Assembly (NCBI GenBank): GCA_009843525.1
Contig: VYDH01000028.1
Location: 1 to 64,000 of the forward strand
Length of the DNA stretch: 64,000 nucleotides
Direction: 5' to 3'
From: Acidimicrobiales bacterium
Lineage (GTDB): Bacteria > Actinomycetota > Acidimicrobiia > Acidimicrobiales > Poriferisodalaceae
Every line of letters starts with the position of its first letter. The first letter of the stretch is position 1. Positions 1-64,000 of the stretch are shown piece after piece. The position numbers and the translations under genes are program-made. The notes under the pieces were generated by a model. The model was not told the origin of the DNA and ran no database searches. It was given only the letters and a program-made list of their open reading frames with translations.

Positions 1-52
1 TCTTCGACACCATGGCCGCATATATGCAACAAATTCCCCACTCAGGACACTA

Positions 53-1192
53 GTGAGGGGTGCGGGCCAGCCGGCTGCGGCGAGCGACAGCGGACCGGCC
101 GTGCCGTCGGGTGCCGTCTTCCATGTCGCCCCGGCCATCGACCGGGCGGGCGGAGTCGAGGCGCCGCTCAACGGCGCTGCGGGGGTTGTGGGGCGCGCAC
201 CGGCCAAAGGCTCGACAGCGAGCTCCGCAACGGGCGCCACAACGGTGCGGACCGCTGTCGGTGCGCTGCCGCTGCTGGTCATGGGCCTGGTGGTCATCTC
301 GTGGGGCCTCGGGCCGCCCATCTCCAAGCTGCTCACCGCGCCGGCAATGGTGAGCGCCTTCATCCGATTCGGCATGTCCACGCCGTTCCTGCTCGTGGTG
401 CTGGCGCTGCGAGGCCGCTGGCTGTCACGCGGGGTGTTCATCCAGACGGCGCTGCCCGGCCTGTCGTTCGGCATCAACATGGTCTTCGTCTTCGCAGCGG
501 TGCAGGAAGTCACGATCTCGGTGATGTCGGTGATGATGGCCCTGCAGCCGGCCATGCTCCTGGCGCTGGTGGGGCCGATCTTCGGCGATCGGGTGAGCGT
601 TCGCCAGATCGTCTTCACGCTGATCGGGGTGGGCGGCGCTGTCGGTGTGATCATGGGTGCTGGCGGCGAGTTCCGCGCCAGCGGGTTCGGGCTGTTCCTC
701 ACCGCAATGTCGGTGCTGACCTTCACCGTCTATTTCGTGCTGACCCGGATGGCCCGAGCGTCCACCGATGTGGACCCGATCGAGTGGATGGCCGGCATCA
801 ACTTCTGGTCATTTGTGGCCGCGATCCCGCCGACGCTGCTGATGGTGACACCGAGCCAGTTCTTCGAGTTCGACGGGCTGGATTGGCTGTGGATCGTGAT
901 CGTGGCCTTCGTGACCGGGGTATTCGGCCACGTACTGATGACGTGGTGCCACGGCCACATCGAGGTGGCCCGATCCTCGCTGTATGTGCTGGCCATGCAC
1001 ATCGTGGCCGTCGGCACGGCCTGGCTCATCCACGGCGAGCCGGTCACGCCGATGCAGTTCTTGGGCGGCGCCGTCGTGCTGTTCTCGGTGGCCATGGTGA
1101 TCCGCACGCCTGCCGGATCGCGTGCTTCGCCTGCACCGGTCGAGCAGGCCACCGAACCTGAACCGCCTGTAGCTGCGCGCTCACATAACTGA
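53..1192 (+). CDS. EamA/DMT-family membrane transporter
   Basis: This is a multi-spanning inner-membrane protein with two repeated EamA halves and about ten hydrophobic segments, typical of drug/metabolite exporters; the substrate cannot be told from sequence. The first membrane segment begins near residue 70 (PLLVMGLVVISWG). The preceding 65 residues are polar and Ala/Gly-rich, so the start is uncertain: the GTG at 53 gives the longest form, and an in-frame GTG at 245 would give a compact protein of normal family length. The C-terminal 25 residues are hydrophilic. The family assignment is sound; the function is inferred only. Confidence 0.8.
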   Translation: MRGAGQPAAASDSGPAVPSGAVFHVAPAIDRAGGVEAPLNGAAGVVGRAPAKGSTASSATGATTVRTAVGALPLLVMGLVVISWGLGPPISKLLTAPAMVSAFIRFGMSTPFLLVVLALRGRWLSRGVFIQTALPGLSFGINMVFVFAAVQEVTISVMSVMMALQPAMLLALVGPIFGDRVSVRQIVFTLIGVGGAVGVIMGAGGEFRASGFGLFLTAMSVLTFTVYFVLTRMARASTDVDPIEWMAGINFWSFVAAIPPTLLMVTPSQFFEFDGLDWLWIVIVAFVTGVFGHVLMTWCHGHIEVARSSLYVLAMHIVAVGTAWLIHGEPVTPMQFLGGAVVLFSVAMVIRTPAGSRASPAPVEQATEPEPPVAARSHN

Positions 1193-1309
1193 CGATCTGG
1201 TGTCGCGCAGGCTGGATACGCTCAGGTTCGACGCGGCGCTGGAGTCTGATCAGCGGGCGCTGTGTTCGTCCCGTCGGCGCGATGCCGACCTTCCCCGGGG
1301 AGCATCTCA

Positions 1310-2140
1310 ATGGGCCGATTCGCCAACACGTGGCGGCTGACCAAGAACTCGTGGTCGCTGCTGAAGCAGGACCGCGAGCTGCTGTGGCTGCCGGTCCTCA
1401 GCATGCTGACCATCTTGGCCATTGTCGCTGCGGCCGCGGTGGTCGGCTTCGTCACCGGCAGCTTCGATGCAAGCGGGGGCGCCGAGAGTGTCGAGGGCAG
1501 CGCAGTCGTGCTCGGGCTCGTGTTCGCCTTCGTTGCAACGGCCACGGTGGTGTACTTCGAAGGCGCACTTGTGGCAGGTGCGCACGAGCGCATGACCGGC
1601 GGCGATCCCACCGTGCGCAGCGCAATGAGCAAGGCGGCGTCGCGGCTCCCGAGCCTGCTCGGCTGGGCGCTCATCACGATGACCGTGGGGCTGGTGCTGC
1701 GCTTCCTGCGAGAGCGCCTGGGCTGGCTGGGCCAGATGCTGACCTTTCTGGCCGAGGCAGCGTGGGGTGTGGCCACCTACCTCGTCGTTCCCGCCATCAT
1801 CATCGACGATTTCAGATCGTTCGCCAGCGTCAAGCACTCCATGTCGCTGGTCCGCCGCACATGGGGTGAGAACCTCATCGCCCAGGCGGGGTTCGGCTTG
1901 TTGGGCTTCGTGATCGCCCTGCCGATCATCCTCGTCGCAGTGCTGATCGCAACATTGGTGCCCGGGATCGGCCTGTACATCGGCATCGCTGTCGGCGTGA
2001 TCGGCGTACTCGCCGTGAGCGTTGTGGTGAGCGCGTTGAGCCTCTACTTCAAGACAGCGCTCTACGAGTACGCCACCGACGGCGTGGCGCACGGCGGCTT
2101 CGACATCGACGAGATGGAGGCCTCGTTCCGCTCGAAGTAG
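1310..2140 (+). CDS. DUF6159-like integral membrane protein
   Basis: This 276-residue membrane protein opens with a short amphipathic stretch (MGRFANTWRLTKNSWSLLK) followed by five or six hydrophobic segments, resembling the actinobacterial DUF6159 family of unknown function. The start was placed at the ATG at 1310, which has a GGGGAG ribosome-binding site about nine bases upstream. An in-frame GTG at 1262 would add a non-hydrophobic stretch lacking family similarity. The protein follows the EamA gene on the same strand by about 117 bases. No catalytic motif is visible. Confidence 0.75.
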   Translation: MGRFANTWRLTKNSWSLLKQDRELLWLPVLSMLTILAIVAAAAVVGFVTGSFDASGGAESVEGSAVVLGLVFAFVATATVVYFEGALVAGAHERMTGGDPTVRSAMSKAASRLPSLLGWALITMTVGLVLRFLRERLGWLGQMLTFLAEAAWGVATYLVVPAIIIDDFRSFASVKHSMSLVRRTWGENLIAQAGFGLLGFVIALPIILVAVLIATLVPGIGLYIGIAVGVIGVLAVSVVVSALSLYFKTALYEYATDGVAHGGFDIDEMEASFRSK

Positions 2141-2162
2141 CCAGACCGGGCAGCCCGGCGTT

Positions 2163-2999
2163 TCAGCCGCCGATGCCGTGTTCGGCGGCGAAGGCGGCGA
2201 GGCCCTCGCTGATCTCGGCGACGTCGCCGGTGTTCCAGGAGACCACGAGCTCCGTTACCCCGACGGCTGCATAGCTAGCAGCCAGCTCTGGAGTCACTTC
2301 GTCGGCGGTCCGGCGCACGGACACCTCAGCAGGGATGCCTGGGCGGCCCGCCGCCTCTGCGGCCTCGCGGATCACCAGCAGGCGCTTTGCGACGCTCTCG
2401 GGCGACAGCATCATCGGATGCCAGCCGTCGCCCAGACGGCCGACGCGCCGCAGCGCCGGCGGGCGGTTGCCGCCGATGAGGATCGGCGGGCGCGGCTGCT
2501 GCAGCGGCTTCGGTGAGCTGACCGCGCCTTCGAACGAGTAGTAGTGCCCGTCGTAGTTGGCGCTCGGCTGGGTCCACAGCAGGTCGAGCACCTCGATGAA
2601 CTCGTTGCTGAGCCGACCCCGGTCCTCGTATTCCGCGCCGAGCAGCGCGTTCTCCTCGGGCAGGCTGCCCACGCCCAGTCCGACCACCAGACGGCCGCCG
2701 CTCAGCCGGTCCAGCGTGGCGAGCTCCTTGGCCAGCACCATCGGGTGCAGGTACGGCATCACGAGCACGCTGGTGCCGAGGCGCACCCGTGAGGTGTGGG
2801 CGGCCATCCAGGTGAGCGTCACGAGCGCATCGTGGTACGGCCGCTCGCCGAGGCGGTCCCACACGTAGCCGACGTTGACCACGTGATGGTTCACCCACAC
2901 CGAGTCGAAGCCGAGCTGCTCGGCCTCGACCGCCAAGGCGACGACATCGGCGGGGTCGTCCACCCCGAAGTTGTTGGGCACGGTGAAGCCGAACTTCAT
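2163..2999 (-). CDS. LLM-class F420-dependent oxidoreductase
   Basis: This 278-residue protein has the luciferase-like monooxygenase TIM-barrel pattern: an N-terminal KFGFTVPN strand, a VWVNHHV loop, the SGGRLVVGLGVGS segment and PILIGGNRPPALRRVGRLGDGW near residue 175-195. Actinobacterial members usually use coenzyme F420 rather than FMN; the substrate is unknown. The start ATG has a strong AAGGAGG ribosome-binding site. It lies 66 bases downstream of the class III aminotransferase on the same strand, so the two may be co-transcribed. Confidence 0.88.
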   Translation of the reverse strand: MKFGFTVPNNFGVDDPADVVALAVEAEQLGFDSVWVNHHVVNVGYVWDRLGERPYHDALVTLTWMAAHTSRVRLGTSVLVMPYLHPMVLAKELATLDRLSGGRLVVGLGVGSLPEENALLGAEYEDRGRLSNEFIEVLDLLWTQPSANYDGHYYSFEGAVSSPKPLQQPRPPILIGGNRPPALRRVGRLGDGWHPMMLSPESVAKRLLVIREAAEAAGRPGIPAEVSVRRTADEVTPELAASYAAVGVTELVVSWNTGDVAEISEGLAAFAAEHGIGG

Positions 3000-3065
3000 G
3001 GGCGGAGCCTCCTTGGGCGTCGAGGCGCGGGCAATGCAGGGCGGGAGCGAGGCCGGCCGTGAGCC

Positions 3066-4289
3066 TCAGGCCAGCGCAGCGAACGCTGAGTCAGCGATGT
3101 CGCAGGTGCGCTTGATGTCGTCGTCGGTGTGGGCAGTGCACACGAAGTTGTTGTGGTAGCTGAGCAGGTAGGCGCCCCGGCGGATGCATTCAGCCACCCA
3201 GCGGGCATGGAACTTCCCGCCGCCGGGACCGACGACGCGCAGGTACGGCATGGCGGGCACGCCGCTCACGCGCAGCTCGTGCCCGTGGGCCGCTGCCACA
3301 TCGGTCAGCGCCTCGCCAAGACGGGTGCCGGTGTCGGTGGCGGTCTTGGCGGCATCAGCCGCACGGAGCTCGCGCAGTGTTGCGAGGGCGGCCGCCATGG
3401 GTGCTGCATTGAAGAACTGGGTTCCCGTAAAGAACGTCTCCCCGGCGGCCTCCTTCAAGGCATCGCTGCCGGCCAGCGCCGCGATGGGATGACCGTTCCC
3501 AATCGCCTTGCCGAAGCACCACAGATCCGGTGTGAAGCCGTACGCGACGTGCGAGCCGGCCAGGTCGATCCGGAACCCGCTGCGCACATCGTCCAGAATC
3601 ACGACGATGCCCGCCGTCCGGCATGCCGACTCGACTGCGGCCCAGTAGCCGTCTGCCGGCATCTCATTGTCTGCAAAGACGGGATGGTGATACGGCGATG
3701 AGATGAAGCAGGCGATGTCGCCCGGATGCGCATCGATGGCTGCCTGCACGGCGTCGGCGTCGTTCCAGGGCACCTCGATGACGAAGGCCTGATCCTCAGC
3801 GATCGTGCCCTTGTTGCCCGGCGCCTGCATCCACGGCGCGGAGCCGTGGTAGCCGCCTTGGATCTTGAGGATGTAGCGCCGCCCGGTTGCCGCGCGGGCA
3901 ACCATCACCGCCAGCCCGGTTGCGTCGGCGCCGTTCTTGCCGAACAGGGCCCAGTCGGCCCCGTCCACGAGGTCGACGAGCTCTTCGGCGAGTTCCACCA
4001 TGACTGGCGCGGCGAGGCTGACTGTGCTGCCGTCGGCTGCCTGCTTCTCGGCGGCCTCTTCCACGGCCGGGTGGTTGTAGCCCAAGATGTTCGGGCCGTA
4101 CGCGCACATCCAGTCGATGTAGGAGTTGCCGTCCACATCGCTGAACCGTGCGCCTTCCGCGGAGGAGAAGAAGACCGGGCCGTCGTCGATCACGGCGGGG
4201 CCGTAGTGGCCGTACACGCCCTTGGGAATGACCGACTGCGCCCGCTCGTAGAGCTCTTTGGACTTGGAGGTTGGCATCGGCTCGCTCAT
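3066..4289 (-). CDS. Class III aminotransferase, glutamate-1-semialdehyde aminomutase-like
   Basis: This 407-residue PLP enzyme resembles glutamate-1-semialdehyde 2,1-aminomutase and related aminotransferases. Visible elements are the GNSYIDWMCAYGPNILGYNHP N-terminal substrate region, GKNGADATGLAVMVARAATG, the YHGS PLP contact, ILDDVRSGFR with the cofactor aspartate, and WCFGKAIGNGHPIAA with the likely Schiff-base lysine. The start was set at the ATG at 4289 (MSEPMPTSK), preceded by GGAGAG; upstream in-frame sequence lacks family similarity. A dedicated haem role is doubtful because no other haem genes are nearby. It is more likely a catabolic or amino-ketone transaminase, which is inference. 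Confidence 0.8.
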   Translation of the reverse strand: MSEPMPTSKSKELYERAQSVIPKGVYGHYGPAVIDDGPVFFSSAEGARFSDVDGNSYIDWMCAYGPNILGYNHPAVEEAAEKQAADGSTVSLAAPVMVELAEELVDLVDGADWALFGKNGADATGLAVMVARAATGRRYILKIQGGYHGSAPWMQAPGNKGTIAEDQAFVIEVPWNDADAVQAAIDAHPGDIACFISSPYHHPVFADNEMPADGYWAAVESACRTAGIVVILDDVRSGFRIDLAGSHVAYGFTPDLWCFGKAIGNGHPIAALAGSDALKEAAGETFFTGTQFFNAAPMAAALATLRELRAADAAKTATDTGTRLGEALTDVAAAHGHELRVSGVPAMPYLRVVGPGGGKFHARWVAECIRRGAYLLSYHNNFVCTAHTDDDIKRTCDIADSAFAALA

Positions 4290-4364
4290 GGGGCACTCTC
4301 CGACGGGAATATCTTTGCGCTTTGCATCCTGACACACAGCGGGCCTGCGGGAATCTGTGGGGGT

Positions 4365-4370
4365 TACGAT
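4365..4370 (+). promoter_or_regulatory. -10 element, leaderless start of CoA-transferase
   Basis: The hexamer TACGAT lies six bases before the ATG at 4377 and no ribosome-binding site is visible. This fits transcription starting at the start codon itself. Confidence 0.5.
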
Positions 4371-4376
4371 CCGGCG

Positions 4377-5564
4377 ATGGGAGTGCTTGACGGATGCTCC
4401 GTCCTCGACTTGGCCATCTTGGTGCAGGGCCCCCAAGCCGCAGCGACGCTGCACGACATGGGGGCGTCGGTCATCAAGATCGAGTTGCCCGGCATGGGCG
4501 ACCTGGGACGGGTCATCCCCGTCTCACCCGATGACCCGCGAAGTCCGTACTACGAGGCGTGCAACCGGGGAAAGCGGTCGGTCACGCTTGATCTGCGCAC
4601 TCAGGGCGGCAAGAGCGCACTTGAGCGGTTCGTCGCCGATGCCGATGTCCTGATCCACAATTTCGTGCCCGGGACGATGGAGGCCTGGGGCCTGTCCTAT
4701 GAACACCTGTCAGCCATCAATCCTCGGCTCGTGTACGCCACCGGTTCGAGCTTCGGGCCGGTGGGCGACAAGGCGGGCCGCGAGGGCGCTGACTCGACCG
4801 GCCAGTCGGAGGGCGGGCTCATGTTCGCCAGCCGGATCGACGGCGGTCCCCCGATCATGAACGGGGCTGTCATTGCTGACCATGTCGGCTGCCAGAACAT
4901 GGTCACCGGCATTCTTGCGGCGCTGCTGCATCGCCAAACGACCGGGCGAGGGCAGCGAGTCGACGTGTCACTCGTGGGCGGCATGATCTACGCCCAGGCG
5001 TCGGAGATGACCTACACCCTGCTGACCGGTCGCAACCCGGAGCGCATCGACTCGGGCCACGCGTTCGTTCCCACGCTGCTGCACACCGTCGAAGCGGCCG
5101 ACGGCTGGATCCACCTGCTCAGCGGTACCGGGCCGGGGTGGCCCGTCTTTGCCGAGCTGCTCGACCGGCCCGATCTCGCCGGCGACGAACGGTTCCTGGC
5201 TCTCATGCTCAGCTCCGATGCCAGGGCCGAGCTGGTCGCCATCATCGACGAGGTCTTCCCCACCAGGACGCTCGCCGAGTGGGAGGCCGTCCTCACCGGG
5301 GCAGGCGTCCGTTATGGGCTGGTGCGCGACTACGAGGCAATCGTCGCCGATGAGGCGATGTACGACAACGGCTACCTGCGGCGGGTGGAACACCCCGACG
5401 GCGATCGTGTGGTGATCGGCACCCCGATCCGCATGTCGGAGACACCGCTGGAACCCGGGGCCGTCGCGCCAGAGCTCGGTCAGCACACTGAAGAAGTCCT
5501 GCTGGAGCACGGCTATGAGTGGGACGACATCACGGCGCTGCGCGACGAGGGTGTTTTCGGCTGA
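4377..5564 (+). CDS. CaiB/BaiF family CoA-transferase
   Basis: This is a 395-residue class III CoA-transferase, a family that moves CoA between acyl-CoA and free acids through an aspartyl-CoA thioester. The N-terminus GCSVLDLAILVQGPQAAATL, the ASVIKIELP strand, NRGKRSVTLDLRT and HNFVPGTMEAWGLSYE are diagnostic. The catalytic aspartate is expected in the stretch ADSTGQSEGG-...-NGAVIADHVG, and the VDVSLVGGM motif closes the core. The frame is open upstream to 3726, but homology begins at the ATG at 4377, which also has a -10 element at leaderless distance. It is divergent from the aminotransferase gene. The acyl substrate is unknown. Confidence 0.88.
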   Translation: MGVLDGCSVLDLAILVQGPQAAATLHDMGASVIKIELPGMGDLGRVIPVSPDDPRSPYYEACNRGKRSVTLDLRTQGGKSALERFVADADVLIHNFVPGTMEAWGLSYEHLSAINPRLVYATGSSFGPVGDKAGREGADSTGQSEGGLMFASRIDGGPPIMNGAVIADHVGCQNMVTGILAALLHRQTTGRGQRVDVSLVGGMIYAQASEMTYTLLTGRNPERIDSGHAFVPTLLHTVEAADGWIHLLSGTGPGWPVFAELLDRPDLAGDERFLALMLSSDARAELVAIIDEVFPTRTLAEWEAVLTGAGVRYGLVRDYEAIVADEAMYDNGYLRRVEHPDGDRVVIGTPIRMSETPLEPGAVAPELGQHTEEVLLEHGYEWDDITALRDEGVFG

Positions 5565-5581
5565 GAGCCCGGTTTCGCCGC

Positions 5582-6805
5582 TCAGCAGTAGTGCTGCCGG
5601 AGTGAGCGGGCGATGCGATCGGTCTGGATCTCGGTGCTGCCGTCCACGTAGCTCGCTATGCGGGCGCCGACGAGGTGGTGGCCCCCGGGGTGGTCGCTGC
5701 GCAGGCCCTCAGCACCCATGGCTTGGATGCATGTGGCGATGTCGGCCTCGGCCGTTTCGGTGGCGAACTTCTTGGCGTGGGCGGCGGGCAGGATCGCCCC
5801 GGTCGCGTCGCCAGTACGCAGCGATTCGGTCACCGCTTCGACGGCTCGCCGGGTGAGCAGCCGGGCGGCCTCGAGGCGGTTCTGCACGCCCGCCAGCTTC
5901 CAGGCGAGTCCCTGGTGGGCGATGACGGGCTTGCCGAACGCTTCGCGCTCGGCGCCGTAGCGCACTGCGCTCGCCAGCGTGGCTTCCACCATGGCGCAGC
6001 ACATGGCCGCGACATAGGTGCGGGCGCCGTTCACGCTCGACAGGGCCGCGATGAAGGCTTCTCCCGCGGGGCTGAGGAGGTCATCGGCTTCGGCAACGTA
6101 GCCGTCCAGCCGGAAGCCGCCCGTCCCGATGAGATGGCCGCCGGCCAGCTCGTAGGGCGGCAGCCGTTCGAAGCCGGGCCGGGTGCCGTCGATGAGGAAG
6201 AGCGCGATGCCACGACCCCGAGAGCCTGGTTCGGTCTGCGCGTAGCAGAAGATGACGTCGGAGTGCGCGGCATTGGTGATCCAGGCCTTGGCGCCATCGA
6301 GCCGCCATCTGCCGTCGACGGGCGTCGCGGTGGTGGCGATGTTGGCGAAGTCGCTGCCTGCGCCCGGTTCGGTCAGCGCGGTGGAACCGAAGCGGCGACC
6401 GGCCATCAGGTCGGCCAGGTACAGCTCACGGTGGCGTTCGGTGCCGCGCTGCGCCACTCGTGCTGCAACGTTGCCGGTATTGACGAGGCTGAACGCGAAC
6501 GGCATCGAGACAGCGCTGAGCACCTCGGTGATTCGGCACTTCTGGGCGAAGCTCATCCCCAGCCCGCCCAGTGCGGTGGGCACCTCCATCGCCAGCAGGC
6601 CGATATCGGATGCCTCACGCAGGGCTTCGGGTGCCATGCGCTTCTCGCTCTCCCAGCGATTCACGCCGGGGGCCACGACGGTGTCCCGGAAGTGGGCGAC
6701 CTCGCTCACGAACGCCTCGAATGCCGCAGCTTCCATGCCGGCGATGGGATCGTCAACAGTGCCGGGGGTGTCGGAGTCGGCGGCGTCAGCGGCGCTGGCG
6801 ATCAT
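5582..6805 (-). CDS. Acyl-CoA dehydrogenase
   Basis: This 407-residue flavoenzyme would oxidise an acyl-CoA at the alpha-beta position. ALTEPGAGSDFANI and WITNAAHSDV are the FAD and substrate signatures, and REAFGKPVIAHQGLAWKLA and CIQAMGAEGLRSDHP belong to the C-terminal helical domain. At the site where medium-chain enzymes carry the catalytic glutamate (Tyr-Glu-Gly-Thr) the sequence reads YVDGSTEIQ, so aspartate appears to replace it. The ATG at 6805 is preferred over the GTG three bases upstream because it sits seven bases from a TACCGT -10 element. It is convergent with the CoA-transferase (gap 17 bases). Confidence 0.88.
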   Translation of the reverse strand: MIASAADAADSDTPGTVDDPIAGMEAAAFEAFVSEVAHFRDTVVAPGVNRWESEKRMAPEALREASDIGLLAMEVPTALGGLGMSFAQKCRITEVLSAVSMPFAFSLVNTGNVAARVAQRGTERHRELYLADLMAGRRFGSTALTEPGAGSDFANIATTATPVDGRWRLDGAKAWITNAAHSDVIFCYAQTEPGSRGRGIALFLIDGTRPGFERLPPYELAGGHLIGTGGFRLDGYVAEADDLLSPAGEAFIAALSSVNGARTYVAAMCCAMVEATLASAVRYGAEREAFGKPVIAHQGLAWKLAGVQNRLEAARLLTRRAVEAVTESLRTGDATGAILPAAHAKKFATETAEADIATCIQAMGAEGLRSDHPGGHHLVGARIASYVDGSTEIQTDRIARSLRQHYC

Positions 6806-6812
6806 CACGGCG

Positions 6813-6818
6813 ACGGTA
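6813..6818 (-). promoter_or_regulatory. -10 element, leaderless start of acyl-CoA dehydrogenase
   Basis: On the minus strand TACCGT ends seven bases before the ATG at 6805, with no ribosome-binding site between. Confidence 0.5.
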
Positions 6819-6865
6819 GCAGCGGCGACCCGGGGCCAGCCCGGAGCCGACAGAGCTCGGCCACC

Positions 6866-6871
6866 TACGCT
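6866..6871 (+). promoter_or_regulatory. -10 element, leaderless start of Nudix hydrolase
   Basis: TACGCT lies eight bases before the GTG at 6880, back to back with the divergent acyl-CoA dehydrogenase promoter. Confidence 0.45.
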
Positions 6872-6879
6872 GCGGCGTT

Positions 6880-7515
6880 GTGGTTGGGCAGCACACTGTC
6901 ACCGAAGCTTTCACAGATGCGCGCTTGTCCGACGTGCTCAGCCAAAACTTGGACATCCCGTATCAGGGTCCAACGGCCGCCGTAGCAGCCGTGGTGCGAA
7001 CCGGTGAGCGCGGACCCGAGATGCTGTTCATCGAGCGCGCGATCCGCAACGGGGACCCGTGGTCGGGTCACATGGCGTTTCCGGGCGGCCGCACCGAGCC
7101 TGATGACGATGACACGTTCGACACGGCAGTGCGCGAGAGCCGCGAGGAAATCGGATTCGACATCACCGCGGACGCCGGGGTTCGCTGGCTCGGCCGGCTC
7201 AGCGACCTGGAGGGCAACCCGCGTTGGCGCGGCGCCGCCCTGCGGGTGACCCCGCACGTCTGCTGGCTCGAGGGCGACCGTCCCGAATTGACCCTCAACT
7301 ACGAAGTCGCCGACGCGTTCTGGGTGTCGGTGCTGGAGTTGGCTGATCCGGGGCGCCACATCGACTACCACTACCCGCCGAGGCCCGACGAACGCTTCCC
7401 GGGAATCGAAGTGGGACACGGACGCGTGATCTGGGGCATGACCCTGCGGATGTTGCAGGACATATTCACCCGCGCAGGCCACCCGCTGCCCATCCAGTTC
7501 AGCCCGTCGAGCTGA
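6880..7515 (+). CDS. Nudix hydrolase, CoA pyrophosphatase-like
   Basis: This is a 211-residue Nudix protein. The box reads GGRTEPDDDDTFDTAVRE followed by SREEIGF near residues 70-95, with the metal-binding REXXEE residues present. The spacing and the upstream MAFPGGR match the NudL/Nudt7 group that cleaves CoA or acyl-CoA to phosphopantetheine and ADP. That role suits a neighbourhood rich in acyl-CoA enzymes but is inferred. The GTG at 6880 is the only start close to a promoter-like hexamer. Confidence 0.82.
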   Translation: MVGQHTVTEAFTDARLSDVLSQNLDIPYQGPTAAVAAVVRTGERGPEMLFIERAIRNGDPWSGHMAFPGGRTEPDDDDTFDTAVRESREEIGFDITADAGVRWLGRLSDLEGNPRWRGAALRVTPHVCWLEGDRPELTLNYEVADAFWVSVLELADPGRHIDYHYPPRPDERFPGIEVGHGRVIWGMTLRMLQDIFTRAGHPLPIQFSPSS

Positions 7516-7640
7516 GCTCGAGCAGCGGGCGCTGGGAGCGGGTGCTTGCTACGCCTGCGCATGCCATGTTCGTTAGGGTCCGCACACCGTGGGCTCAGGC
7601 CGATGGCCGGGTATCAAGAAGCGGAGCAGGGGAGACGTCG

Positions 7641-8498
7641 ATGAGCGCTGACTTCGAGTTGGAGTTGCTGAGTTCGGGATGGGGCCTCATCGAAGGTCCG
7701 CGGGTGGACGAGCACGACAACTTCTATTTCTCCGACGTGCCCAACGGCGGCGTGCGCCGGCGGAGGCCCGACGGCGAGATCGAGATCGTGGTCCCAAAGC
7801 GTCGGGGCGTCGGCGGCATGGTGCTGCACGCCGACGGCGGTGTTGTGGTGAGCGGTCGCAACATCCAGCACGTCACCGACGCCGGCTCGGAAGTGCTGTT
7901 CGCTCCCGATGTCGCCGGTTTCAACGACATGCACACTGACTCGCTGGGACGCGTCTACGTCGGCTCGCTGCGGCGCAACCCGTTCGACGAGTCATCCCCC
8001 GACGAGGCGGGCGAGCTGTACCGCATCAACCTGGACGGCTCGACCGACGAGGTGTATGGCGACGTCCAGCTCACCAACGGCATCGGCTTCTCACCCGATG
8101 GCACCCGGCTCTATCACTCCGACAGCATTCCAGGCCGGGTGTGGGTGTCCGATGTCGACGGCGATGTCGTATCGAATCGACGCGAGTTCGTGGCCGAGCG
8201 CAAGGTGCCCGACGGACTCGCGGTGGATGTCGACGGCGGCGTGTGGGTTGCGCTGGCCGAAGGCGGCCGGGTGCAGCGCTACACGCCAGACGGCGAGCCC
8301 GATCTCGCCGTGCCGGTGCCCGACCAATTTGTCACCAGCGTCTGCTTCGGCGGCGCCGACATGCGCGACCTGTACATCGTGACCGGCGGCAGTACGGCCG
8401 ATGCCCTCGGCGCGGCTGGCGGCGGGTGCATCTTCCGCACCCGTGCGCCGGTGGCCGGCGTGCCGACCCCGCTCGCCCGGGTGCGCCCTGCATCCTGA
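7641..8498 (+). CDS. SMP-30/gluconolactonase/LRE-family protein
   Basis: This 285-residue six-bladed propeller probably hydrolyses a sugar-type lactone with a divalent metal. Family residues are visible: the metal glutamate in LIEGPRV near residue 16, FNDMHTDSLGRVYVG, LTNGIGFSPDGTRLYHSDS, and the metal aspartate in PDGLAVDVDGGVWVA. The start was set at the ATG at 7641, which has a GGGGAG site seven bases upstream; the frame is open further but without similarity. A TAGGGT hexamer at 7574-7579 may drive it. An alpha/beta hydrolase gene follows after 11 bases, so the two likely form an operon. Confidence 0.85.
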   Translation: MSADFELELLSSGWGLIEGPRVDEHDNFYFSDVPNGGVRRRRPDGEIEIVVPKRRGVGGMVLHADGGVVVSGRNIQHVTDAGSEVLFAPDVAGFNDMHTDSLGRVYVGSLRRNPFDESSPDEAGELYRINLDGSTDEVYGDVQLTNGIGFSPDGTRLYHSDSIPGRVWVSDVDGDVVSNRREFVAERKVPDGLAVDVDGGVWVALAEGGRVQRYTPDGEPDLAVPVPDQFVTSVCFGGADMRDLYIVTGGSTADALGAAGGGCIFRTRAPVAGVPTPLARVRPAS

Positions 8499-8509
8499 GC
8501 GCCGGTTCC

Positions 8510-9286
8510 ATGAACGCCTCGAGTTCCGTTTTCTCCTGGTCCTATGGCCGCCATGGCGCGCCGGTGCTGCTGTGCCTGCACGGCATCGGATCATGCGCCG
8601 ATGCGTTCTTGGGCCAGCGCCCGCTCGCCGAACGCTTGGGCGTGCGGCTGGTGGCGTGGGATGCCCCCGGATACCGGCATTCGGCAGACCCCGCCGCAGC
8701 GCCGGGAATCGATGGTTGGGCTGATGCGGCGGCGGCCCTGATTGCCGCCGAGTCAGATGGCCCTGCCGCGGTGCTGGGTGTCTCGTGGGGCGGCGTCACG
8801 GCGACCAGGCTGGTCCTGCGGCATCCCGAGCTGGTCTCGGCGTTGATCCTGGCCGATTCCAGTGCCGGCGCCGGTACCAAGCCCGAGCAAGCGGAGGCTA
8901 TGCGGGCGCGAGCGACGGACTTCGTCGATCTGGGGCCCGAAGGCTTCGCCGCTGCCCGTGCGCAACGGCTTGTAGGCCCAGATGCCAGCGACGAGCTGCG
9001 CGCGCATGTGGCCGAGATGATGGTGCCTTCGATTCGCATGCCCTGCTACCAGTGGGCCTGCGACTCCATGGCCGAGTCGAATCACTACCCCGACTTGGGG
9101 CGCATCACGGCGCCGACGCTGGTGGTGGTGGGAGAGCACGACGAGGTCACCCCGCCCCGCACCTCACAACGGCTGGCAGAGGGAATCGCGGGCGCTCGTT
9201 ACGTAGAGGTCGCCGGCGCCGGCCACCTCGCCAACCAAGAGCAGGCCGAGGCGTTCAACGACGCCATCGCCGACTTCCTGGCGTGA
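8510..9286 (+). CDS. Alpha/beta hydrolase
   Basis: This 258-residue hydrolase carries all elements of the catalytic triad: the nucleophile elbow GVSWGG near residue 90, the aspartate in VVVGEHDEVTPP, and the histidine in GAGHLANQEQ. The oxyanion-hole motif LCLHGIGS follows the first strand. Substrate is unknown; esterases, lactonases and C-C hydrolases share this pattern. It begins 11 bases after the SMP-30 gene and is probably co-transcribed with it, which hints at consecutive steps on a lactone or ester substrate. Confidence 0.85.
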   Translation: MNASSSVFSWSYGRHGAPVLLCLHGIGSCADAFLGQRPLAERLGVRLVAWDAPGYRHSADPAAAPGIDGWADAAAALIAAESDGPAAVLGVSWGGVTATRLVLRHPELVSALILADSSAGAGTKPEQAEAMRARATDFVDLGPEGFAAARAQRLVGPDASDELRAHVAEMMVPSIRMPCYQWACDSMAESNHYPDLGRITAPTLVVVGEHDEVTPPRTSQRLAEGIAGARYVEVAGAGHLANQEQAEAFNDAIADFLA

Positions 9287-9295
9287 CAGTGCAGC

Positions 9296-10075
9296 TCAGC
9301 GGGGAGGCAGCCGGATGCCGCCGTCGACGCGGATCACTTCGCCGTTCATGTACGGGTTGGTGATGCACTCCATGACCATGAAGGCGAGCTCCTCGCCGTA
9401 ACCCAGACGCTTCGGGAACAGCACGCTTTGGCCGAGGTGCGCCTTGAACTGCTCGGACTGCTCGCCTTCGCCGTAGATCGGCGTGTCGATGAGGCCCGGC
9501 GCGATGGTGTTGACGCGGATGCCGGTGGCGGACAGATCCCGGGCGATCGGCAGGGTCATGCCCACCACGCCGCCCTTGGAAGCCGAGTAGGCGGCCTGGC
9601 CGATCTGGCCGTCGAAGGCCGCGACCGACGCCATGTTGACCACCGCGCCCCGCGAGCCGTCGCTGTCGACCGGCTCGGTCTTGGCCATGGCCGATGCCGC
9701 CTGGGCGAGCATGTTGAACGAGCCGATCAGGTTCACATTGATCACGAATCGGAACTGCTCCAGATCCATCGGCACGTTGTTGCGGTCGATGGTGCGCCCG
9801 GCGCGGCCCAGCCCGGCCGAGTTGACCAGCGCACGCAACGGGCCCATCTCCGATGCGGCATCCACAGCGGCACCGGCGTCGTCGATGCTGGTGACGTCGC
9901 AGCGAACGAACAGCCCGCCGACCGACGAGGCCACGTCGGCGCCGAGGTCGTCCTGCAAGTCGGCGATGACCACGTGGGCGCCGGCGTCGGCGAGCTGGCG
10001 GGCGCTGGCCTCGCCGATGCCCGACGCTCCGCCGGTCACGATTGCTGAGGATCCGCTGAGATCGAGACGCGGCAT
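9296..10075 (-). CDS. Short-chain dehydrogenase/reductase
   Basis: This 259-residue Rossmann-fold NAD(P) oxidoreductase shows TGGASGIGEASARQLADAG for cofactor binding, the ADLQDD acidic strand end favouring NAD, the NSAG motif, and the catalytic AAYSASKGG (Tyr-x3-Lys). The overall pattern resembles type II 3-hydroxyacyl-CoA dehydrogenases, which fits the acyl-CoA setting. The ATG at 10075 was chosen over the one at 10090 because the latter forms part of a GGAGGA ribosome-binding site placed correctly for 10075. It is convergent with the hydrolase gene. Confidence 0.85.
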   Translation of the reverse strand: MPRLDLSGSSAIVTGGASGIGEASARQLADAGAHVVIADLQDDLGADVASSVGGLFVRCDVTSIDDAGAAVDAASEMGPLRALVNSAGLGRAGRTIDRNNVPMDLEQFRFVINVNLIGSFNMLAQAASAMAKTEPVDSDGSRGAVVNMASVAAFDGQIGQAAYSASKGGVVGMTLPIARDLSATGIRVNTIAPGLIDTPIYGEGEQSEQFKAHLGQSVLFPKRLGYGEELAFMVMECITNPYMNGEVIRVDGGIRLPPR

Positions 10076-10149
10076 GTTGCTGTCCTCCATGTCGTGTATG
10101 CCAGATCGAAGCTAGCGTCGGCACCCGGCATGCCGGAGGGTCCACCGCG

Positions 10150-11394
10150 ATGAAGAGCGAGCGGGTAGCGACCTTTGCTGCGCTGGGCGTGCCGGCGTTT
10201 CGACTGCTGTGGCTCAGCGGCGTGTTCTCCTTCATGAGCATCCAGATGCAGTTCCTGCTGCGCTCGCTGCTCGCATGGGACCTCACTGAGAGCGAAGAGG
10301 CCCTCGGCATCGTCATGTTCGCCTTCGGTGCGGCCCTGGGGATCTCCACGTTGTTCGGCGGCGTGGCGGCTGATCGACTGTCGAAGCGACGGCTGATGCT
10401 GAACGGGCAGATGGTGCTGCTGCTCGGTTCGATTGGCATGGGTGTGGCGCTGGCGACTGATGTGATTGCGTTCTGGATGCTGATCGTCTCCAGCGCCTTG
10501 CAGGGCCTCGTGTTCGGCTTGATCGGACCGGCTCGCATCTCGATGACGACCGAGCTGGTCGGCCGTGAGCGGCTGGGCAATGCCATCACGCTGTCGTCGC
10601 TGTCGCTCAGCGGCAGCCGTGTCATCGCGCCGACCGGCGCCGGACTGCTGGCTGGTTGGGCACTGTTCGGTCTCGCCGGGGCGTACTTCGTCTCGGCGGC
10701 CATTGCGACGCTGAGCTATGCGCTGCTGGTGCCGCTGCCGGAAACCAGCAAGCGGGACGATGCGCCGGATGGTGCTGCGCGCGCTGTTCGGCTCGCCATC
10801 GGCAATCCGCTGGCCGAGATGCGGCAGGGAGTTCGCTACGTCATGAACCGCCCCGAGCTTCGCCGGCCGATCGTCACGTCGATCGTCGTGATTATGTTCG
10901 GCTTCAGCTACGTCGCGTTTCAGCCTGCGCTCGTCGAGGGCGTCTTCAGCCTGGGTGACCGGCAAGTCGGCTTCATCGCCGGGGCGTCATCGATTGGTGC
11001 CGTCGTCGCGTCGATCGTGCTCGCCTCGCGTGCCGACGCTCCGGGCGCCGGCTCGATCCTGGTTGGCCTGGGCTTTGCCTTCGGTGCCTCGATCATGGCC
11101 CTCGCCTGGGCGCCGAACTATGAGATTGCGATGGTGGTCACAGCGGTCATCGGCGCGGCATCGGTCGGGTTCATCTCGCTCACCCAGGCGATTGTCATGC
11201 GTGCCACCGATGAGGCGTACCAAGGCCGTGTCCAGTCGTTGGTGCAGCTGCCGTTCGCGGCATTCGCCATCGCTGCCGCGCCGCTCGGCGTGCTGGCGGA
11301 GTGGACGGGCGTCCGGACCATGTTCCTGACCATGGGAATCGCCGTGACGCTCAGCATGGTCGTCTATTCGATGGCCAGCGCCGACGGCGGCTGA
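10150..11394 (+). CDS. MFS transporter (MFS_3/EntS-like)
   Basis: This 414-residue protein has about twelve hydrophobic segments and the MFS loop signature GGVAADRLSKRRLM between helices 2 and 3. The opening PAFRLLWLSGVFSF resembles the MFS_3 group that contains enterobactin and macrolide exporters. The direction and substrate are unknown. A GGAGGG ribosome-binding site precedes the ATG. It is convergent with the DNA polymerase gene, with a gap of only five bases. Confidence 0.85.
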   Translation: MKSERVATFAALGVPAFRLLWLSGVFSFMSIQMQFLLRSLLAWDLTESEEALGIVMFAFGAALGISTLFGGVAADRLSKRRLMLNGQMVLLLGSIGMGVALATDVIAFWMLIVSSALQGLVFGLIGPARISMTTELVGRERLGNAITLSSLSLSGSRVIAPTGAGLLAGWALFGLAGAYFVSAAIATLSYALLVPLPETSKRDDAPDGAARAVRLAIGNPLAEMRQGVRYVMNRPELRRPIVTSIVVIMFGFSYVAFQPALVEGVFSLGDRQVGFIAGASSIGAVVASIVLASRADAPGAGSILVGLGFAFGASIMALAWAPNYEIAMVVTAVIGAASVGFISLTQAIVMRATDEAYQGRVQSLVQLPFAAFAIAAAPLGVLAEWTGVRTMFLTMGIAVTLSMVVYSMASADGG

Positions 11395-11399
11395 CCTCC

Positions 11400-13946
11400 T
11401 CAGCCGATGTGTTCGATGATCGAGGTCTCGGACAGGCTCGACCGGATGTCGGTGTCGGCTCTCGTGGGCACATCGGGGCACCAGCGCGACATCGCAGTCT
11501 CCAACGCTGCCTTGACGTCTGCGGCGATCGCCAGCGCCTCGGCTTCATCGCATTCGATGACGACGCTGTCGTGGACGGTCTGCACCGCGTCGGCTGTGGG
11601 GTAGCGCGTCAACACCTCGCTGAGCCGGCCGTAGGCGTCCAGCATCACGTCGGCCACGCCGCCCTGAATCGGAGCGTTGCGATAGGCGTTGGCCATCTGG
11701 CCGACCCGGGTGTGCAACGCGCGCCGCAGCAGGAACTGTTGGTCGGCATCGCCCATTGCGACACCCACCTCGTCGATCACGGCGCGCCGCAGATGCCGTT
11801 GTTCCAGCACCTTGTCCACGGCCGGCCGCAGAGCACCTCCCGCCGCGCCTGACGGCGGCGCAAGATCGAAGCGGGCTAGCACCCGTTGCCACACTTCGGC
11901 CGGGCGAGGCTTGGTCGAGCAGCCGACCACGGCAGCGGCTTCGCCCAGCACCCAGTCCACGGAAAACGTGAACTGCTGGCGGCGGCCCGCTGGTGTGTGC
12001 GAGCTGAACGACAGCGGCGAACCATCGGAACGGACGACAACCGGTGCGGCGAACGACAGCGCCCAGGCCACCTCTGCAACCCCGATCTCGCTCAAGCCGA
12101 TCGCCGGGCCGCCGGCAAACCGGCCTGGGTCCATTGCGCCCGCCCGTTCGGCTGCGAGCAGGGCCTCGTGAACCTCCTCGGCGCTGTGATGCCGGCGCTG
12201 CTGGCTGCGCAGCGTCCGGCGGGCGTCATCGGTGCGGGGCCACAGCGCCCCCAGCCGCAGCGTCAGCGGCCAGTCGGCATCCAGCGAGGTGGCGGCGAAG
12301 TGCCCGATGAAGCGGTCCCGCTCGTCCACCCAGTGGGCGATGCCGGGATACGCGCTCAGGTAGGCCTCGATGAGCGCGTCGGCCTCGCCGCGGCTGGTCG
12401 GCACCCCGGCATCAGTAAGACCGCGCGATAACCCCGCGCCACGCTGCCCGTACAGGATCCCGAAGTTGATGCGCTTGGCCTTGGTGCGGAACTCCTCGTA
12501 GCGAGGCCGATCGAGTGCTGCCAGCCCTGCCGGTCCGTCGAGACGCACGCCGAACATCCGCTCGGCGGTGGCGGTGTGGATGTCGAGACCTTGCTCGAAC
12601 GCCGACCGCAGGCCGTCGTCGCCCGCGAGCTGGGTGGCGAAGCGCAATTCGGCCTGGCTCAAGTCGGAATAGACGAAGACCCGCCCGGGCGAGGGCTTCA
12701 TGTAGGGCTTCAACCGAGGTGTGAAGTTCTGCGCATTCGGGTTGCGGCTGGCCAGCCGACCCGTGTTGGTGCCCACCACCTGCAGGTACTCCGGGTGCAG
12801 CCGGCCGTCGGCCCACAAATGCTCGGCCATCGTGTGCCCATAGGTGCTCAAGGTCTTGGACAGGTCGCGGTAGGCCAGCAGCGCGCTGCAGAGCTCGCCG
12901 CCGATGCCCGCCAGCACCGATGCGCCGAGCGAATCAGTCGGCGCCAGCGGCCGGGTTCGGCCGTCGGTCTTGGTCGTCCATGCCTCCACCTCGTCGGACG
13001 CAAAACGGTTCAGCACGTCACGTGCCTGCTGTTCACTGTCGGGGTTCCAGCTGGGCTCGAGGCCGGCGCCGAAGAGATCGCCTTGACCGCCGCCGGTCAG
13101 CTCGGCCAAATGGGTGAGCACCTCGACGCGCCGCGACGCCAGCTCCGCCAGCTCGGCTTCCCAACCCTGCACGTCGAAGGGCAGACCGGCGCGCTCCATG
13201 CGGTCGAGAAACGGCCGGGCCGCCTGCTCCAGACGGCAGACCTCCTCCAGCCCGGCATCTCGCAGCCCCTCACGCAGAACGCCCGACACCCACAGGGTCT
13301 CGACGGCGTCGGCTGCGGCGTAGGCAATCTGTCGATCATTCAGCGGGCCATTGGCCCCAAAGGAGAACTGCGTCGTGGCCTTGCCTTCGACGCTCAGGCC
13401 GAGGTAGCGCTCGGCGGCCCAAGCCAGTCCGTGAAAGAAGCTGAACCCGGTCAGCCCTTGATGCAGCAGGGCGTCGGCCAGTTGCGCGTCCCACCAGCGC
13501 AACGACCCGACCGCAGCGCCTGCCGCTGCGGCCGGCTCCATCAGATGAGTGTCGATGACCCGGTCGTCAAAAGTCGCGTTCCAGGCATCCGATGCTAGAT
13601 CCGGCACCCGGAGACCCTCGTGCAGCGCTGTTGCCAGCTCCACCAGGTCGTGCCTGCCGACGTCGACGACCCACGCGCGTTCGACACCATCGGGAGAGCG
13701 CGTTGCTGCGGAGATCACCCGCAGCTTCGGCACAAGGCCGCGCGTCTCGGCGTCACGCGGCTCAAAATCCGTCTCGGTGTCCACCGCGCGGGCTGCGGAC
13801 GCAGAAAGTGCATCGACGAAGTCGCCGAGCTGGTCGCGGCTCACGACCGTGATGGGAACCTGAGCTGGGTCTCGCGACGCCTCGGGACGCGGGTCGAGGC
13901 GCCGGCGGTCCGCCGGGGTGCGGGCAACATCGGCGGCAGCGTCCAC
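11400..13946 (-). CDS. Family A DNA polymerase with 3'-5' exonuclease and large insertion
   Basis: This 848-residue polymerase lacks the 5'-3' nuclease domain of Pol I. The exonuclease looks active: DTETDFEP (Exo I, residue 56), NATFDD (Exo II, about 123) and YAAADAVE (Exo III, about 209). Polymerase motif A is DLSQAELR (428-435) and motif B is TKAKRINFGILYG (488-500). Motif C is VHDSVVIE (791-798), where the usual His-Asp-Glu has become His-Asp-Ser. Motifs B and C are separated by about 290 residues against roughly 115 in E. coli Pol I, so about 175 extra residues (about 555-735) interrupt the fingers/palm. Actinobacterial homologues of this bifunctional type are usually shorter. It lies downstream of a class IV aminotransferase on the same strand. 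A repair or mobile-element origin is possible. Confidence 0.85.
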   Translation of the reverse strand: MDAAADVARTPADRRRLDPRPEASRDPAQVPITVVSRDQLGDFVDALSASAARAVDTETDFEPRDAETRGLVPKLRVISAATRSPDGVERAWVVDVGRHDLVELATALHEGLRVPDLASDAWNATFDDRVIDTHLMEPAAAAGAAVGSLRWWDAQLADALLHQGLTGFSFFHGLAWAAERYLGLSVEGKATTQFSFGANGPLNDRQIAYAAADAVETLWVSGVLREGLRDAGLEEVCRLEQAARPFLDRMERAGLPFDVQGWEAELAELASRRVEVLTHLAELTGGGQGDLFGAGLEPSWNPDSEQQARDVLNRFASDEVEAWTTKTDGRTRPLAPTDSLGASVLAGIGGELCSALLAYRDLSKTLSTYGHTMAEHLWADGRLHPEYLQVVGTNTGRLASRNPNAQNFTPRLKPYMKPSPGRVFVYSDLSQAELRFATQLAGDDGLRSAFEQGLDIHTATAERMFGVRLDGPAGLAALDRPRYEEFRTKAKRINFGILYGQRGAGLSRGLTDAGVPTSRGEADALIEAYLSAYPGIAHWVDERDRFIGHFAATSLDADWPLTLRLGALWPRTDDARRTLRSQQRRHHSAEEVHEALLAAERAGAMDPGRFAGGPAIGLSEIGVAEVAWALSFAAPVVVRSDGSPLSFSSHTPAGRRQQFTFSVDWVLGEAAAVVGCSTKPRPAEVWQRVLARFDLAPPSGAAGGALRPAVDKVLEQRHLRRAVIDEVGVAMGDADQQFLLRRALHTRVGQMANAYRNAPIQGGVADVMLDAYGRLSEVLTRYPTADAVQTVHDSVVIECDEAEALAIAADVKAALETAMSRWCPDVPTRADTDIRSSLSETSIIEHIG

Positions 13947-13952
13947 GAGCGC

Positions 13953-13958
13953 ACCCTA
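13953..13958 (-). promoter_or_regulatory. -10 element, leaderless start of polymerase gene
   Basis: On the minus strand TAGGGT ends six bases before the GTG at 13946, with no ribosome-binding site. Confidence 0.5.
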
Positions 13959-14036
13959 GGACGGCCCTGCGACAGCGTCCGGACAGCTATGGCTGGTGTT
14001 GCGAGCCGCCCGTACGGAATGGTCCTGTCCGGCAGC

Positions 14037-15122
14037 TCACGGGTACCGGACTTCGATGAAGTCGTCGGGGGAGCCGTCGCCGGCTTCGGTCTCGGCGGTG
14101 ATGAGCTCGTGCAAACGCTGGGCCACGGGTCCCACGGTGCCGTTGCCGATCGGGGCGCCATCCCACTCCACCACGGGATAGACGTGGGTGTCGCCGCCCG
14201 ACATGATGAGCTCAGAACCTGCTCGAGCCTCGTCTGCTCGCAGCGGTCGCTGCTGCACATCGCGCAGCAGCCCCTCGCCGCACAATGTTCCGCGAGCCAG
14301 ATCCAGCAGGCGCCGCATGGTGGTGCCGTGCAGGATGCCCTCGAACGGAGGAGTGACGAAGACGCCGTCGGTGCTGATGCTGCACACATTCAGCACGCAG
14401 GCCTCGGCGATGAAGCCGTCATCGTCGACAATGATGCCGAACATGCCGCCGCCATCAGCGGCCTCGAGGTGAGTCAGGACGTTCAGCAGGTAGTTGTTGG
14501 ACTTGATCTGCGCCAGCAGCGGCGGCTTCATCGGCGTGTTGCGCACGGTGGCCTCACGGAAGCCGTCCACCATCGGATCGAAGCCGTCCGAGCCGAAGCC
14601 CATCGGGTCGAGCACGACGCAGTAGAAGCACGGCTCCTCGCACTCGGCGGGCTGGAACGAGAACCCGCCTGGGCCTGCCGTCAGCCAGTACCGGACGATG
14701 CCGTCGCGGACCCCCGATGAGGCTGCCGTGTCGGCCACCATCTGAATGAGCTCGTCCCGGGACCACGGGACCGCCAAGCGGGCGCCTTCTGCGCTGGCGA
14801 GCAGACGGTCGATGTGGATGCCGAGTCGGTAGAGGCGTCCGTTCACCAGCGAGCAGGTGTCGAAGATGCCGTGGCCCCGGTGCACCATGTGATCGTCGAG
14901 CGGCACGGTCATGACGGTGGGATCGGTGACGACGCCGCCGAGGTAGGAGCTGAACATGGCGTGGCAACCGCGCTTGCCCTGGCGTCGGGCGGCCATGCGC
15001 TCCACGGCTTCGGCAGCACTCAGGACCTGCTGAGCGGGGCGCAGGCCATCGGCTGCCCGGTTGAGCGGTGCGGCGTTGCCGTCCGCGTTCTCGTCGGCGG
15101 TAGGGACCGTCCGCAGCGCCAC
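14037..15122 (-). CDS. Class IV aminotransferase (BCAT/D-amino-acid aminotransferase fold)
   Basis: This 361-residue PLP enzyme of fold type IV has PLDDHMVHRGHGIFDTC near residue 75, the Schiff-base lysine in LLAQIKSNNYLLNVL, and EACVLNVCSI and ILHGTTMRRLL in the C-terminal half. The opening resembles plant-type D-amino acid aminotransferases more than branched-chain enzymes; 4-amino-4-deoxychorismate lyase is a further possibility, so the substrate is left open. The first 50 residues are extra relative to short family members. The GTG start has a -10 hexamer six bases upstream, supporting it. Confidence 0.8.
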   Translation of the reverse strand: MALRTVPTADENADGNAAPLNRAADGLRPAQQVLSAAEAVERMAARRQGKRGCHAMFSSYLGGVVTDPTVMTVPLDDHMVHRGHGIFDTCSLVNGRLYRLGIHIDRLLASAEGARLAVPWSRDELIQMVADTAASSGVRDGIVRYWLTAGPGGFSFQPAECEEPCFYCVVLDPMGFGSDGFDPMVDGFREATVRNTPMKPPLLAQIKSNNYLLNVLTHLEAADGGGMFGIIVDDDGFIAEACVLNVCSISTDGVFVTPPFEGILHGTTMRRLLDLARGTLCGEGLLRDVQQRPLRADEARAGSELIMSGGDTHVYPVVEWDGAPIGNGTVGPVAQRLHELITAETEAGDGSPDDFIEVRYP

Positions 15123-15128
15123 GTGCCG

Positions 15129-15134
15129 ATACTA
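15129..15134 (-). promoter_or_regulatory. -10 element, leaderless start of class IV aminotransferase
   Basis: On the minus strand TAGTAT ends six bases before the GTG at 15122. Confidence 0.5.
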
Positions 15135-15229
15135 CGTGGACGGCATCGGTCGGCCCAGGGAGGCTCCGCTGATCTCACGGCGGCCTCGTACAGATGGCAG
15201 AGCGGCGGCCGACCAGCATTCCGCTCGCG

Positions 15230-15235
15230 TAGCCT
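15230..15235 (+). promoter_or_regulatory. -10 element, near-leaderless start of pgsA
   Basis: TAGCCT lies nine bases before the ATG at 15245, opposite the divergent aminotransferase promoter. Confidence 0.45.
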
Positions 15236-15244
15236 CGCAGGGCA

Positions 15245-15847
15245 ATGGCCGATCCGGATGGGGAGGACGCGCCCCCGGTATTCGGGCCGACGGCACTGGC
15301 GACGCCGGCCAACCTGGTCACGGTCGCCCGGATAGCGGCTTCGCCGCTGTTCATCTGGATGATCGTGCGGACCGACGAGGCACGGTGGTCCACGTTCGCC
15401 GTCGGCTTCGCCGTCGCCATGACCGACTACCTCGACGGCTGGCTCGCCCGCCGTCACGGCACGACGCGCGCCGGTGCCTTCCTGGATCCGCTGGCCGACA
15501 AGGTGCTGGTGCTCGGCGGCATGGCTGCGCTCGTGTGGAACGGCCAGTTCCACGCGGTCCCGGTGATCGTCATCGCGGCACGGGAGCTGTTGATCAGCGC
15601 ATACCGGTCGCGTGCCGGCCGACAAGGCATCACGGTGCCGGCGACCAAGCTCGCCAAGTGGAAGACGTTCGTGCAGCTGTGGGCTATCGGATTCGCCGTC
15701 ATGCCGCCGCTGGCCACGAATGCCCACTGGATCGCCACGCTCACGCTGTGGGTGGCAGTGGCGCTCACTGCGTGGACCGGCTGGTCATACCTGCGATCGG
15801 CTCGTGCGGTGGCTGCCGCCCAGATCGGCGACGACGCATCCAGCTGA
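15245..15847 (+). CDS. pgsA: CDP-diacylglycerol-glycerol-3-phosphate 3-phosphatidyltransferase
   Basis: This 200-residue integral membrane enzyme makes phosphatidylglycerol phosphate, the committed step to phosphatidylglycerol and cardiolipin. The CDP-alcohol phosphotransferase signature is complete: DG-x2-AR-x8-G-x3-D-x3-D appears as DGWLARRHGTTRAG followed by AFLDPLADK at residues 62-84. TPANLVTVARIAASP marks the first membrane helix, and four to five further segments follow. In actinobacteria pgsA commonly lies directly before cinA, as here (51-base gap), which supports the specific name over phosphatidylinositol phosphate synthase. Confidence 0.9.
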   Translation: MADPDGEDAPPVFGPTALATPANLVTVARIAASPLFIWMIVRTDEARWSTFAVGFAVAMTDYLDGWLARRHGTTRAGAFLDPLADKVLVLGGMAALVWNGQFHAVPVIVIAARELLISAYRSRAGRQGITVPATKLAKWKTFVQLWAIGFAVMPPLATNAHWIATLTLWVAVALTAWTGWSYLRSARAVAAAQIGDDASS

Positions 15848-15884
15848 GCCGGACGAGCCACGGCTTCCATCGGAGCTCAGCCTC

Positions 15885-15890
15885 TAGGGT
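15885..15890 (+). promoter_or_regulatory. -10 element, leaderless start of cinA
   Basis: TAGGGT lies eight bases before the GTG at 15899 and there is no ribosome-binding site, so cinA may have its own promoter within the pgsA-cinA gap. Confidence 0.5.
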
Positions 15891-15898
15891 CACGGCTT

Positions 15899-17365
15899 GT
15901 GAAGACAGAGATCGTCGCTGTGGGAACCGAGCTGCTGCTGGGCCAGATCGTCGACACGAACTCCTCGTGGATGGGTGAGCAGCTCGCCCTGGCCGGCATC
16001 GACAGCCACTACCAGACCAAGGTGGGGGACAACTGGGATCGCATCGAGGATGCGTTCCGGCTGGCGCTCGACCGCAGTGATGCCGTCATCGTGTGCGGCG
16101 GCCTGGGACCAACGCAGGACGACATCACCCGTGAGGTGCTGGCATCGGTGATGGGTGTCGAGTTGGTGCTCGACGAGCGCATTGCCGAGCGGATCCGCTC
16201 CATGTTCGCCAGTCGCAGCCGCCCGATGCCCGAGAACAACTTGCGCCAAGCCATGGTGCCAGTCGGCGCGTCGCCGATCCCGCAGCAGCCCGGCACCGCG
16301 CCCGGCCTGGTGGCGCCCATTCGCTGGGTGCAGGGCGTCGGCGCCATCGCTCCCGGCGCTGAGCCGCCAGCAGGCGCAGATGTACTCGACCGCGTGGTGT
16401 ACGTGGTGCCCGGTGTGCCGTATGAGATGCGCGAGATGATGAACGGCACCGTGCTGGGCGACCTGCAGCGGCGCGCTGGCGTCAGCGCGACCATCGAGAG
16501 CCGGGTGCTGCGCACGTGGGGCCAGAGCGAATCGGGCCTGGCGGAGATGCTGGCCGGCCGCATCGACGAGCTGGACGAGGCTGGCAACCCGACGCTGGCG
16601 TTCCTGGCCAGCGGCATCGAGGGCATCAAGGTGCGGATCACCGCTAAGGGTGCCGACTCCGCCGAAGCGTGGCGCCTGATTGAGGCCGAGCAGGCGGTGC
16701 TTGAGCCGCTGCTGGGCGACCTGGTCTTCGCCTACGACGACGACAACATGGAGACGGCAGTGCTCGCTGAGCTGGGGCGGCTGGGCTTGACGCTCGGAGT
16801 TGCCGAGACGATCACCGGTGGCCGCATGGCAAACCGTCTGTCGTCGGCAGAGGCGGCGATGCGTGCCGGCCGGGCGCCGGGCGGAGCCAAGCTGGGCGAT
16901 CCCGGGCTCGCGTCCGCAGCCGACAGCAGCCCGGCCGAGGGCGGGACCCACCAGCGCACATTCGCGGGCGGCATCGTGGCCCGCTCAGAGCACCTGACGG
17001 AGTACCTGCTGCATGCCGGCTCGTCGACGGTGTCGCCGATGGGCGACGATCTCGTTCCGCCGCTCGCATCGGCAGCCGGCGCCGAGGCCCTCGCCCGAGC
17101 GGCCCGCCTGCGCACCGGTGCCAGCGTGGGCCTCGCTGTCACGGCGATCGAAGACCGTGACGCCGCCACGGCCGAGCATCCCTTCGGCACGGCGTTCCTG
17201 GCCGTGTCGATCTCGGCGCAACCTGCGCGGGGCGACATTCCTGCAGTCGCTCACCGCGACAAGGCCGACGAGATCCGCCTGCCCGGCGACCGCGAGCGGC
17301 TCGCCGACTACAGCGCCATCTCAGCGCTCAACCTGCTGCGCCTGATCCTCCAAGACCACCGTTGA
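15899..17365 (+). CDS. cinA: CinA-family protein with degenerate C-terminal deamidase domain
   Basis: This 488-residue protein has the two-domain CinA plan. The N-terminal MoaB/COG1058 domain (about 1-190) is canonical: AVGTELLLGQIVDTNSSWM and IVCGGLGPTQDDITREV. The C-terminal PncC/NMN-amidohydrolase domain (about 300-480) has lost family residues. The ESCTGG signature reads ETITGG, the GGVVAYSNxxK stretch reads GGIVARSEHLT, so Tyr, Asn and Lys are replaced, and TGIAGPGGG has become TAIEDRDAA. A roughly 40-residue Gly/Ala-rich insertion separates the first two elements. The nicotinamide mononucleotide deamidase activity is therefore probably lost; the N-terminal pyrophosphatase-type function may remain. 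Position after pgsA is the usual actinobacterial arrangement. Confidence 0.9.
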   Translation: MKTEIVAVGTELLLGQIVDTNSSWMGEQLALAGIDSHYQTKVGDNWDRIEDAFRLALDRSDAVIVCGGLGPTQDDITREVLASVMGVELVLDERIAERIRSMFASRSRPMPENNLRQAMVPVGASPIPQQPGTAPGLVAPIRWVQGVGAIAPGAEPPAGADVLDRVVYVVPGVPYEMREMMNGTVLGDLQRRAGVSATIESRVLRTWGQSESGLAEMLAGRIDELDEAGNPTLAFLASGIEGIKVRITAKGADSAEAWRLIEAEQAVLEPLLGDLVFAYDDDNMETAVLAELGRLGLTLGVAETITGGRMANRLSSAEAAMRAGRAPGGAKLGDPGLASAADSSPAEGGTHQRTFAGGIVARSEHLTEYLLHAGSSTVSPMGDDLVPPLASAAGAEALARAARLRTGASVGLAVTAIEDRDAATAEHPFGTAFLAVSISAQPARGDIPAVAHRDKADEIRLPGDRERLADYSAISALNLLRLILQDHR

Positions 17366-17477
17366 CGTTGTTCGAGGCTGAGATGTCCACTCGTCGGAGG
17401 GCGAGGCACTTGGCGCAGTTCATCCGGCTGATCCAAGAGCGGATCTGCAAAGCTCTCCGGACATAGCTGAACCACTG

Positions 17478-17990
17478 GTGTATCTCAAGCACTTGGCTGT
17501 CGAGCTTGGCTACAGCAAGGCGGCCTTTCACCGCGTCGTACGCCGCATCGGTATCGAACCTCGACGCGTACGCAGTGACTTCTCGCGTGGACAACGGACC
17601 TTGGCCATCACGGTTGAGGAAGCGGATCGCGTGCGAGCAGCGACACAAGAGCGAGATACGACTCTCCTTGAATCGGAAACGACACATCCGGATGACGGAG
17701 TCTTCTATGCAGTCGTTGTTGACCCCATCCGGCCCGGCCGCGTGAAACTGGGATTTACATCGGACTTGGAGCAACGACTCAGCAGCTACCGCACGAGTTC
17801 GCCAGAGGTGCAGGTGCTGTTCGCCATTCCCTGCCGTCGCGGCTGGGAGGCAACCACCATGGCGGCACTAACCAATGTCGAGGGATGCTCTCAAGTAGGG
17901 CGAGAAGTCTTCGACTACGCCGACTCAGATGCGCTCGTCGAGCGCTCTCGCAACTGGTTTGCGTTGCTCCCGCAGGTGAAGGCTGGCTAG
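17478..17990 (+). CDS. Helix-turn-helix plus GIY-YIG-like (T5orf172/MUG113-type) protein
   Basis: This 170-residue protein starts with a DNA-binding-like helix-turn-helix (HLAVELGYSKAAFHRVVRRIG, residues 4-24). It continues with a GIY-YIG-superfamily segment: VFYAVVVD, then RVKLGFTSDLEQRLSSYRTSSPEV, and GWEATTMAALTN-...-GREVFDY. This matches the T5orf172/MUG113 subgroup better than homing endonucleases. The KLGFTSD-R pattern supplies the usual second motif and arginine; nuclease activity is untested. Base use looks less GC-biased than in neighbours, and its 3' end overlaps vapC tail-to-tail by four bases. The pair of loci looks like an accessory insert after cinA. Confidence 0.7.
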   Translation: MYLKHLAVELGYSKAAFHRVVRRIGIEPRRVRSDFSRGQRTLAITVEEADRVRAATQERDTTLLESETTHPDDGVFYAVVVDPIRPGRVKLGFTSDLEQRLSSYRTSSPEVQVLFAIPCRRGWEATTMAALTNVEGCSQVGREVFDYADSDALVERSRNWFALLPQVKAG

Positions 17991-18397
17991 AGGGAGCCGC
18001 GCGGGACGACCCATTCGGTCGCCTGACCGGTGACGCTCGCAATCCGGTCGTAGTCGGCGTCATAGTGAATGACCGTCAGATCGTTGATTTCGGCGACAGC
18101 CGCGATGAACAAGTCGGGCAGCGGCAGTCGGTGCTGGCCACGCTGAGCAAGAAGCCGCTGCACGGCCACTGCCCGCTCCGTGACCGCTTCGTTAATGGGG
18201 AGCGAGGGCAGCGATCCTCGCTCGACGAGAATGTCTTCGTAGTCAGAGCGAGACCGAGCGCTGTAGAGCACTTCGAGGTCGATGATGGGGCACGTCGCCA
18301 CGTAGCCGTCGACGAGGAGCGGTGTGAGCCGGTCCGCGACCGCAGTATGGTGCATGCGCGCGTACGCGCTCTTGTCCGCGAGGTAGAGAGGTTTCAA
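17987..18397 (-). CDS. vapC: PIN-domain toxin of VapBC type
   Basis: This 136-residue ribonuclease-type toxin keeps the acidic PIN-domain residues: Asp in LYLADKSAY (residue 8), Glu in IIDLEVLYSAR (about 42), Asp in LPLPDLFIAAVA (about 96) and Asp in HYDADYDRIA (about 114). Family members cut tRNA or rRNA when not bound by antitoxin. It starts at a TTG (18397) that overlaps the antitoxin stop by four bases (TTGA), a coupling typical of toxin-antitoxin pairs. Confidence 0.85.
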   Translation of the reverse strand: MKPLYLADKSAYARMHHTAVADRLTPLLVDGYVATCPIIDLEVLYSARSRSDYEDILVERGSLPSLPINEAVTERAVAVQRLLAQRGQHRLPLPDLFIAAVAEINDLTVIHYDADYDRIASVTGQATEWVVPRGSL

Positions 18398-18600
18398 CGC
18401 CAGGCGCCCGACATGACCTCGTCATCGGCGATGTCCGTTCCGCGACGGCCGGCAATTCGATGCGCGTGTCTCAATCGCAATTCGGCGTCGACGGTGTTCT
18501 GCAGGGCTGCATTGACGGTGTCCTTCATGGTCAACGCTCCGGTGATGAGGCGCGCTTGTTCAAGCAGCTCGTCGTCGATGTCGACCAATCGCTTCGTCAT
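18394..18600 (-). CDS. vapB: VapB-type antitoxin
   Basis: This 68-residue protein begins MTKRLVDIDDELLEQARL, the N-terminal strand-helix-helix DNA-binding segment of VapB/DUF2191-type antitoxins, followed by LTMKDTVNAALQNTV. The charged C-terminal tail would wrap the toxin. The frame is open upstream, but the ATG at 18600 was chosen because it starts the family homology and has a TATACT -10 hexamer seven bases upstream. It probably represses its own operon. Confidence 0.8.
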   Translation of the reverse strand: MTKRLVDIDDELLEQARLITGALTMKDTVNAALQNTVDAELRLRHAHRIAGRRGTDIADDEVMSGAWR

Positions 18601-18607
18601 GCGCCTG

Positions 18608-18638
18608 AGTATATCCAAAACATGCTCTAGATATATCT
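18608..18638 (-). promoter_or_regulatory. vapBC promoter with palindromic operator candidate
   Basis: On the minus strand a TATACT -10 (18613-18608) ends seven bases before the vapB ATG. The ten-base palindrome AGATATATCT (18629-18638) lies just upstream and is a good candidate for VapBC autoregulation. Confidence 0.5.
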
Positions 18639-18694
18639 CGACTCTGGGCGCTCCGCCAACTGCGAAGTCAGCCTCGGGGTGGCAGGCTGTCCCG

Positions 18695-19597
18695 ATGCGT
18701 TTCGGATTCTGGACGAAGAACGACCAAGAGATCTCGGCGATCATCGAGTGCTGCCAGCACGCGGAAGCCACCGGTTGGGACGGCCTGTGGTTCGCAGATC
18801 ACTTCATGCCCAATGAGGAGAACGTCGATCAGCCGGTCCACGAGGCCTGGTCAGTGCTTGCAGCGCTTGCGGTGGCGGTGCCCCGGGTGCGCCTGGGCCC
18901 GCTGGTGGCCGGCAACACCTATCGCAACCCGGCATTGACGGCCAAGATCGCCACGACCATCGATCACATCTCAGCCGGACGCGTCGTGCTGGGCATCGGT
19001 GCCGGATGGCAGGAGAACGAGCACGAGGCATACGGCTTCGACTTCGGCACGCTGCGCAGCCGCATGGACCGCTTCGACGAGGCCGTGGAGATCATCAGCT
19101 CGCTGCTGGGCAATCAGCGCACCAACCTGGCCGGCGATCACTACACCGTGGCTGAGGCGCCGCTCGATCCCAAACCGGTGCAGTCGCCGGTTCCGTTGCT
19201 CATCGGTGGCGGTGGTCGGAAACGCACGCTGCGTACCACGGCTCGGTGGGCAACGGAGTGGAACTACTGGGGCATGCCCGAGGACATAGCGGATCTGTGC
19301 GGCGTGCTGGACGGACACTGCGAGGCGATCGGGCGTGATCCCGGTGAGATCAGCCGCTCGGCGTGCGCGTTGCTGTTCATCAACGAGGACTCAGCCAAGC
19401 TGGATCGATTCCGCTCGATGGATCTGGGACGCGCCACCATTGTCGGCACGCCCGACGAAGTGAGCGAGGTAGTGGAGCAGTACCGCCAAGTGGGTGTGGA
19501 TGAGCTGATCATCCCAGACTTCACCTTCGGCCCGATGGAGGCCAAGAAGCACTCCATGGACCTGTTCATCAACGGCGTCGCACCCAACTTCCGCTAA
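18695..19597 (+). CDS. LLM-class F420-dependent oxidoreductase
   Basis: This 300-residue luciferase-like protein opens with MRFGFWTKNDQEISAI and has WFADHFMPN, RLGPLVAGNTYRNPALTAK, SAGRVVLGIGAGWQENEHEAYG and PLLIGGGGRKRTLR, the pattern of actinobacterial F420-using subgroups. The frame is open far upstream to 17885, but that part is antisense to vapBC and lacks similarity; the ATG at 18695 begins the fold. It is followed after 13 bases by a second family member. Substrate unknown. Confidence 0.88.
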   Translation: MRFGFWTKNDQEISAIIECCQHAEATGWDGLWFADHFMPNEENVDQPVHEAWSVLAALAVAVPRVRLGPLVAGNTYRNPALTAKIATTIDHISAGRVVLGIGAGWQENEHEAYGFDFGTLRSRMDRFDEAVEIISSLLGNQRTNLAGDHYTVAEAPLDPKPVQSPVPLLIGGGGRKRTLRTTARWATEWNYWGMPEDIADLCGVLDGHCEAIGRDPGEISRSACALLFINEDSAKLDRFRSMDLGRATIVGTPDEVSEVVEQYRQVGVDELIIPDFTFGPMEAKKHSMDLFINGVAPNFR

Positions 19598-19610
19598 GGG
19601 AGGGAAGGCA

Positions 19611-20462
19611 ATGAAGATCGGACTCTTTCAGATCAACATGGGGGTGCTGGGCGATGCAGCCGGCGCCGAGGGCGCTGGGCGGATCGCCGTGGCCGCCGAG
19701 CAAGCCGGCTTCGAGTCGGTGTGGACGGGGGAGCACGTGGTGCTGCCCGACCCGCAGGCTCCGCCGTCGCCGCTGCCGCCGCTGCATCCGATGCTCGACC
19801 CCGCCGTTGCGCTCGCGTATGTCGCAGCGCTCACCAGCGAGATCAAGCTGGGCACCGGCATCATCATCGTCCCCCAGCGCAACCCGCTGGTGCTGGCCAA
19901 GGAGCTGGCCAGCGTGGATGTGCTGTCGGGCGGTCGGCTGCTGTTCGGCGTGGGCGTGGGGTATCTCGGGCCGGAATTCGACGCGCTGGGCATCCCGATG
20001 GAAGACCGTGCCCGCCGCACCGAGGAGTACATCGAGGCCATGCGGGCCATCTGGTCGATGGATGAGCCTGCCTACGACGGTGAGTTCGTGAAGTTCTCGA
20101 ACGTGCAGGCTCGTCCCAGGCCGGTCCAGCAGCCGGGTCCGCCGGTGGTGATGGGAGGCCACACCGCACCCGCCTACCGCCGCTCGGTCACGATGAGCGA
20201 GGGCTGGTACGGGTTCGCGCTCGACTACGACGCCACGCAGCGCTGTATCGACGGCCTGTCAGAAGCCGGCGCCCGCTACGACCGGCCCGCCGAGCTCGGC
20301 CGGCTGGAGATCACGGTGACGCCACGAGTGCGCCCTACACCGGAGATGGTCGAGCGCTTCGCCGAGATGGGCGTGGACCGCCTCGTGCTGCTGCCGAATG
20401 GCCAGACGGTCGACGAGATCGCCGCCTTCGTCGACCACATCGGTACGACGATTCTGAACTGA
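19611..20462 (+). CDS. LLM-class F420-dependent oxidoreductase
   Basis: This 283-residue protein is the second luciferase-like oxidoreductase in tandem, with MKIGLFQINMGVLGD, WTGEHVVLPDPQ, KLGTGIIIVPQRNPLVLAKE, SGGRLLFGVGVGYLGPEF and PPVVMGGHTAPAYRR. It is closer to the gene at 2163-2999 than to its immediate neighbour. A GGGAGGGAAGG ribosome-binding site precedes the ATG, and the short spacing implies co-transcription with the upstream gene. The pair may act on related substrates. Confidence 0.88.
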   Translation: MKIGLFQINMGVLGDAAGAEGAGRIAVAAEQAGFESVWTGEHVVLPDPQAPPSPLPPLHPMLDPAVALAYVAALTSEIKLGTGIIIVPQRNPLVLAKELASVDVLSGGRLLFGVGVGYLGPEFDALGIPMEDRARRTEEYIEAMRAIWSMDEPAYDGEFVKFSNVQARPRPVQQPGPPVVMGGHTAPAYRRSVTMSEGWYGFALDYDATQRCIDGLSEAGARYDRPAELGRLEITVTPRVRPTPEMVERFAEMGVDRLVLLPNGQTVDEIAAFVDHIGTTILN

Positions 20463-20505
20463 ATCTCGAACTGATCCCTGCCGGGGCCCGCGGGTGAGGG
20501 CTGGC

Positions 20506-21750
20506 CTACCGACGCCCCGAAGCATTCGGCCGGCGGATCGCCTCGCCGGCTGAGACGATGCCCTCGCCTTCGAGCGCATCGATCGCCCCGTCGTCGAGGC
20601 CAGCGAGCTCGCGCAGCACTTCGCGATTGTGCTGACCCCGGTCACCGGCAACGGCGCCGGGCGCCAGACCACCATCGGCCTCCCTGAATCGCCAAGGCGA
20701 CTGCGGGACGGTCATCGGCGCGGCGGCCTCGCCCCCCACGATGTCCACGAATGCACCGCGTTCTTCGGCCCACTCGGTTGCGGCAAGCTCGGCCACGGTG
20801 CGCACTTCTGCTGCCATCACCGACTTCACGCCGATTGCAACCTCGACCGCTTCGGCGCTGTCGAATTGGCTCACCCACTCGCCGAAGATGGCTTCGATCT
20901 CGTCGCGATGCAGCACACGATCCTCGATGCGCGCAAAACGCGGGTCGTCGCGCAGCTCCGGCCGGTCCATCGCTGCCGCGATCACCTTGAAGCCGAAGTT
21001 GGCCGTCAGATCGAGCGTCACCGTGACGTGGCGGCCATTCGACAATGGGTAGACCGCGGCCCAGTTCTGCCCGCCCTTGAATCCGATCTGCGGATCCAGG
21101 CCGGTCAGGTCGGTCGCGGCCTGGTCGTTGCACATGAGCGTGCTCTCGGCCATGGATACCTCGACGGTCTGGCCGCGCCCGGTCCGCACGCGCATGTGCA
21201 GCGCCGCCAGGACGGCCCCCAATGCATGCAGCCCGGTGTAGGTGTCGGCGTGCGACATCGGGTCGTTGCGGTAGGCGTCGCCGCCCCGCCGCCGGGAGAC
21301 CATCTCGGTCACGCCGGCCTCGGCGTGCAGCACCGACGCGAACGCTCCCCGGCCGCTGCGACTGTTGCCGTGCCCCCAGCCCGACACCGACGCCACGATG
21401 ATGCCGGGGTTGATCTCGCTGAGCACGTCGTAACCCAGCCCCAGCTTGTCGAGCACTCCCGGTCGGTAGTTCTCCAGCACGATGTCGGCCTTGGGGACCA
21501 TCGACAGCAGCACATCGCGGCCGGCGGGCCGGGTGAGGTCAAGCGAAACGCATTCCTTGCCGACGTTGAATTGGGCGAAGTAGGGCGAGAATCCGTCGAC
21601 GTTGGGAACGATGAACCTGGTGAGGTCGGCATCGGGAGGTTCGATCTTCACCACGCGGGCGCCCAGATCGGCCAGCAAGCGACCGGTGATCGGCCCCGCG
21701 ACAGCGCGGGTCAGATCCAGCACGAGCACGTCTTCGAGTGGGCGTTCCAC
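20506..21750 (-). CDS. CaiB/BaiF family CoA-transferase
   Basis: This 414-residue class III CoA-transferase shows EDVLVLDLTRAVAGPITGRL, ARVVKIEPPDADLTRF, FNVGKECVSLDLTRPAGRD, ENYRPGVLDKLGLGYD and the SHADTYTGLHALGAVLAAL region with the expected catalytic aspartate, then VEVSMAESTL. It is the second of three such enzymes in the window. The GTG at 21750 has a TATCGT hexamer eight bases upstream. Substrate unknown; the enoyl-CoA hydratase and carrier gene next door suggest a carboxylic acid import and activation route, which is inference. Confidence 0.88.
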   Translation of the reverse strand: MERPLEDVLVLDLTRAVAGPITGRLLADLGARVVKIEPPDADLTRFIVPNVDGFSPYFAQFNVGKECVSLDLTRPAGRDVLLSMVPKADIVLENYRPGVLDKLGLGYDVLSEINPGIIVASVSGWGHGNSRSGRGAFASVLHAEAGVTEMVSRRRGGDAYRNDPMSHADTYTGLHALGAVLAALHMRVRTGRGQTVEVSMAESTLMCNDQAATDLTGLDPQIGFKGGQNWAAVYPLSNGRHVTVTLDLTANFGFKVIAAAMDRPELRDDPRFARIEDRVLHRDEIEAIFGEWVSQFDSAEAVEVAIGVKSVMAAEVRTVAELAATEWAEERGAFVDIVGGEAAAPMTVPQSPWRFREADGGLAPGAVAGDRGQHNREVLRELAGLDDGAIDALEGEGIVSAGEAIRRPNASGRR

Positions 21751-21758
21751 GGCGCACG

Positions 21759-21764
21759 ACGATA
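21759..21764 (-). promoter_or_regulatory. -10 element, leaderless start of CoA-transferase
   Basis: On the minus strand TATCGT ends eight bases before the GTG at 21750. Confidence 0.45.
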
Positions 21765-21791
21765 GAGCCGAGCAGCGCCCGCTGCCCGCCT

Positions 21792-23096
21792 TCAGCGGCC
21801 GATGGGGCCGTTCGCCGGAACCGGCATCCAGACGCTGGGAGGCGACAGTTGCACAGGTGAGCGCTTTGCCGGCGGGCCATCGGGAGGACCGAGCGGCACC
21901 GGGTCGCGGGTGAGCCTCGAGATGACCAGCGTTCCTGCCAAGGCGAACACTGCCACGACGGCGATGGGCACGAGCGTCCCGCCGGTTTGCTCGTGCATCG
22001 TGAGCATCAGGATCGGGCCCACCATGCTGCCGATGCCGTAGCAGAAAAACAGGCGGCCCAGCACTGACCCGATGCCGGCTACGCCGAACAGGTGGGGCGT
22101 GACATCACCCTGCAGCGCGACGAAACCGCCGTAACCGACGCCCAGCAACACGGCGAATACCACGATCTGCCAGTAGCGGTCGGATGCGAGGAACCAGATC
22201 ACGTACGCGACCGGCAGCATCCCGAACGAGATCGTCAGCAAGCGCACCGATCCGAGGGCCCGGGCGAAACTGGTCAGCAGCAGGCGACCGACGATGCTCG
22301 CACCGCCGACGACCGAGAGCAACCACGCAGCCGCGCTGGCGCTGATGCCGACCGAGCGGGCGAAGGGGATGATGGCGGCGAGCGAGCCGATCACCGGCAC
22401 CGCGAACAGCGCGGAGCCGATCGTCAAGAGCCAGAACGCCTTCGTCCGGCAGACGCGGCGAACGTGCTCGCGCGGATGAGCAGTCGCGACAATCGGCGTG
22501 CGCCGCACCAGCACGAAGCACATGATGAAGGTGATCGCTCCGATGACGGCCAGCCAACGGAAGGCTTCTCGCCAGCCCAGATTCTCGATCATGCGCTCGG
22601 CGAGCGGCACCAGGAACATGGTGCCCAAGCCGGGCCCGGTCGCGACCAGTCCCTGCGACACTGCCCGGTTCCGCAGAAACCACGACGCAGCGGTCGCGAA
22701 CAGCGGTGAGACGAACAGGCCGGCCCCGAATCCGCATCCGATGCCGTAAACGACGTAGCCGTGCCAGAGCTGCGAGACCGACGACGTCAGGACCAGGCCG
22801 GCGACGAACATCGCCCCGCCCACTGCGAGCAGCGGTCGCGGCCCCAGCCGATGCAACAGCGGACCCGAGATGATTCCGGTGCTGAAGAACAGGAGTGTGG
22901 CGATCCCGATCATCACCGAGGTGCCGCCCTGGCCGGCGCCGAATTCGGCCGACATCGACTCGATGAACGCGCCGAACGTGTAGATGGTGCCGAAGGCCAC
23001 GCCGCACGACAGGCCGGCGCCGACCGCCACCAGCCAGGCGCGCCATGAGTCGATCAGCTCAGGCTGGCTCGCGAGCGGGGGAGCGGCACCTGCCAC
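21792..23096 (-). CDS. MFS transporter, oxalate/formate antiporter-like
   Basis: This 434-residue protein has about twelve membrane segments and resembles the monocarboxylate/oxalate-formate group: WLVAVGAGLSCGVAFGTIYTFG in helix 1, a GPLLHRLGPRPLL loop after helix 2, and ATGPGLGTMFLVPLAERMIE mid-protein. It probably imports or exchanges a small organic acid. It lies 11 bases downstream of the enoyl-CoA hydratase on the same strand, so both are likely transcribed together. Confidence 0.83.
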   Translation of the reverse strand: MAGAAPPLASQPELIDSWRAWLVAVGAGLSCGVAFGTIYTFGAFIESMSAEFGAGQGGTSVMIGIATLLFFSTGIISGPLLHRLGPRPLLAVGGAMFVAGLVLTSSVSQLWHGYVVYGIGCGFGAGLFVSPLFATAASWFLRNRAVSQGLVATGPGLGTMFLVPLAERMIENLGWREAFRWLAVIGAITFIMCFVLVRRTPIVATAHPREHVRRVCRTKAFWLLTIGSALFAVPVIGSLAAIIPFARSVGISASAAAWLLSVVGGASIVGRLLLTSFARALGSVRLLTISFGMLPVAYVIWFLASDRYWQIVVFAVLLGVGYGGFVALQGDVTPHLFGVAGIGSVLGRLFFCYGIGSMVGPILMLTMHEQTGGTLVPIAVVAVFALAGTLVISRLTRDPVPLGPPDGPPAKRSPVQLSPPSVWMPVPANGPIGR

Positions 23097-23107
23097 AGGA
23101 ATGGAAT

Positions 23108-23992
23108 TCAGCCGTCTGTGCCGTTGTCGGTGCTGATGTCGGCGACGAGATCGCCTACCCGCATCTCGCCGTCGCGCGTCTGACCGCCCAGTTCAATGAA
23201 CTGCTCCATGGCAGGCTGCGCTTCCGGCGTGCGCAGAAGCCGCTGGAAGAGGTACCGCTCCTCGAACATGCCGTCCCTGAGCGGGAGTTCGTCGGCCGCA
23301 TTGACGGCTTGCTTGGCCAGCGCGACGGCCAGGGGCGGGAACTTCGCGATGCGGTATGCCAGATCGGTGACGAACGGCCGCAGCTCGTCGGCGGGCAGTG
23401 CCCGGTTGAGGTAGCCCCATTGCTCGGCCGTCCGCGCATCGATGTCGACGCCGCCAAGGATCACCTCCATGGCGCGGCCGCGCCCGACCAGACGGGGCAG
23501 CCGCTGTGTGCCGGTGCCACCGGGCAGGATGCCGATCGGCACCTCCATCTGGTTGATGACCGTGCGGTCGAGCGCGCCGAAGCGCATGTCGCACGACATC
23601 GACAGCTCGCTGCCGCCGCCGCCGACCCGCCCGCCGATCTCGACAATGGTGGCCTTGGGCATCGTGCGGTACGTCTCGCACATGGCGTGGAACCCGACGT
23701 GTTCTGTGGGCCGCTCGGCGGGACCGTCGGTCGGGTAGCCCAAAATCGCCGTCACGTCGAAGTGGGCGATGAAGAAGTCCGGGTTGTCGCTGCGCAGCAC
23801 CACCACTCGCACCGAGTCGTCATCGGCGACGTGAACGCTGAACTTCGCGAGCTCGCGGAACAGCGCCGGTGTCATCACGTTGATCGGCGGGGCGTCAATG
23901 GTGGCGAACACGACGCCCGCGTCGCGCTCGATGTGCAGCAGCTCGAAGTCGCCGTCGGTCATTGCAGTGGATTTCTCAGCAGGGGGGCTCAT
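23108..23992 (-). CDS. Enoyl-CoA hydratase/isomerase family protein
   Basis: This 294-residue crotonase-fold protein would hydrate or isomerise an enoyl-CoA. Both catalytic glutamate positions are kept: GGGSELSMSCD (first Glu) and NQMEVPIGILPGGTGTQRLPRLVGRG (second Glu). The oxyanion-hole stretch before the first is IGGRVGGGG. The ATG at 23992 was chosen; an upstream GTG at 24022 and an ATG at 23962 are alternatives. It is divergent from recA and heads the transport gene. Confidence 0.85.
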   Translation of the reverse strand: MSPPAEKSTAMTDGDFELLHIERDAGVVFATIDAPPINVMTPALFRELAKFSVHVADDDSVRVVVLRSDNPDFFIAHFDVTAILGYPTDGPAERPTEHVGFHAMCETYRTMPKATIVEIGGRVGGGGSELSMSCDMRFGALDRTVINQMEVPIGILPGGTGTQRLPRLVGRGRAMEVILGGVDIDARTAEQWGYLNRALPADELRPFVTDLAYRIAKFPPLAVALAKQAVNAADELPLRDGMFEERYLFQRLLRTPEAQPAMEQFIELGGQTRDGEMRVGDLVADISTDNGTDG

Positions 23993-24037
23993 GGGGCGCA
24001 GCGTGCCACATGGCTGGGCCACTGTGCCCGCCTTGCC

Positions 24038-24067
24038 TTGACACGAACTGATGTTCGGAACTACATT
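24038..24067 (+). promoter_or_regulatory. recA promoter
   Basis: A perfect -35 TTGACA (24038-24043) is followed after 18 bases by TACATT (24062-24067), which matches the -10 consensus at four of six positions. It implies an untranslated leader of about 110 bases before recA. Confidence 0.7.
24044..24057 (+). promoter_or_regulatory. LexA/SOS box in the recA promoter
   Basis: The sequence CGAACTGATGTTCG is a perfect GAAC-N4-GTTC palindrome with flanking C and G, the Gram-positive/actinobacterial LexA operator. It occupies the spacer between the -35 and -10 elements, so LexA binding would block polymerase directly. Confidence 0.85.
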
Positions 24068-24183
24068 GCTGTCATTACGGGCCGGCAGAAATTCACCCGT
24101 GAGTTGTCACACCCCGCTCCTACGGTGCCCCGAGACGGCATCGCACACCGGGTGCGGCCGAACGGGAGTCCGAGGAGGACGAC

Positions 24184-25269
<1,086 letters not shown>

Positions 25270-25345
25270 CCCGCACGACAGTGTTGCCCTAGCCTGATCC
25301 GGTCTCGGTGTACGGGACGAGTCGGTTTCGACCGGGGAGTGACAC

Positions 25346-27118
25346 GTGGCGCGGAAGACCGGGAAACCGCAGAACGTTTTCAACTTCGACTATTCCCGTG
25401 ACGTCGACGGGCGCCCGCCGCAGTCGTACTACGACGACATCAAGGCGCGATTCGCTGAGGAACGCGATCTGCGGCTGAGCTACCGGCCTCCCGGCACGCA
25501 GATCTACACATCCGAGTTCGTCGGCGATTTCGCCCGCTACGAGGAGGATCCGTATGCGACCGAGCGCGTCGAGCGCCCGCCCGTGCGCGACGAGGTCGAG
25601 GTGCTGTTCATCGGGGGCGGGTTCTCGGCACTGCTGACCTCAGCCCGGCTGCGTCAGAAGGGTGTCGAGAGCATCCGCATAGTCGAGCGCGGCGCCGACG
25701 TCGGCGGCACCTGGTACTGGAATCGGTACCCGGGCGTGGCCTGCGATGTCGTCTCGTACGACTACCTGCCCCTGCTGGACGAGACCGGCTACGTGCCGAC
25801 GCGGCACTACGCCACCGGCGACGAGATCTACGAGTACTGCCAGATGATCGCTCGCAAGTACGAGCTCTACGACCTGGCGATGTTCCAGACCACGGTGACG
25901 TCGACCGTCTGGGACGGCGACGCTGAGGTGTGGCGCGTCGGCACCGACCGGGGCGATGAGATCACCGCGCAGTTCGTCATCTGCGCGAACGGGACCCTCG
26001 CGAAGCCCAAGCTGGCTGTGATCGAGGGCATGGAGCGGTTCGCGGGTCACTCCTTCCACACGTCGCGGTGGGACTACGACTACACCGGCGCAGACCTTGA
26101 GAACCTCGCCGACAAGCGGGTCGGCATCATCGGCACCGGCGCCACGGCAGTGCAGGCCATCCCGCAGCTCGGCGAGATGGCCAAGGAGTTGTACGTCTTC
26201 CAGCGCACGCCGTCCTCGATCGACATCCGGGACGACTGGGAGACCAATCCGGAGTGGGCCGCGAAGCTAAAGCCGGGCTGGCAGGCTCGCCGCCGCGAGC
26301 GCGCGATGGCCGGGCCTCGCCTCAGCGACGAGCAGAAGGCTCGCCGCGCAGCGATGTCGCGCGAGGAGAAGATCCGTCGCCAGGAGAACGCCAACATCGA
26401 TGCCATGATGCGCATCCACCGGCGCATCGACGAGGTCGTCGAGGACCCCGGTACCGCCGAAGCGCTCAAACCCTGGTACATGCTCATGTGCAAGCGGCCG
26501 TGCTTCCACAATGACTACCTGCCCACGTTCAACCGGCCGAGCGTGCACCTGGTCGACACCCAGGGCAAGGGCATCACCCAGATCACCGAGCAGGGTCCGC
26601 TGTTTGAGGGCGTGCAGTACGAGCTGGACCTGCTGATCTACGCCACCGGATTCGAAGTGCAACGCACCGGCATCTACAACCGCATCGTCGGCGAGAACGG
26701 CTTGGAGCTGAACGACAAGTACGCAGACGGCATCCGCACGCTGCTGGGCATCCACACTGCCGGCTACCCGAACCTGTTCATCATGGGCGGCTATCAGGCG
26801 TTCTTCGCGTTCAACCTCACCGACGTGCTGAACAGCCAGGGCGAGCACATCGCCGAGTGCATCGACTTCGTGCGCCGGGGCGGCCTGCAGACCATGGACT
26901 GCCTGCCCGAGGCTGAGGAATGGTGGGTGCAGCAAGTCATTGCCAACCGCGGCAAGACCACTCGCAACCGCGATTGCACCCCCGGCTACTACAACTTCGA
27001 AGGCGCCGAGAACCGCCGCCAGGACGGCAACTTCAACGGCAACATCAAGCAGTACCTGGGCTTCATGGCCCACGCCCGCGAGAACATGTCGGAGAACTTC
27101 GCCTTCACGCAGCGCTGA
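25346..27118 (+). CDS. Flavin-dependent Baeyer-Villiger-type monooxygenase
   Basis: This 590-residue FAD/NADPH enzyme has the first Rossmann motif FIGGGFSALLTSARL (about residue 88), GGTWYWNRYPGVACD, the Baeyer-Villiger fingerprint FAGHSFHTSRWD (Phe-x-Gly-x3-His-x3-Trp, about 232), and a second Rossmann motif GIIGTGATAVQAIPQL (about 254). It is likely to insert oxygen into a ketone or steroid-like substrate; length and motifs match phenylacetone/steroid monooxygenases. The first 80 residues are an N-terminal extension seen in that subgroup. It starts with GTG after GGGGAG and sits between recA and miaB, where recX is usually found. Confidence 0.88.
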   Translation: MARKTGKPQNVFNFDYSRDVDGRPPQSYYDDIKARFAEERDLRLSYRPPGTQIYTSEFVGDFARYEEDPYATERVERPPVRDEVEVLFIGGGFSALLTSARLRQKGVESIRIVERGADVGGTWYWNRYPGVACDVVSYDYLPLLDETGYVPTRHYATGDEIYEYCQMIARKYELYDLAMFQTTVTSTVWDGDAEVWRVGTDRGDEITAQFVICANGTLAKPKLAVIEGMERFAGHSFHTSRWDYDYTGADLENLADKRVGIIGTGATAVQAIPQLGEMAKELYVFQRTPSSIDIRDDWETNPEWAAKLKPGWQARRRERAMAGPRLSDEQKARRAAMSREEKIRRQENANIDAMMRIHRRIDEVVEDPGTAEALKPWYMLMCKRPCFHNDYLPTFNRPSVHLVDTQGKGITQITEQGPLFEGVQYELDLLIYATGFEVQRTGIYNRIVGENGLELNDKYADGIRTLLGIHTAGYPNLFIMGGYQAFFAFNLTDVLNSQGEHIAECIDFVRRGGLQTMDCLPEAEEWWVQQVIANRGKTTRNRDCTPGYYNFEGAENRRQDGNFNGNIKQYLGFMAHARENMSENFAFTQR

Positions 27119-27169
27119 CAGCGCTGATCTGACTGAGTTCAACCTGCATTCCGCCTTTGGGCGCGCCCC

Positions 27170-27175
27170 TAGCCT
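27170..27175 (+). promoter_or_regulatory. -10 element, leaderless start of miaB
   Basis: TAGCCT lies seven bases before the GTG at 27183 and there is no ribosome-binding site. Confidence 0.5.
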
Positions 27176-27182
27176 TGACGCC

Positions 27183-28679
27183 GTGACTGCGGGCGAGCGA
27201 GTGGGCGAGAACGGGGGCCGGCGCAGCTACTTCGTGCGCACCTATGGGTGCCAGATGAACGAGCACGACACCGAGCGGATCGCAGGCCTGCTGGAAGCCG
27301 ACAATCTTGTGGCCGCGCCCACGATGGCTGACGCCGATGTCATCGTGCTCAACACCTGCTGCATCCGCGAGAACGCCGACAACAAGCTCTACGGCCAGCT
27401 TGGGCACCTCAAGCGCCTCAAGGAGGAACGCCCCGAGGTGCAGATAGCGGTCGCCGGCTGCCTGGCGCAGAAGGACCAGGACCTCGTGCGCCGACGGGCG
27501 CCTCACGTGGATGTCGTGTTCGGCACGCACAACGTGGCTCGTGCCGCCGACCTGCTGAGCGAGGCACGCGTCTCGGGACCGGTGACGGAGATCCTGGCCG
27601 AGTCCGATGAGTTCCCCTCGGCGCTGCCCGTGCGGCGAGATGCCCAGCACGCCGCATGGGTCACGATCCAGATCGGCTGCGACAACACCTGCGCGTTCTG
27701 CATCGTGCCCTCGGTGCGGGGCCGAGAGATCTCCCGGCCGTTCGGCGAGCTCATCGACGAAGTACGCCGCTTGGCAGCCGACGGCGTCAGCGAGGTGACG
27801 CTGCTGGGGCAGAACGTCAACAGCTACGGCCGCGACGTGACCCTGTCACTCCGCCGCGCAAACGATGCGTCTGGCCCGGACGGTCCAGCCGGTGCCTCGT
27901 GGCGAGCCGGCGAGGCCTGGGCGAGTGGGCGGCGCACTGCTCGCCCGCTGTTCGGCGATCTGCTGCGGGCGGTCGGTGCCGTCGACGGCATCGAGCGGGT
28001 GCGATTCACCAGCCCGCACCCGAAGGACCTGCGGGCCGACGTCATCGCAGCCATGGCCGAGACGCTCGCGGTGTGCGAGCACCTGCACCTGCCGCTGCAG
28101 TCCGGCAGCGACGAAGTGCTGAGAGCAATGCATCGCGGCTATAGCGCCCAGCGCTACCTGGAGCGGCTGGAGGCCGCCCGCGCCGCCGTTGACGACCTCG
28201 CGGTCAGCACCGACATCATCGTGGGCTTTCCTGGCGAGACCGAGCGCGATTTTGCCGACACACTCGAACTCGCTGCGGCGGCCAGCTTCGACAGCGCATT
28301 CACGTTCGTCTTCTCGCCGCGGCCGGGCACCGAAGCCGCAGAGATGGTCGACCGGTTCGTGGACCCCGGAGTATCCGCTGAACGCATGGAGCGGCTGCGA
28401 ACTGTGATCGAGCGCTCCGCACGCCTTGGCAACGAATCCAGGGTGGGCCGCGTCGAAGAGCTGCTAGTGGAGGGACCGTCGAAGCGAGATCCGGACACCC
28501 TCTCAGGCCGGACGCGCCAGAACCGTCTGGTGCACTTCGCGTCAGCCGAGCCGCTGCGAACTGGCACCTATGCACGAGTGCTCGTGACCGACGCTGCCAC
28601 GTTCCACCTCAGCGGAGAGCTCATCGAGGTCATCGCCCCGGCGCGACACCGCACCCGCATACCGGTTGCCGCCCGCTGA
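27183..28679 (+). CDS. miaB: tRNA-2-methylthio-N6-dimethylallyladenosine synthase
   Basis: This 498-residue radical-SAM methylthiotransferase modifies A37 of tRNAs reading UNN codons. The N-terminal cluster cysteines are in RTYGCQMNEHD, NTCCIRENAD and VAGCLAQKD; the radical-SAM triad is in GCDNTCAFCIVPSVRGRE (Cys-x3-Cys-x2-Cys); LLGQNVNSYG is the MiaB signature. A C-terminal TRAM domain ends the protein. About 30 extra Gly/Ala/Arg-rich residues lie between GQNVNSYGRDV and LFGDLLRAV. The start was set at the GTG at 27183, where homology and a -10 element coincide, although the frame is open to 26940. It overlaps or abuts miaA, the preceding pathway step. Confidence 0.93.
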   Translation: MTAGERVGENGGRRSYFVRTYGCQMNEHDTERIAGLLEADNLVAAPTMADADVIVLNTCCIRENADNKLYGQLGHLKRLKEERPEVQIAVAGCLAQKDQDLVRRRAPHVDVVFGTHNVARAADLLSEARVSGPVTEILAESDEFPSALPVRRDAQHAAWVTIQIGCDNTCAFCIVPSVRGREISRPFGELIDEVRRLAADGVSEVTLLGQNVNSYGRDVTLSLRRANDASGPDGPAGASWRAGEAWASGRRTARPLFGDLLRAVGAVDGIERVRFTSPHPKDLRADVIAAMAETLAVCEHLHLPLQSGSDEVLRAMHRGYSAQRYLERLEAARAAVDDLAVSTDIIVGFPGETERDFADTLELAAAASFDSAFTFVFSPRPGTEAAEMVDRFVDPGVSAERMERLRTVIERSARLGNESRVGRVEELLVEGPSKRDPDTLSGRTRQNRLVHFASAEPLRTGTYARVLVTDAATFHLSGELIEVIAPARHRTRIPVAAR

Positions 28680-28692
28680 GAGGCGGGAAGCC

Positions 28693-29724
28693 ATGGGTGG
28701 TGACGGCGGCCATCGGCCCGTGGTCATCGTGGGCCCGACGGCGTCGGGCAAGTCAGCGCTAGCGCTGGAGTTGGTCAGGCGTGCCCGCCCCCGGCCCGAC
28801 ATCGCCGGTCCGACGGAATTGGTGTCGGTCGATTCCATGCAGGTGTACCGCGGTATGGACATCGGCACCGCCAAGCCCTCCGCCGCCGAGCAAGCTGAGG
28901 TGCGGCACCACCTCATCGATCTCGTGGAACCGGCAGAGCGATTCACTGTCGTCGACTATGCGATGGCCTTCGAGGCGGCCATGGCTGACATCGCTGGCCG
29001 GGACGCAGTCCCACTGCTGGTGGGCGGTACCGGTCTGTACCTCCGTGCCGTCATCGACGGTCTCAGGCCGCCACCGGAGTTCACCGACATCGCCACCGAA
29101 CTCGAGGCCGAGGCCGCCGCCGTTTCCGATGCAGCGGCAGCACATGACGGCGGCGGGGTCGACGGGTGCACGGCTGACGTAGCGGCGGCTCGTCAGGCTG
29201 CGGATGGTGGCGCGAGTGGCGCGGTCGTGCTGCACCAACGTCTCGCCGAACTGGACCCGCTGGCCGCTTCGCGTATGGAGCCAACAAATCTGCGCCGAAT
29301 CGTGCGGGCGCTGTCGGTGTGCTTGGGCAGCGGCCGGCCGTTCTCGTCATTCGGGCCGGGGCTGCAGAGCTATCCCGAGGTCCCGTTCCGGATCGTGGGC
29401 ATCGATCCCGGTCGGGCGGCGCTGGACGAGCTCATCGGCGACAGGTACCGCCGACAGATGGAGCTGGGCATGCTCGAAGAGGTGCGCCGGCTCGCTGCTC
29501 GGCCGCTGTCGCGCACGGCCGCGCAAGCTCTCGGCTACAAGGAGCTGCGAGCGCACCTGGCAGGGGAATGCACGCTCGACGAAGCACTCAACGTCGCCAT
29601 CGCACGCACCCGGCGATTCGCCCGCCGCCAGCAGCGCTGGTTCGCCCGAGACCCCAGGATCACCTGGATCTCGCACGGAAGCCCTGCGGAGATGGCCGAC
29701 CAAATGGAGCAGCTTGAATCCTGA
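28693..29724 (+). CDS. miaA: tRNA dimethylallyltransferase
   Basis: This 343-residue enzyme transfers the dimethylallyl group to A37, producing the substrate of MiaB. It has the P-loop GPTASGKSALAL, DSMQVYRGMDIGTAKPS, HHLIDLVEP, GGTGLYLRAVIDGL and LGYKELRAHL. A hydrophilic Ala/Gly-rich insertion of about 40 residues follows PPPEFTDIATELEAEAAAV. The ATG at 28693 has GAGGCGGGA upstream; the ATG at 28666 would overlap miaB by 14 bases and is less likely. Co-transcription with miaB is clear. Confidence 0.93.
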   Translation: MGGDGGHRPVVIVGPTASGKSALALELVRRARPRPDIAGPTELVSVDSMQVYRGMDIGTAKPSAAEQAEVRHHLIDLVEPAERFTVVDYAMAFEAAMADIAGRDAVPLLVGGTGLYLRAVIDGLRPPPEFTDIATELEAEAAAVSDAAAAHDGGGVDGCTADVAAARQAADGGASGAVVLHQRLAELDPLAASRMEPTNLRRIVRALSVCLGSGRPFSSFGPGLQSYPEVPFRIVGIDPGRAALDELIGDRYRRQMELGMLEEVRRLAARPLSRTAAQALGYKELRAHLAGECTLDEALNVAIARTRRFARRQQRWFARDPRITWISHGSPAEMADQMEQLES

Positions 29725-29765
29725 AGGCCTCTGGCCGCACCAAGCTTTGAGTTTCAGTCGAAGGT

Positions 29766-30959
29766 TTAGCTCAGGCGGGATTCGACCATGTCGAGGGCGT
29801 CATCGGTCAGCACGGCGGCTACCCGGACACGATCGGCTGCGGCTGATCCGTAGAACTCACCAGGCGATACGAGAATGCCCACCTCGGTGAGCAGCGTGCG
29901 AGTGAACGCCCACGCGTCGCCGTCGGGGGCTGCAGCCCACAGGTAGAAGCCGCCGCGTGGCAGCGCAGGCTCGGGGCCGAAGCGGCCGACGATGCGCGCG
30001 AGCCGCTCCAGCCGGTTCCGATACCGCTCTCGCTGTTCGGCAACATGGTCTTGGTCGGCCAGCGCTGCTGCCGCCGCCGCCTGCGCCGGGCCCGGCACCA
30101 TGAACCCGGCGTGCTTGCGAACCTCTCGCAGATAGTGGACGAGCGCAGGATCGCCTGCGTAGAAACCCACCCGTACGCCAGCCAGGTTCGATCGCTTTGA
30201 CAATGAATGGACCGCGACAACGCCGTCGACCTCGGCGCGCATGCCGCCGCCCTGTCCTGTGTCTACCTCATCGCTGTGGGCCTCACCGCGGCCAGCCGTC
30301 GCCGCGGAGGTCGGCGTCAAGATCGTTCTGGGCACTCCATCCCAGGTGAACTCGGCGTAGCACTCGTCGCTGAATACCGGCACACCCCGCGCCCGCCCCC
30401 ACCGCGCGGCGGCGTCGAGATCGTCCAGTCCTCCGGCGGGATTCCCGGGTGTGTTGACCCACAGCACCAGGGCCCGCTCAGCGTCGGCGTCGGAGATGGC
30501 GTCGAGCTGGATCGACCAGTGCTCGTCGGCCGGCACGGGCACTGCACGGCAGCCAGCCAGCTCGGCTCCCATCGCGTAACTGGGATAGCTGATCTCGGGA
30601 AACAGCACCGTGTCGCGTCCGGGGGTGCGCAGTCGCAACCAGTGGGGCAGCCCAGCCACGAACTCCTTCGAGCCGATGGTCGCCGCCACTTCCGTGGCGG
30701 CGTCGACCTGTACACCCAGCCGTTCGGTGCACCAGCGCGCAGCCGCGTCCCGAAGCTCGGGCGTCCCAATCGAAGGCGGATAGCCGCGCTCGGAATCCGA
30801 CCCGCCCAGCGCCGCCAGCACGGCGGGCGTTGGCGGGTCCACCGGTGTGCCGATGGACAGGTCCACGAGCCCGCCTTCGTGCCGATCAGCGAGTGGCTTC
30901 AGATCGTCCAGCCGGTCATAGGGATACGGCGGCGGTACGTACCCAGTGCGTGCGTTCAC
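29766..30959 (-). CDS. dapC: Succinyldiaminopimelate aminotransferase, actinobacterial type
   Basis: This 397-residue PLP enzyme of fold type I matches the actinobacterial DapC group that converts N-succinyl-2-amino-6-ketopimelate in lysine and diaminopimelate synthesis. Visible are YVPPPYPYDRLDD, VDLSIGTPVDPPTP, the NTPGNPAGG aspartate/Asn region, FSDECYAEFTW, and the Schiff-base lysine in VAVHSLSKRSNLAGVRVGFYAGD. About 25 extra Gly/Ser-rich residues precede VVAVHSLSKRS. The GTG at 30959 lies seven bases after the hflX stop. Together with dapF it forms a split lysine-synthesis operon dapF-hflX-dapC. Confidence 0.88.
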   Translation of the reverse strand: MNARTGYVPPPYPYDRLDDLKPLADRHEGGLVDLSIGTPVDPPTPAVLAALGGSDSERGYPPSIGTPELRDAAARWCTERLGVQVDAATEVAATIGSKEFVAGLPHWLRLRTPGRDTVLFPEISYPSYAMGAELAGCRAVPVPADEHWSIQLDAISDADAERALVLWVNTPGNPAGGLDDLDAAARWGRARGVPVFSDECYAEFTWDGVPRTILTPTSAATAGRGEAHSDEVDTGQGGGMRAEVDGVVAVHSLSKRSNLAGVRVGFYAGDPALVHYLREVRKHAGFMVPGPAQAAAAAALADQDHVAEQRERYRNRLERLARIVGRFGPEPALPRGGFYLWAAAPDGDAWAFTRTLLTEVGILVSPGEFYGSAAADRVRVAAVLTDDALDMVESRLS

Positions 30960-30966
30960 CGCAACA

Positions 30967-32361
30967 TCATTGCGCGCCGTTGCCGCGGGCAGCATCTGAA
31001 GGGGTGCCGCCGTCAGCGGTTCCGGTTGCGAATTCGGCGAAGAGGCTGCGGGAGACGGCGTCGAGCCGTGCACGCACCACGGTCCCGTGGTCGTCATGAG
31101 ATTCCGAGAGCACTTCGCCTTCCCGGTGGACCGCCGCGAGGGTGTCGCCGCGGGAGTAGGGGATGCGCAGTTCGGTGACCTCGGTGAGGTGCCGGAGACG
31201 GTCGCCGACAGCGAGCAGGAGTTCCTCGACGCCGTCGCCGCTGTTGGCCGATATCGCATGGGAGCCCTCGTAGCGCTCCAGCAGTTGCCTCACGGTGCCG
31301 TCGTCGGCCGTATCGCACTTGTTGAACGCGATGAGTTCGTCGACCTCGCCGGCGCCGATCTCGCGCAGCACGGAGCGCACCACATCGACGTGCATCTCCG
31401 GTTCCGCCGCTGAGGCGTCGACCAGGTGCACCAGCAGGTCGGCCTCGGCCACCTCCTCCAGCGTCGACATGAAGGCCTCCACCAGCGATGTCGGCAGCTT
31501 CTTGATGAAACCGACCGTGTCGGTGACCAGCACTGTCTCGCCGCCGGGCAGTTGCAGTCGCCGAGTGGTGGCGTCGAGCGTGGCGAACAGTCGGTCTTCC
31601 ACCAGCACGTTGGCCCCGGTGAGGCGCCGCAGCAAGGTCGACTTGCCGGCGTTGGTGTAACCCACGATCGCGACCGTGTGGTAGCGGGAGCGCCGGCGCG
31701 ACTTGCGCTGGTTCAGCCGAGTCCGCCGCAGCCCGCGCAGATCCTTCTCGAGTCGCGCCAGCCGCCGCTGGATCCGTCGGCGATCCACCTCGAGCTGGGT
31801 CTCGCCCGGTCCCCGCGTGCCGATGCCGCCAGCCTGCTGCGAGAGCTGCCGCCCGCGGCCGCGCAGCCGTGGGAGCCGGTAGCGAAGCTGGGCCAACTCC
31901 ACCTGCGCTTTGCCTTCGAGCGTCGTGGCGTTCTGGGCGAAGATGTCAAGAATGACCGCCGTGCGGTCGAGCGCGGTGCGCTGCAGAATGCGCTCCAAGT
32001 TGAACTGTTGCGCTGGCGACAGCTCGTCGTCGAACACCACGGTGTCGGCATCGTGCTCAAGCGACGCATCCAAGATCTCGTCGGCCTTCCCCCGTCCCAC
32101 AAACGTCGCCGGGTCAGGTGCATCCCGTCGCTGAACAATCCGCTCCACCGAATCCGCGCCCGCGGTGTCCACCAGCCGCTCCAGCTCGTCAAGATTGGCG
32201 TCCACCTCATCAGCAGTCCGCTCCGCCAGCTGCACCCCCACCAGCACGATCTGCTCCCGAAAAGCCCGATCGATCAGCCCAGACTCAGCCCCCCCAAACT
32301 CCCCAAACCCACCCCGATGGCTCTCGTCCGACTCCTGGGGAGCTTGTTCAGAACCAGCCAT
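30967..32361 (-). CDS. hflX: GTPase HflX
   Basis: This 464-residue GTPase rescues stalled or heat-damaged ribosomes in studied bacteria. The HflX N-terminal domain contains RRDAPDPATFVGRGKADEI and VFDDELSPAQQFNLE; the Gly-rich linker GGIGTRGPGETQLEVDRRRI follows. The G domain has P-loop GYTNAGKSTLL, G3 DTVGFI and G4 FNKCD. The ATG at 32361 shares one base with the dapF stop (TGATG), so translation is coupled. Confidence 0.94.
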   Translation of the reverse strand: MAGSEQAPQESDESHRGGFGEFGGAESGLIDRAFREQIVLVGVQLAERTADEVDANLDELERLVDTAGADSVERIVQRRDAPDPATFVGRGKADEILDASLEHDADTVVFDDELSPAQQFNLERILQRTALDRTAVILDIFAQNATTLEGKAQVELAQLRYRLPRLRGRGRQLSQQAGGIGTRGPGETQLEVDRRRIQRRLARLEKDLRGLRRTRLNQRKSRRRSRYHTVAIVGYTNAGKSTLLRRLTGANVLVEDRLFATLDATTRRLQLPGGETVLVTDTVGFIKKLPTSLVEAFMSTLEEVAEADLLVHLVDASAAEPEMHVDVVRSVLREIGAGEVDELIAFNKCDTADDGTVRQLLERYEGSHAISANSGDGVEELLLAVGDRLRHLTEVTELRIPYSRGDTLAAVHREGEVLSESHDDHGTVVRARLDAVSRSLFAEFATGTADGGTPSDAARGNGAQ

Positions 32362-33368
32362 CAAGCATCCAGTGACGGTGCGTCTAGTGGCCACACATGG
32401 TTGCCGAGATGCTCCACCCAGACGCTGAGGATGGGGTGACCGTCGACTTCGTCGGTCGAGACCGTCGCCTTGCCGCCGGGCATCTCAACGAGAGTCTCTG
32501 CGCCAGGCGACACGAGACCCCAGCTCTGTGCCCGCACCGCAGCGGTAACGGCACCTGTGCCACATGCCTGCGTCAAGCCTGCGCCCCGTTCCCAGACGGA
32601 CATGCCGATCGACGATGAGTCGGCCGAATCCGAATTCTCGCGTTCAATACGCCAGATGAACTCGACATTGATGCCTCGGGGGAAGTGTGCTTCGAACGCT
32701 GCACCGAGATCGGCGGTGTCGTGTGCGTTGACCGGCCGACCAGCGTTGATGACGAGATGCGGATTGCCGACGTCGCCGGTCTCCCGTTGCACGCTTCCGA
32801 GTGCCCGCCTGATTTGTCCGTCTAGCGCAGCCGAGATGTCCGGTCCGTGGGCCACGTGAGGCATGTGGACTTCGGCGAGCGGATCGATGGGCTCAACTGA
32901 TCCGTTCTCGGCTGCTGCGAATTCGGCACTCAAGGTCACGCGCCTCGCTCCATCCGCCGTGTCAACTGTCAGTACGAGAATGTCGCCCCGCGCTTCGGTG
33001 CGCCCACCAAACTCCATGCCCGCAACGAAGGTACGGGCTACCTCGTTGGCCAAACAGGCGAGACCATTGCCGCTCACCTCTGCTGACGACCCGTCGGAGT
33101 TGTACAGCTTCATCCCGACACGCCTGGCCGGCGTTGCAGAAGCGGATTCGTCTGCGTCCGGAGCCAGGCTCGGCTGCGTGGGATTCATGCCAGTGGCCAG
33201 TATCAAGCCGTCGGCACCGATGCCCTTGCGTCGATCGCAGGTCTCGCGGGCAAGTCCGGCCAAGTCGCCGACACGTCGTTCGAGATCTGCTTGCTCGCGG
33301 TCGCTCAACAGGGCGACGAGGAAGTCGTTGCCGAGACCCTGGTGCTTCGCAAGATGGAGCGTGTCCAC
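32361..33368 (-). CDS. dapF: Diaminopimelate epimerase, first catalytic cysteine replaced
   Basis: This 335-residue protein matches DapF, which interconverts LL- and meso-diaminopimelate using two cysteines. The second is present in TQACGTGAVTAAVRAQ. The first, normally in CGNGxRC, reads SGNGLACLANE, so serine occupies the catalytic position and the conserved arginine is also gone. Other elements are intact: HQGLGNDFLV, CDRRKGIGADGLI, LYNSDGSSAE, VGNPHLVI and NVEFIW. About 20 extra residues follow GADGLILATG. The start is the GTG at 33368 (VDTLHLAKHQG). Either this lineage tolerates Cys-to-Ser or the enzyme has altered activity. Confidence 0.88.
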   Translation of the reverse strand: MDTLHLAKHQGLGNDFLVALLSDREQADLERRVGDLAGLARETCDRRKGIGADGLILATGMNPTQPSLAPDADESASATPARRVGMKLYNSDGSSAEVSGNGLACLANEVARTFVAGMEFGGRTEARGDILVLTVDTADGARRVTLSAEFAAAENGSVEPIDPLAEVHMPHVAHGPDISAALDGQIRRALGSVQRETGDVGNPHLVINAGRPVNAHDTADLGAAFEAHFPRGINVEFIWRIERENSDSADSSSIGMSVWERGAGLTQACGTGAVTAAVRAQSWGLVSPGAETLVEMPGGKATVSTDEVDGHPILSVWVEHLGNHVWPLDAPSLDA

Positions 33369-33441
33369 GGCTCCATTGTCACACCTAGACCCGGAATTCC
33401 ACGAGCGAATTGTCACGCAGTGTGTAGAACCGAATCCGTGA

Positions 33442-33557
33442 GGGGTGGGCGGGGGCAGGGGTGCCCACGCGCAGTTCGCAGCGCCACAGCCCATCCACCT
33501 CGTAGCCGGCGGCGCTGCGCATGTCTGAGCATGGGTGCGCCTGCCCCCGCCCACCCC
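33442..33557. repeat. Long inverted repeat with nested hairpin upstream of dapF
   Basis: Perfect 18-base arms at 33442-33459 (GGGGTGGGCGGGGGCAGG) and 33540-33557 enclose 80 bases. Inside, CGCAGCGCC (33477-33485) pairs with GGCGCTGCG (33511-33519). The element fills the gap between the SDR stop and dapF and could be a structured leader of the dapF operon, a transcription terminator of the SDR gene, or a small miniature transposable element. Confidence 0.75.
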
Positions 33558-33583
33558 GGGCGACAGCAGCAAGCACCCAAGCG

Positions 33584-34543
33584 CTACGAGGTGGGTTCGC
33601 GCCGGCCGAAGCCTTTGAACGTGTCACCGATCGCCGTAGCCACCGACGCCAGCTTCGAACGTCCCTCATTCAGCCGGGGAGCTATCTGCGTCAAGCCCTC
33701 GACGGTCCAGCGCCCGTCAGCAGCGATGATGTCGTCGTCGGCGAGCGACCAGCCCTGGTAGAGCCCCACCTCATTGCCGCCCACGTGGAACACGCCGCCA
33801 GTGAATGGGCAGTCCTCCATCGCCAGATACGCCACCAGCGGGCTCACATTCGCCGGGTCGTACAGGTCGAATTCGGCAGGGTCGTCCGGCGCCCGCACCA
33901 CCTCTTCGAGGCCAGGCGTCTGCAGCGTCAGGCGTGTCCGGGCAATCGGCGCCAGGCAGTTCACCCGCACGCTGTAGCGCGCCAGCTCGCCGGCGGCCAC
34001 CAGCGTCATCGCTGCAATGCCGGCCTTGGCACCGGAGTAGTTGAACTGGCCGAGGTTGCCGAGCATGGCGCCCGAGGCGGTGTTGATCACCGAGCCGCTC
34101 ACCTCCTTGCCCGCCTTGGACTGCTCACGCCAGTACGCAGCCGCCCAGCGAGTCGGGCAGAAGTGGCCCTTCATGTGCACTTCGACGACGGCATCCCACT
34201 CGGGCTCGGTCATGTTGACCACCACCCGGTCACGCAGGATGCCCGCGTTGTTGACCAGCACATGCAGGTCGCCGAAAGCCTCGACGGCCTGATTCACCAT
34301 GCGCTGCGCACCCTCCCAGTCGGTGACGCTGTCGCCGTTGGCGACGGCCTCGCCGCCCATGGCCTCAATCTCCGCGACGACCTCGCCGGCAGGACCTTGA
34401 TCTGCGCCGGTGCCGTCGGCGGAACCGCCGAGGTCGTTGACGACGATCTTCGCCCCCTCCGACGCCATCAGCAGCGCATGCTCACGGCCGATGCCACGGC
34501 CAGCGCCGGTGATCAGGACGACGCGTCCGTCAAGTGCACCCAT
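33584..34543 (-). CDS. Short-chain dehydrogenase/reductase
   Basis: This 319-residue SDR has ITGAGRGIGREHALLMASEG for cofactor binding, VVNDLGGSADG, the LVNNAGILRD motif, the catalytic serine region NTASGAMLGN and FNYSGAKAG with Tyr-x3-Lys. The NDLGG acidic residue and length resemble the SDR part of peroxisomal-type hydroxyacyl-CoA dehydrogenases. About 60 C-terminal residues (from GWSLADDDIIAADG) extend beyond the usual fold. The ATG has a GGGAGAA ribosome-binding site. Confidence 0.85.
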   Translation of the reverse strand: MGALDGRVVLITGAGRGIGREHALLMASEGAKIVVNDLGGSADGTGADQGPAGEVVAEIEAMGGEAVANGDSVTDWEGAQRMVNQAVEAFGDLHVLVNNAGILRDRVVVNMTEPEWDAVVEVHMKGHFCPTRWAAAYWREQSKAGKEVSGSVINTASGAMLGNLGQFNYSGAKAGIAAMTLVAAGELARYSVRVNCLAPIARTRLTLQTPGLEEVVRAPDDPAEFDLYDPANVSPLVAYLAMEDCPFTGGVFHVGGNEVGLYQGWSLADDDIIAADGRWTVEGLTQIAPRLNEGRSKLASVATAIGDTFKGFGRREPTS

Positions 34544-34568
34544 GTTGTTCTCCCGTCTTGAGGAACTC

Positions 34569-34645
34569 TGGAGCGGATGACCGGGGTCGAACCGGCGACC
34601 TCAACCTTGGCAAGGTTGCGCTCTAACCAACTGAGCTACATCCGC
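34569..34645 (-). tRNA. tRNA-Gly (anticodon GCC)
   Basis: The minus strand folds into a complete cloverleaf: acceptor GCGGATG/CATCCGC, D-arm GCTC-AGTTGGTTA-GAGC, anticodon arm CAACC-TTGCCAA-GGTTG with anticodon GCC, T-arm GCCGG-TTCGACC-CCGGT, and an encoded TCCA end. A TACAGT hexamer at 34661-34656 lies ten bases upstream. Confidence 0.96.
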
Positions 34646-34719
34646 GCGGCGGATCACTGTAGCAAGCACCTACCGCACAGATGCGTGGATTCGGCGGGGC
34701 GGAGCCGCTTTCGGATGGG

Positions 34720-34944
34720 TTATTCGGCAGGTGGCCGCAGGTCGATCCGCAGTGTCAGGATCCCGTCGTCGAGCGTGGCAGTGGCATCGCCGATCATGGC
34801 GTAGTCCATGAAGTCGAGCTCGGCCTGACGGATGAAGTGGCGTCGCTCCTCGCCGCCGATGGCGGGCAGGTTTCGCTTGCGCACCGCCTCGGCACGCTCG
34901 GCGAAGCGGGTGATCATTTCCTGTGGATCGAAGTTCTCGCTCAT
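34720..34944 (-). CDS. Small conserved-type hypothetical protein
   Basis: This 74-residue protein (MSENFDPQEMITRFAERA at the start) is predicted to be an N-terminal helix followed by a short beta part (DATATLDDGILTLRIDLR). It has no membrane segment and no recognised domain. It lies 13 bases downstream of a small membrane-protein gene and of metX on the same strand, so it may belong to the metX operon. Coding potential is judged from codon use and context only. Confidence 0.6.
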   Translation of the reverse strand: MSENFDPQEMITRFAERAEAVRKRNLPAIGGEERRHFIRQAELDFMDYAMIGDATATLDDGILTLRIDLRPPAE

Positions 34945-34957
34945 GTCGTTCTGGCTC

Positions 34958-35167
34958 TCATGATGACTCGGCCGCGGTGCTCACGTCACCTTGCCACCGC
35001 TGCGGGGCCGTTCGCCGCAGGTACACGACAAATCCGGATCCGCATGCCACGGTGAGCAGGCCCAGCACCGCCACCAGCAGCCACCACACGCCCAAGCCTG
35101 AACCGACCGCCTCCGACGGCACGCTGGCATGTGCATCGGCCAGCAGTGTCGTGCCGCTGCCGATCAA
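34958..35167 (-). CDS. Small single-span membrane protein coupled to metX
   Basis: This 69-residue frame has one clear membrane helix (LGVWWLLVAVLGLLTVACG, about residues 25-43) followed by a basic segment (YLRRTAPQR), so the C-terminus is probably cytoplasmic. It starts at a TTG overlapping the metX stop by four bases (TTGA). No family is recognised. The coupling suggests real translation, but a spurious frame cannot be excluded. Confidence 0.5.
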   Translation of the reverse strand: MIGSGTTLLADAHASVPSEAVGSGLGVWWLLVAVLGLLTVACGSGFVVYLRRTAPQRWQGDVSTAAESS

Positions 35168-36402
35168 CGCGTGCCTCCCGCAGAACCCGCATCGCTCTTG
35201 TAGATGTCGTCGATGAACTCGCCCATCGGCGGGCCGGTCTGGTCGGGCTCGGTGAGGAAACCGTCGTGGCCGTTATCGCTGTCGATGTCGACGTGCTCGA
35301 CCCGCATCGTGCCCCGGCCCTGCAGCGCCCCGACAATCCTGAGCTGCTGAGGTCGTGGGTAGAGAAAATCGGTGCGCACGCTCATCACCATGGTCGGTGC
35401 GACGATGCGTGCGAGAGCGGCATCGATGCCGCCGCGGCCCCGACCGACATCGTGCAGGTCCATCATCTTGTTGAGCACCAGGTAGGTATTGGCGTCGAAG
35501 CGGGGCACGAACTTCGCTCCCTGGTAGTCGAGATAGCTCTCGACGTCGAAGCGCTGCTCGAGCCGCAGCGGCAGCACCGGATCCTCGCTGTGGCGGGCGA
35601 ACCGGCGATCGAACTCGTCGCCGGAGCGGTAGTGGATCATCGCGATCCGCCGTGCATTGGCCAGGCCACGATGGGGCCCGTCCCCATCGGGAGCGTCGTA
35701 GTAGCGGCCGCCCCTGAAGTTGGGGTCGTCATAGATCGCCTGCCGCCCGACCTTGCTCCAGGCAATCTGCTGCGCGGATGCCTCCGCTGACGCGGCGATC
35801 ACGACCAGCGAGCCGACCCGCTCGGGGTAGGTGATGCCCCACTCCAGCACGGCCATGCCCCCCATGGAGCCGCCCACGACGCTGAGCCAGCGGTCGATGC
35901 CGAGGTGTCGGCCGAGTGCCCACTGCGAACGTACGACGTCGCGGTTGGTGACCACGGGAAAATCGGGCCCGTAGCGCTCGCCGGTGGACGGGTTCAGGGA
36001 CGACGGGCCGGTGCTGCCTTGGCAGCCGCCGAGCACATTGGCGCACACGATGAAGTAGCGGTTGGTGTCGAGCGGGCGGCCCGGGCCGATGAAGTCGTTC
36101 CACCAGCCCTCGGTGATCTGAGCGGGCGGGTGCGCCGCGCCATGAGCGTGCGCATCGCCAGTCAGTGCATGGCACACCAGCACCGCGTTGGAAGCGTCAG
36201 CGTCGAGTGCGCCCCAGGTCTCATACGCGAGCACTGGCTTGTGGAGCAGGCCGCCGCCTTCCAGCGTGAACGGCCGGTCCGGCGACAGATCGAAGAACTG
36301 CCGCTCGGCCGCGCCGAGGCCCGGGTGCCATGCACCCGAGGCGGGCAGCGGCCAGGCCGCCGCATCGTCGTTCGGGGCGCTCGCGCGCCTCGCACTGTCC
36401 AC
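35164..36402 (-). CDS. metX: Homoserine O-acetyltransferase family protein
   Basis: This 412-residue alpha/beta-hydrolase-fold acyltransferase activates homoserine for methionine synthesis; some relatives use serine or succinyl-CoA. It has NAVLVCHALTGDAHA, the substrate-binding ANVLGGCQGSTGPSSLNP, the nucleophile elbow VVGGSMGGMAVLEW, a late Asp in SVRTDFLYPRPQQ and the His in SDNGHDGFLTE. The GTG at 36402 starts a 40-residue polar lead before the fold; the frame is open further upstream but runs towards the helicase gene. No metY lies in the window, and no SAM riboswitch was recognised upstream. Confidence 0.9.
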   Translation of the reverse strand: MDSARRASAPNDDAAAWPLPASGAWHPGLGAAERQFFDLSPDRPFTLEGGGLLHKPVLAYETWGALDADASNAVLVCHALTGDAHAHGAAHPPAQITEGWWNDFIGPGRPLDTNRYFIVCANVLGGCQGSTGPSSLNPSTGERYGPDFPVVTNRDVVRSQWALGRHLGIDRWLSVVGGSMGGMAVLEWGITYPERVGSLVVIAASAEASAQQIAWSKVGRQAIYDDPNFRGGRYYDAPDGDGPHRGLANARRIAMIHYRSGDEFDRRFARHSEDPVLPLRLEQRFDVESYLDYQGAKFVPRFDANTYLVLNKMMDLHDVGRGRGGIDAALARIVAPTMVMSVRTDFLYPRPQQLRIVGALQGRGTMRVEHVDIDSDNGHDGFLTEPDQTGPPMGEFIDDIYKSDAGSAGGTR

Positions 36403-36446
36403 AGCTGAGCCTTCGTCCTGGGCCTTCGATTCCGGAGGCCGGGTTC

Positions 36447-36466
36447 CAGCGGCCAGATTGCCGCTG
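36447..36466 (-). terminator. Hairpin between helicase gene and metX
   Basis: A perfect seven-base stem (CAGCGGC/GCCGCTG) with a six-base loop lies in the 109-base gap after the helicase stop. No T-tract follows, so a weak terminator or a metX leader structure is equally possible. Confidence 0.3.
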
Positions 36467-36511
36467 GGTAGGCAAGGGTACCGGTCGCTTCTGGCCCGTC
36501 TAAAGCGGATT

Positions 36512-37681
36512 TCAGCGGTTGGCGTTGTCGCCGCTGGCCGCGAACGCCGCGAGATCGTCAAGACGCTCGTCGTTCGAGAACACGTCGTGCAGTCGCAACC
36601 GCAGGCCGAGCCGGCGCTGCAGCTGGCGCACGTCGAGTTCTTCGTCCCACAGGAACATGGTGACGGCGGTGCCGCTGCGGCCCGCGCGAGCCGTCCGACC
36701 GGAGCGGTGCAGGTAGGTCTTGTGCTCGGGGGGCACGTTGTAATGCACCACCACGTCGACCTCATCGATGTGCAGCCCGCGGGCAGCGACATCGGTGGCG
36801 ACCAAGGCGGCCAGCTTGCCCTTGGCGAAGTTGGCGAGCGCCCGCTCCCGCTTGACCTGGGGCAGATCGCCGTGAATGGCGCCTGCCTGCACCCCGGCTT
36901 CTCGCAGATCACGGGTGAGCTGGTCGGCGCCCCGCTTCGTGCGGGTGAACAGCAGCGTGCGCCCGTTCGCCCCGATGATGCGCGCGGCGACCCGTACCCG
37001 GTCCATCTTGTGCACCGACAAGAACAGGTGCCCCATTTCCGAGACAGTCACCTCGCGTTCGGTGACTTCGTGGAAAACCGGGTCTCGCAGGTGCCGCTTC
37101 ACCAGCGTGTCCACGACTCCGTCGAGCGTCGCCGAGAACAGCAGCGTCTGGTGCTGGCCGTCGATGTGGCGCAGCACCCACTCGACCTGGGGCAGGAATC
37201 CCATGTCGGCCATCCGGTCGGCTTCGTCGACCACCACCCGCTGGATGCCCGACACGTTGACGGCGCCGCGGTCGATGAGATCGATGAGCCGGCCGGGGGT
37301 GGCGATGACGATATCCATGCCCCCCGACAGCAGCTCGATCTGCCGATCGAGGTTGGTGCCGCCATAGGTGGCAATCGACCGCAGGTCGGCAGCCTTGGCC
37401 AGCGGCTCGACTACGGCGGCGATCTGGTTTGCCAGCTCGCGGGTCGGCGTGAGCACGAGGGTGGTGGGGTGGCCGTCGGCGGCACGGGGTGTGAGCGCCA
37501 GCATGGGCAGGCTGAACGCCAGCGTCTTGCCGGAGCCCGTCTTGGCTTTGCCGCAGACGTCTCGGCCGGCGAGTGCTTCGCCGATGGTCAATTCCTGGAT
37601 GGCGAACGGCTCGGTGATTCCTTGGTCAGCCAGGGTGTCGCAGAGGGGTTCGGGTACGCCTAGTTCACTGAATGTTGTCAC
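36512..37681 (-). CDS. DEAD-box RNA helicase
   Basis: This 389-residue ATP-dependent RNA helicase shows the Q motif region FAIQELTIGEAL, motif I AKTGSGKT, Ia PTRELANQ, Ib TPGRLIDLI, motif II VVDEADRM, motif III FSATLD, motif IV LLFTRTK, motif V VATDVAARGLHIDEVD and motif VI HRSGRTARAG. It resembles the RhlE/DeaD branch but lacks a long basic C-terminal tail, ending about 35 residues after the helicase core. Ribosome assembly or cold-adapted RNA turnover is likely. The start is a GTG at 37681. Confidence 0.93.
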   Translation of the reverse strand: MTTFSELGVPEPLCDTLADQGITEPFAIQELTIGEALAGRDVCGKAKTGSGKTLAFSLPMLALTPRAADGHPTTLVLTPTRELANQIAAVVEPLAKAADLRSIATYGGTNLDRQIELLSGGMDIVIATPGRLIDLIDRGAVNVSGIQRVVVDEADRMADMGFLPQVEWVLRHIDGQHQTLLFSATLDGVVDTLVKRHLRDPVFHEVTEREVTVSEMGHLFLSVHKMDRVRVAARIIGANGRTLLFTRTKRGADQLTRDLREAGVQAGAIHGDLPQVKRERALANFAKGKLAALVATDVAARGLHIDEVDVVVHYNVPPEHKTYLHRSGRTARAGRSGTAVTMFLWDEELDVRQLQRRLGLRLRLHDVFSNDERLDDLAAFAASGDNANR

Positions 37682-37919
37682 GGGGGTCTTTTCGAAGGTC
37701 GCGGCCCAAGGGTTGCGCTGCCAGCTACGCGAACTGCGACAACGCTGGGCAGTGGGGCCACACGGCGAACTGCCTTGGCTGCCGAGTGTATGGGAGCAGG
37801 GGTGCCTGACGGCGGAGCAAGGCGTGCGCTGCGCCGTTTTGCTGCCAGTGCGGTGTGGCGTACGCCGCTGGAAATGCCGCCGTCATTCGGGGGGCAGACC
37901 ACTACCCTGCGAAGTCCCG

Positions 37920-37990
37920 GGCGGAGTGGCCGAGTGGTTAGGCAGCGGCCTGCAAAGCCGTGTACGCCGGTTCGAATCCGGTCTCCGCCT
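37920..37990 (+). tRNA. tRNA-Cys (anticodon GCA)
   Basis: Acceptor GGCGGAG/CTCCGCC, anticodon arm GCGGC-CTGCAAA-GCCGT with anticodon GCA, T-arm GCCGG-TTCGAAT-CCGGT and discriminator T form a full 71-base cloverleaf; CCA is not encoded. TACCCT at 37903-37908 is a likely -10 element. Confidence 0.95.
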
Positions 37991-38069
37991 CGCCGGCCAG
38001 CCGGACCTCGGGCAGGCTGAAGGCGTCGGCCGAGCCATGTAGGCAGGGTGCTAGCGTGAGTCGCCCTCC

Positions 38070-38146
38070 GGGCGATTGGCGCAGTTGGTTAGCGCGCTTG
38101 CATGACACGCAAGAGGTCACAGGTTCGACTCCTGTATCGCCCACCA
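38070..38146 (+). tRNA. tRNA-Val (anticodon GAC)
   Basis: Acceptor GGGCGAT/ATCGCCC, anticodon arm CTTGC-ATGACAC-GCAAG with anticodon GAC, T-arm ACAGG-TTCGACT-CCTGT and an encoded ACCA end form a complete cloverleaf. TAGCGT at 38052-38057 is a likely -10 element. Confidence 0.95.
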
Positions 38147-38147
38147 G

Positions 38148-38285
38148 CTGCAAGCCGGTGAATCCGTCACGTTGCTCGGCGGGACCATCACCGTCACCGC
38201 CGACGACGGCGACACCCACACCGTCAGGATCGCCCGCCAGGACTGGACCAACTCTCGCGCCGCGAGAGCTGGTCTTTGTAGATAG
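38148..38285 (+). pseudogene. Possible coding remnant abutting the tRNA-Val 3' end
   Basis: Directly after the tRNA CCA end a 45-codon open frame reads as protein-like sequence (GESVTLLGGTITVTADDGD, then THTVRIARQDWTN) and stops at 38285. There is no start codon of its own. It looks like the 3' remainder of a beta-rich protein gene, the sort of scar left when an element integrates at or is lost from a tRNA gene. Low certainty. Confidence 0.3.
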
Positions 38286-38300
38286 TGCTCATTACTATCT
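38280..38300 (+). promoter_or_regulatory. Palindrome and -10 element before the giant secreted-protein gene
   Basis: AGATAGT-GCTCATT-ACTATCT is a perfect seven-base inverted repeat (38280-38300). Its right half contains TACTAT (38293-38298), seven bases before the GTG at 38306. A repressor bound here would cover the -10 of a leaderless transcript. Confidence 0.5.
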
Positions 38301-38305
38301 GTTGA

Positions 38306-41300
38306 GTGCGAGCACATGTGAGGTGCGGGCGCGGTGGGTCGCGGTGCTTGAGGGCGGCGGTTGCGGTATTGGTGGGGGCGGCGGCGGTGTTGGGGCCGTT
38401 GGCGTCGGCCATGGGTGCCTCGCCGGAGCTGCAGCTGCGCGACGTTCCTGAGGCGATAGAGCTGGGCGACCTCGCGGACGAGGCCAAGACGGTGGTCAAC
38501 AGCTCCATTGACGACGCGGCCGGGGGCGTAGTGCGGTACGGGTTCGAGCTGTCGTCGCCGCAGTCGGTGGAGGTGGTGCTGCGGCTGCTGAGCGCGAACC
38601 TCGATGTGTTCTTGGAGGACGCGCAAGGCGAGGTGCTGGGCTCGGGCACCGAGCTGGGGCACTCTGATGAGCGGTTCACGCTGACATTGGCGGCGGGCAG
38701 CTATGTGGTGCGGCTGGAGTCCGCGGAGCCGGTGCGGTACCGGCTCAAGCTCAAGGTCACCGAGCCGGTGGGGGAGCCCGTCGGCACCCGCACGGACCCG
38801 GGCACCAAGACCGACCCGGGCACTGAGTCAGATCCGGGCGCCCCCGCAGACCTCGTCGAGGCGTGGACATCAGTGTTGGACGTGGGGGCGAGTGACGACG
38901 GGGCGGGCTACTCGCGCTGGGCACAGTTTGGTTCGCTGACGCCGGTTCAATTCGATGTCGACGGGTCGTCGTATGACGTCATCTTGCTCGCCGAGCTCGC
39001 CGGCGGCCTGTACCTGGGCCTACGGCGTTCGCTGGACACCGAGTTCACCCTCGAGATCGACGGCCAGCAGTTCGTCGGCTCCGACAGCTTGGTTCCCGCT
39101 GGGCTGGCGCTGCGCGGCACGTACTGGTGGCCCACAAACGGCGTGCTGTCCGCCTCCCTGGGCAGCACCGCCGACGTGTCGCTCAGCGTCGGCGCCGACA
39201 CGCTTCCTGAGCGTGGCGCGGCACCACCGGGAGCGTGGTTCTCGGATGTGCCCGACACGCACGACGGATCGACCTCGTTCACGCTGGAGCTCAACTTCGA
39301 CGAAGCAGGCGTCGAGGTCACCGCAGGATCGATGGCCGACGCGCTGACCGTGACCGGCGGCTCGCTGGGGGTCGTGACCGAAGTGTCGCCCGCCGGCAAG
39401 ACCTGGGAACTCACCGTGACCCCCGACGCAGCGGGCGACGTCACCGTGTCGCTCAACGCCCCAACAGACTGCGTCACAGCACACGCGGTGTGCACCGCCG
39501 ACGGGCGAATGCTGCGCAACACCGCCCAAGCCGTCGTGCGGGGAACTGCCGATGACGACGATCCGCCCGCCAGCAGTGCCGACTTGAGTGCGCTCACGGT
39601 GGACGGCGTCAGTGTTGCCGGATTCAGCGCCGGCGTCACGGAGTACCAATTCGGTGTGGATGCCTCGGTGGCGCAGGTGACGGTGTCGGGCGTCGCGGAT
39701 GGGGACGCGGCGGTGGCCTACAGCGGAACCGACGCCGACAGACTCACCGACGGCCACCAACTGGGCCTGAGCGAGGGCCGCAACGTCGCGACGGTCACCG
39801 TCACTGCCGCCGACGGCAACACGACCAAGGAATACACCGTCAGCATCAACCGGGGGTCGGAGGCCCCCTTTGGATGGAGCGCCGGGGACGACTTCGACAC
39901 CTTGGCCGCGGCGGGGAACAAGTCAGCCGATGGCCTGTGGTCCGACGGCACCACCATGTGGGTGTCCGACGACTCCTACGGCAATGAGAAGATCTTCGCC
40001 TACACGCTGGCCACCAAACAGCGAGATCCCAGCAAGGACATCCGGGTCCGGCAGACCGGGGCGTTCGGAGACGCCCATGTCCGAGACATATGGTCCGACG
40101 GCACCACCATGTGGGTGGCCAACCACTTCGAGGCCAAGCTCTTCGCCTACACGCTGGCCGGTGGGCAGCGGGACCCCGCCAGGGACTTGAACACCGACGG
40201 CGCGGCCGGGAATGAATCCCCTATGGGTTTGTGGTCCGACGGCACGACCATGTGGGTGTCCGACCTTTCCAGCAAGAAGATCTTCGCCTACACGCTGGCC
40301 ACCAAGCAGCGGGACCCCGGCAAGGACATCGACACCGACGGCACGGCCAACACGGGACCCGTCGGCCTGTGGTCCGACGGCACGACCATGTGGGTAGCCG
40401 ACAGTTTCGACGCCAAGCTCTACGCCTTCACGCTGGCCACCGGGCAGCGCGACCCCGACCGGGACTTCGACACCCTGTCGGGGCACGGCCACACCCTTCC
40501 TTGGGCGATCTGGTCCGACGGCGCGACGATGTGGGTGTCGGGCTTCCTCAACGACAAGATCTTCGCCTACAACATGCCCGGCAACGCCGACCCGGGCAAT
40601 GCCGACCTGAGTGCGCTCACGGTGGACGGCGTCAGTGTTGCCGGATTCAGCGCCAGCGACACCGCGTACCAGTTCGGTGTGGGCGCCTCGGTGGCGCGGG
40701 TGACGGTGTTGGGCGTCGCGGACGGGGACGCGGCGGTGGTCTACAGCGGAACCGACGCCGACAGCGTCACCGACGGCCACCAAGTGGACCTGAGCGAGGG
40801 CCGCAACAACGTGAGGATGACCGTCACCGCCGCCGACGGCAGAACGAGAAAGGGCTACACCGTCAGCATCAACCGGGGGTCGGAGGCCCCCTACGGATGG
40901 AGCGCCGAGGACGACTTCGACACCTTGGCCGCGGCGGACAACAGGTCAGTCACCGGCCTGTGGTCCGACGGCACCACCATGTGGGTGGCCGACGACGCCG
41001 ACGGCAGTGAGAGGGCCTACGCCTACACGCTGGCCACCAAGCAGCGGGATCCCGGCAAGGACATCGACCTCCGCAAGCCCTCCAGAGACACCCATGTCCG
41101 GTCCATCTGGTCAGACGGCACCACCATGTGGATGGGCGAGAGTTTCGACAACAAGCTCTACGCCTTCACGCTGGCCGACGGGCAGCGGGACCCCGGCAAG
41201 GACATCGACATCGGCAACCAGTACCCCTATGGCCTGTGGTCCGACGGCACGACCATGTGGGTGTCCGACGTTCACAAACAGAAGATCTTCGCCTACACGC

Positions 41301-44300
41301 TGGCCGACGGGCAGCGGGACCCCGGCAAGGACTTCGACACCCTCGACCCGGCCAACGCCCGTCCCGCCGGCCTGTGGTCCGACGGCACGACCATGTGGGT
41401 GGCCAACAGCTGGTATGACGAGAAGATCTTCGCCTACACGCTGGCCACCAAGCAGCGGGACCCCGACCGGGACTTCGACACCCTGTCCGGGCACCGCCAG
41501 GGCCCTCCCCGGGCGATCTGGTCCGACGGCACGACCATGTGGGTGGCGAGCGACTACATCGACAAGCTGTTCGCCTACAACATGCCGGGCAACGCCGACC
41601 TGAGCGCTCTGAGCCTCAGCGCCGGGACGTTGACCCCCGCCTTCGGCACCGCCACGACGTCCTACACGGTTTCGGTGGGCGACTCGGTGTCGCAGGTGAC
41701 GGTGACCGCCCAAGCAGCCGACGCGGGCAACGCCACGGTCGTGTTCCTCGACGGCAACGACGTGGAACTCCCCGACGCCGACGACCACGCCGACGGCCAG
41801 CAGGTGGACCTCGCGTTGGGCGACAACACGATCAAGGTCAAAGTCACCGCCTCGGACCTCGTCACCACCCGCGTCTACACGCTGACGGTCCACCGTGGCG
41901 CCGTCGACGACGCCGCGAACTGGGCGGTGTCGGTCGGCTCGGCGTCCATCGCCGAGGAGGGCGAGACGTCGACGGTGGTGACGGTGAGCACCGGAGGCGT
42001 GACGCTCACCGAGGCGAAGACGATCACGCTGGTCCTGGCGGGCACCGCGACCGAGGTCGCCGACTACACAGTCACCGCCAAGACGCTGACGCTCGCCGCC
42101 GGCGAGGTCTCGGCACACGCCACGGTGACCGCGGTGGACGACACCGACATAGACAGCGACGAGACCATCGAGATCACCGCGATGCTCGACGGCGCGGTGA
42201 TCGGCGTCTCCCAGACCATCACCATCGCCGACAACGACGAGGGCACCAGCGGCTTGTGCTCGCCGGTCTTCGACCCGACGCCCACGGCGGTGGAAGTGAT
42301 GGCGGTCCCCATCGTGGTGGCATCCAACATCGGCGAGTACTTCGTGCTGTATGTCAACCACGAAGAGGACGGTGTGGTGGTGGAGACACCGGTCGCGGTG
42401 ATCAGGGGCGAGCCGTCCACGACGACGCTGGCCGAGAACGTGGCCGCGCTGCCGCCGGAGCGCTACCGGGTGGAGAAGTACCTCATCACCGACCCCGCCG
42501 ACGTCGACGGCGACTGCGTCGACGACCTCACCGAACTCGACAGCCTCGGGACCATGAGCCCGGTGAACCCCGCCCCGGCCATCGGGCTCACCGACGGCGC
42601 CGCAGCCGTTCCCGATCAGCCCACCTTCGAGACGCTGGCCTACAACGAGCAGTATCTCAAGTTCGTTCTGCTGGGCATGGACACCGGCTCGCCGACCCTG
42701 TTCTTCATCAACTCCAAGACGCACCTCCGCCATCCCATCGCGCTGTTCCTCAATGCGATCGGTCACCTGGAGGCCGACCTGCCCTGGGCCGTGCCGGGCG
42801 AGATCGTCTACGACCCCGCACTCGAGGCCCCCGACGGCAGCACCGGCGTCTACTACTGGTGGCTGAACCGCTACGACAACCGCTACAGCACCGACCTGCT
42901 CGAGCGCATCCACACCCTGCTCGCGGCCGGTATGCCGCTCCTCGACGACAACCTGGCCCTGCACATACCGAACTACCGCCTCGCGAGCTACCAGTCCGAA
43001 CTGCCGCTGTTGAGGCAGTCGCGCATCCCGCTCATGTTCGACGAGGACATCCACCCCGGATCCAGCTTCCTGTCTATGAATCCCGCAGTGGGATACGGCC
43101 AGCTGCGGGTCATTGAACAGGGGGAGCGGCCCAATCCCCGCGACATCGCGATATACGAGGCACTGCCCAACGAGCTGCCCCGCGTCGCAGGGATCATCAC
43201 CACCGTGCCCCAGACGCCGCTGTCGCACGTGAATCTGAGAGCCGTGCAGGACGCCGTCCCCAATGCTTTCATCAGCGACGCCCTCGATGACAGCACCGTC
43301 GACGGTGACATCATCGACGGCCTCCTCGACAGCTACGTCCGCTACGAGGTGACCGAGAGCGGATGGAGTGTGAGGGCAGCCACCCCCGCCGAGGTCGACG
43401 CCCACTACGCCGCGTTGCGGCCCGCTACGGCACAAACACCCCAACGCGATCTGTCGGTCACCGCGATCACCCCTCTCAGCGCCGTTGGCTTCGAGGACTG
43501 GGACGCCTTCGGGGTCAAGGCCGCCAATGTGGCCGTGCTGGGGACGCTGGGCTTTCCGCCCGGGACCGTGCCCGAAGGATTCGCGGTGCCGTTCTACTTC
43601 TACGACGAGTTCATGAAGCACAACGGGTTCTATGACGACATCGAAGAGATGCTCGCCGACGAGAGCTTCCAGACCGACTTCGACGTCCAAGAGGACATGC
43701 TCAAGGACCTGCGCAAGGCCATCAAGAAGGGCCAGACGCCCGCCTGGATCACCGACGCGCTCACCGCGATGCACGCCACCTACCCCGTGGGGCGGTCGCT
43801 TCGCTACCGGTCGAGCACCAACAACGAAGACCTTCCCGGGTTCAGCGGGGCGGGGCTGTACGACTCCAAGACCCAGGATCCCGACGAGACCGAAGAAGAC
43901 GGCATAGACAAGTCCCTCAAAGGGGTCTATGCCAGCCTGTGGAACTTCCGAGCCTTCGCTGAACGCGAATTCCACCGCATCGACCACCTCGCAACGGCGA
44001 TGGGGGTGCTGGTGCACCCCAACTACACCGACGAGCTCGCCAACGGCGTCGCGGTCAGCTTCGACCCCGTCAGCGGCTTCGACGGCTACTACTACGTCAA
44101 CACCCAGCTCGGCGAGGACCTCGTCACGAACCCCGACGCCTACTCCGAGCCCGAGGAGATCCTGCTGCACCCCAGCGGCAACCAGATCGAGATCCTGGCG
44201 ACCTCCAACCAGGTGGAGCCCGGAGAACTCCTCCTAACCGACGCCCAACTCCGCCAGCTCGGCGGACACCTCGAAGTGATCCACGACCACTTCAAAGCGC

Positions 44301-45034
44301 TGTACGACCCCGCACCCGACGAGCCCTTCGCCATGGAGATCGAATTCAAGATCACCAGCAGCGACATCCTCGCCATCAAGCAAGCCCGTCCCTGGGTCTT
44401 CAGCCCGTCCAATCAGACCGCCACCGGCCAGCCCACCATCACGGGCACGCCGCAGGAGGGTGAGACGCTCAGTGCGGACACCTCTGGGATCGGTGACGCC
44501 AATGGGCTCACCAACGTGCAGTTCAGCTACCAGTGGATACGCAGTGACGGCAGCACAGACACGGACATCGTCGGCGCCTCCGGCCAGACGCACACCCTGA
44601 CCCACGACGACGTGGGGAAGGCCATCAAGGTGCAGGTCAGCTTCACCGATGACGACGGGTTCTCCGAGACACTGACCAGCGCCGCGACGGCTGCGGTGGC
44701 CAATCCGGTCGAGACGCTGTGGTCGGCGGAGATGACGGTGGCGGACTATGGCAGCAGCAGCCTGGGCGCCTACAACGACGACACCCTGTTCTCGAACGTA
44801 ACGAGCAGCATCGGGCTCCAAGTCAAGTGGCTCTGGTACCTGGAGTCGGAGCGGAAGCTCTATCTGGCATTTCGGGCACCGGCTTCCGGCACAGGAGACT
44901 GGACACTGCATATCGACGATATGGCGCTTGACTTCCCGAGCGGGAATTCGAACTTCGTCTTCAGAAACGTCGACCTGTCCTGGACGGCCGGCCAAGTTGT
45001 CAACGTGAGCATCGTTCGACCAGAGCCGTCCTAA
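38306..45034 (+). CDS. Secreted multidomain protein with glucan-dikinase-like phosphohistidine and ATP-grasp domains
   Basis: This 2242-residue protein has a signal peptide (basic start, then AAVAVLVGAAAVLGPLASA). Next come a PPC-like beta domain (about 50-135), a beta module at about 170-300, an Ig-like stretch, two units of Cadherin-like sandwich plus five propeller-type repeats (424-764 and 765-1095), a third Cadherin-like domain (about 1096-1200), a Calx-beta-like domain (1203-1315) and an acidic DVDGDCVDDLTEL calcium-type loop (about 1400). From about 1440 the sequence changes: TLFFINSKTHLRHP, then TPLSHVNLRA with His1641, resembling the LSHVSVRA phosphohistidine site of glucan water dikinases. 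An ATP-grasp domain follows (about 1728-2033) with FGVKAANVAVLG, RSSTNNEDLPGFSGAGLYDS, YASLWNFRAFAE and ILAIKQARPWV, so the Lys, Arg, Glu, Gln and Arg nucleotide contacts of PPDK_N are present. An Ig-like domain and a repeat of the beta module end it. Function is unknown; an extracellular phosphotransfer or nucleotide-binding adhesin is inference. Confidence 0.85.
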   Translation: MRAHVRCGRGGSRCLRAAVAVLVGAAAVLGPLASAMGASPELQLRDVPEAIELGDLADEAKTVVNSSIDDAAGGVVRYGFELSSPQSVEVVLRLLSANLDVFLEDAQGEVLGSGTELGHSDERFTLTLAAGSYVVRLESAEPVRYRLKLKVTEPVGEPVGTRTDPGTKTDPGTESDPGAPADLVEAWTSVLDVGASDDGAGYSRWAQFGSLTPVQFDVDGSSYDVILLAELAGGLYLGLRRSLDTEFTLEIDGQQFVGSDSLVPAGLALRGTYWWPTNGVLSASLGSTADVSLSVGADTLPERGAAPPGAWFSDVPDTHDGSTSFTLELNFDEAGVEVTAGSMADALTVTGGSLGVVTEVSPAGKTWELTVTPDAAGDVTVSLNAPTDCVTAHAVCTADGRMLRNTAQAVVRGTADDDDPPASSADLSALTVDGVSVAGFSAGVTEYQFGVDASVAQVTVSGVADGDAAVAYSGTDADRLTDGHQLGLSEGRNVATVTVTAADGNTTKEYTVSINRGSEAPFGWSAGDDFDTLAAAGNKSADGLWSDGTTMWVSDDSYGNEKIFAYTLATKQRDPSKDIRVRQTGAFGDAHVRDIWSDGTTMWVANHFEAKLFAYTLAGGQRDPARDLNTDGAAGNESPMGLWSDGTTMWVSDLSSKKIFAYTLATKQRDPGKDIDTDGTANTGPVGLWSDGTTMWVADSFDAKLYAFTLATGQRDPDRDFDTLSGHGHTLPWAIWSDGATMWVSGFLNDKIFAYNMPGNADPGNADLSALTVDGVSVAGFSASDTAYQFGVGASVARVTVLGVADGDAAVVYSGTDADSVTDGHQVDLSEGRNNVRMTVTAADGRTRKGYTVSINRGSEAPYGWSAEDDFDTLAAADNRSVTGLWSDGTTMWVADDADGSERAYAYTLATKQRDPGKDIDLRKPSRDTHVRSIWSDGTTMWMGESFDNKLYAFTLADGQRDPGKDIDIGNQYPYGLWSDGTTMWVSDVHKQKIFAYTLADGQRDPGKDFDTLDPANARPAGLWSDGTTMWVANSWYDEKIFAYTLATKQRDPDRDFDTLSGHRQGPPRAIWSDGTTMWVASDYIDKLFAYNMPGNADLSALSLSAGTLTPAFGTATTSYTVSVGDSVSQVTVTAQAADAGNATVVFLDGNDVELPDADDHADGQQVDLALGDNTIKVKVTASDLVTTRVYTLTVHRGAVDDAANWAVSVGSASIAEEGETSTVVTVSTGGVTLTEAKTITLVLAGTATEVADYTVTAKTLTLAAGEVSAHATVTAVDDTDIDSDETIEITAMLDGAVIGVSQTITIADNDEGTSGLCSPVFDPTPTAVEVMAVPIVVASNIGEYFVLYVNHEEDGVVVETPVAVIRGEPSTTTLAENVAALPPERYRVEKYLITDPADVDGDCVDDLTELDSLGTMSPVNPAPAIGLTDGAAAVPDQPTFETLAYNEQYLKFVLLGMDTGSPTLFFINSKTHLRHPIALFLNAIGHLEADLPWAVPGEIVYDPALEAPDGSTGVYYWWLNRYDNRYSTDLLERIHTLLAAGMPLLDDNLALHIPNYRLASYQSELPLLRQSRIPLMFDEDIHPGSSFLSMNPAVGYGQLRVIEQGERPNPRDIAIYEALPNELPRVAGIITTVPQTPLSHVNLRAVQDAVPNAFISDALDDSTVDGDIIDGLLDSYVRYEVTESGWSVRAATPAEVDAHYAALRPATAQTPQRDLSVTAITPLSAVGFEDWDAFGVKAANVAVLGTLGFPPGTVPEGFAVPFYFYDEFMKHNGFYDDIEEMLADESFQTDFDVQEDMLKDLRKAIKKGQTPAWITDALTAMHATYPVGRSLRYRSSTNNEDLPGFSGAGLYDSKTQDPDETEEDGIDKSLKGVYASLWNFRAFAEREFHRIDHLATAMGVLVHPNYTDELANGVAVSFDPVSGFDGYYYVNTQLGEDLVTNPDAYSEPEEILLHPSGNQIEILATSNQVEPGELLLTDAQLRQLGGHLEVIHDHFKALYDPAPDEPFAMEIEFKITSSDILAIKQARPWVFSPSNQTATGQPTITGTPQEGETLSADTSGIGDANGLTNVQFSYQWIRSDGSTDTDIVGASGQTHTLTHDDVGKAIKVQVSFTDDDGFSETLTSAATAAVANPVETLWSAEMTVADYGSSSLGAYNDDTLFSNVTSSIGLQVKWLWYLESERKLYLAFRAPASGTGDWTLHIDDMALDFPSGNSNFVFRNVDLSWTAGQVVNVSIVRPEPS
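39932..40576 (+). repeat. First array of five WSDGTTMWV repeats
   Basis: Repeats begin at 39932, 40085, 40226, 40364 and 40505. Each encodes a Trp-Ser-Asp-Gly-(Thr/Ala)-Thr-Met-Trp-Val core and a K-I/L-F/Y-AYTLA-x2-QRDP tail, spaced 138-153 bases. The pattern suggests blades of a beta-propeller. Confidence 0.9.
40955..41590 (+). repeat. Second array of five WSDGTTMWV repeats
   Basis: Repeats begin at 40955, 41102, 41231, 41369 and 41513 with the same core as the first array. The last repeat of each array ends in AYNMPGNAD and leads into a Cadherin-like domain. Confidence 0.9.
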
Positions 45035-45175
45035 GGCGCGTGTCACAGCGGGCAGCGAGCCAGTCCATCTGTTTGAGGTGGGTCCCTGACCTGCGTCCGC
45101 GCGAGCCGGCCGCACCCGCGTGCGGCACTGTGGACCTGAAATGCGCACAGGCGGCGTGCCAGAATTCGCGGCGCT

Positions 45176-46378
45176 ATGGGCGACAGCAGTGGGGACACCG
45201 CCGACCAGCGGCCGCTTGACGGCATCCGGGTGCTGGACTTCACGCGGGTGGTGGCTGGGCCGCTGGCCACCCGGATGATGGCCGATATGGGGGCCGAGGT
45301 CATCAAGATCGAGCCGGTGGACGGCGACTTGAGCCGCACCTTTCCGCCCTATGTGCCGGGCGACGTGAACCCGTATTTCTCCCAGCAGAACGCCGGCAAG
45401 CGCTTCTGTTCGATCGATCTGCGGGCACCCGGCGCGCCTGAGCTCGTGCGAGAGATCGCCGGCCGGTGCGATGCCGTCGTGGAGAACTACCGGCCCGGTG
45501 TCATGGCCAGGTTCGGGCTCGGGCCCGACGAGATGTGCGCCGCGCACCCTGCGCTCGTGTACTGCTCGGTCACAGGATTCGGCCAGACCGGGCCGTGGGC
45601 CGACAAGCGGGCATACGCACCTGTTGGCCACATGGAGTCGGGCTACATCGACTACGCCGTCCGCGAGACCGGCGCCCGACCTGAGAACCCGCCGCTGGTG
45701 GTGGGCGACATCGTGACGGCCATGTCGGCGGCCGCCACTGTCAACGCCATGCTGGTCAAGGCGGCCCGAACGGGCCGGGGCGGCCACATCGACGTGTGCA
45801 TGGTGGAAGCGATGGTGTACATCCAGGAGTGGTCGGCGCTGGAGCTGGCAGGCGGCTGGACCGAGCCCAACGCCGGCCTCGCCCACGAATGCCCGATCCT
45901 GGTGCTGCCCGACGGACGGGTGTGGGCAATCGCCGGCAACCCCGCAGCGTGGTTCGACGACCTGCTCAAGGCAATGGGCCGACCTGAGCTGGCTGACGAT
46001 CCTCGATTCGCCACACCTGCAGCACGCATGGCCAACCGTTACGAGCTGTACGACGAGATGACCCAGTGGGCGGCGGGCTTCGCCGACGTGGACGACTTCC
46101 GGCGAGCCATCGAAGCCGGCACGCCGTTCAGCGTGGCCGAGATGCGCTCCCTCGCCGAGCTGGCGGAGACCGACTGGGCCGCGCATCGCGGGCTGCTGGC
46201 CGACACCGCTTCGGGCTTCGCCGTGCCCGCACGTCCGGCGCTCGGCTCAGGCATCGGCACCAACGGCCATGTCGCGGCCCGCGGAGCCGACAATCGTGAC
46301 GTCATCGGCGGGCTGCTCGGCTACGGCGACCACCGGCTTGATGAACTCGAATCTGCCGGCGTGCTGGTCACCGCCTGA
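45176..46378 (+). CDS. CaiB/BaiF family CoA-transferase
   Basis: This 400-residue class III CoA-transferase shows DGIRVLDFTRVVAGPLATRM, AEVIKIEPVDGDLSRTFPP, NAGKRFCSIDLRAPG, ENYRPGVMARFGLGPDEM, SVTGFGQTGPWADK and HIDVCMVEAMVYIQEW; the catalytic aspartate is expected in PLVVGDIVTAMSAA. It is the third such enzyme in the window and the closest in pattern to the one at 20506-21750. No ribosome-binding site is obvious before the ATG. Substrate unknown. Confidence 0.88.
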   Translation: MGDSSGDTADQRPLDGIRVLDFTRVVAGPLATRMMADMGAEVIKIEPVDGDLSRTFPPYVPGDVNPYFSQQNAGKRFCSIDLRAPGAPELVREIAGRCDAVVENYRPGVMARFGLGPDEMCAAHPALVYCSVTGFGQTGPWADKRAYAPVGHMESGYIDYAVRETGARPENPPLVVGDIVTAMSAAATVNAMLVKAARTGRGGHIDVCMVEAMVYIQEWSALELAGGWTEPNAGLAHECPILVLPDGRVWAIAGNPAAWFDDLLKAMGRPELADDPRFATPAARMANRYELYDEMTQWAAGFADVDDFRRAIEAGTPFSVAEMRSLAELAETDWAAHRGLLADTASGFAVPARPALGSGIGTNGHVAARGADNRDVIGGLLGYGDHRLDELESAGVLVTA

Positions 46379-46493
46379 GTTCGCCTGAGCCAGCAGCCGG
46401 CGACTCGCAGTCGTTCGGCCCATGCGAGTGCCTCGCGGCAAGCGCAGGATCTGTGGACGATGGGCCCTCGCGAGCGCCCGTGAGCACTCCGAT

Positions 46494-46499
46494 TAGCTT
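46494..46499 (+). promoter_or_regulatory. -10 element, leaderless start of pfkA
   Basis: TAGCTT lies six bases before the GTG at 46506. Confidence 0.45.
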
Positions 46500-46505
46500 G
46501 AGCCC

Positions 46506-47573
46506 GTGCGAATCGGCGTACTCACCGGAGGGGGCGACTGCGCAGGCCTGAACGCGGCGATCCGGGGGGTCGTGCGGGCGGCCGGCCACGAGCTGGACCG
46601 CAGCGTCATCGGCTACCGACGCGGCTGGAACGGCGTGCTTGACGGAGACAGCGTGAAGCTCGATTCCGAGGCGATGCGGGGTGCGCTGCCTCGCGGCGGC
46701 ACGATGCTCGGCACCTCTCGCAGCAGCCGTCGCCTCGAGACCGAGGGGGCAGCGCCGCTGATAGCGCAGCTCGAGCGCGACGGCGTGGACGCGCTGGTGA
46801 CAATCGGCGGCGACGGCACGCTGATCACCGCCGGACGGCTCTCCGACGCCGGATTCCCGGTGATCGCAGTGCCCAAGACGATCGACAACGACGTACAGGG
46901 CACCGATGTCTGCATCGGCTTCGACACGGCGCTGGGCGTGGCCACCGAGGCGGTCGATCGGCTCCATACCACCGCCGAGTCGCACAACCGGATCATGGTG
47001 CTCGAGGTGATGGGTCGCCAAGCCGGCCACATAGCGGCCGGTGCGGGCATCGCTGGGGGCGCCGCCGCCATCCTCGTGCCCGAAGCGCCGTTCAACATCG
47101 ACGGCATCGCCGAACGTCTCGTTGCACGGCATCACCGCGACCGCAATGCGTCCATCGTGGTGGTCGCCGAGGGCGCGGTTCCCGACAGCAGCGTCGAGGC
47201 GCCGGACACCGGCACCGACGAGTGGGGCAACCGGATCCTCGACGGCATGGGGCAATTCGTGGGCGATCTGCTGGCGGAGCGCACGGGCTACGACACGCGC
47301 ACGACGGTGCTGGGGTACATCCAGCGCGGCGGGCCGCCGACGCCGGCCGACCGGTTGCTCGGCAGCCGGCTCGGGGCCCGAGCGGTCGAGGTGCTCATGG
47401 AGGGCACATCGGGATGCATGGTCGGCGTGCACTCGACGGGCATCGCCCTGCAACCGCTCGCCGAGGTCGCGGGCCGCACCCGTTATCTCAGCGAGGACCA
47501 GTTGGAGCTGCTGGACCTGATCTCCACTGCGCCGGTGCTGACACCACTGCGCACCTCGCGGCGGTGGTTCTGA
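46506..47573 (+). CDS. pfkA: 6-phosphofructokinase, group III ATP-type
   Basis: This 355-residue enzyme phosphorylates fructose 6-phosphate. It opens with RIGVLTGGGDCAGLNAAIRG; the phosphoryl-donor site is TIGGDGTLITA and the catalytic loop is PKTIDNDVQGTD. Glycine in GGDG at the position that is aspartate in pyrophosphate enzymes indicates ATP use, while lysine in PKTIDND marks the mixed-substrate group III found in actinobacteria. MGRQAGHIAAGAGIAGGA and GYIQRGGPPTPADRLLGSRLG complete the fold. The GTG start has a -10 element at leaderless distance. Confidence 0.92.
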   Translation: MRIGVLTGGGDCAGLNAAIRGVVRAAGHELDRSVIGYRRGWNGVLDGDSVKLDSEAMRGALPRGGTMLGTSRSSRRLETEGAAPLIAQLERDGVDALVTIGGDGTLITAGRLSDAGFPVIAVPKTIDNDVQGTDVCIGFDTALGVATEAVDRLHTTAESHNRIMVLEVMGRQAGHIAAGAGIAGGAAAILVPEAPFNIDGIAERLVARHHRDRNASIVVVAEGAVPDSSVEAPDTGTDEWGNRILDGMGQFVGDLLAERTGYDTRTTVLGYIQRGGPPTPADRLLGSRLGARAVEVLMEGTSGCMVGVHSTGIALQPLAEVAGRTRYLSEDQLELLDLISTAPVLTPLRTSRRWF

Positions 47574-47608
47574 GGCTGCCGACCGGCGCCGCACGCTGAG
47601 CCGCACGG

Positions 47609-47614
47609 TAAGGT
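47609..47614 (+). promoter_or_regulatory. -10 element for the TPP-riboswitch transcript
   Basis: TAAGGT lies about a dozen bases before the first paired bases of the riboswitch, fitting initiation near 47621. Confidence 0.45.
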
Positions 47615-47626
47615 GACCGCGACAAC

Positions 47627-47716
47627 ACATACCGGGGAGCCCATGGGGCTGAGAGGGCGACAGCAGTGCCGTCGCCGACCCGAGAACCTGATCTGGGTAA
47701 TGCCAGCGGAGGAAGC
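47627..47716 (+). promoter_or_regulatory. TPP (THI-box) riboswitch
   Basis: The conserved core is present: ACCGGGGAGCCC, GGGGCTGAGAGGG, a variable P3 hairpin (GGCGACAGCAGTGCCGTCGCC), then ACCTGATCTGGGTAATGCC and AGCGGAGGAAGC. The GAGGAAG ribosome-binding site of the next gene lies inside the 3' end of the aptamer, so thiamine pyrophosphate binding should block translation initiation. Confidence 0.95.
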
Positions 47717-47718
47717 AC

Positions 47719-48849
47719 ATGACCGCCCACCGAGTGCGCAAGCCGTACCGCCTCGCTGTTGCCATTGCGGCGACGATGCTGCTCATTGCAGCTTGTGGCA
47801 GCGACGACGTCCCCGAGACCGATATTCCAGCTCCGCCTCCCGAGACCGAATCCCCGGCGGAGGAAGCGGCGGCCCCGGCGACCACCACCGAGCCGTCGAT
47901 CGAGGGCACGACCGTGACGCTGATCACCCATGACTCGTTCAACCTGTCCGACGGGACACTCGAGGAATTCACCGCGCAGACGGGCGTGACGGTGGAACTG
48001 CTCGAAGTCGGCGACGCCGGCACGCTCGTCGCAGAGGCAATCCTCACCAAGGGCGCGCCGCTGGGCGATGTTCTGTTCGGCATCGACAACACGTTCCTCC
48101 AACGCGGCCTCGACGCCGGCATCTTCGAGCGGTACGAATCGCCCGCGCTCGCCGGCGTGCCCGAGGATCTGCAGATCGATTCGCGCCATCGCGTTACCCC
48201 GGTGGACTACGGCGACGTGTGCGTGAACTACTGGAAGGACGCGGTGCCGTGGGAGCCCGTGACCCTCGACGAGCTGACCTTCCCTGAATTCGCCGACCAA
48301 CTGGTCGTGCAGCATCCCGAGACCTCGTCGCCGGGCCTGGCTTTCCTGCTCGCCACCATTGCCGCCTTCGGCGATGGGTGGGAGCTGTACTGGGAGGACT
48401 TGCGGGCAAATGGCGTCACGGTCACCGCCGGCTGGGAGGACGCTTACTACGGCGAGTTCATCTCCGGCGGTGGCGAACGATCAATGGTCGTGTCGTACGC
48501 CTCCAGCCCGCCGGCCGAGGTGATCTACGCCGATCCGCCGATCGACACAGCCCCCACCGGCGTCATCACCGAGTCGTGCTACCGCCAGATCGAATTCGCG
48601 GGCATCTTGACGGGCACCGACAACGAGGCCGGAGCGCGTGCGCTCATCGACTTCATGCTGAGCGAGACATGGCAGAACGACGTTCCGCTCAACATGTTCG
48701 TCTACCCCGTCATCGAAAGCGCGACCCTCCCGCCTGAGTTTGTCGAACACACCGCAGTGCCCCCGCATCCGCTGATGCTCGACCCGGCGGAGATCGAGGC
48801 CAACCGCGACACCTGGACCGAGCGGTGGGTGGAGATCGTGCTGCGCTGA
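47719..48849 (+). CDS. thiB: Thiamine-type ABC transporter substrate-binding lipoprotein
   Basis: This 376-residue lipoprotein has a signal peptide ending in the lipobox LIAACGS (Cys about 26) and a Pro/Glu/Thr-rich tether to about residue 60. The binding domain resembles ThiB: VTLITHDSFNLSDGTLEEF, KGAPLGDVLFGIDNTFLQRGLDAG, VDYGDVCVNYWKD, SSPGLAFLLATIAAFG and GWEDAYYGEFISGGGERSMVVSYASSP. The TPP riboswitch directly upstream supports a role in thiamine uptake. The permease gene follows after 28 bases. Confidence 0.93.
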   Translation: MTAHRVRKPYRLAVAIAATMLLIAACGSDDVPETDIPAPPPETESPAEEAAAPATTTEPSIEGTTVTLITHDSFNLSDGTLEEFTAQTGVTVELLEVGDAGTLVAEAILTKGAPLGDVLFGIDNTFLQRGLDAGIFERYESPALAGVPEDLQIDSRHRVTPVDYGDVCVNYWKDAVPWEPVTLDELTFPEFADQLVVQHPETSSPGLAFLLATIAAFGDGWELYWEDLRANGVTVTAGWEDAYYGEFISGGGERSMVVSYASSPPAEVIYADPPIDTAPTGVITESCYRQIEFAGILTGTDNEAGARALIDFMLSETWQNDVPLNMFVYPVIESATLPPEFVEHTAVPPHPLMLDPAEIEANRDTWTERWVEIVLR

Positions 48850-48877
48850 GCCCGCTGCCCGCCCACTGGCAGAGCCG

Positions 48878-50536
48878 ATGGGCAGTGTGACGGTGGCCCG
48901 GCCGCCGTGGCAGCGCCAGGTGGCGGCAGTGCTCGGCTGGGCACTTGCCGCCGCTGCTCCGCTCGCGTTCCTGGCGGTGTTCTTCGCCTACCCGGTGCTC
49001 ACCGTGGTGGCAGACGGGCTCAACAGCCTCGGCGACCTCCTGGGGCGCTCGTCGATTCGCGGGGTGATGTGGTTCACGGTCTGGCAGGCCGTCGCGTCGA
49101 CGGCGCTCACCCTTGCCGTCGGCATTCCGGCGGCGGCAGCGCTGGCCCACCTGCGACCGAGGACGCGGCGGATCGTTCGCGCCGTCATCACCGTTCCGTT
49201 CGTGCTGCCGACGGTGGTCGTGGCTGGTGCCTTCGAAGCAGTCTTCGATCGCTTCGGTCTCGACGGCGGCACCTTGTCGCTGCACCACACCGTATGGGCG
49301 ATCCTGCTGGCGCACGTCTTCTTCAACTACGCCGTGGTGGTGCGGACGGTGGGCTCGTGGTGGGCCGGCCTGGACGGTCGCAACGCAGATGCGGCGGCGG
49401 TGCTCGGCGCGACGCCGGTGCGCGCGTTCCGCTATGTGACCTGGCCGCTGTTGCGGCCTGCGGTCGCGGCCTCAGCGGCTGTCACGTTCCTGTTCTCGTT
49501 CACGTCGTTCGGGGTGATCCTGATTCTCGGCGGCCCGACACGCGCCACGGTCGAGACCGAGATCTACCGGTACGCCATCACGCGGCTCGACTTCTCGACG
49601 GCCGCCGCGCTGGCGCTCTGCCAGCTCGTTGCCGTTGCGGCTCTGGTCGCACTGGCAGGTGTGGCCGAGCGGCGCCGAGCGGTGGCTCGGCGGGCGCCCG
49701 GACGTACGGCACCCCGTCCGCGGCGCGGCGTGATCGCTGTCAATGCCGCAGTGGCCGTGATGCTGCTGGGCGTGCCGATCATCACGCTGGTGGAGCGGTC
49801 ATTCGCGACCGGCGGCGGGTATGGAGTGGCCAACTTCGCCGCGCTGGCCGATCGCGTGCAGATGCTGCCGACAACCGCGCTCGCAGCGCTGCGCCACTCT
49901 CTGGGATTCGCCGTGCTGGCGACATTGATTGCCACCGGTATCGGCGCATTGGCGTCGTTCGTGGTGGTGGGGGGCCGGGCACACGCCGCGGCGGCGGTCC
50001 GCGCGAGCTGGCTCCGGCGACTCTTCGATGTCGGGTTGACCTTGCCGCTCGGCGTGTCCGCCGTGACCGTGGGGTTCGGGATGCTGTTGGCGCTCGACAC
50101 GCCTCCGCTCGAATTCCGTACGGCGTGGTGGATCATTCCTGTCGCGCACGCCCTGGTCGGGATGCCGTTCGTCGTCCGAACGCTGGTGCCGACGCTGCGT
50201 TCAATCGACGACCGGCTGCGGGAAGCGGCATCGGTGCTAGGTGCCTCGCCGTTGCGCACCCGTCGCGAGGTCGACGTTCCGATCGCCTCACGGGCTGTTG
50301 CGGTGGGTGCGGCATTCGCCTTCGCCGTATCACTCGGCGAGTTCGGTGCGACGGCGTTCCTGCCTCGGCGGCCCGACACGCTGACCGCGCCGCTCGCGCT
50401 ATTCCGGTTGCTTGGCACGCCCGGAGAGACATTGCAGGGTCAAGCCATGGCGCTCGCCGTCGTACTCATGGCTGCGACGGCTGCGTCGGTGCTGGTGATC
50501 GAAGGCTTGCGCCGCACCGACGAGTCGCTGTTCTAG
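48878..50536 (+). CDS. thiP: Thiamine-type ABC transporter permease, two-domain
   Basis: This 552-residue membrane protein is a fused dimer of binding-protein-dependent permease domains with about twelve helices. Both halves have an EAA-type coupling loop: ADAAAVLGATPVRAFRYVTWP in the first and REAASVLGASPLRTRREVDVP in the second. This layout is that of ThiP. The matching ATPase gene (thiQ) is not downstream: the next gene is on the other strand. The transporter must borrow an ATPase encoded elsewhere. Confidence 0.9.
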   Translation: MGSVTVARPPWQRQVAAVLGWALAAAAPLAFLAVFFAYPVLTVVADGLNSLGDLLGRSSIRGVMWFTVWQAVASTALTLAVGIPAAAALAHLRPRTRRIVRAVITVPFVLPTVVVAGAFEAVFDRFGLDGGTLSLHHTVWAILLAHVFFNYAVVVRTVGSWWAGLDGRNADAAAVLGATPVRAFRYVTWPLLRPAVAASAAVTFLFSFTSFGVILILGGPTRATVETEIYRYAITRLDFSTAAALALCQLVAVAALVALAGVAERRRAVARRAPGRTAPRPRRGVIAVNAAVAVMLLGVPIITLVERSFATGGGYGVANFAALADRVQMLPTTALAALRHSLGFAVLATLIATGIGALASFVVVGGRAHAAAAVRASWLRRLFDVGLTLPLGVSAVTVGFGMLLALDTPPLEFRTAWWIIPVAHALVGMPFVVRTLVPTLRSIDDRLREAASVLGASPLRTRREVDVPIASRAVAVGAAFAFAVSLGEFGATAFLPRRPDTLTAPLALFRLLGTPGETLQGQAMALAVVLMAATAASVLVIEGLRRTDESLF

Positions 50537-50551
50537 GCGTCCTTGGCGGGG

Positions 50552-50938
50552 CTAGGAGGACTTCCAGAGGCGATGCCCTTCGATCCACAACAGCACGGGC
50601 ATCGTGGTGTCGATGATGTGCCAAATGGTGCCATTGCCCCCGTGCGCCCATGTCGCCGAGAACCAGTTGGGCACGAAGGCGATGGTCATGACGACCGTGG
50701 CCACGAACATGGCTCGGGCGTTGCGATCGTGCGGATTCGCTGCTCGGCGCTGCCATGTCGTGAGCAGCGCCGCCACCAGTGCCGCCGCCATGAACCAGTT
50801 CAAGACGAGCCATACATCGAGGTTTGCCGGATCGTCGGGACTCTCGCCGGGTCCGTAGAAGGGGTAGACGAAGAAGTTGACCACCACCGCGGCGGCAACC
50901 AGCTTGAGATAGATCGCTACGGGCTTGGCCAGAGTCAT
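50552..50938 (-). CDS. Hypothetical four-helix membrane protein
   Basis: This 128-residue protein has about four hydrophobic segments (LVAAAVVVNFFVYPF, VWLVLNWFMAAALVAALL, FVATVVMTIAFVPNWF and IIDTTMPVLLWIEG). No family with known function is recognised. The ATG at 50938 is used because GGGAGG lies at good distance upstream; a longer frame from 51016 lacks support. It is convergent with thiP (gap 15 bases). Confidence 0.65.
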   Translation of the reverse strand: MTLAKPVAIYLKLVAAAVVVNFFVYPFYGPGESPDDPANLDVWLVLNWFMAAALVAALLTTWQRRAANPHDRNARAMFVATVVMTIAFVPNWFSATWAHGGNGTIWHIIDTTMPVLLWIEGHRLWKSS

Positions 50939-51062
50939 GCAACGAGCCTCCCTTGGCTCTCGACGGGCAGCGACGGCAGGGTCGCCGATGACCTTGCGAC
51001 CAGAATAGGAAGCCATCCGCGCCGGACATCGGATTGTTCACCGTTCCATGAACGTGCTCGCA

Positions 51063-53168
51063 TTACTGCCTGAGCTGCCTGAGCGCAGGATGATCGGCGA
51101 AGTGGTCGAGCACGGCGGGGTCGTCGATGGCCTCGACGTTGGCCACCGGTCGGCCCTCCACGACGTCTCGAATCGCCAGCTCCACCAGCTTTCCCGAACG
51201 GGTGCGCGGGATCGCAGGCACTTGGGCGATCACCGCGGGCACATGCCGGGGCGATGCTCCCGAACGAATCTGTAAGCGGATCCTGGCGATCAGCTCGTCA
51301 TCGAGCGTCAGGCCCTCGCGCAGCTTCACGAACAGCACGACCCGCGTGTCGCTGCTGGCTGCGGCTCCGCCGCCGGCAGGCACTCGCTGGCCGATGACCA
51401 CGCTCTCGAGCACCTCGTCGATCTGGTCGACCTGGCGATAGATCTCCGCTGTGCCGATGCGCACCCCGCCGGGATTCAGCGTGGCGTCGGATCGGCCGCT
51501 GATGATCATGCCGCCGGCGGACGTCCATTCAGCGAAGTCGCCGTGGTGCCACACGCCTTCGAATCGTTCGAAGTACGCAGTCCGGTAGCGCGCGTCGTCA
51601 GGGTCGTCCCAGAAGCACAGCGGCATGGACACGAACGCGTTGCGGCACACCAGCTCGCCCTGCGTGCCGGCACCGAGCGGCGCGCCGTCGGCATCGGCCA
51701 CGTCGACATCGAGGCCGAGTGCCGCCGCCTGGATCTCGCCGCGCCGCACCGGGCCTGTCGGGTCGCCGATCACGAAACCACCGCAGATGTCGGTGCCCCC
51801 CGAGAACGAAGCCAGATGCACCTCGGCCTTCACCTGCTTGTACACCCAGTCGAAGCCCTCGGGCGCCAGGGGAGAACCCGTCGAGGAAATGGTGCGCACG
51901 GTGTCGAGCGCATGGGTCTGCGCGGGCCGCAGCCCGGCCTTCATCGCGCCTTCGATGAACTTGGCGCTGACGCCGAACAGCGTGACGCCCCATTCGTCGG
52001 CCACGTCGAAGAGCCGCGCCGGACCGGGATGGAACGGCGACCCGTCGTACAGCACCAGCGATGCGCCGCTGGCCAGCCCGGCGATGAGCCAGTTCCACAT
52101 CATCCAGCCGGTGGTGGTGAAGTACATGACTCGATCACCGGGGCGGACGTCGAAGTGCAGCCGCTGCTCGCACCAGAGTTTCAGCAGTGCGCCGCCGGCC
52201 CGATGCACGATGCACTTCGGCTTCCCAGTGGTGCCCGACGAGTAGAGGATGTACACCGGCTGGTCGAAACCGAGCCGTTCGAAGGTCAGGTCGTCGCCGC
52301 TGGCGACGCGATGAAGCGCCAGCCAGTCGGCCCACGATGTCGCCGACCCCGACACATCGCCCGCAGGTGCGCGTGCGCTCCGGTCGTACGGCGCGATGAC
52401 GAGCCGCCGCAGCGAGCCCGACCCACCGGAGGTACTGAGGCTGGCGGCCACCTCGGCCGCCTTGTCGGCCGTGTGATGGCGGACGCCGTTGTAGTAGTAG
52501 CCGTCGACGGCGACCATGACGGTCGGGGAGATCTGGCCGAAGCGGTCGAGCACGCCGCCGATGCCGAAATCGGGGCTGACCGACGAGTACACGGCGCCCA
52601 GCGACGCCGTGGCCAGGAACACGATGAGCGCTTCGGGGCCGTTGGGGAGCATGGTGGCGACCCGGTCGCCCGCGCCGACTCCGTCGGCCGCCAGTGCTCG
52701 CTGGCACGCCGCCACCTCGGCGCGCAGCTCGCCGTGCGTCATGGTCAGCTGAGCTGCGTCCTCGCCGATGAACGCCAGGGCCACGTCGTCGGGCTGCGGC
52801 CCGCCCGCAGTGACGGACCGCAGGTAGTGCTCGGCGATGTTCAGGCTGGAGCCGGCAAAGAACTCCAGACCAGGGCCTGGCGTAGCGCCGGCGCCTGCCG
52901 CCGGGCCAGCACCAGCGCGCGATCCTGCGGAGACGAAGTCCGGGCCGAGCTCGCCGATGCCGTCGCAGAACTCCCACACGGCGCGCCAGAACGCTCCTGG
53001 ACGCTGCACGGACCACGCGTGCAGATCCGCATAGGCGTTGCGGTCGAGCCCGATTCCCACCTGTTCGGCGAACTGCCAGAGTTGCGTCGAGCGCCGCCGC
53101 CGGTCATCGGGCCGCCACAGCACGGCATTGGCGTCGCTCGTGCTGCGGGATTCCAGCGCGCTGGCCAT
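51063..53168 (-). CDS. Acetoacetyl-CoA synthetase
   Basis: This 701-residue ANL-family enzyme activates acetoacetate (or a related acid) with ATP and CoA. Features are VLWRPDDRRRRSTQLWQF at the start, PQPDDVALAFIGED, the AMP-binding P-loop YILYSSGTTGKPKCIVH, YFTTTGWMMWNWLI, SFSGGTDICGGFV, and the C-terminal hinge and lysine loop IPRTRSGKLVELAIRD. Family members are about 650 residues; a Gly/Ala/Pro-rich insertion near residue 85 (AGAGPAAGAGATPGPG) accounts for part of the excess. The ATG at 53168 has TATCTT seven bases upstream, which favours it over the GTG at 53264. Confidence 0.9.
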   Translation of the reverse strand: MASALESRSTSDANAVLWRPDDRRRRSTQLWQFAEQVGIGLDRNAYADLHAWSVQRPGAFWRAVWEFCDGIGELGPDFVSAGSRAGAGPAAGAGATPGPGLEFFAGSSLNIAEHYLRSVTAGGPQPDDVALAFIGEDAAQLTMTHGELRAEVAACQRALAADGVGAGDRVATMLPNGPEALIVFLATASLGAVYSSVSPDFGIGGVLDRFGQISPTVMVAVDGYYYNGVRHHTADKAAEVAASLSTSGGSGSLRRLVIAPYDRSARAPAGDVSGSATSWADWLALHRVASGDDLTFERLGFDQPVYILYSSGTTGKPKCIVHRAGGALLKLWCEQRLHFDVRPGDRVMYFTTTGWMMWNWLIAGLASGASLVLYDGSPFHPGPARLFDVADEWGVTLFGVSAKFIEGAMKAGLRPAQTHALDTVRTISSTGSPLAPEGFDWVYKQVKAEVHLASFSGGTDICGGFVIGDPTGPVRRGEIQAAALGLDVDVADADGAPLGAGTQGELVCRNAFVSMPLCFWDDPDDARYRTAYFERFEGVWHHGDFAEWTSAGGMIISGRSDATLNPGGVRIGTAEIYRQVDQIDEVLESVVIGQRVPAGGGAAASSDTRVVLFVKLREGLTLDDELIARIRLQIRSGASPRHVPAVIAQVPAIPRTRSGKLVELAIRDVVEGRPVANVEAIDDPAVLDHFADHPALRQLRQ

Positions 53169-53175
53169 CGAGCGC

Positions 53176-53181
53176 AAGATA
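53176..53181 (-). promoter_or_regulatory. -10 element, leaderless start of acetoacetyl-CoA synthetase
   Basis: On the minus strand TATCTT ends seven bases before the ATG at 53168. Confidence 0.5.
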
Positions 53182-53252
53182 GTCAGCCGCGGTCGCGCGT
53201 TCGTCCCCGACGGAGGAAGCGGCAACCACGGAATCGCTCTGAGCCGTGCGGG

Positions 53253-53258
53253 TAGTGT
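53253..53258 (+). promoter_or_regulatory. -10 element, leaderless start of the DinB-like gene
   Basis: TAGTGT lies eight bases before the ATG at 53267, divergent from the synthetase promoter. Confidence 0.45.
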
Positions 53259-53266
53259 CCCCACCC

Positions 53267-54046
53267 ATGGACGGCATCTGCGACGACCTTCAGGCAGAGA
53301 ACGACGCGCTCGGCGACGTGGTCGGTGACCTCAGCGAGGAGCAGTGGCGCCTGCCCACACCTGCTGAGGGCTGGGACAGCCGCGAGACGATGGTGCATCT
53401 GGGCATGACCGACTGGGTGGCAACGGTGGCCGTGGTCGATCCTGAGCACTTCGACGACTTCAAGGCAGCTGCGGCGCGTGGCGAAATGGATCTGCACACC
53501 GCAGCCGGGTTCGACTTCGCCTCCATGTCCGGAGCGGAGATCTGGGACTGGCTGTGCGCTGAACGATCCAAGATGCTGGATGCCGTGCGCCCGCTCGATC
53601 CCAAGGACCGGATTCCCTGGTTCGGACCGTCCATGGGCGCCCTGTCGTTCGTGACCGCCCGGCTCATGGAGACGTGGTCGCACGGGCATGACGTGGCCGA
53701 CACCCACGGTCGGGAGTTGCCACGCACCGATCGGCTCCGCCATGTTGCCCACATCGGGGTGAGCACGCGCGGCTGGAGCTACGCGAATCGGGGCCTCGAG
53801 GTGCCCGACGGACCAGTACGTGTCGAGCTGGATGCCCCGAGCGGAGACGTATGGACGTGGGGTCCGGAGGATGCGGCCGACAGGGTCAGCGGCGACGCCT
53901 ACGAGTTCTGCCTAGCGGTCACTCAGCGGCGACACCACACCGAAACCGGGTTGTCGGTCACCGGCCCGCTGGCGACAGGTTGGATGGACATCGCCCAGGC
54001 ATTCGCCGGACCGCCGACCGACGCCGAGAGCCGCCGCGCCGCCTGA
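53267..54046 (+). CDS. DinB/maleylpyruvate-isomerase-like metal-binding protein (TIGR03084-type)
   Basis: This 259-residue protein has the actinobacterial mycothiol-dependent-enzyme fold: a four-helix bundle with potential metal-binding histidines in MVHLGMTDW and WSHGHDVADTHG, followed by a C-terminal beta domain (VRVELDAPSGDVWTWGPE, YEFCLAVTQRRH). Relatives isomerise maleylpyruvate or transfer thiols, but this subgroup has no assigned reaction. The ATG at 53267 is preferred over the GTG at 53246 on -10 spacing. Confidence 0.75.
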   Translation: MDGICDDLQAENDALGDVVGDLSEEQWRLPTPAEGWDSRETMVHLGMTDWVATVAVVDPEHFDDFKAAAARGEMDLHTAAGFDFASMSGAEIWDWLCAERSKMLDAVRPLDPKDRIPWFGPSMGALSFVTARLMETWSHGHDVADTHGRELPRTDRLRHVAHIGVSTRGWSYANRGLEVPDGPVRVELDAPSGDVWTWGPEDAADRVSGDAYEFCLAVTQRRHHTETGLSVTGPLATGWMDIAQAFAGPPTDAESRRAA

Positions 54047-54104
54047 GCGCGATGCGGATCGGCGCGCGGGCGAAGGCAGTGCTGAAGCGCGCACAGGGGG
54101 CGCG

Positions 54105-54731
54105 GTGCTGATTGTCGGTCTGACTGGCGGTATCGGGGCGGGCAAGTCGTCGGTCGCGCGGCTGCTGGCCGGTCACGGAGCGGCGGTGGTGGATGTCGAT
54201 GCCTTGGGCCGCGAGATCATCGCTCCCGGCGGTTCGGCGGTACAGGCTGTGCTCGAGCGATTCGGCAGAGATCTGGCAGGTCCCGATGGCGGCATCGACC
54301 GTCCCGCGCTCGCATCGATCGTGTTCAACGATCCTGACGAGCTCGCAGCTCTCAACGAGATCAGCCACCCGGCGATCAACGAACTCCTCGACGAACGGAT
54401 CGAATCCATCGGGGCGGCTGGCACAACCGACGTCGTTGTGCTCGACATGGCCGTGCTCACCGAGAGCACGCTGGGCCGCAATACCCGCTTTCCCTACGAG
54501 ATTGTGGTCACTGTCGAGGCGCCGCCCGACATACGGCTGGAGCGGCTCATCGAGCGCGGCATGACCTCCGACGATGCCAAGGCGCGACTGGCGTCCCAGG
54601 CAACAGATGAGCAGCGGCGCGAGGTATCCAACTTCGTCATCGGAAACGGCGGCGGGAGCGACGAGTTGGCCGATGCCACGACGAAGCTGTGGGATGCCCT
54701 GCGCCGACTGGCGGAAGAGCGCGCCGCATGA
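54105..54731 (+). CDS. coaE: Dephospho-CoA kinase
   Basis: This 208-residue P-loop kinase carries out the last step of CoA synthesis. It has GLTGGIGAGKSSVARLLA (P-loop), VVDVDALGREIIAPGG (substrate Asp), and the RGMTSDDAKARLASQATDEQRR lid with its arginines. The start is a GTG at 54105. Its stop overlaps the start of the following thioesterase gene (ATGA), so the two are translationally coupled; both handle CoA. Confidence 0.95.
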   Translation: MLIVGLTGGIGAGKSSVARLLAGHGAAVVDVDALGREIIAPGGSAVQAVLERFGRDLAGPDGGIDRPALASIVFNDPDELAALNEISHPAINELLDERIESIGAAGTTDVVVLDMAVLTESTLGRNTRFPYEIVVTVEAPPDIRLERLIERGMTSDDAKARLASQATDEQRREVSNFVIGNGGGSDELADATTKLWDALRRLAEERAA

Positions 54732-55609
54732 GCCCCGCCGCGTCCTCGCCGGCCGACGGGCCGGTGCCGCCGCCCGCTCGGTACCCGCCGCAGAACCACA
54801 TCCTCCGGCACCTGCGCCTCAGCCATCAGATGAGGGGTGACGGCACGCTCACAGCAACCATGCCGGTCCTCGACGATCTTGCCGACGGTCCTCTGGCCGA
54901 GGGGGGCTGGCTGCGGCTCGGCGCCGTAGCCACGCTGGTGGATTCGGTGGCGGGACATCACGCCGTGCTGCAGGTGACGCCCGACTGGTCAGCCACGCTG
55001 CACCTGTCGACGGTGCTTGCTGCCCGGGCTGAGGGCGAGGTGGTGACCGCTCGGTGCTCGCCGCTGCGAGTCGGACGGAACCAGGTCGTCACTGAAACCT
55101 CGGTGACCGACGAATCTGGCACCGAGATTGCGCGCTCGACGTGTACCTACGCCCGCCTGCCCCGGCGCGACGACACGCCGGTCGTGGATTCCACAGCGCG
55201 CGAGAACACGGTGGACTACCGGGAGGATCACGAGCTGGACCCCCGGCCCGCCCTCGATGATTACTTGCGGATCACCCCGGTGCCCGGCGAGCCGCGCATC
55301 GAACTGCCTATGCACAACCGCATCCGCAACTCGTTCGGCTCGCTGCAAGGGGGCGCGTCGATCGTGGTGGCCGAGGTCATGGCGAACCACCTAGCCCGCA
55401 TGGCGGCTGGCGGCGAGCGCACATCACGCTGTGTGTTCGCCGACGTGCATTACCTGGCGCCGGGCCGCGGCGGACCGTTTCGCGTCGACGGCGAAACGCT
55501 CGCACGCACCGATCACCTAGTGACGACCCGCACCCGGATCTTCGAGACCGCTGGCGACGCCGACCGGCTGCTGCAGACTGCCACCGCAACGGCTGCCTAC
55601 CTCGACTGA
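54728..55609 (+). CDS. Double-hotdog acyl-CoA thioesterase-like protein
   Basis: This 293-residue protein contains two hotdog-type halves: the first around GGWLRLGAVATLVDSVAGHHAVL-...-TLHLSTVL (60-110) and the second around NSFGSLQGGASIVVAEVMANHLA-...-RCVFADVHYLAPG (200-245). The pattern fits PaaI/tesB-like thioesterases acting on acyl-CoA. The ATG overlaps the coaE stop by four bases, which also argues for a CoA-related role. Substrate unknown. Confidence 0.78.
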   Translation: MSPAASSPADGPVPPPARYPPQNHILRHLRLSHQMRGDGTLTATMPVLDDLADGPLAEGGWLRLGAVATLVDSVAGHHAVLQVTPDWSATLHLSTVLAARAEGEVVTARCSPLRVGRNQVVTETSVTDESGTEIARSTCTYARLPRRDDTPVVDSTARENTVDYREDHELDPRPALDDYLRITPVPGEPRIELPMHNRIRNSFGSLQGGASIVVAEVMANHLARMAAGGERTSRCVFADVHYLAPGRGGPFRVDGETLARTDHLVTTRTRIFETAGDADRLLQTATATAAYLD

Positions 55610-55654
55610 GCGAGCGAGGCCGAAATAGGCATGCCGCGTGTCACACCGGCCCTC

Positions 55655-55660
55655 TACCGT
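55655..55660 (+). promoter_or_regulatory. -10 element, leaderless start of HAD gene
   Basis: TACCGT lies seven bases before the ATG at 55668. Confidence 0.45.
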
Positions 55661-55667
55661 GCAGGGC

Positions 55668-56585
55668 ATGACCACACCGCCGCGCAAGGCTCCGGCCAGG
55701 CCTCGGGCCGGCTTGCCGCAGCTGGCAGCATTCGATGTGGACGGCACGCTGATCAACCGCCAAGGCGTGCTCACCGAGCGGACTGCTTCGGCGCTGCGTG
55801 CGCTTGCCGAGGCGGGCGTCATCACCGCCTTGGCCACCGGCCGCCCGTGGCCGCAGGCCCAGTCGGTCGTGCGCCAGGCGTCGGGCGTGTCGTACGCGGT
55901 GTGTCTCAATGGGGCGGTGGTGATGGATGCCGTCGCGGGCGAGCAGATCGCCGATCGCGCGATGACGCACATGGAGGCCATCGAGGCGGCGGAGATTGCC
56001 CGCAAGCTGGTGCCCGACGTGCGGCTCGGGCTCGACATGGCCGATGGCCGGCACGTGTGGGAGCACGACTTCGCCCCTGTCATGCCCGTCGACCTGCTTG
56101 CAGACATCAGCGTTGACCGCGTCGACGATGCTCTCAGCGCCGTGGATGGGCCTGTCCTGACGTGGCTGGTGCATGCGCCGAGTGTCGACACGCTGGCGAT
56201 CATCGACGAGCTGTCGCCGGACATGCCGCTCGGCACCGAGATTCGCCCGTCCGGCTTGGATATGGCAGAGATCGCGGCGGCGGGGGTGAGTAAATCGGCG
56301 GGGCTGGAGATCATCTGCCAGCGCTACGGCTTCGACGCCGCAGACGTGCTGGCATTCGGCGACGGGCTGAACGACATCGACATGCTGCGCTGGGCCGGCC
56401 AGGCGGTTGCGATGTTCAATGCTCCCGACTCGGTCCGCGATGCGGCCGACCGGGTCGCACCGAGCAACGAGGATGATGGCGTTGCCGTCGTCGTCGAGGC
56501 GATGCTTGCCGGGGAAGGCGGGCTGCCGGCTGGGCGCGGCGGTGCGTTCGCCGCTGCGCCGCCCGGCGGGAGGTCCGATGGCTGA
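55668..56585 (+). CDS. HAD-superfamily hydrolase, Cof type
   Basis: This 305-residue phosphatase has motif I AFDVDGTLINRQG (nucleophile Asp), motif II ALATGRPW, motif III lysine in GVSKSAGLEIIC and motif IV FGDGLNDIDMLRWAG. The cap is the large C2 type inserted between motifs II and III, as in Cof-like sugar or nucleotide phosphatases. The C-terminal 30 residues are Gly/Ala/Pro-rich. The next gene starts inside its last codons. Confidence 0.88.
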   Translation: MTTPPRKAPARPRAGLPQLAAFDVDGTLINRQGVLTERTASALRALAEAGVITALATGRPWPQAQSVVRQASGVSYAVCLNGAVVMDAVAGEQIADRAMTHMEAIEAAEIARKLVPDVRLGLDMADGRHVWEHDFAPVMPVDLLADISVDRVDDALSAVDGPVLTWLVHAPSVDTLAIIDELSPDMPLGTEIRPSGLDMAEIAAAGVSKSAGLEIICQRYGFDAADVLAFGDGLNDIDMLRWAGQAVAMFNAPDSVRDAADRVAPSNEDDGVAVVVEAMLAGEGGLPAGRGGAFAAAPPGGRSDG

Positions 56586-57039
56586 GGAGGAGCGCCGTTC
56601 GGTATGGGATCGAATGCGGCGCGGTATGGCCGACCACAATGCCAAGGCCCCGCGCACGCCCCTGGGAATGCCCGAGGTCGTCGATGACGACGACGCAACC
56701 GACGCTGGGACCGACGCGCCGGAAGGGGCGACCGCCGAACTCGTGCTGGAGCGCATCCATCACTACCGGGACACCATCCGCAGCTATCAGGTTCTCATTG
56801 AGAACCAGCGAGTCGGGCAGATCCGCGACGACCAGACCGAGCACTTCGTACTGCGTCCGGGCAGCTACACGCTGCGTTTGCAACTGCTGTGGATCTTCAG
56901 CCCCAGAGTGGTCGTGGAGCTGCCCGCCGACACTGAAACGCGCCTGATCTGTGGCCCCAACGGAGGGATCCTGCACGCGTGGCGACTGTTCTTCACCCCG
57001 ACGACGGCGATCTTCCTCCGCTTTGCGGAGGAAACGTGA
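56578..57039 (+). CDS. Hypothetical protein with C-terminal beta domain
   Basis: This 153-residue protein begins with a charged segment (EEERRSVWDRMRRGM) and an acidic linker, then a beta-rich part from about residue 55 (ELVLERIHHYRDTIRSYQVLI, FVLRPGSYTLRLQLLW, VVVELPADTETRLICGPNGG). Its last residues include LFFTPTTAIFLRF. No family is recognised. It overlaps the HAD stop by eight bases, with GGGAGG inside the HAD gene serving as ribosome-binding site. Confidence 0.7.
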   Translation: MAEEERRSVWDRMRRGMADHNAKAPRTPLGMPEVVDDDDATDAGTDAPEGATAELVLERIHHYRDTIRSYQVLIENQRVGQIRDDQTEHFVLRPGSYTLRLQLLWIFSPRVVVELPADTETRLICGPNGGILHAWRLFFTPTTAIFLRFAEET

Positions 57040-57083
57040 TGCAGGCTCCGCTTTGCGACCGAAGCCTGAGCAGCGGGCGGGGG

Positions 57084-57089
57084 TAGGGT
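57084..57089 (+). promoter_or_regulatory. -10 element, leaderless start of acyl-CoA dehydrogenase
   Basis: TAGGGT lies eight bases before the ATG at 57098. Confidence 0.5.
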
Positions 57090-57097
57090 TCGCCGCC

Positions 57098-58375
57098 ATG
57101 AGCGAGCGGCGGGCATCTGCGAGCCCAACGTCGGGCGACGAGCTCAGATCCGAGCTCGATGCCTGGCTCGCGGACAACTGGGATCCCGAAGCCAGCGTGC
57201 AGGAATGGTGGCAGCGGCTCGCTGCCGCCAAGCTGTCGAACCCGACGCTGCCCGAGCCGCACGGCCGGGGCTGGGGTCGCAGCGAGACACGGATGCTGGT
57301 CGAAGCGATGCGTGCCGCTGGTGCCATCGGAGCACCGGCGGGGCTGGGCATGTTGCTGGCGGCGCCCACCGTCCTCGAGCACGGCACACCCGAACAGATC
57401 GAGCGCTTCGTGCCGGCCATTCTGAATGGCACCGAATCGTGGTGCCAGCTCTTCTCGGAGCCCGGAGCGGGCAGCGACCTCGCCGGTCTGCAGACCAAGG
57501 CCATCCGCGACGGCGACGAGTGGATCGTCACCGGGCAGAAAGTGTGGACCTCCGAAGGTGCCCATGCCGACTTGGGCATGCTCGTGGCGCGCACCGACCC
57601 CGAAGCTCCCAAGCACCGGGGCCTCACATGGTTCGCCTTCGAGATGGATCAGGACGGCGTGGAGGTTCGGCCGCTGCGCGAGATGACCGGCCGGTCGCTG
57701 TTCAACGAGGTGTTCATCGACGGGGCTCGGGTGCCCCACGCGAATGTCATCGGCGAGCTGAACGACGGCTGGCGCGTGACCAACACCACGCTCATGGTTG
57801 AGCGAGCGGGCATCGGCGGCAGCCACGGGCTCGCGTTCGCAGCGGCCCATCCTGGCTCCGTTGCCGGCCACCTCGACCGGCCAGCCGGCACGTTCCGCGG
57901 CAAGCGACTCCCACTGGCGGCTGGGGGAGTGGGCCCTGGCACGTTCAACCAGCTCAGCGAGGAGGCTCGCACCCGCGGCCGTGGCGGTGACCCGGTGGTC
58001 CGCCAAGAACTCGCAGCGCTGCACACCGATCTCGAAGTGATGCGGTTGTCGGCAATGCGCAGTCGACAGAAGTCCCAGCGCACCGGCGGCGAGGGCAACT
58101 TGGCGAAGCTGCGCATGACAGCGGCCCTGCGCCGCGCCCGGTCGCTCGCGAGCACCATCCTCGGCGCGGACATGACCCTGTGGGGCGACGAAGCCGCGAC
58201 CAGCGGCGTGATGCAGGAGATGACGGTCTTCTCGCCGGCGCCGTCGATCTATGGCGGCACCGACGAGATCCAGCGGAACATCCTCGGCGAGCGGGTGCTG
58301 GGCCTGCCCAGAGAGCCCGGCCCCGATCCGGCTACGCCATTCCGGGAACTTGCCCAGAACGCCACGTCTTGGTAG
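57098..58375 (+). CDS. Acyl-CoA dehydrogenase
   Basis: This 425-residue flavoenzyme has the signatures LFSEPGAGSDLAGLQTKA and IVTGQKVWTSEGAHAD, then VFIDGARVPHANVIGELNDGW and the C-terminal SIYGGTDEIQRNILGERVLGLP. Glycine stands where medium-chain enzymes have the catalytic Glu of Tyr-Glu-Gly-Thr, as in many actinobacterial FadE proteins, some of which place the base elsewhere or act as heteromers. No partner subunit gene is adjacent. The frame is open to 56951, but homology and the promoter fit the ATG at 57098. Confidence 0.88.
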   Translation: MSERRASASPTSGDELRSELDAWLADNWDPEASVQEWWQRLAAAKLSNPTLPEPHGRGWGRSETRMLVEAMRAAGAIGAPAGLGMLLAAPTVLEHGTPEQIERFVPAILNGTESWCQLFSEPGAGSDLAGLQTKAIRDGDEWIVTGQKVWTSEGAHADLGMLVARTDPEAPKHRGLTWFAFEMDQDGVEVRPLREMTGRSLFNEVFIDGARVPHANVIGELNDGWRVTNTTLMVERAGIGGSHGLAFAAAHPGSVAGHLDRPAGTFRGKRLPLAAGGVGPGTFNQLSEEARTRGRGGDPVVRQELAALHTDLEVMRLSAMRSRQKSQRTGGEGNLAKLRMTAALRRARSLASTILGADMTLWGDEAATSGVMQEMTVFSPAPSIYGGTDEIQRNILGERVLGLPREPGPDPATPFRELAQNATSW

Positions 58376-58441
58376 CGCGCTGTACCTTGCCCGGGGCCAT
58401 CGGGAAACGCAGGCCCAGCGGGCGGCACAGAATGTGAAGCG

Positions 58442-59842
58442 GTGAGCATGACCGAACCGCCCCAAGGTCCGGAATCGCCGCAGGGCCTCGAGATCCTGCC
58501 GGAGGGCGGCGCCGATTTCGCCAGTGTGCAGGAGACGGTGGTGGAGCGACGGCCGTCTTCGGCGCCGCGCTTGGCCGTGTTCGCAAGCCTCGCCGCGGCC
58601 TTGGCCGTGGCTGCGCTGGTCGTGGCGTGGGTACGCAGCGACGACGAGCCCGATGCCGCACTGACGCCTGCGACCACCACGACCGAAACCCCCGCGACGA
58701 CGACCACGACGGCACCGGCGCAGCCGCCTCGCACGACGCTGCCACCGCCGACTGCGCTCGACGCAGCCGTCGGCGAGTTGCCGCCCGCACGTCCCGCCGC
58801 CGAGATGATCGCCACGCTCGCCGGTGACCCGACGGGCGACATCCGCGGCTTCCTGTACCAGCTCGATCTGCTGACCGGAGAGGCCCGGTTCGTGCCACTG
58901 CCGGGCCTGCCGCACACGCTCGTCGATCTCGACGGGGCGATCGTGGTGGGCATCAAGCGCGACGTGTTGCGGGTGGACATCGACAGCGGGGACACCGTTG
59001 TCATCGCCGAAGACGTGTCCGAGGTGCTGCCCGCCTACAGCCCGCCGGGGATCGTGGGGGTGGTGCGTGGCACTGAGCATCTGTTCGCTCGTGTGGTCGG
59101 CCTCGACGGCGTGTTCCGCTCCGCGGTGCAGATGCCCAACGAGGCGATCGTGCACGGAGCGCTGGGCGATCATGTCGTCGTGTCCATGGCGGGCAGCGTC
59201 ATGGCACTCGACGGGCGAAACGCAGCGCTGCAGCTCGGCACCGGCCGGGTGCTCGCGGTGGGCGACGGTCGTGTTGCACGGCTGCAGTGCGAGGAGTACG
59301 GCTGCCAGATCACCGACATCTCATTCAGCGCCACTGTGGGCCCAGATCGCCGCGACGACTGGTGCGAGGAGATCTGCGCAGAGGCGTCGGGCCGCTTCGG
59401 CGAGCGCGACGACCAAGCCGAGCTGGCGCAGGACTGCTCGACGTTCTGCGAGGGCTACCCGATTTCCACCGGGGTGATCTCAGAGCGGCGAGTGGAGCTG
59501 CCCGCAGAGCTGCAGGCGGCGTCGCCGGACAGGTGGAGCGAGCAAGGGTTGATGTCGCCGGACGGCAATCGCATCGCGCTGCGGCTCCTGCATGGCAACG
59601 GCACGCCAGCGGGTGTGGTCGTGGTGGACTTGGCCGAGGATTGGGGTCGCCACTCGCCCGAGATCGGCATCGACCTCGGAGACATGGCGTGGGCACCCGA
59701 CAGCCGGTACCTGCTGTACACGCTCGACAATGACGTCATGGTCTGGGATGTCGAAGCCGCCGAGGGGGAGCTGCCGTCTGGCCGGGCTCACGTGGGCGAA
59801 CCGCTGGGGCAGCTCATTCTGCGGCGAGTTGGTCCGCGGTGA
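58442..59842 (+). CDS. Membrane-anchored hypothetical protein with propeller-like outer domain
   Basis: This 466-residue protein has a cytoplasmic N-terminal tail, one membrane helix (LAVFASLAAALAVAALVVAW, about 43-62), a Thr/Pro-rich linker (ATTTTETPATTTTTAPAQPP) and an extracytoplasmic domain with repeated short beta motifs (FLYQLDLLTGEARFVPLPG, DVLRVDIDSGDTVVIAEDV, NRIALRLLHGNGTPAGVVVV). Several cysteines (QCEEYGC, WCEEIC, DCSTFCEGY) could form disulfides. No enzyme motif is seen. Its end overlaps the convergent thioesterase gene by 29 bases. Confidence 0.7.
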   Translation: MSMTEPPQGPESPQGLEILPEGGADFASVQETVVERRPSSAPRLAVFASLAAALAVAALVVAWVRSDDEPDAALTPATTTTETPATTTTTAPAQPPRTTLPPPTALDAAVGELPPARPAAEMIATLAGDPTGDIRGFLYQLDLLTGEARFVPLPGLPHTLVDLDGAIVVGIKRDVLRVDIDSGDTVVIAEDVSEVLPAYSPPGIVGVVRGTEHLFARVVGLDGVFRSAVQMPNEAIVHGALGDHVVVSMAGSVMALDGRNAALQLGTGRVLAVGDGRVARLQCEEYGCQITDISFSATVGPDRRDDWCEEICAEASGRFGERDDQAELAQDCSTFCEGYPISTGVISERRVELPAELQAASPDRWSEQGLMSPDGNRIALRLLHGNGTPAGVVVVDLAEDWGRHSPEIGIDLGDMAWAPDSRYLLYTLDNDVMVWDVEAAEGELPSGRAHVGEPLGQLILRRVGPR

Positions 59843-60521
59843 CGATCACGAACAGGCCGGTGGCCTCTATGAGCGGTGGAGCGTCGGCTGCTGCGCTGGC
59901 GGCGCGCACGGCGAGCTCCACGTGTGACTTGCGCCCCTCACGCCGGATCTCGCGCCCGGAGAAGTTCACCGGCTCGTCGATTGGGACGCCGCCCCGGTAG
60001 TCGATCTCCAGACGCGCCGTGTAGGCGGCAACGCCCAGGCACACCATCAGGTAGCCCAGAACATCGTCGACCACGGCACACACCGAGCCGCCGTGCGCAC
60101 GACCCGGAGCACTCTCAAAAGCAGCACCGAAAGTGACCTGCGCCCTCACGCCGTCGCCGTCACGGCGCATGTCGACTTCCATCGCGGTTGGATTTGCGGG
60201 TCCGCTGAAGGCTCGGTCGCTGAATGCCATGACTTCGGCACCGTCAGGCGGTCTCGGATCCTCATAGCGACGGGCGAAGTAGTCCGCCGGCCGCGGCACA
60301 GGTGCTGAGCCAGCTTCGAGCCGCCCAGCGGTCGCCTCGGCCCACGCAGCGATCTCCGCCAGCGTTTCTGGGTCGGTGCGATGACGCACGAAGGCGTGTG
60401 CCAGCCGTCGCAGTGCTCCCGCCGCAGCGCTGCGATCGGCGAGCTGGGCGTCTGGATAGATGAGGTGCAGGTCGTCGCCTGCGCCGCCATCGGCGTCGCC
60501 GCGCGGCGGCGGGTCGTCCAC
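59814..60521 (-). CDS. PaaI-type hotdog thioesterase family protein
   Basis: This 235-residue protein has one hotdog domain in its C-terminal half: FGAAFESAPGRAHGGSVCAVVDDVLGYLM is the helix-turn region with the family His-Gly-Gly, followed by ARLEIDYRGGVPIDEPVNF and KSHVELAVRAASA. The N-terminal 90 residues form a separate helical part (AGALRRLAHAFVRHRTD). Acyl-CoA hydrolysis is likely. It begins six bases after the SnoaL-like gene and is probably co-transcribed with it. Confidence 0.78.
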   Translation of the reverse strand: MDDPPPRGDADGGAGDDLHLIYPDAQLADRSAAAGALRRLAHAFVRHRTDPETLAEIAAWAEATAGRLEAGSAPVPRPADYFARRYEDPRPPDGAEVMAFSDRAFSGPANPTAMEVDMRRDGDGVRAQVTFGAAFESAPGRAHGGSVCAVVDDVLGYLMVCLGVAAYTARLEIDYRGGVPIDEPVNFSGREIRREGRKSHVELAVRAASAAADAPPLIEATGLFVIVTADQLAAE

Positions 60522-60527
60522 GGGCTG

Positions 60528-61019
60528 TCAGCTGCCGAGCCGGTCAGGCTCGCCGTAGGGGTAATCGACCAATTCGCTGGACGGGTGCCCCGCGTCGAAC
60601 GTCCAGTACTGGCGGATCTCGGCGATCAGCCGCTCGCCGGAATCGTCGCGCGGGCCGAAGTCGTAGTGTTCGCTGCCCCGTACGGCGAATGGCACGTCGC
60701 CGTCGGCACCCGCTGCGCTCGTGCCAGACATCTTCCATTCGATCGCCGCGGTGTCGCCGTCGGTCACCAGCCGCTCGCAGTGCCACGATGCGCCTTGCCA
60801 CTTGGAGGCGATGCGCGACCAGAAGCGCCCGATGGTCGCCGCACCTCGCACCGGTGCATGGTTCGTGTCATAGACCACGGCGTCATCGGTGAAGTGTCCT
60901 GCCACTGCCGCCGCGTCGCCGCTGGTGCAGGCATCGAAGTAGCCCGTGATCCGCGCCTCGATGTCCGCGGCCGCTTCCGCAGTGTCGTCGGTGATGCCCA
61001 TGCCAGCCTGCTCGCTCAT
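60528..61019 (-). CDS. SnoaL-like (NTF2-fold) protein
   Basis: This 163-residue protein has the NTF2-like cone fold pattern: EARITGYFDACTSGDAAAVAGHFTDDAVVYDTNH, then a strand-rich half with IGRFWSRIASKWQGASWHCERLV, AAIEWKMSGT and LIAEIRQYWTFD. Family members include polyketide cyclases, isomerases and proteins of unknown role. The ATG at 61019 is used; the frame is open upstream without homology. Confidence 0.75.
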   Translation of the reverse strand: MSEQAGMGITDDTAEAAADIEARITGYFDACTSGDAAAVAGHFTDDAVVYDTNHAPVRGAATIGRFWSRIASKWQGASWHCERLVTDGDTAAIEWKMSGTSAAGADGDVPFAVRGSEHYDFGPRDDSGERLIAEIRQYWTFDAGHPSSELVDYPYGEPDRLGS

Positions 61020-61081
61020 GCCGCCAGTCTCGCAGGCGGCACGCAAACGATTCGAGGCAGCGCGCACGGAGTGCTCGGGCG

Positions 61082-61927
61082 CTAGTGCACCGCCCACGAC
61101 AGCCAGCGGCCATCGCGCCGCTCCAACCGCAGCTTGTGGGAGAAGCACTCCGACAGCGACTCGGCGGTGAGCACGTCGCCCAGAGGGCCGCACGCCAGCG
61201 GCAGACCGTCGCGCAGCAGCAGCCCATGGGTGAACGACGGCGGGATCTCGTCGGTGTGGTGGGTCACCAGCACCGTTGCTGGCGTTTGGGCGTCCGCGGC
61301 CAGCGATTCCAGGCTGGCCACAAGTTGCTCCCGGCCTGCGAGATCCAAGCCGGCGGTCGGCTCGTCCAGCAGCAGCAACTCCGGCCGGCCCATGAGCGTG
61401 CGGGCCAGCTGCACGCGCTGCTGTTCGCCCGACGACAGCGTGGCGAACGCCCGGTCAGCCAGTGGACCGGCTCCCACGCGTTCCAGGCATGCCCGCGCGC
61501 TCGATCGGTCGGCATCGGTGTAGGTGTGCCACCAGGTCTCCAACGCGGCGTAGCGCGCTGTCATCACGATGTCGAGGGCGCTGATGTTGGGCCGGAACTG
61601 GTCGCGCAGCGACGAACTCGCCAGCCCGATGCGCTGCCGGTGCTCGCGCACATCGACGGCACCCCATCGCTCGCCCAGCACCTCGACTGTGCCGGTAGTG
61701 GGGAAGCGGTACAGCGACAGGATCTTGATGAGGCTGGTCTTGCCCGATCCGTTCGGGCCGAGCACGATCCACCGCTCGTGCGGAGCGATCTGCCAGTCGA
61801 GCGGTCCCAGCACGGTGGTGCCGTCATAGACGACCGACACATTCCGCAGGGAGGCGGTCACATCCCGCAGGGAGACTGTCGGCTGGGCTGGCGGCTGATC
61901 TGCGCGTTGGGGTTGGGTGTCACTCAC
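61082..61927 (-). CDS. ABC transporter ATP-binding protein
   Basis: This 281-residue ATPase has Walker A GPNGSGKTS, the Q-loop region IGLASSSLRDQ, signature LSSGEQQRVQLARTL, Walker B LLLLDEPTAGLD and the H-loop VTHHTDEIPPSF. The sequence resembles YlmA/ModF-like stand-alone ATPases rather than ThiQ. It lies six bases downstream of the ABC exporter gene with no adjacent permease of its own. Its partner is unknown. Confidence 0.87.
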   Translation of the reverse strand: MSDTQPQRADQPPAQPTVSLRDVTASLRNVSVVYDGTTVLGPLDWQIAPHERWIVLGPNGSGKTSLIKILSLYRFPTTGTVEVLGERWGAVDVREHRQRIGLASSSLRDQFRPNISALDIVMTARYAALETWWHTYTDADRSSARACLERVGAGPLADRAFATLSSGEQQRVQLARTLMGRPELLLLDEPTAGLDLAGREQLVASLESLAADAQTPATVLVTHHTDEIPPSFTHGLLLRDGLPLACGPLGDVLTAESLSECFSHKLRLERRDGRWLSWAVH

Positions 61928-61933
61928 GAGTGC

Positions 61934-63976
61934 TCACGTCTCGTCGCGGCGGCCTTCGCCCGCGTGTGCCATCCACGTCGCATACATCCCGGCATACTGC
62001 CCGCCCAGCGCCACCAACTCGTCGTGGGTGCCCAGCTCCACCACGCCGCCCCCGTCGATCACGGCGATGCGGTCGGCCCGCATCGCCGTCGCCAATCGGT
62101 GCGCAATGAGCACTGCCGTGCGGCCTTCCAGCAGCAAGTCCAGCGCGCCCTCGATTTCGGCCTCCGTGCTGAGATCGACGCTGGACGTGGCCTCGTCGAG
62201 CACGATCACCCGCGGCCGCGCCACGAACGCCCGGGCCAGCGCCAAGAGCTGCCGCTCGCCGGCCGACAGCGACACGCCCCGCTCGTGCACCTGGGTGTCT
62301 GCGCCTTTGGGCAGGCTGTCGATCAATCGGCGCAGTCCGACCAGGTCGAGCGCCGCGTCGATGTCGGCGTCGAGCTGTGTGTCGCTGTCGCTCCTCCCAA
62401 GCCCGGCGCGGTCGCGCAGGCCGAACGCCACGTTGTCCCGGATGGTGCCGTGGAACAAGAACGGCTCTTGTGGCACAACCCCCAGCTGGTTGCGCAGCGA
62501 CGACAGCGTCAGGTCGCGCAGATCCCACCCGTCGATGGTGATGCGCCCGTCGGTCGGGTCGTAGAACCGGATGATCAGCTTCGCGATCGTGCTCTTGCCG
62601 GCGCCCGTCGGCCCGACCAGAGCGAACGTCTCACCCGGGCGGATCTCCAGGCTGACATCGCTCAGCACCTCGGGAGGGTCGTCGTCGAGCGGCTCGCTGC
62701 CTTCGGCAATGCCGCCATCTGAGATGTTGCCGTCAGCGAAGCCGCTTCCGCCGCTATGAGCAGACTCCGTGCCGTTTCCAAGCGCAGGCATCGCCACCGG
62801 ATCGAACGATGCGCCGAGTTGACCAGCGCGCATCTTCGTGCCGACAACGGTGCCATTGGCGCCGCCGTTCCCACCCGTCCCGTCGCCGTTGCTCTCACCT
62901 GCCGCCGCCTCGTCGTCGTAGGCGAACGACACGTTCTCGAGCCGGATGTGACCGGTGACCGGTGGAAGCTCAGCAGCGTCTGGACGCTGGCGCACGGTCG
63001 GCTGCGTCGCAAGGACTTGGCTGATCTTGCGGAGACCGGACTGGCCCTGCTGGTAGGTGCTGTAGAGCTGAGCGAGCTGCTGGATTGGGGCGAAGAGCGT
63101 CGTGACATACAGCACGAACGCGCCCAGCTCCCCGATGGTGAGGCTGCCGTCCAGCACCATCGCCCCGCCGATCGCCAGCACCAGCCCCTGGGCAGCAATG
63201 CCGATTGCCTCGGTGCTGGGTCCATAGATCGCTTGAACCCTGGACATCGACAGGTTGGCGTCGCGGAAACGAGCGGTCACCTTCCGGTGCCGCACTGCGT
63301 TCTCCAGGCGACGTCCTGTGGCTGCGATCACACGGATCCCCGCCAGATTCTCCGACAGGTCGGCCAGCACGTCGGCGATGCGGTCGCGGATCTCGGCGTA
63401 GCCCTTCTCGCTGCGCGCCCGGAACCACAGCGTCAGCGCCACCAGCGGCGGGATGATGCCCCCGAGCAGGATCACTGCCAAGAACGGGCTGTAGTTGAAC
63501 AGCACCGCGGTCACGACGCCCACCGTGAGCACCTGGATCAGCAGGTTCACGATGCCCTCGTTGATGAGCAGCGCCACGTACTCCATGTCGGAGGTCATCC
63601 GGCTCAGCAGCACCCCGGACTTGGACGTCGTGTACCAGTCCAGCGAGAGCCGCTGGTAGTGGCTGAACAGTCGCAACCGCAAGTCGAACATGACCTGTTC
63701 GGCAATGCGCCCGTTCAGGCGTTGACGCAGCCGGCTGAGCAGGATGCTGACCGCGACAACGCCGACAAAGACCAGCACGACCATGTTGAGCGCGAAGCGG
63801 TCGCCCGCGCTGATGCCGCGATCGATGCCCTGCTGGAAGAGCACCGGAACCGTCTGCATCGCCGCGGTCTCCCCGCAGAGCAGCAGCAGTGCTCCCGAGA
63901 CGCCCCAGCTGTGCGGGATCAGCATGTCCCGGAGGCCGAACGTACGCGCCGGCTCCCGATCGGCGCGCTCCGACAC
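61934..63976 (-). CDS. ABC exporter, fused membrane and ATPase domains
   Basis: This protein of at least 680 residues has six membrane helices (about 20-300) followed by an ATPase domain with Walker A VGPTGAGKSTIAKLI, Q-loop VVPQEPF, signature SLSAGERQLLALARAF and Walker B VIVLDEATSSVD. About 75 hydrophilic Gly/Asn/Ser-rich residues are inserted right after FAYDDEAA, ahead of LSDVSLEIRPGET. The GTG at 63976 gives a sensible start, but the frame stays open to the window edge, so the true N-terminus may lie outside. Such proteins often pair with a second half-exporter encoded upstream. Confidence 0.88.
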   Translation of the reverse strand: MSERADREPARTFGLRDMLIPHSWGVSGALLLLCGETAAMQTVPVLFQQGIDRGISAGDRFALNMVVLVFVGVVAVSILLSRLRQRLNGRIAEQVMFDLRLRLFSHYQRLSLDWYTTSKSGVLLSRMTSDMEYVALLINEGIVNLLIQVLTVGVVTAVLFNYSPFLAVILLGGIIPPLVALTLWFRARSEKGYAEIRDRIADVLADLSENLAGIRVIAATGRRLENAVRHRKVTARFRDANLSMSRVQAIYGPSTEAIGIAAQGLVLAIGGAMVLDGSLTIGELGAFVLYVTTLFAPIQQLAQLYSTYQQGQSGLRKISQVLATQPTVRQRPDAAELPPVTGHIRLENVSFAYDDEAAAGESNGDGTGGNGGANGTVVGTKMRAGQLGASFDPVAMPALGNGTESAHSGGSGFADGNISDGGIAEGSEPLDDDPPEVLSDVSLEIRPGETFALVGPTGAGKSTIAKLIIRFYDPTDGRITIDGWDLRDLTLSSLRNQLGVVPQEPFLFHGTIRDNVAFGLRDRAGLGRSDSDTQLDADIDAALDLVGLRRLIDSLPKGADTQVHERGVSLSAGERQLLALARAFVARPRVIVLDEATSSVDLSTEAEIEGALDLLLEGRTAVLIAHRLATAMRADRIAVIDGGGVVELGTHDELVALGGQYAGMYATWMAHAGEGRRDET

Positions 63977-64000
63977 GTGGTCGAAGTCGACCTCCGGCTC

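Follow-up and report, generated by a model that had tools for sequence, protein, structure and literature searches.

A conserved family of dikinase-like proteins, probably exported, with apparently intact active-site residues and a member in an Acidimicrobiales genome

Phosphorylation is usually viewed as an intracellular process because ATP is inside the cell. The window analyzed here, meaning the whole stretch of 64,000 nucleotides from an Acidimicrobiales bacterium, encodes a giant adhesin-like protein with a dikinase-type core near its C-terminus, raising the question of whether a phosphotransferase of the PPDK/PEP-synthase/glucan water dikinase (GWD) superfamily could act at the cell surface. 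The gene is a single open frame with no internal stop (Table 1). By eye, the N-terminus VRAHVRCGRGGSRCLRAAVAVLVGAAAVLGPLASAMGAS resembles a Sec signal peptide, in agreement with the secretion signal named in the original prediction. The adhesion-type domains and propeller repeats described there were also recovered, as three cadherin-like stretches (PF12733) that start close to residues 424, 765, and 1096 and as ten propeller-type WSDG(T/A)TMW repeats, five in each of two blocks (545 to 736 and 886 to 1072). Two DUF6242 stretches above the Pfam cut-off span the repeat region, and Calx-beta, PPC, and IG_AIR9 matched below cut-off only. No profile matched the acidic DGDCVDD loop of the window protein. 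All motifs quoted in the original prediction, including His1641, were found at the residues given for them. In the core, LSHV starts at residue 1639, FGVKAAN at 1735, RSSTNNED at 1835, and YASLWNF at 1875, followed toward the C-terminal end by MEIEFKI (2010) and IKQARPWV (2024).

Table 1. Features of the dikinase-like gene, in window coordinates
Feature	Position	Strand	Remark and basis
Whole gene	38306..45034	+	2242 aa, GTG start; open reading frame
Signal-peptide-like N-terminus, residues ~1-39	38306..38422	+	Direct reading
Three PF12733 cadherin-like stretches and two WSDG(T/A)TMW blocks	39575..41896	+	Pfam profiles, motif reading
Conserved core, residues 1319-2037	42260..44416	+	Alignment with 81 relatives; AF2 mean pLDDT 91.2
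DGDCVDD acidic loop, 1401-1407, possible calcium-binding loop	42506..42526	+	Direct reading
Family-specific core part, 1436 to ~1619, His1476 invariant	42611..43162	+	Alignment; candidate acceptor-binding region
Phosphohistidine-type segment, ~1620-1722, QTPLSHVNLRA, His1641 (codon 43226-43228)	43163..43471	+	Motif; relatives weakly match PF22973 there
PPDK_N ATP-grasp domain, 1735-2034; K1738, R1835, E2013, Q2026, R2028	43508..44407	+	PF01326 match, alignment, fold match
Ig-like segment, 2044-2110	44435..44635	+	IG_AIR9, below cut-off

The gene neighbors in the window are ordinary, with a DEAD-box helicase upstream and a CoA-transferase III downstream. Genes for tRNA-Cys and tRNA-Val lie directly upstream of the dikinase-like gene (37920-38146); tRNA genes are frequent insertion sites. 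An antisense open frame of 1019 aa (41111-44170, minus strand) overlaps the core and is probably a shadow of the high-GC coding sequence. A chance open frame or pseudogene was ruled out for the gene itself by core invariance (82 of 82 sequences) and dN/dS, both detailed below.

The ATP-grasp assignment was the firmest. PF01326 (PPDK_N) scored 91.8 bits (cut-off 27) and, together with the conserved nucleotide-pocket residues, places the window protein in the PPDK_N superfamily, as anticipated. The core model, built from an alignment of 65 sequences (pTM 0.85), has the predicted fold of a PPDK-type ATP-grasp; 13 of its 14 PDB matches in Foldseek at E ≤ 0.001 were rifampin phosphotransferase, PEP synthase, PPDK, or HpeI, the first two giving the best matches, and the remaining one was a D-Ala ligase. 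Profile searches aligned K1738 with the conserved Lys and R1835 with the RSS-motif Arg of PEP synthases and rifampin phosphotransferase, and the end of the core (EIEFKI...IKQARP) with the IEW...ILQARP end of 2ols. The window core thus has the ATP-grasp fold and the conserved pocket in common with rifampin phosphotransferase and PEP synthase. In the excerpted account of rifampin phosphotransferase, K22A abolished activity and R117A left no phospho-rifampin formed (PMC4844700); equated by motif, K22 and R117 would be the counterparts of K1738 and R1835. The same excerpts report E297A without loss of resistance (PMC4844700), hence pocket conservation, judged here by alignment and not from the pocket geometry of the model, is by itself no proof of a given activity.

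Resemblance to known enzymes raised the alternative that the protein is one of them, PEP synthase, PPDK, or rifampin phosphotransferase, located in the cytoplasm and bearing unusual flanking regions. NCBIfam returned nothing for the core except PEP-synthase-type fragments, and the best named profiles were PEP synthase models. However, the top PEP synthase model scored 73.4 bits against a cut-off of 598, and RIF_Ptrans_rph scored 48.1 against 999. Neither PF00391, which had been put forward as a second profile for the C-terminal part, nor any other model of PEP-utilizing enzymes matched the window protein at E ≤ 1, and both the PEP/pyruvate barrel and the PF00391 His domain expected after the ATP-grasp domain in PEP synthase and PPDK were absent at that threshold. 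The His motif of the window protein lies ahead of the ATP-grasp domain. The excerpts of PMC4844700 describe the reverse order for rifampin phosphotransferase and PEP synthase, with ATP-grasp leading and the His located at the C-terminus in the former and centrally in the latter. No acceptor domain in common with these enzymes was found in the window core, and relatives carry T9SS domains. On the Pfam and NCBIfam results a cytoplasmic PEP synthase identity was rejected, and we give this group of enzymes as a whole next to no chance. The window's own genome (93.8% complete) encodes a second core-bearing protein (L002; contig C34, 49-3753), 1234 aa long and signal-like at its start; no third PPDK_N protein was found there. 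Since both PPDK_N proteins found bear the core, the genome showed no sign of an ordinary PEP synthase or PPDK.

In plant GWD, the LSH phosphohistidine motif precedes a C-terminal ATP-grasp domain, and the window family has the same order, its LSH phosphohistidine-type motif coming ahead of a C-terminal PPDK_N domain. Neither PF00391 nor PF22973 (GWD1_pHisD) gave a match to the window protein itself (E ≤ 1), so it is the motif, the relatives, and the domain order that support calling this segment phosphohistidine-type. PF22973 matched 18 of 65 relatives weakly at E ≤ 0.5 (best E 0.004); PF00391 was absent among the 22 families that the 65 members matched at this threshold. When ten relatives were examined singly, seven matched PF22973 over profile positions 47-113 at most, each time across the LSHV histidine, with scores of 11.9 to 17.2 bits, all under the cut-off of 27. 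Across 149 genomes of the phylum, PF22973 gave no match, but the controls were likewise without one, so this absence carries no information. The likeness to GWD that the original prediction had drawn held for the order of motif and domain and, by profile, faintly for the relatives but not for the window protein itself. Excerpts of a 2026 review give His992 as the phosphohistidine-site residue of potato GWD and state that GWD is without a high-resolution structure (PMC12892837).

These observations bear on whether the protein could be an exported water dikinase for glucan or a related polysaccharide, which would apply plant-GWD chemistry to an extracellular glucan or wall polymer. The His motif ahead of ATP-grasp and the PF22973 matches over the LSHV histidine speak for it, but those matches are all below cut-off, Pfam found no carbohydrate-binding module in the window protein at E ≤ 1 (GWD has starch-binding modules), and the nine window neighbors scanned showed nothing glucan-related. 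The window protein also differs from GWD in being bacterial, probably exported, and built on another upstream part. We consider a glucan dikinase unlikely, and neither the carbohydrate-binding modules nor the glucan acceptor proposed originally found a counterpart in the data. Modeled separately, residues 1436-1722, which include the candidate acceptor region, reached a pLDDT of 89.1 and a pTM of 0.60 and had no PDB match in Foldseek at E ≤ 0.001.

To assess conservation, one genome per GTDB species was scanned; 280 of 313 pattern matches encoded relatives, and the best 80 of these 280 (44 to 93% identity over about 600 to 680 residues) were kept. Their records carry titles of ten bacterial phyla and include Acidimicrobiia, Chloroflexi/Dehalococcoidia, Latescibacteria, Binatia, Poribacteria, Bacteroidetes, Verrucomicrobia, Planctomycetes, Bryobacterales, and Proteobacteria. 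In the 82 aligned cores (the window protein, L002, and the 80 scan loci), H1476, H1641, K1738, R1835, E1841, D1842, E2013, Q2026, and R2028 were all invariant, so the conservation of nucleotide-contact positions claimed earlier was confirmed by alignment. Together with the significant profile match and the PPDK-type fold of the model, this means that none of the three outcomes named in the original prediction as refuting it occurred. The window core had dN/dS values of 0.34, 0.41, and 0.29 relative to L003, L004, and L005, respectively, and is under purifying selection. Excluding 17 near-duplicates from the 82 cores left 65 (alignment A1), 37 of which formed A2. The A2 profile, covering residues 1436-1722, brought in more distant relatives, whose starts often look leader-like by eye, and gave a wider set of 39 rows (38 plus the window, with L135-L137 repeating L081, L028, and L067). 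H1641, K1738, R1835, and E1841 were kept in all 39 and D1842 in 38; in rows aligned that far, E2013 was kept in 28/28, Q2026 in 26/27, and R2028 in 27/27, with 11 rows unaligned at the end. PF00391 matched three of eight distant relatives scanned, weakly and below cut-off, which places those nearer the PEP-synthase type.

The same residues bear on the possibility that the module is catalytically dead and serves an adhesin by binding nucleotide or phosphate. An adhesin-like host protein and the scarcity of ATP outside cells, which is general knowledge, would suit such a role. His1641 and the pocket residues are nevertheless invariant in 82/82 cores and largely kept in distant subfamilies too, and we regard a dead module as very unlikely. 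A domain repurposed for binding only, the fallback in the original prediction, is accordingly disfavored by the invariance of the catalytic set.

Some relatives carry export signals. T9SS sorting domains occurred in all three Bacteroidota members tested (L044, L063, and L045), so that part of the family is extracellular, and L067 had EF-hand matches. Among members whose 5' end is complete, a simple export rule found a signal-like start in 57 of 75, compared with 67 of 175 neighboring ORFs (Fisher P = 3e-8), a weak result taken alone since the neighbor set mixes false ORFs and truly exported ones. Three other settings gave 43 vs 50, 36 vs 43, and 28 vs 35 (members of 75 vs neighbors of 175); the family exceeded its neighbors under all four settings, never cleanly. 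An earlier rule was dropped as too lax, passing 67/75 members but also 108/224 neighbors. From its sequence, the window copy is probably exported.

Taken with the core analysis, the reading we prefer, at a probability of roughly 0.6, is that the window protein is exported and catalytically competent, working as a two-step phosphotransferase of the PPDK/PEP-synthase/GWD superfamily, with modules that would tether it to a surface. What the data show directly is which domains are present and in what order, that the catalytic set does not vary, that selection on the core is purifying, and that some relatives have export signals. The ATP-grasp domain would bind nucleotide and move phosphate to His1641 on the neighboring segment, and the phosphorylated His1641 could then hand it to an acceptor on the family-specific core part (1436-1619), while the cadherin-like, propeller, and Ig-like modules may hold the enzyme at the surface. 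A surface polymer or protein seems the most likely acceptor. The interpretation in the original prediction is partly supported overall; the extracellular phosphotransferase function is one that we infer. No such exported dikinase-like family appeared among the titles and abstract openings listed from the open-licence literature. With its active-site residues intact and some members released by T9SS, such a conserved dikinase-like family would open extracellular phosphorylation and its energy source to direct testing.

In the gene neighborhoods, 3 kb on both sides was available in only 41 of the 80 scan loci. Genes for VTC, a polyphosphate polymerase, and DUF4956 adjoined the dikinase-like gene in five of the 80 (L028, L067, L070, L076, and L081) and in one of eight further close loci (L100, among L100-L105, L131, and L146), where VTC was also confirmed by Pfam. 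Most family loci had no VTC neighbor. In the tree, the six loci comprise L028, L081, and a Bryobacterales group with L100, about three lineages. The 48 genomes searched (G000 plus those of 47 of the 80 scan loci) were picked with the five VTC neighbors already known and all five included, and in this set, chosen knowing the five, VTC within 3 kb was expected 0.033 times and seen five times (P = 3e-10, or 6e-6 counted as three lineages). Overall, VTC was present in 20, DUF4956 in 28, and CotH in 29 of these 48 family-bearing genomes. In Planctomycetota, VTC occurred in 8/10 genomes with an A2 match vs 50/189 without (Fisher P = 0.001), in 7/9 excluding the centre genome (P = 0.003), and in 5/6 for the close family alone (P = 0.009), genome size being uncontrolled throughout. 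The VTC-DUF4956 adjacency to this dikinase-like gene is new here.

Neither VTC nor DUF4956 was found in the window's own genome, nor in 17 of the 18 searched family-bearing genomes titled actinobacterial or chloroflexal, the window's among them; the exception, G159, had both. Four poribacterial genomes had DUF4956 with VTC not found, and the distant loci of Acidobacteriota type (L115-L124) and the L125-L130 group showed neither. Missing from many carriers, the pair cannot be a general requirement. Six distant Bacteroidota relatives (L143, L144, L145, L153, L154, and L155) all lie tail-to-tail with DUF4956, called by a profile iterated on the family loci and checked by Pfam in one, with no VTC found nearby. 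At least four of the six loci are syntenic, which reduces them to roughly a single lineage, and a convergent arrangement is only weak evidence that two genes act together.

Exported CotH kinases offer a parallel. Excerpts of PMC7112168 list CotH, polyphosphate polymerase, and DUF4956 as accessory genes beside Gram-positive pel clusters. Among the 48 genomes, at least seven loci (G159, G175, G181, G183, G190, G193, and G195) have CotH no more than ~3 kb from DUF4956 or VTC; in G195, the dikinase gene sits at a DUF4956-VTC site and CotH at a different DUF4956 site. G166, G186, G188, and G192 had no CotH match, and their sole VTC is beside the dikinase gene. Like CotH, some lineages of the window family have VTC/DUF4956 neighbors, and the protein might be a functional parallel of CotH that phosphorylates surface proteins or serves as an autophosphorylating scaffold. 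Against this, the window protein had no PF08757 match at E ≤ 1, its genome holds a single CotH on another contig and no VTC-DUF4956 pair, and no protein substrate is known. We see a CotH-like role as possible but doubtful.

For the exported phosphotransferase that we favor, the adjoining VTC-DUF4956 pair would, in some relatives, be a candidate supplier of an exported phosphoanhydride. We tentatively propose, at rather long odds, that in part of an exported dikinase family VTC-DUF4956 makes and exports polyphosphate (or another phosphoanhydride) as a power source and that exported CotH kinases draw on the same supply, placing two unrelated kinases on one phosphate-export line. Neighbors held in common with CotH provide a concrete donor hypothesis for some lineages.

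Family occurrence was sparse within the searched genome sets. The A2 profile was met in 5/198 genomes of the class and in 10/199, 9/249, 4/194, 12/149, and 8/247 genomes of the other sets, counts that pool near matches, distant matches, and centre genomes. In the tree, the window groups with L003 (titled Acidimicrobiia) and L004 (titled Dehalococcoidia) within mainly Chloroflexota rows. The L004 core is 82 to 85% identical to the window core, and this grouping reflects either transfer between lineages (phyla) or a binning error. The smallest of the close relatives are 21 poribacterial members of 715 to 740 aa, with little beyond a leader-like segment and the core (start chosen heuristically). 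Distant relatives had open frames of 639 to 753 aa in the phylum of L067 (titled Bryobacterales), 992 to 1083 aa in that of L028 (titled Proteobacteria), 626 to 660 aa in Bacteroidota, and 1053 to 1851 aa plus one cut frame in Planctomycetota, where FG-GAP and dockerin were found in one of two full-length frames tested.

Neighbor clustering of the scan loci showed recurrent genes mostly among Poribacteria, read as shared descent. At one poribacterial locus (L041, 4552-12281), the neighbors encode laminin-G-like, GH36N-like (below cut-off), and DUF5916 proteins. In the record of Neolewinella agarilytica (L039, 7791-10343), an in-frame stop lies between the leader part and the core. The distant relatives L125-L130, of ~1000 aa, have a conserved adjoining gene in all six loci, with a Beta-lactamase2 match in both neighbors tested.
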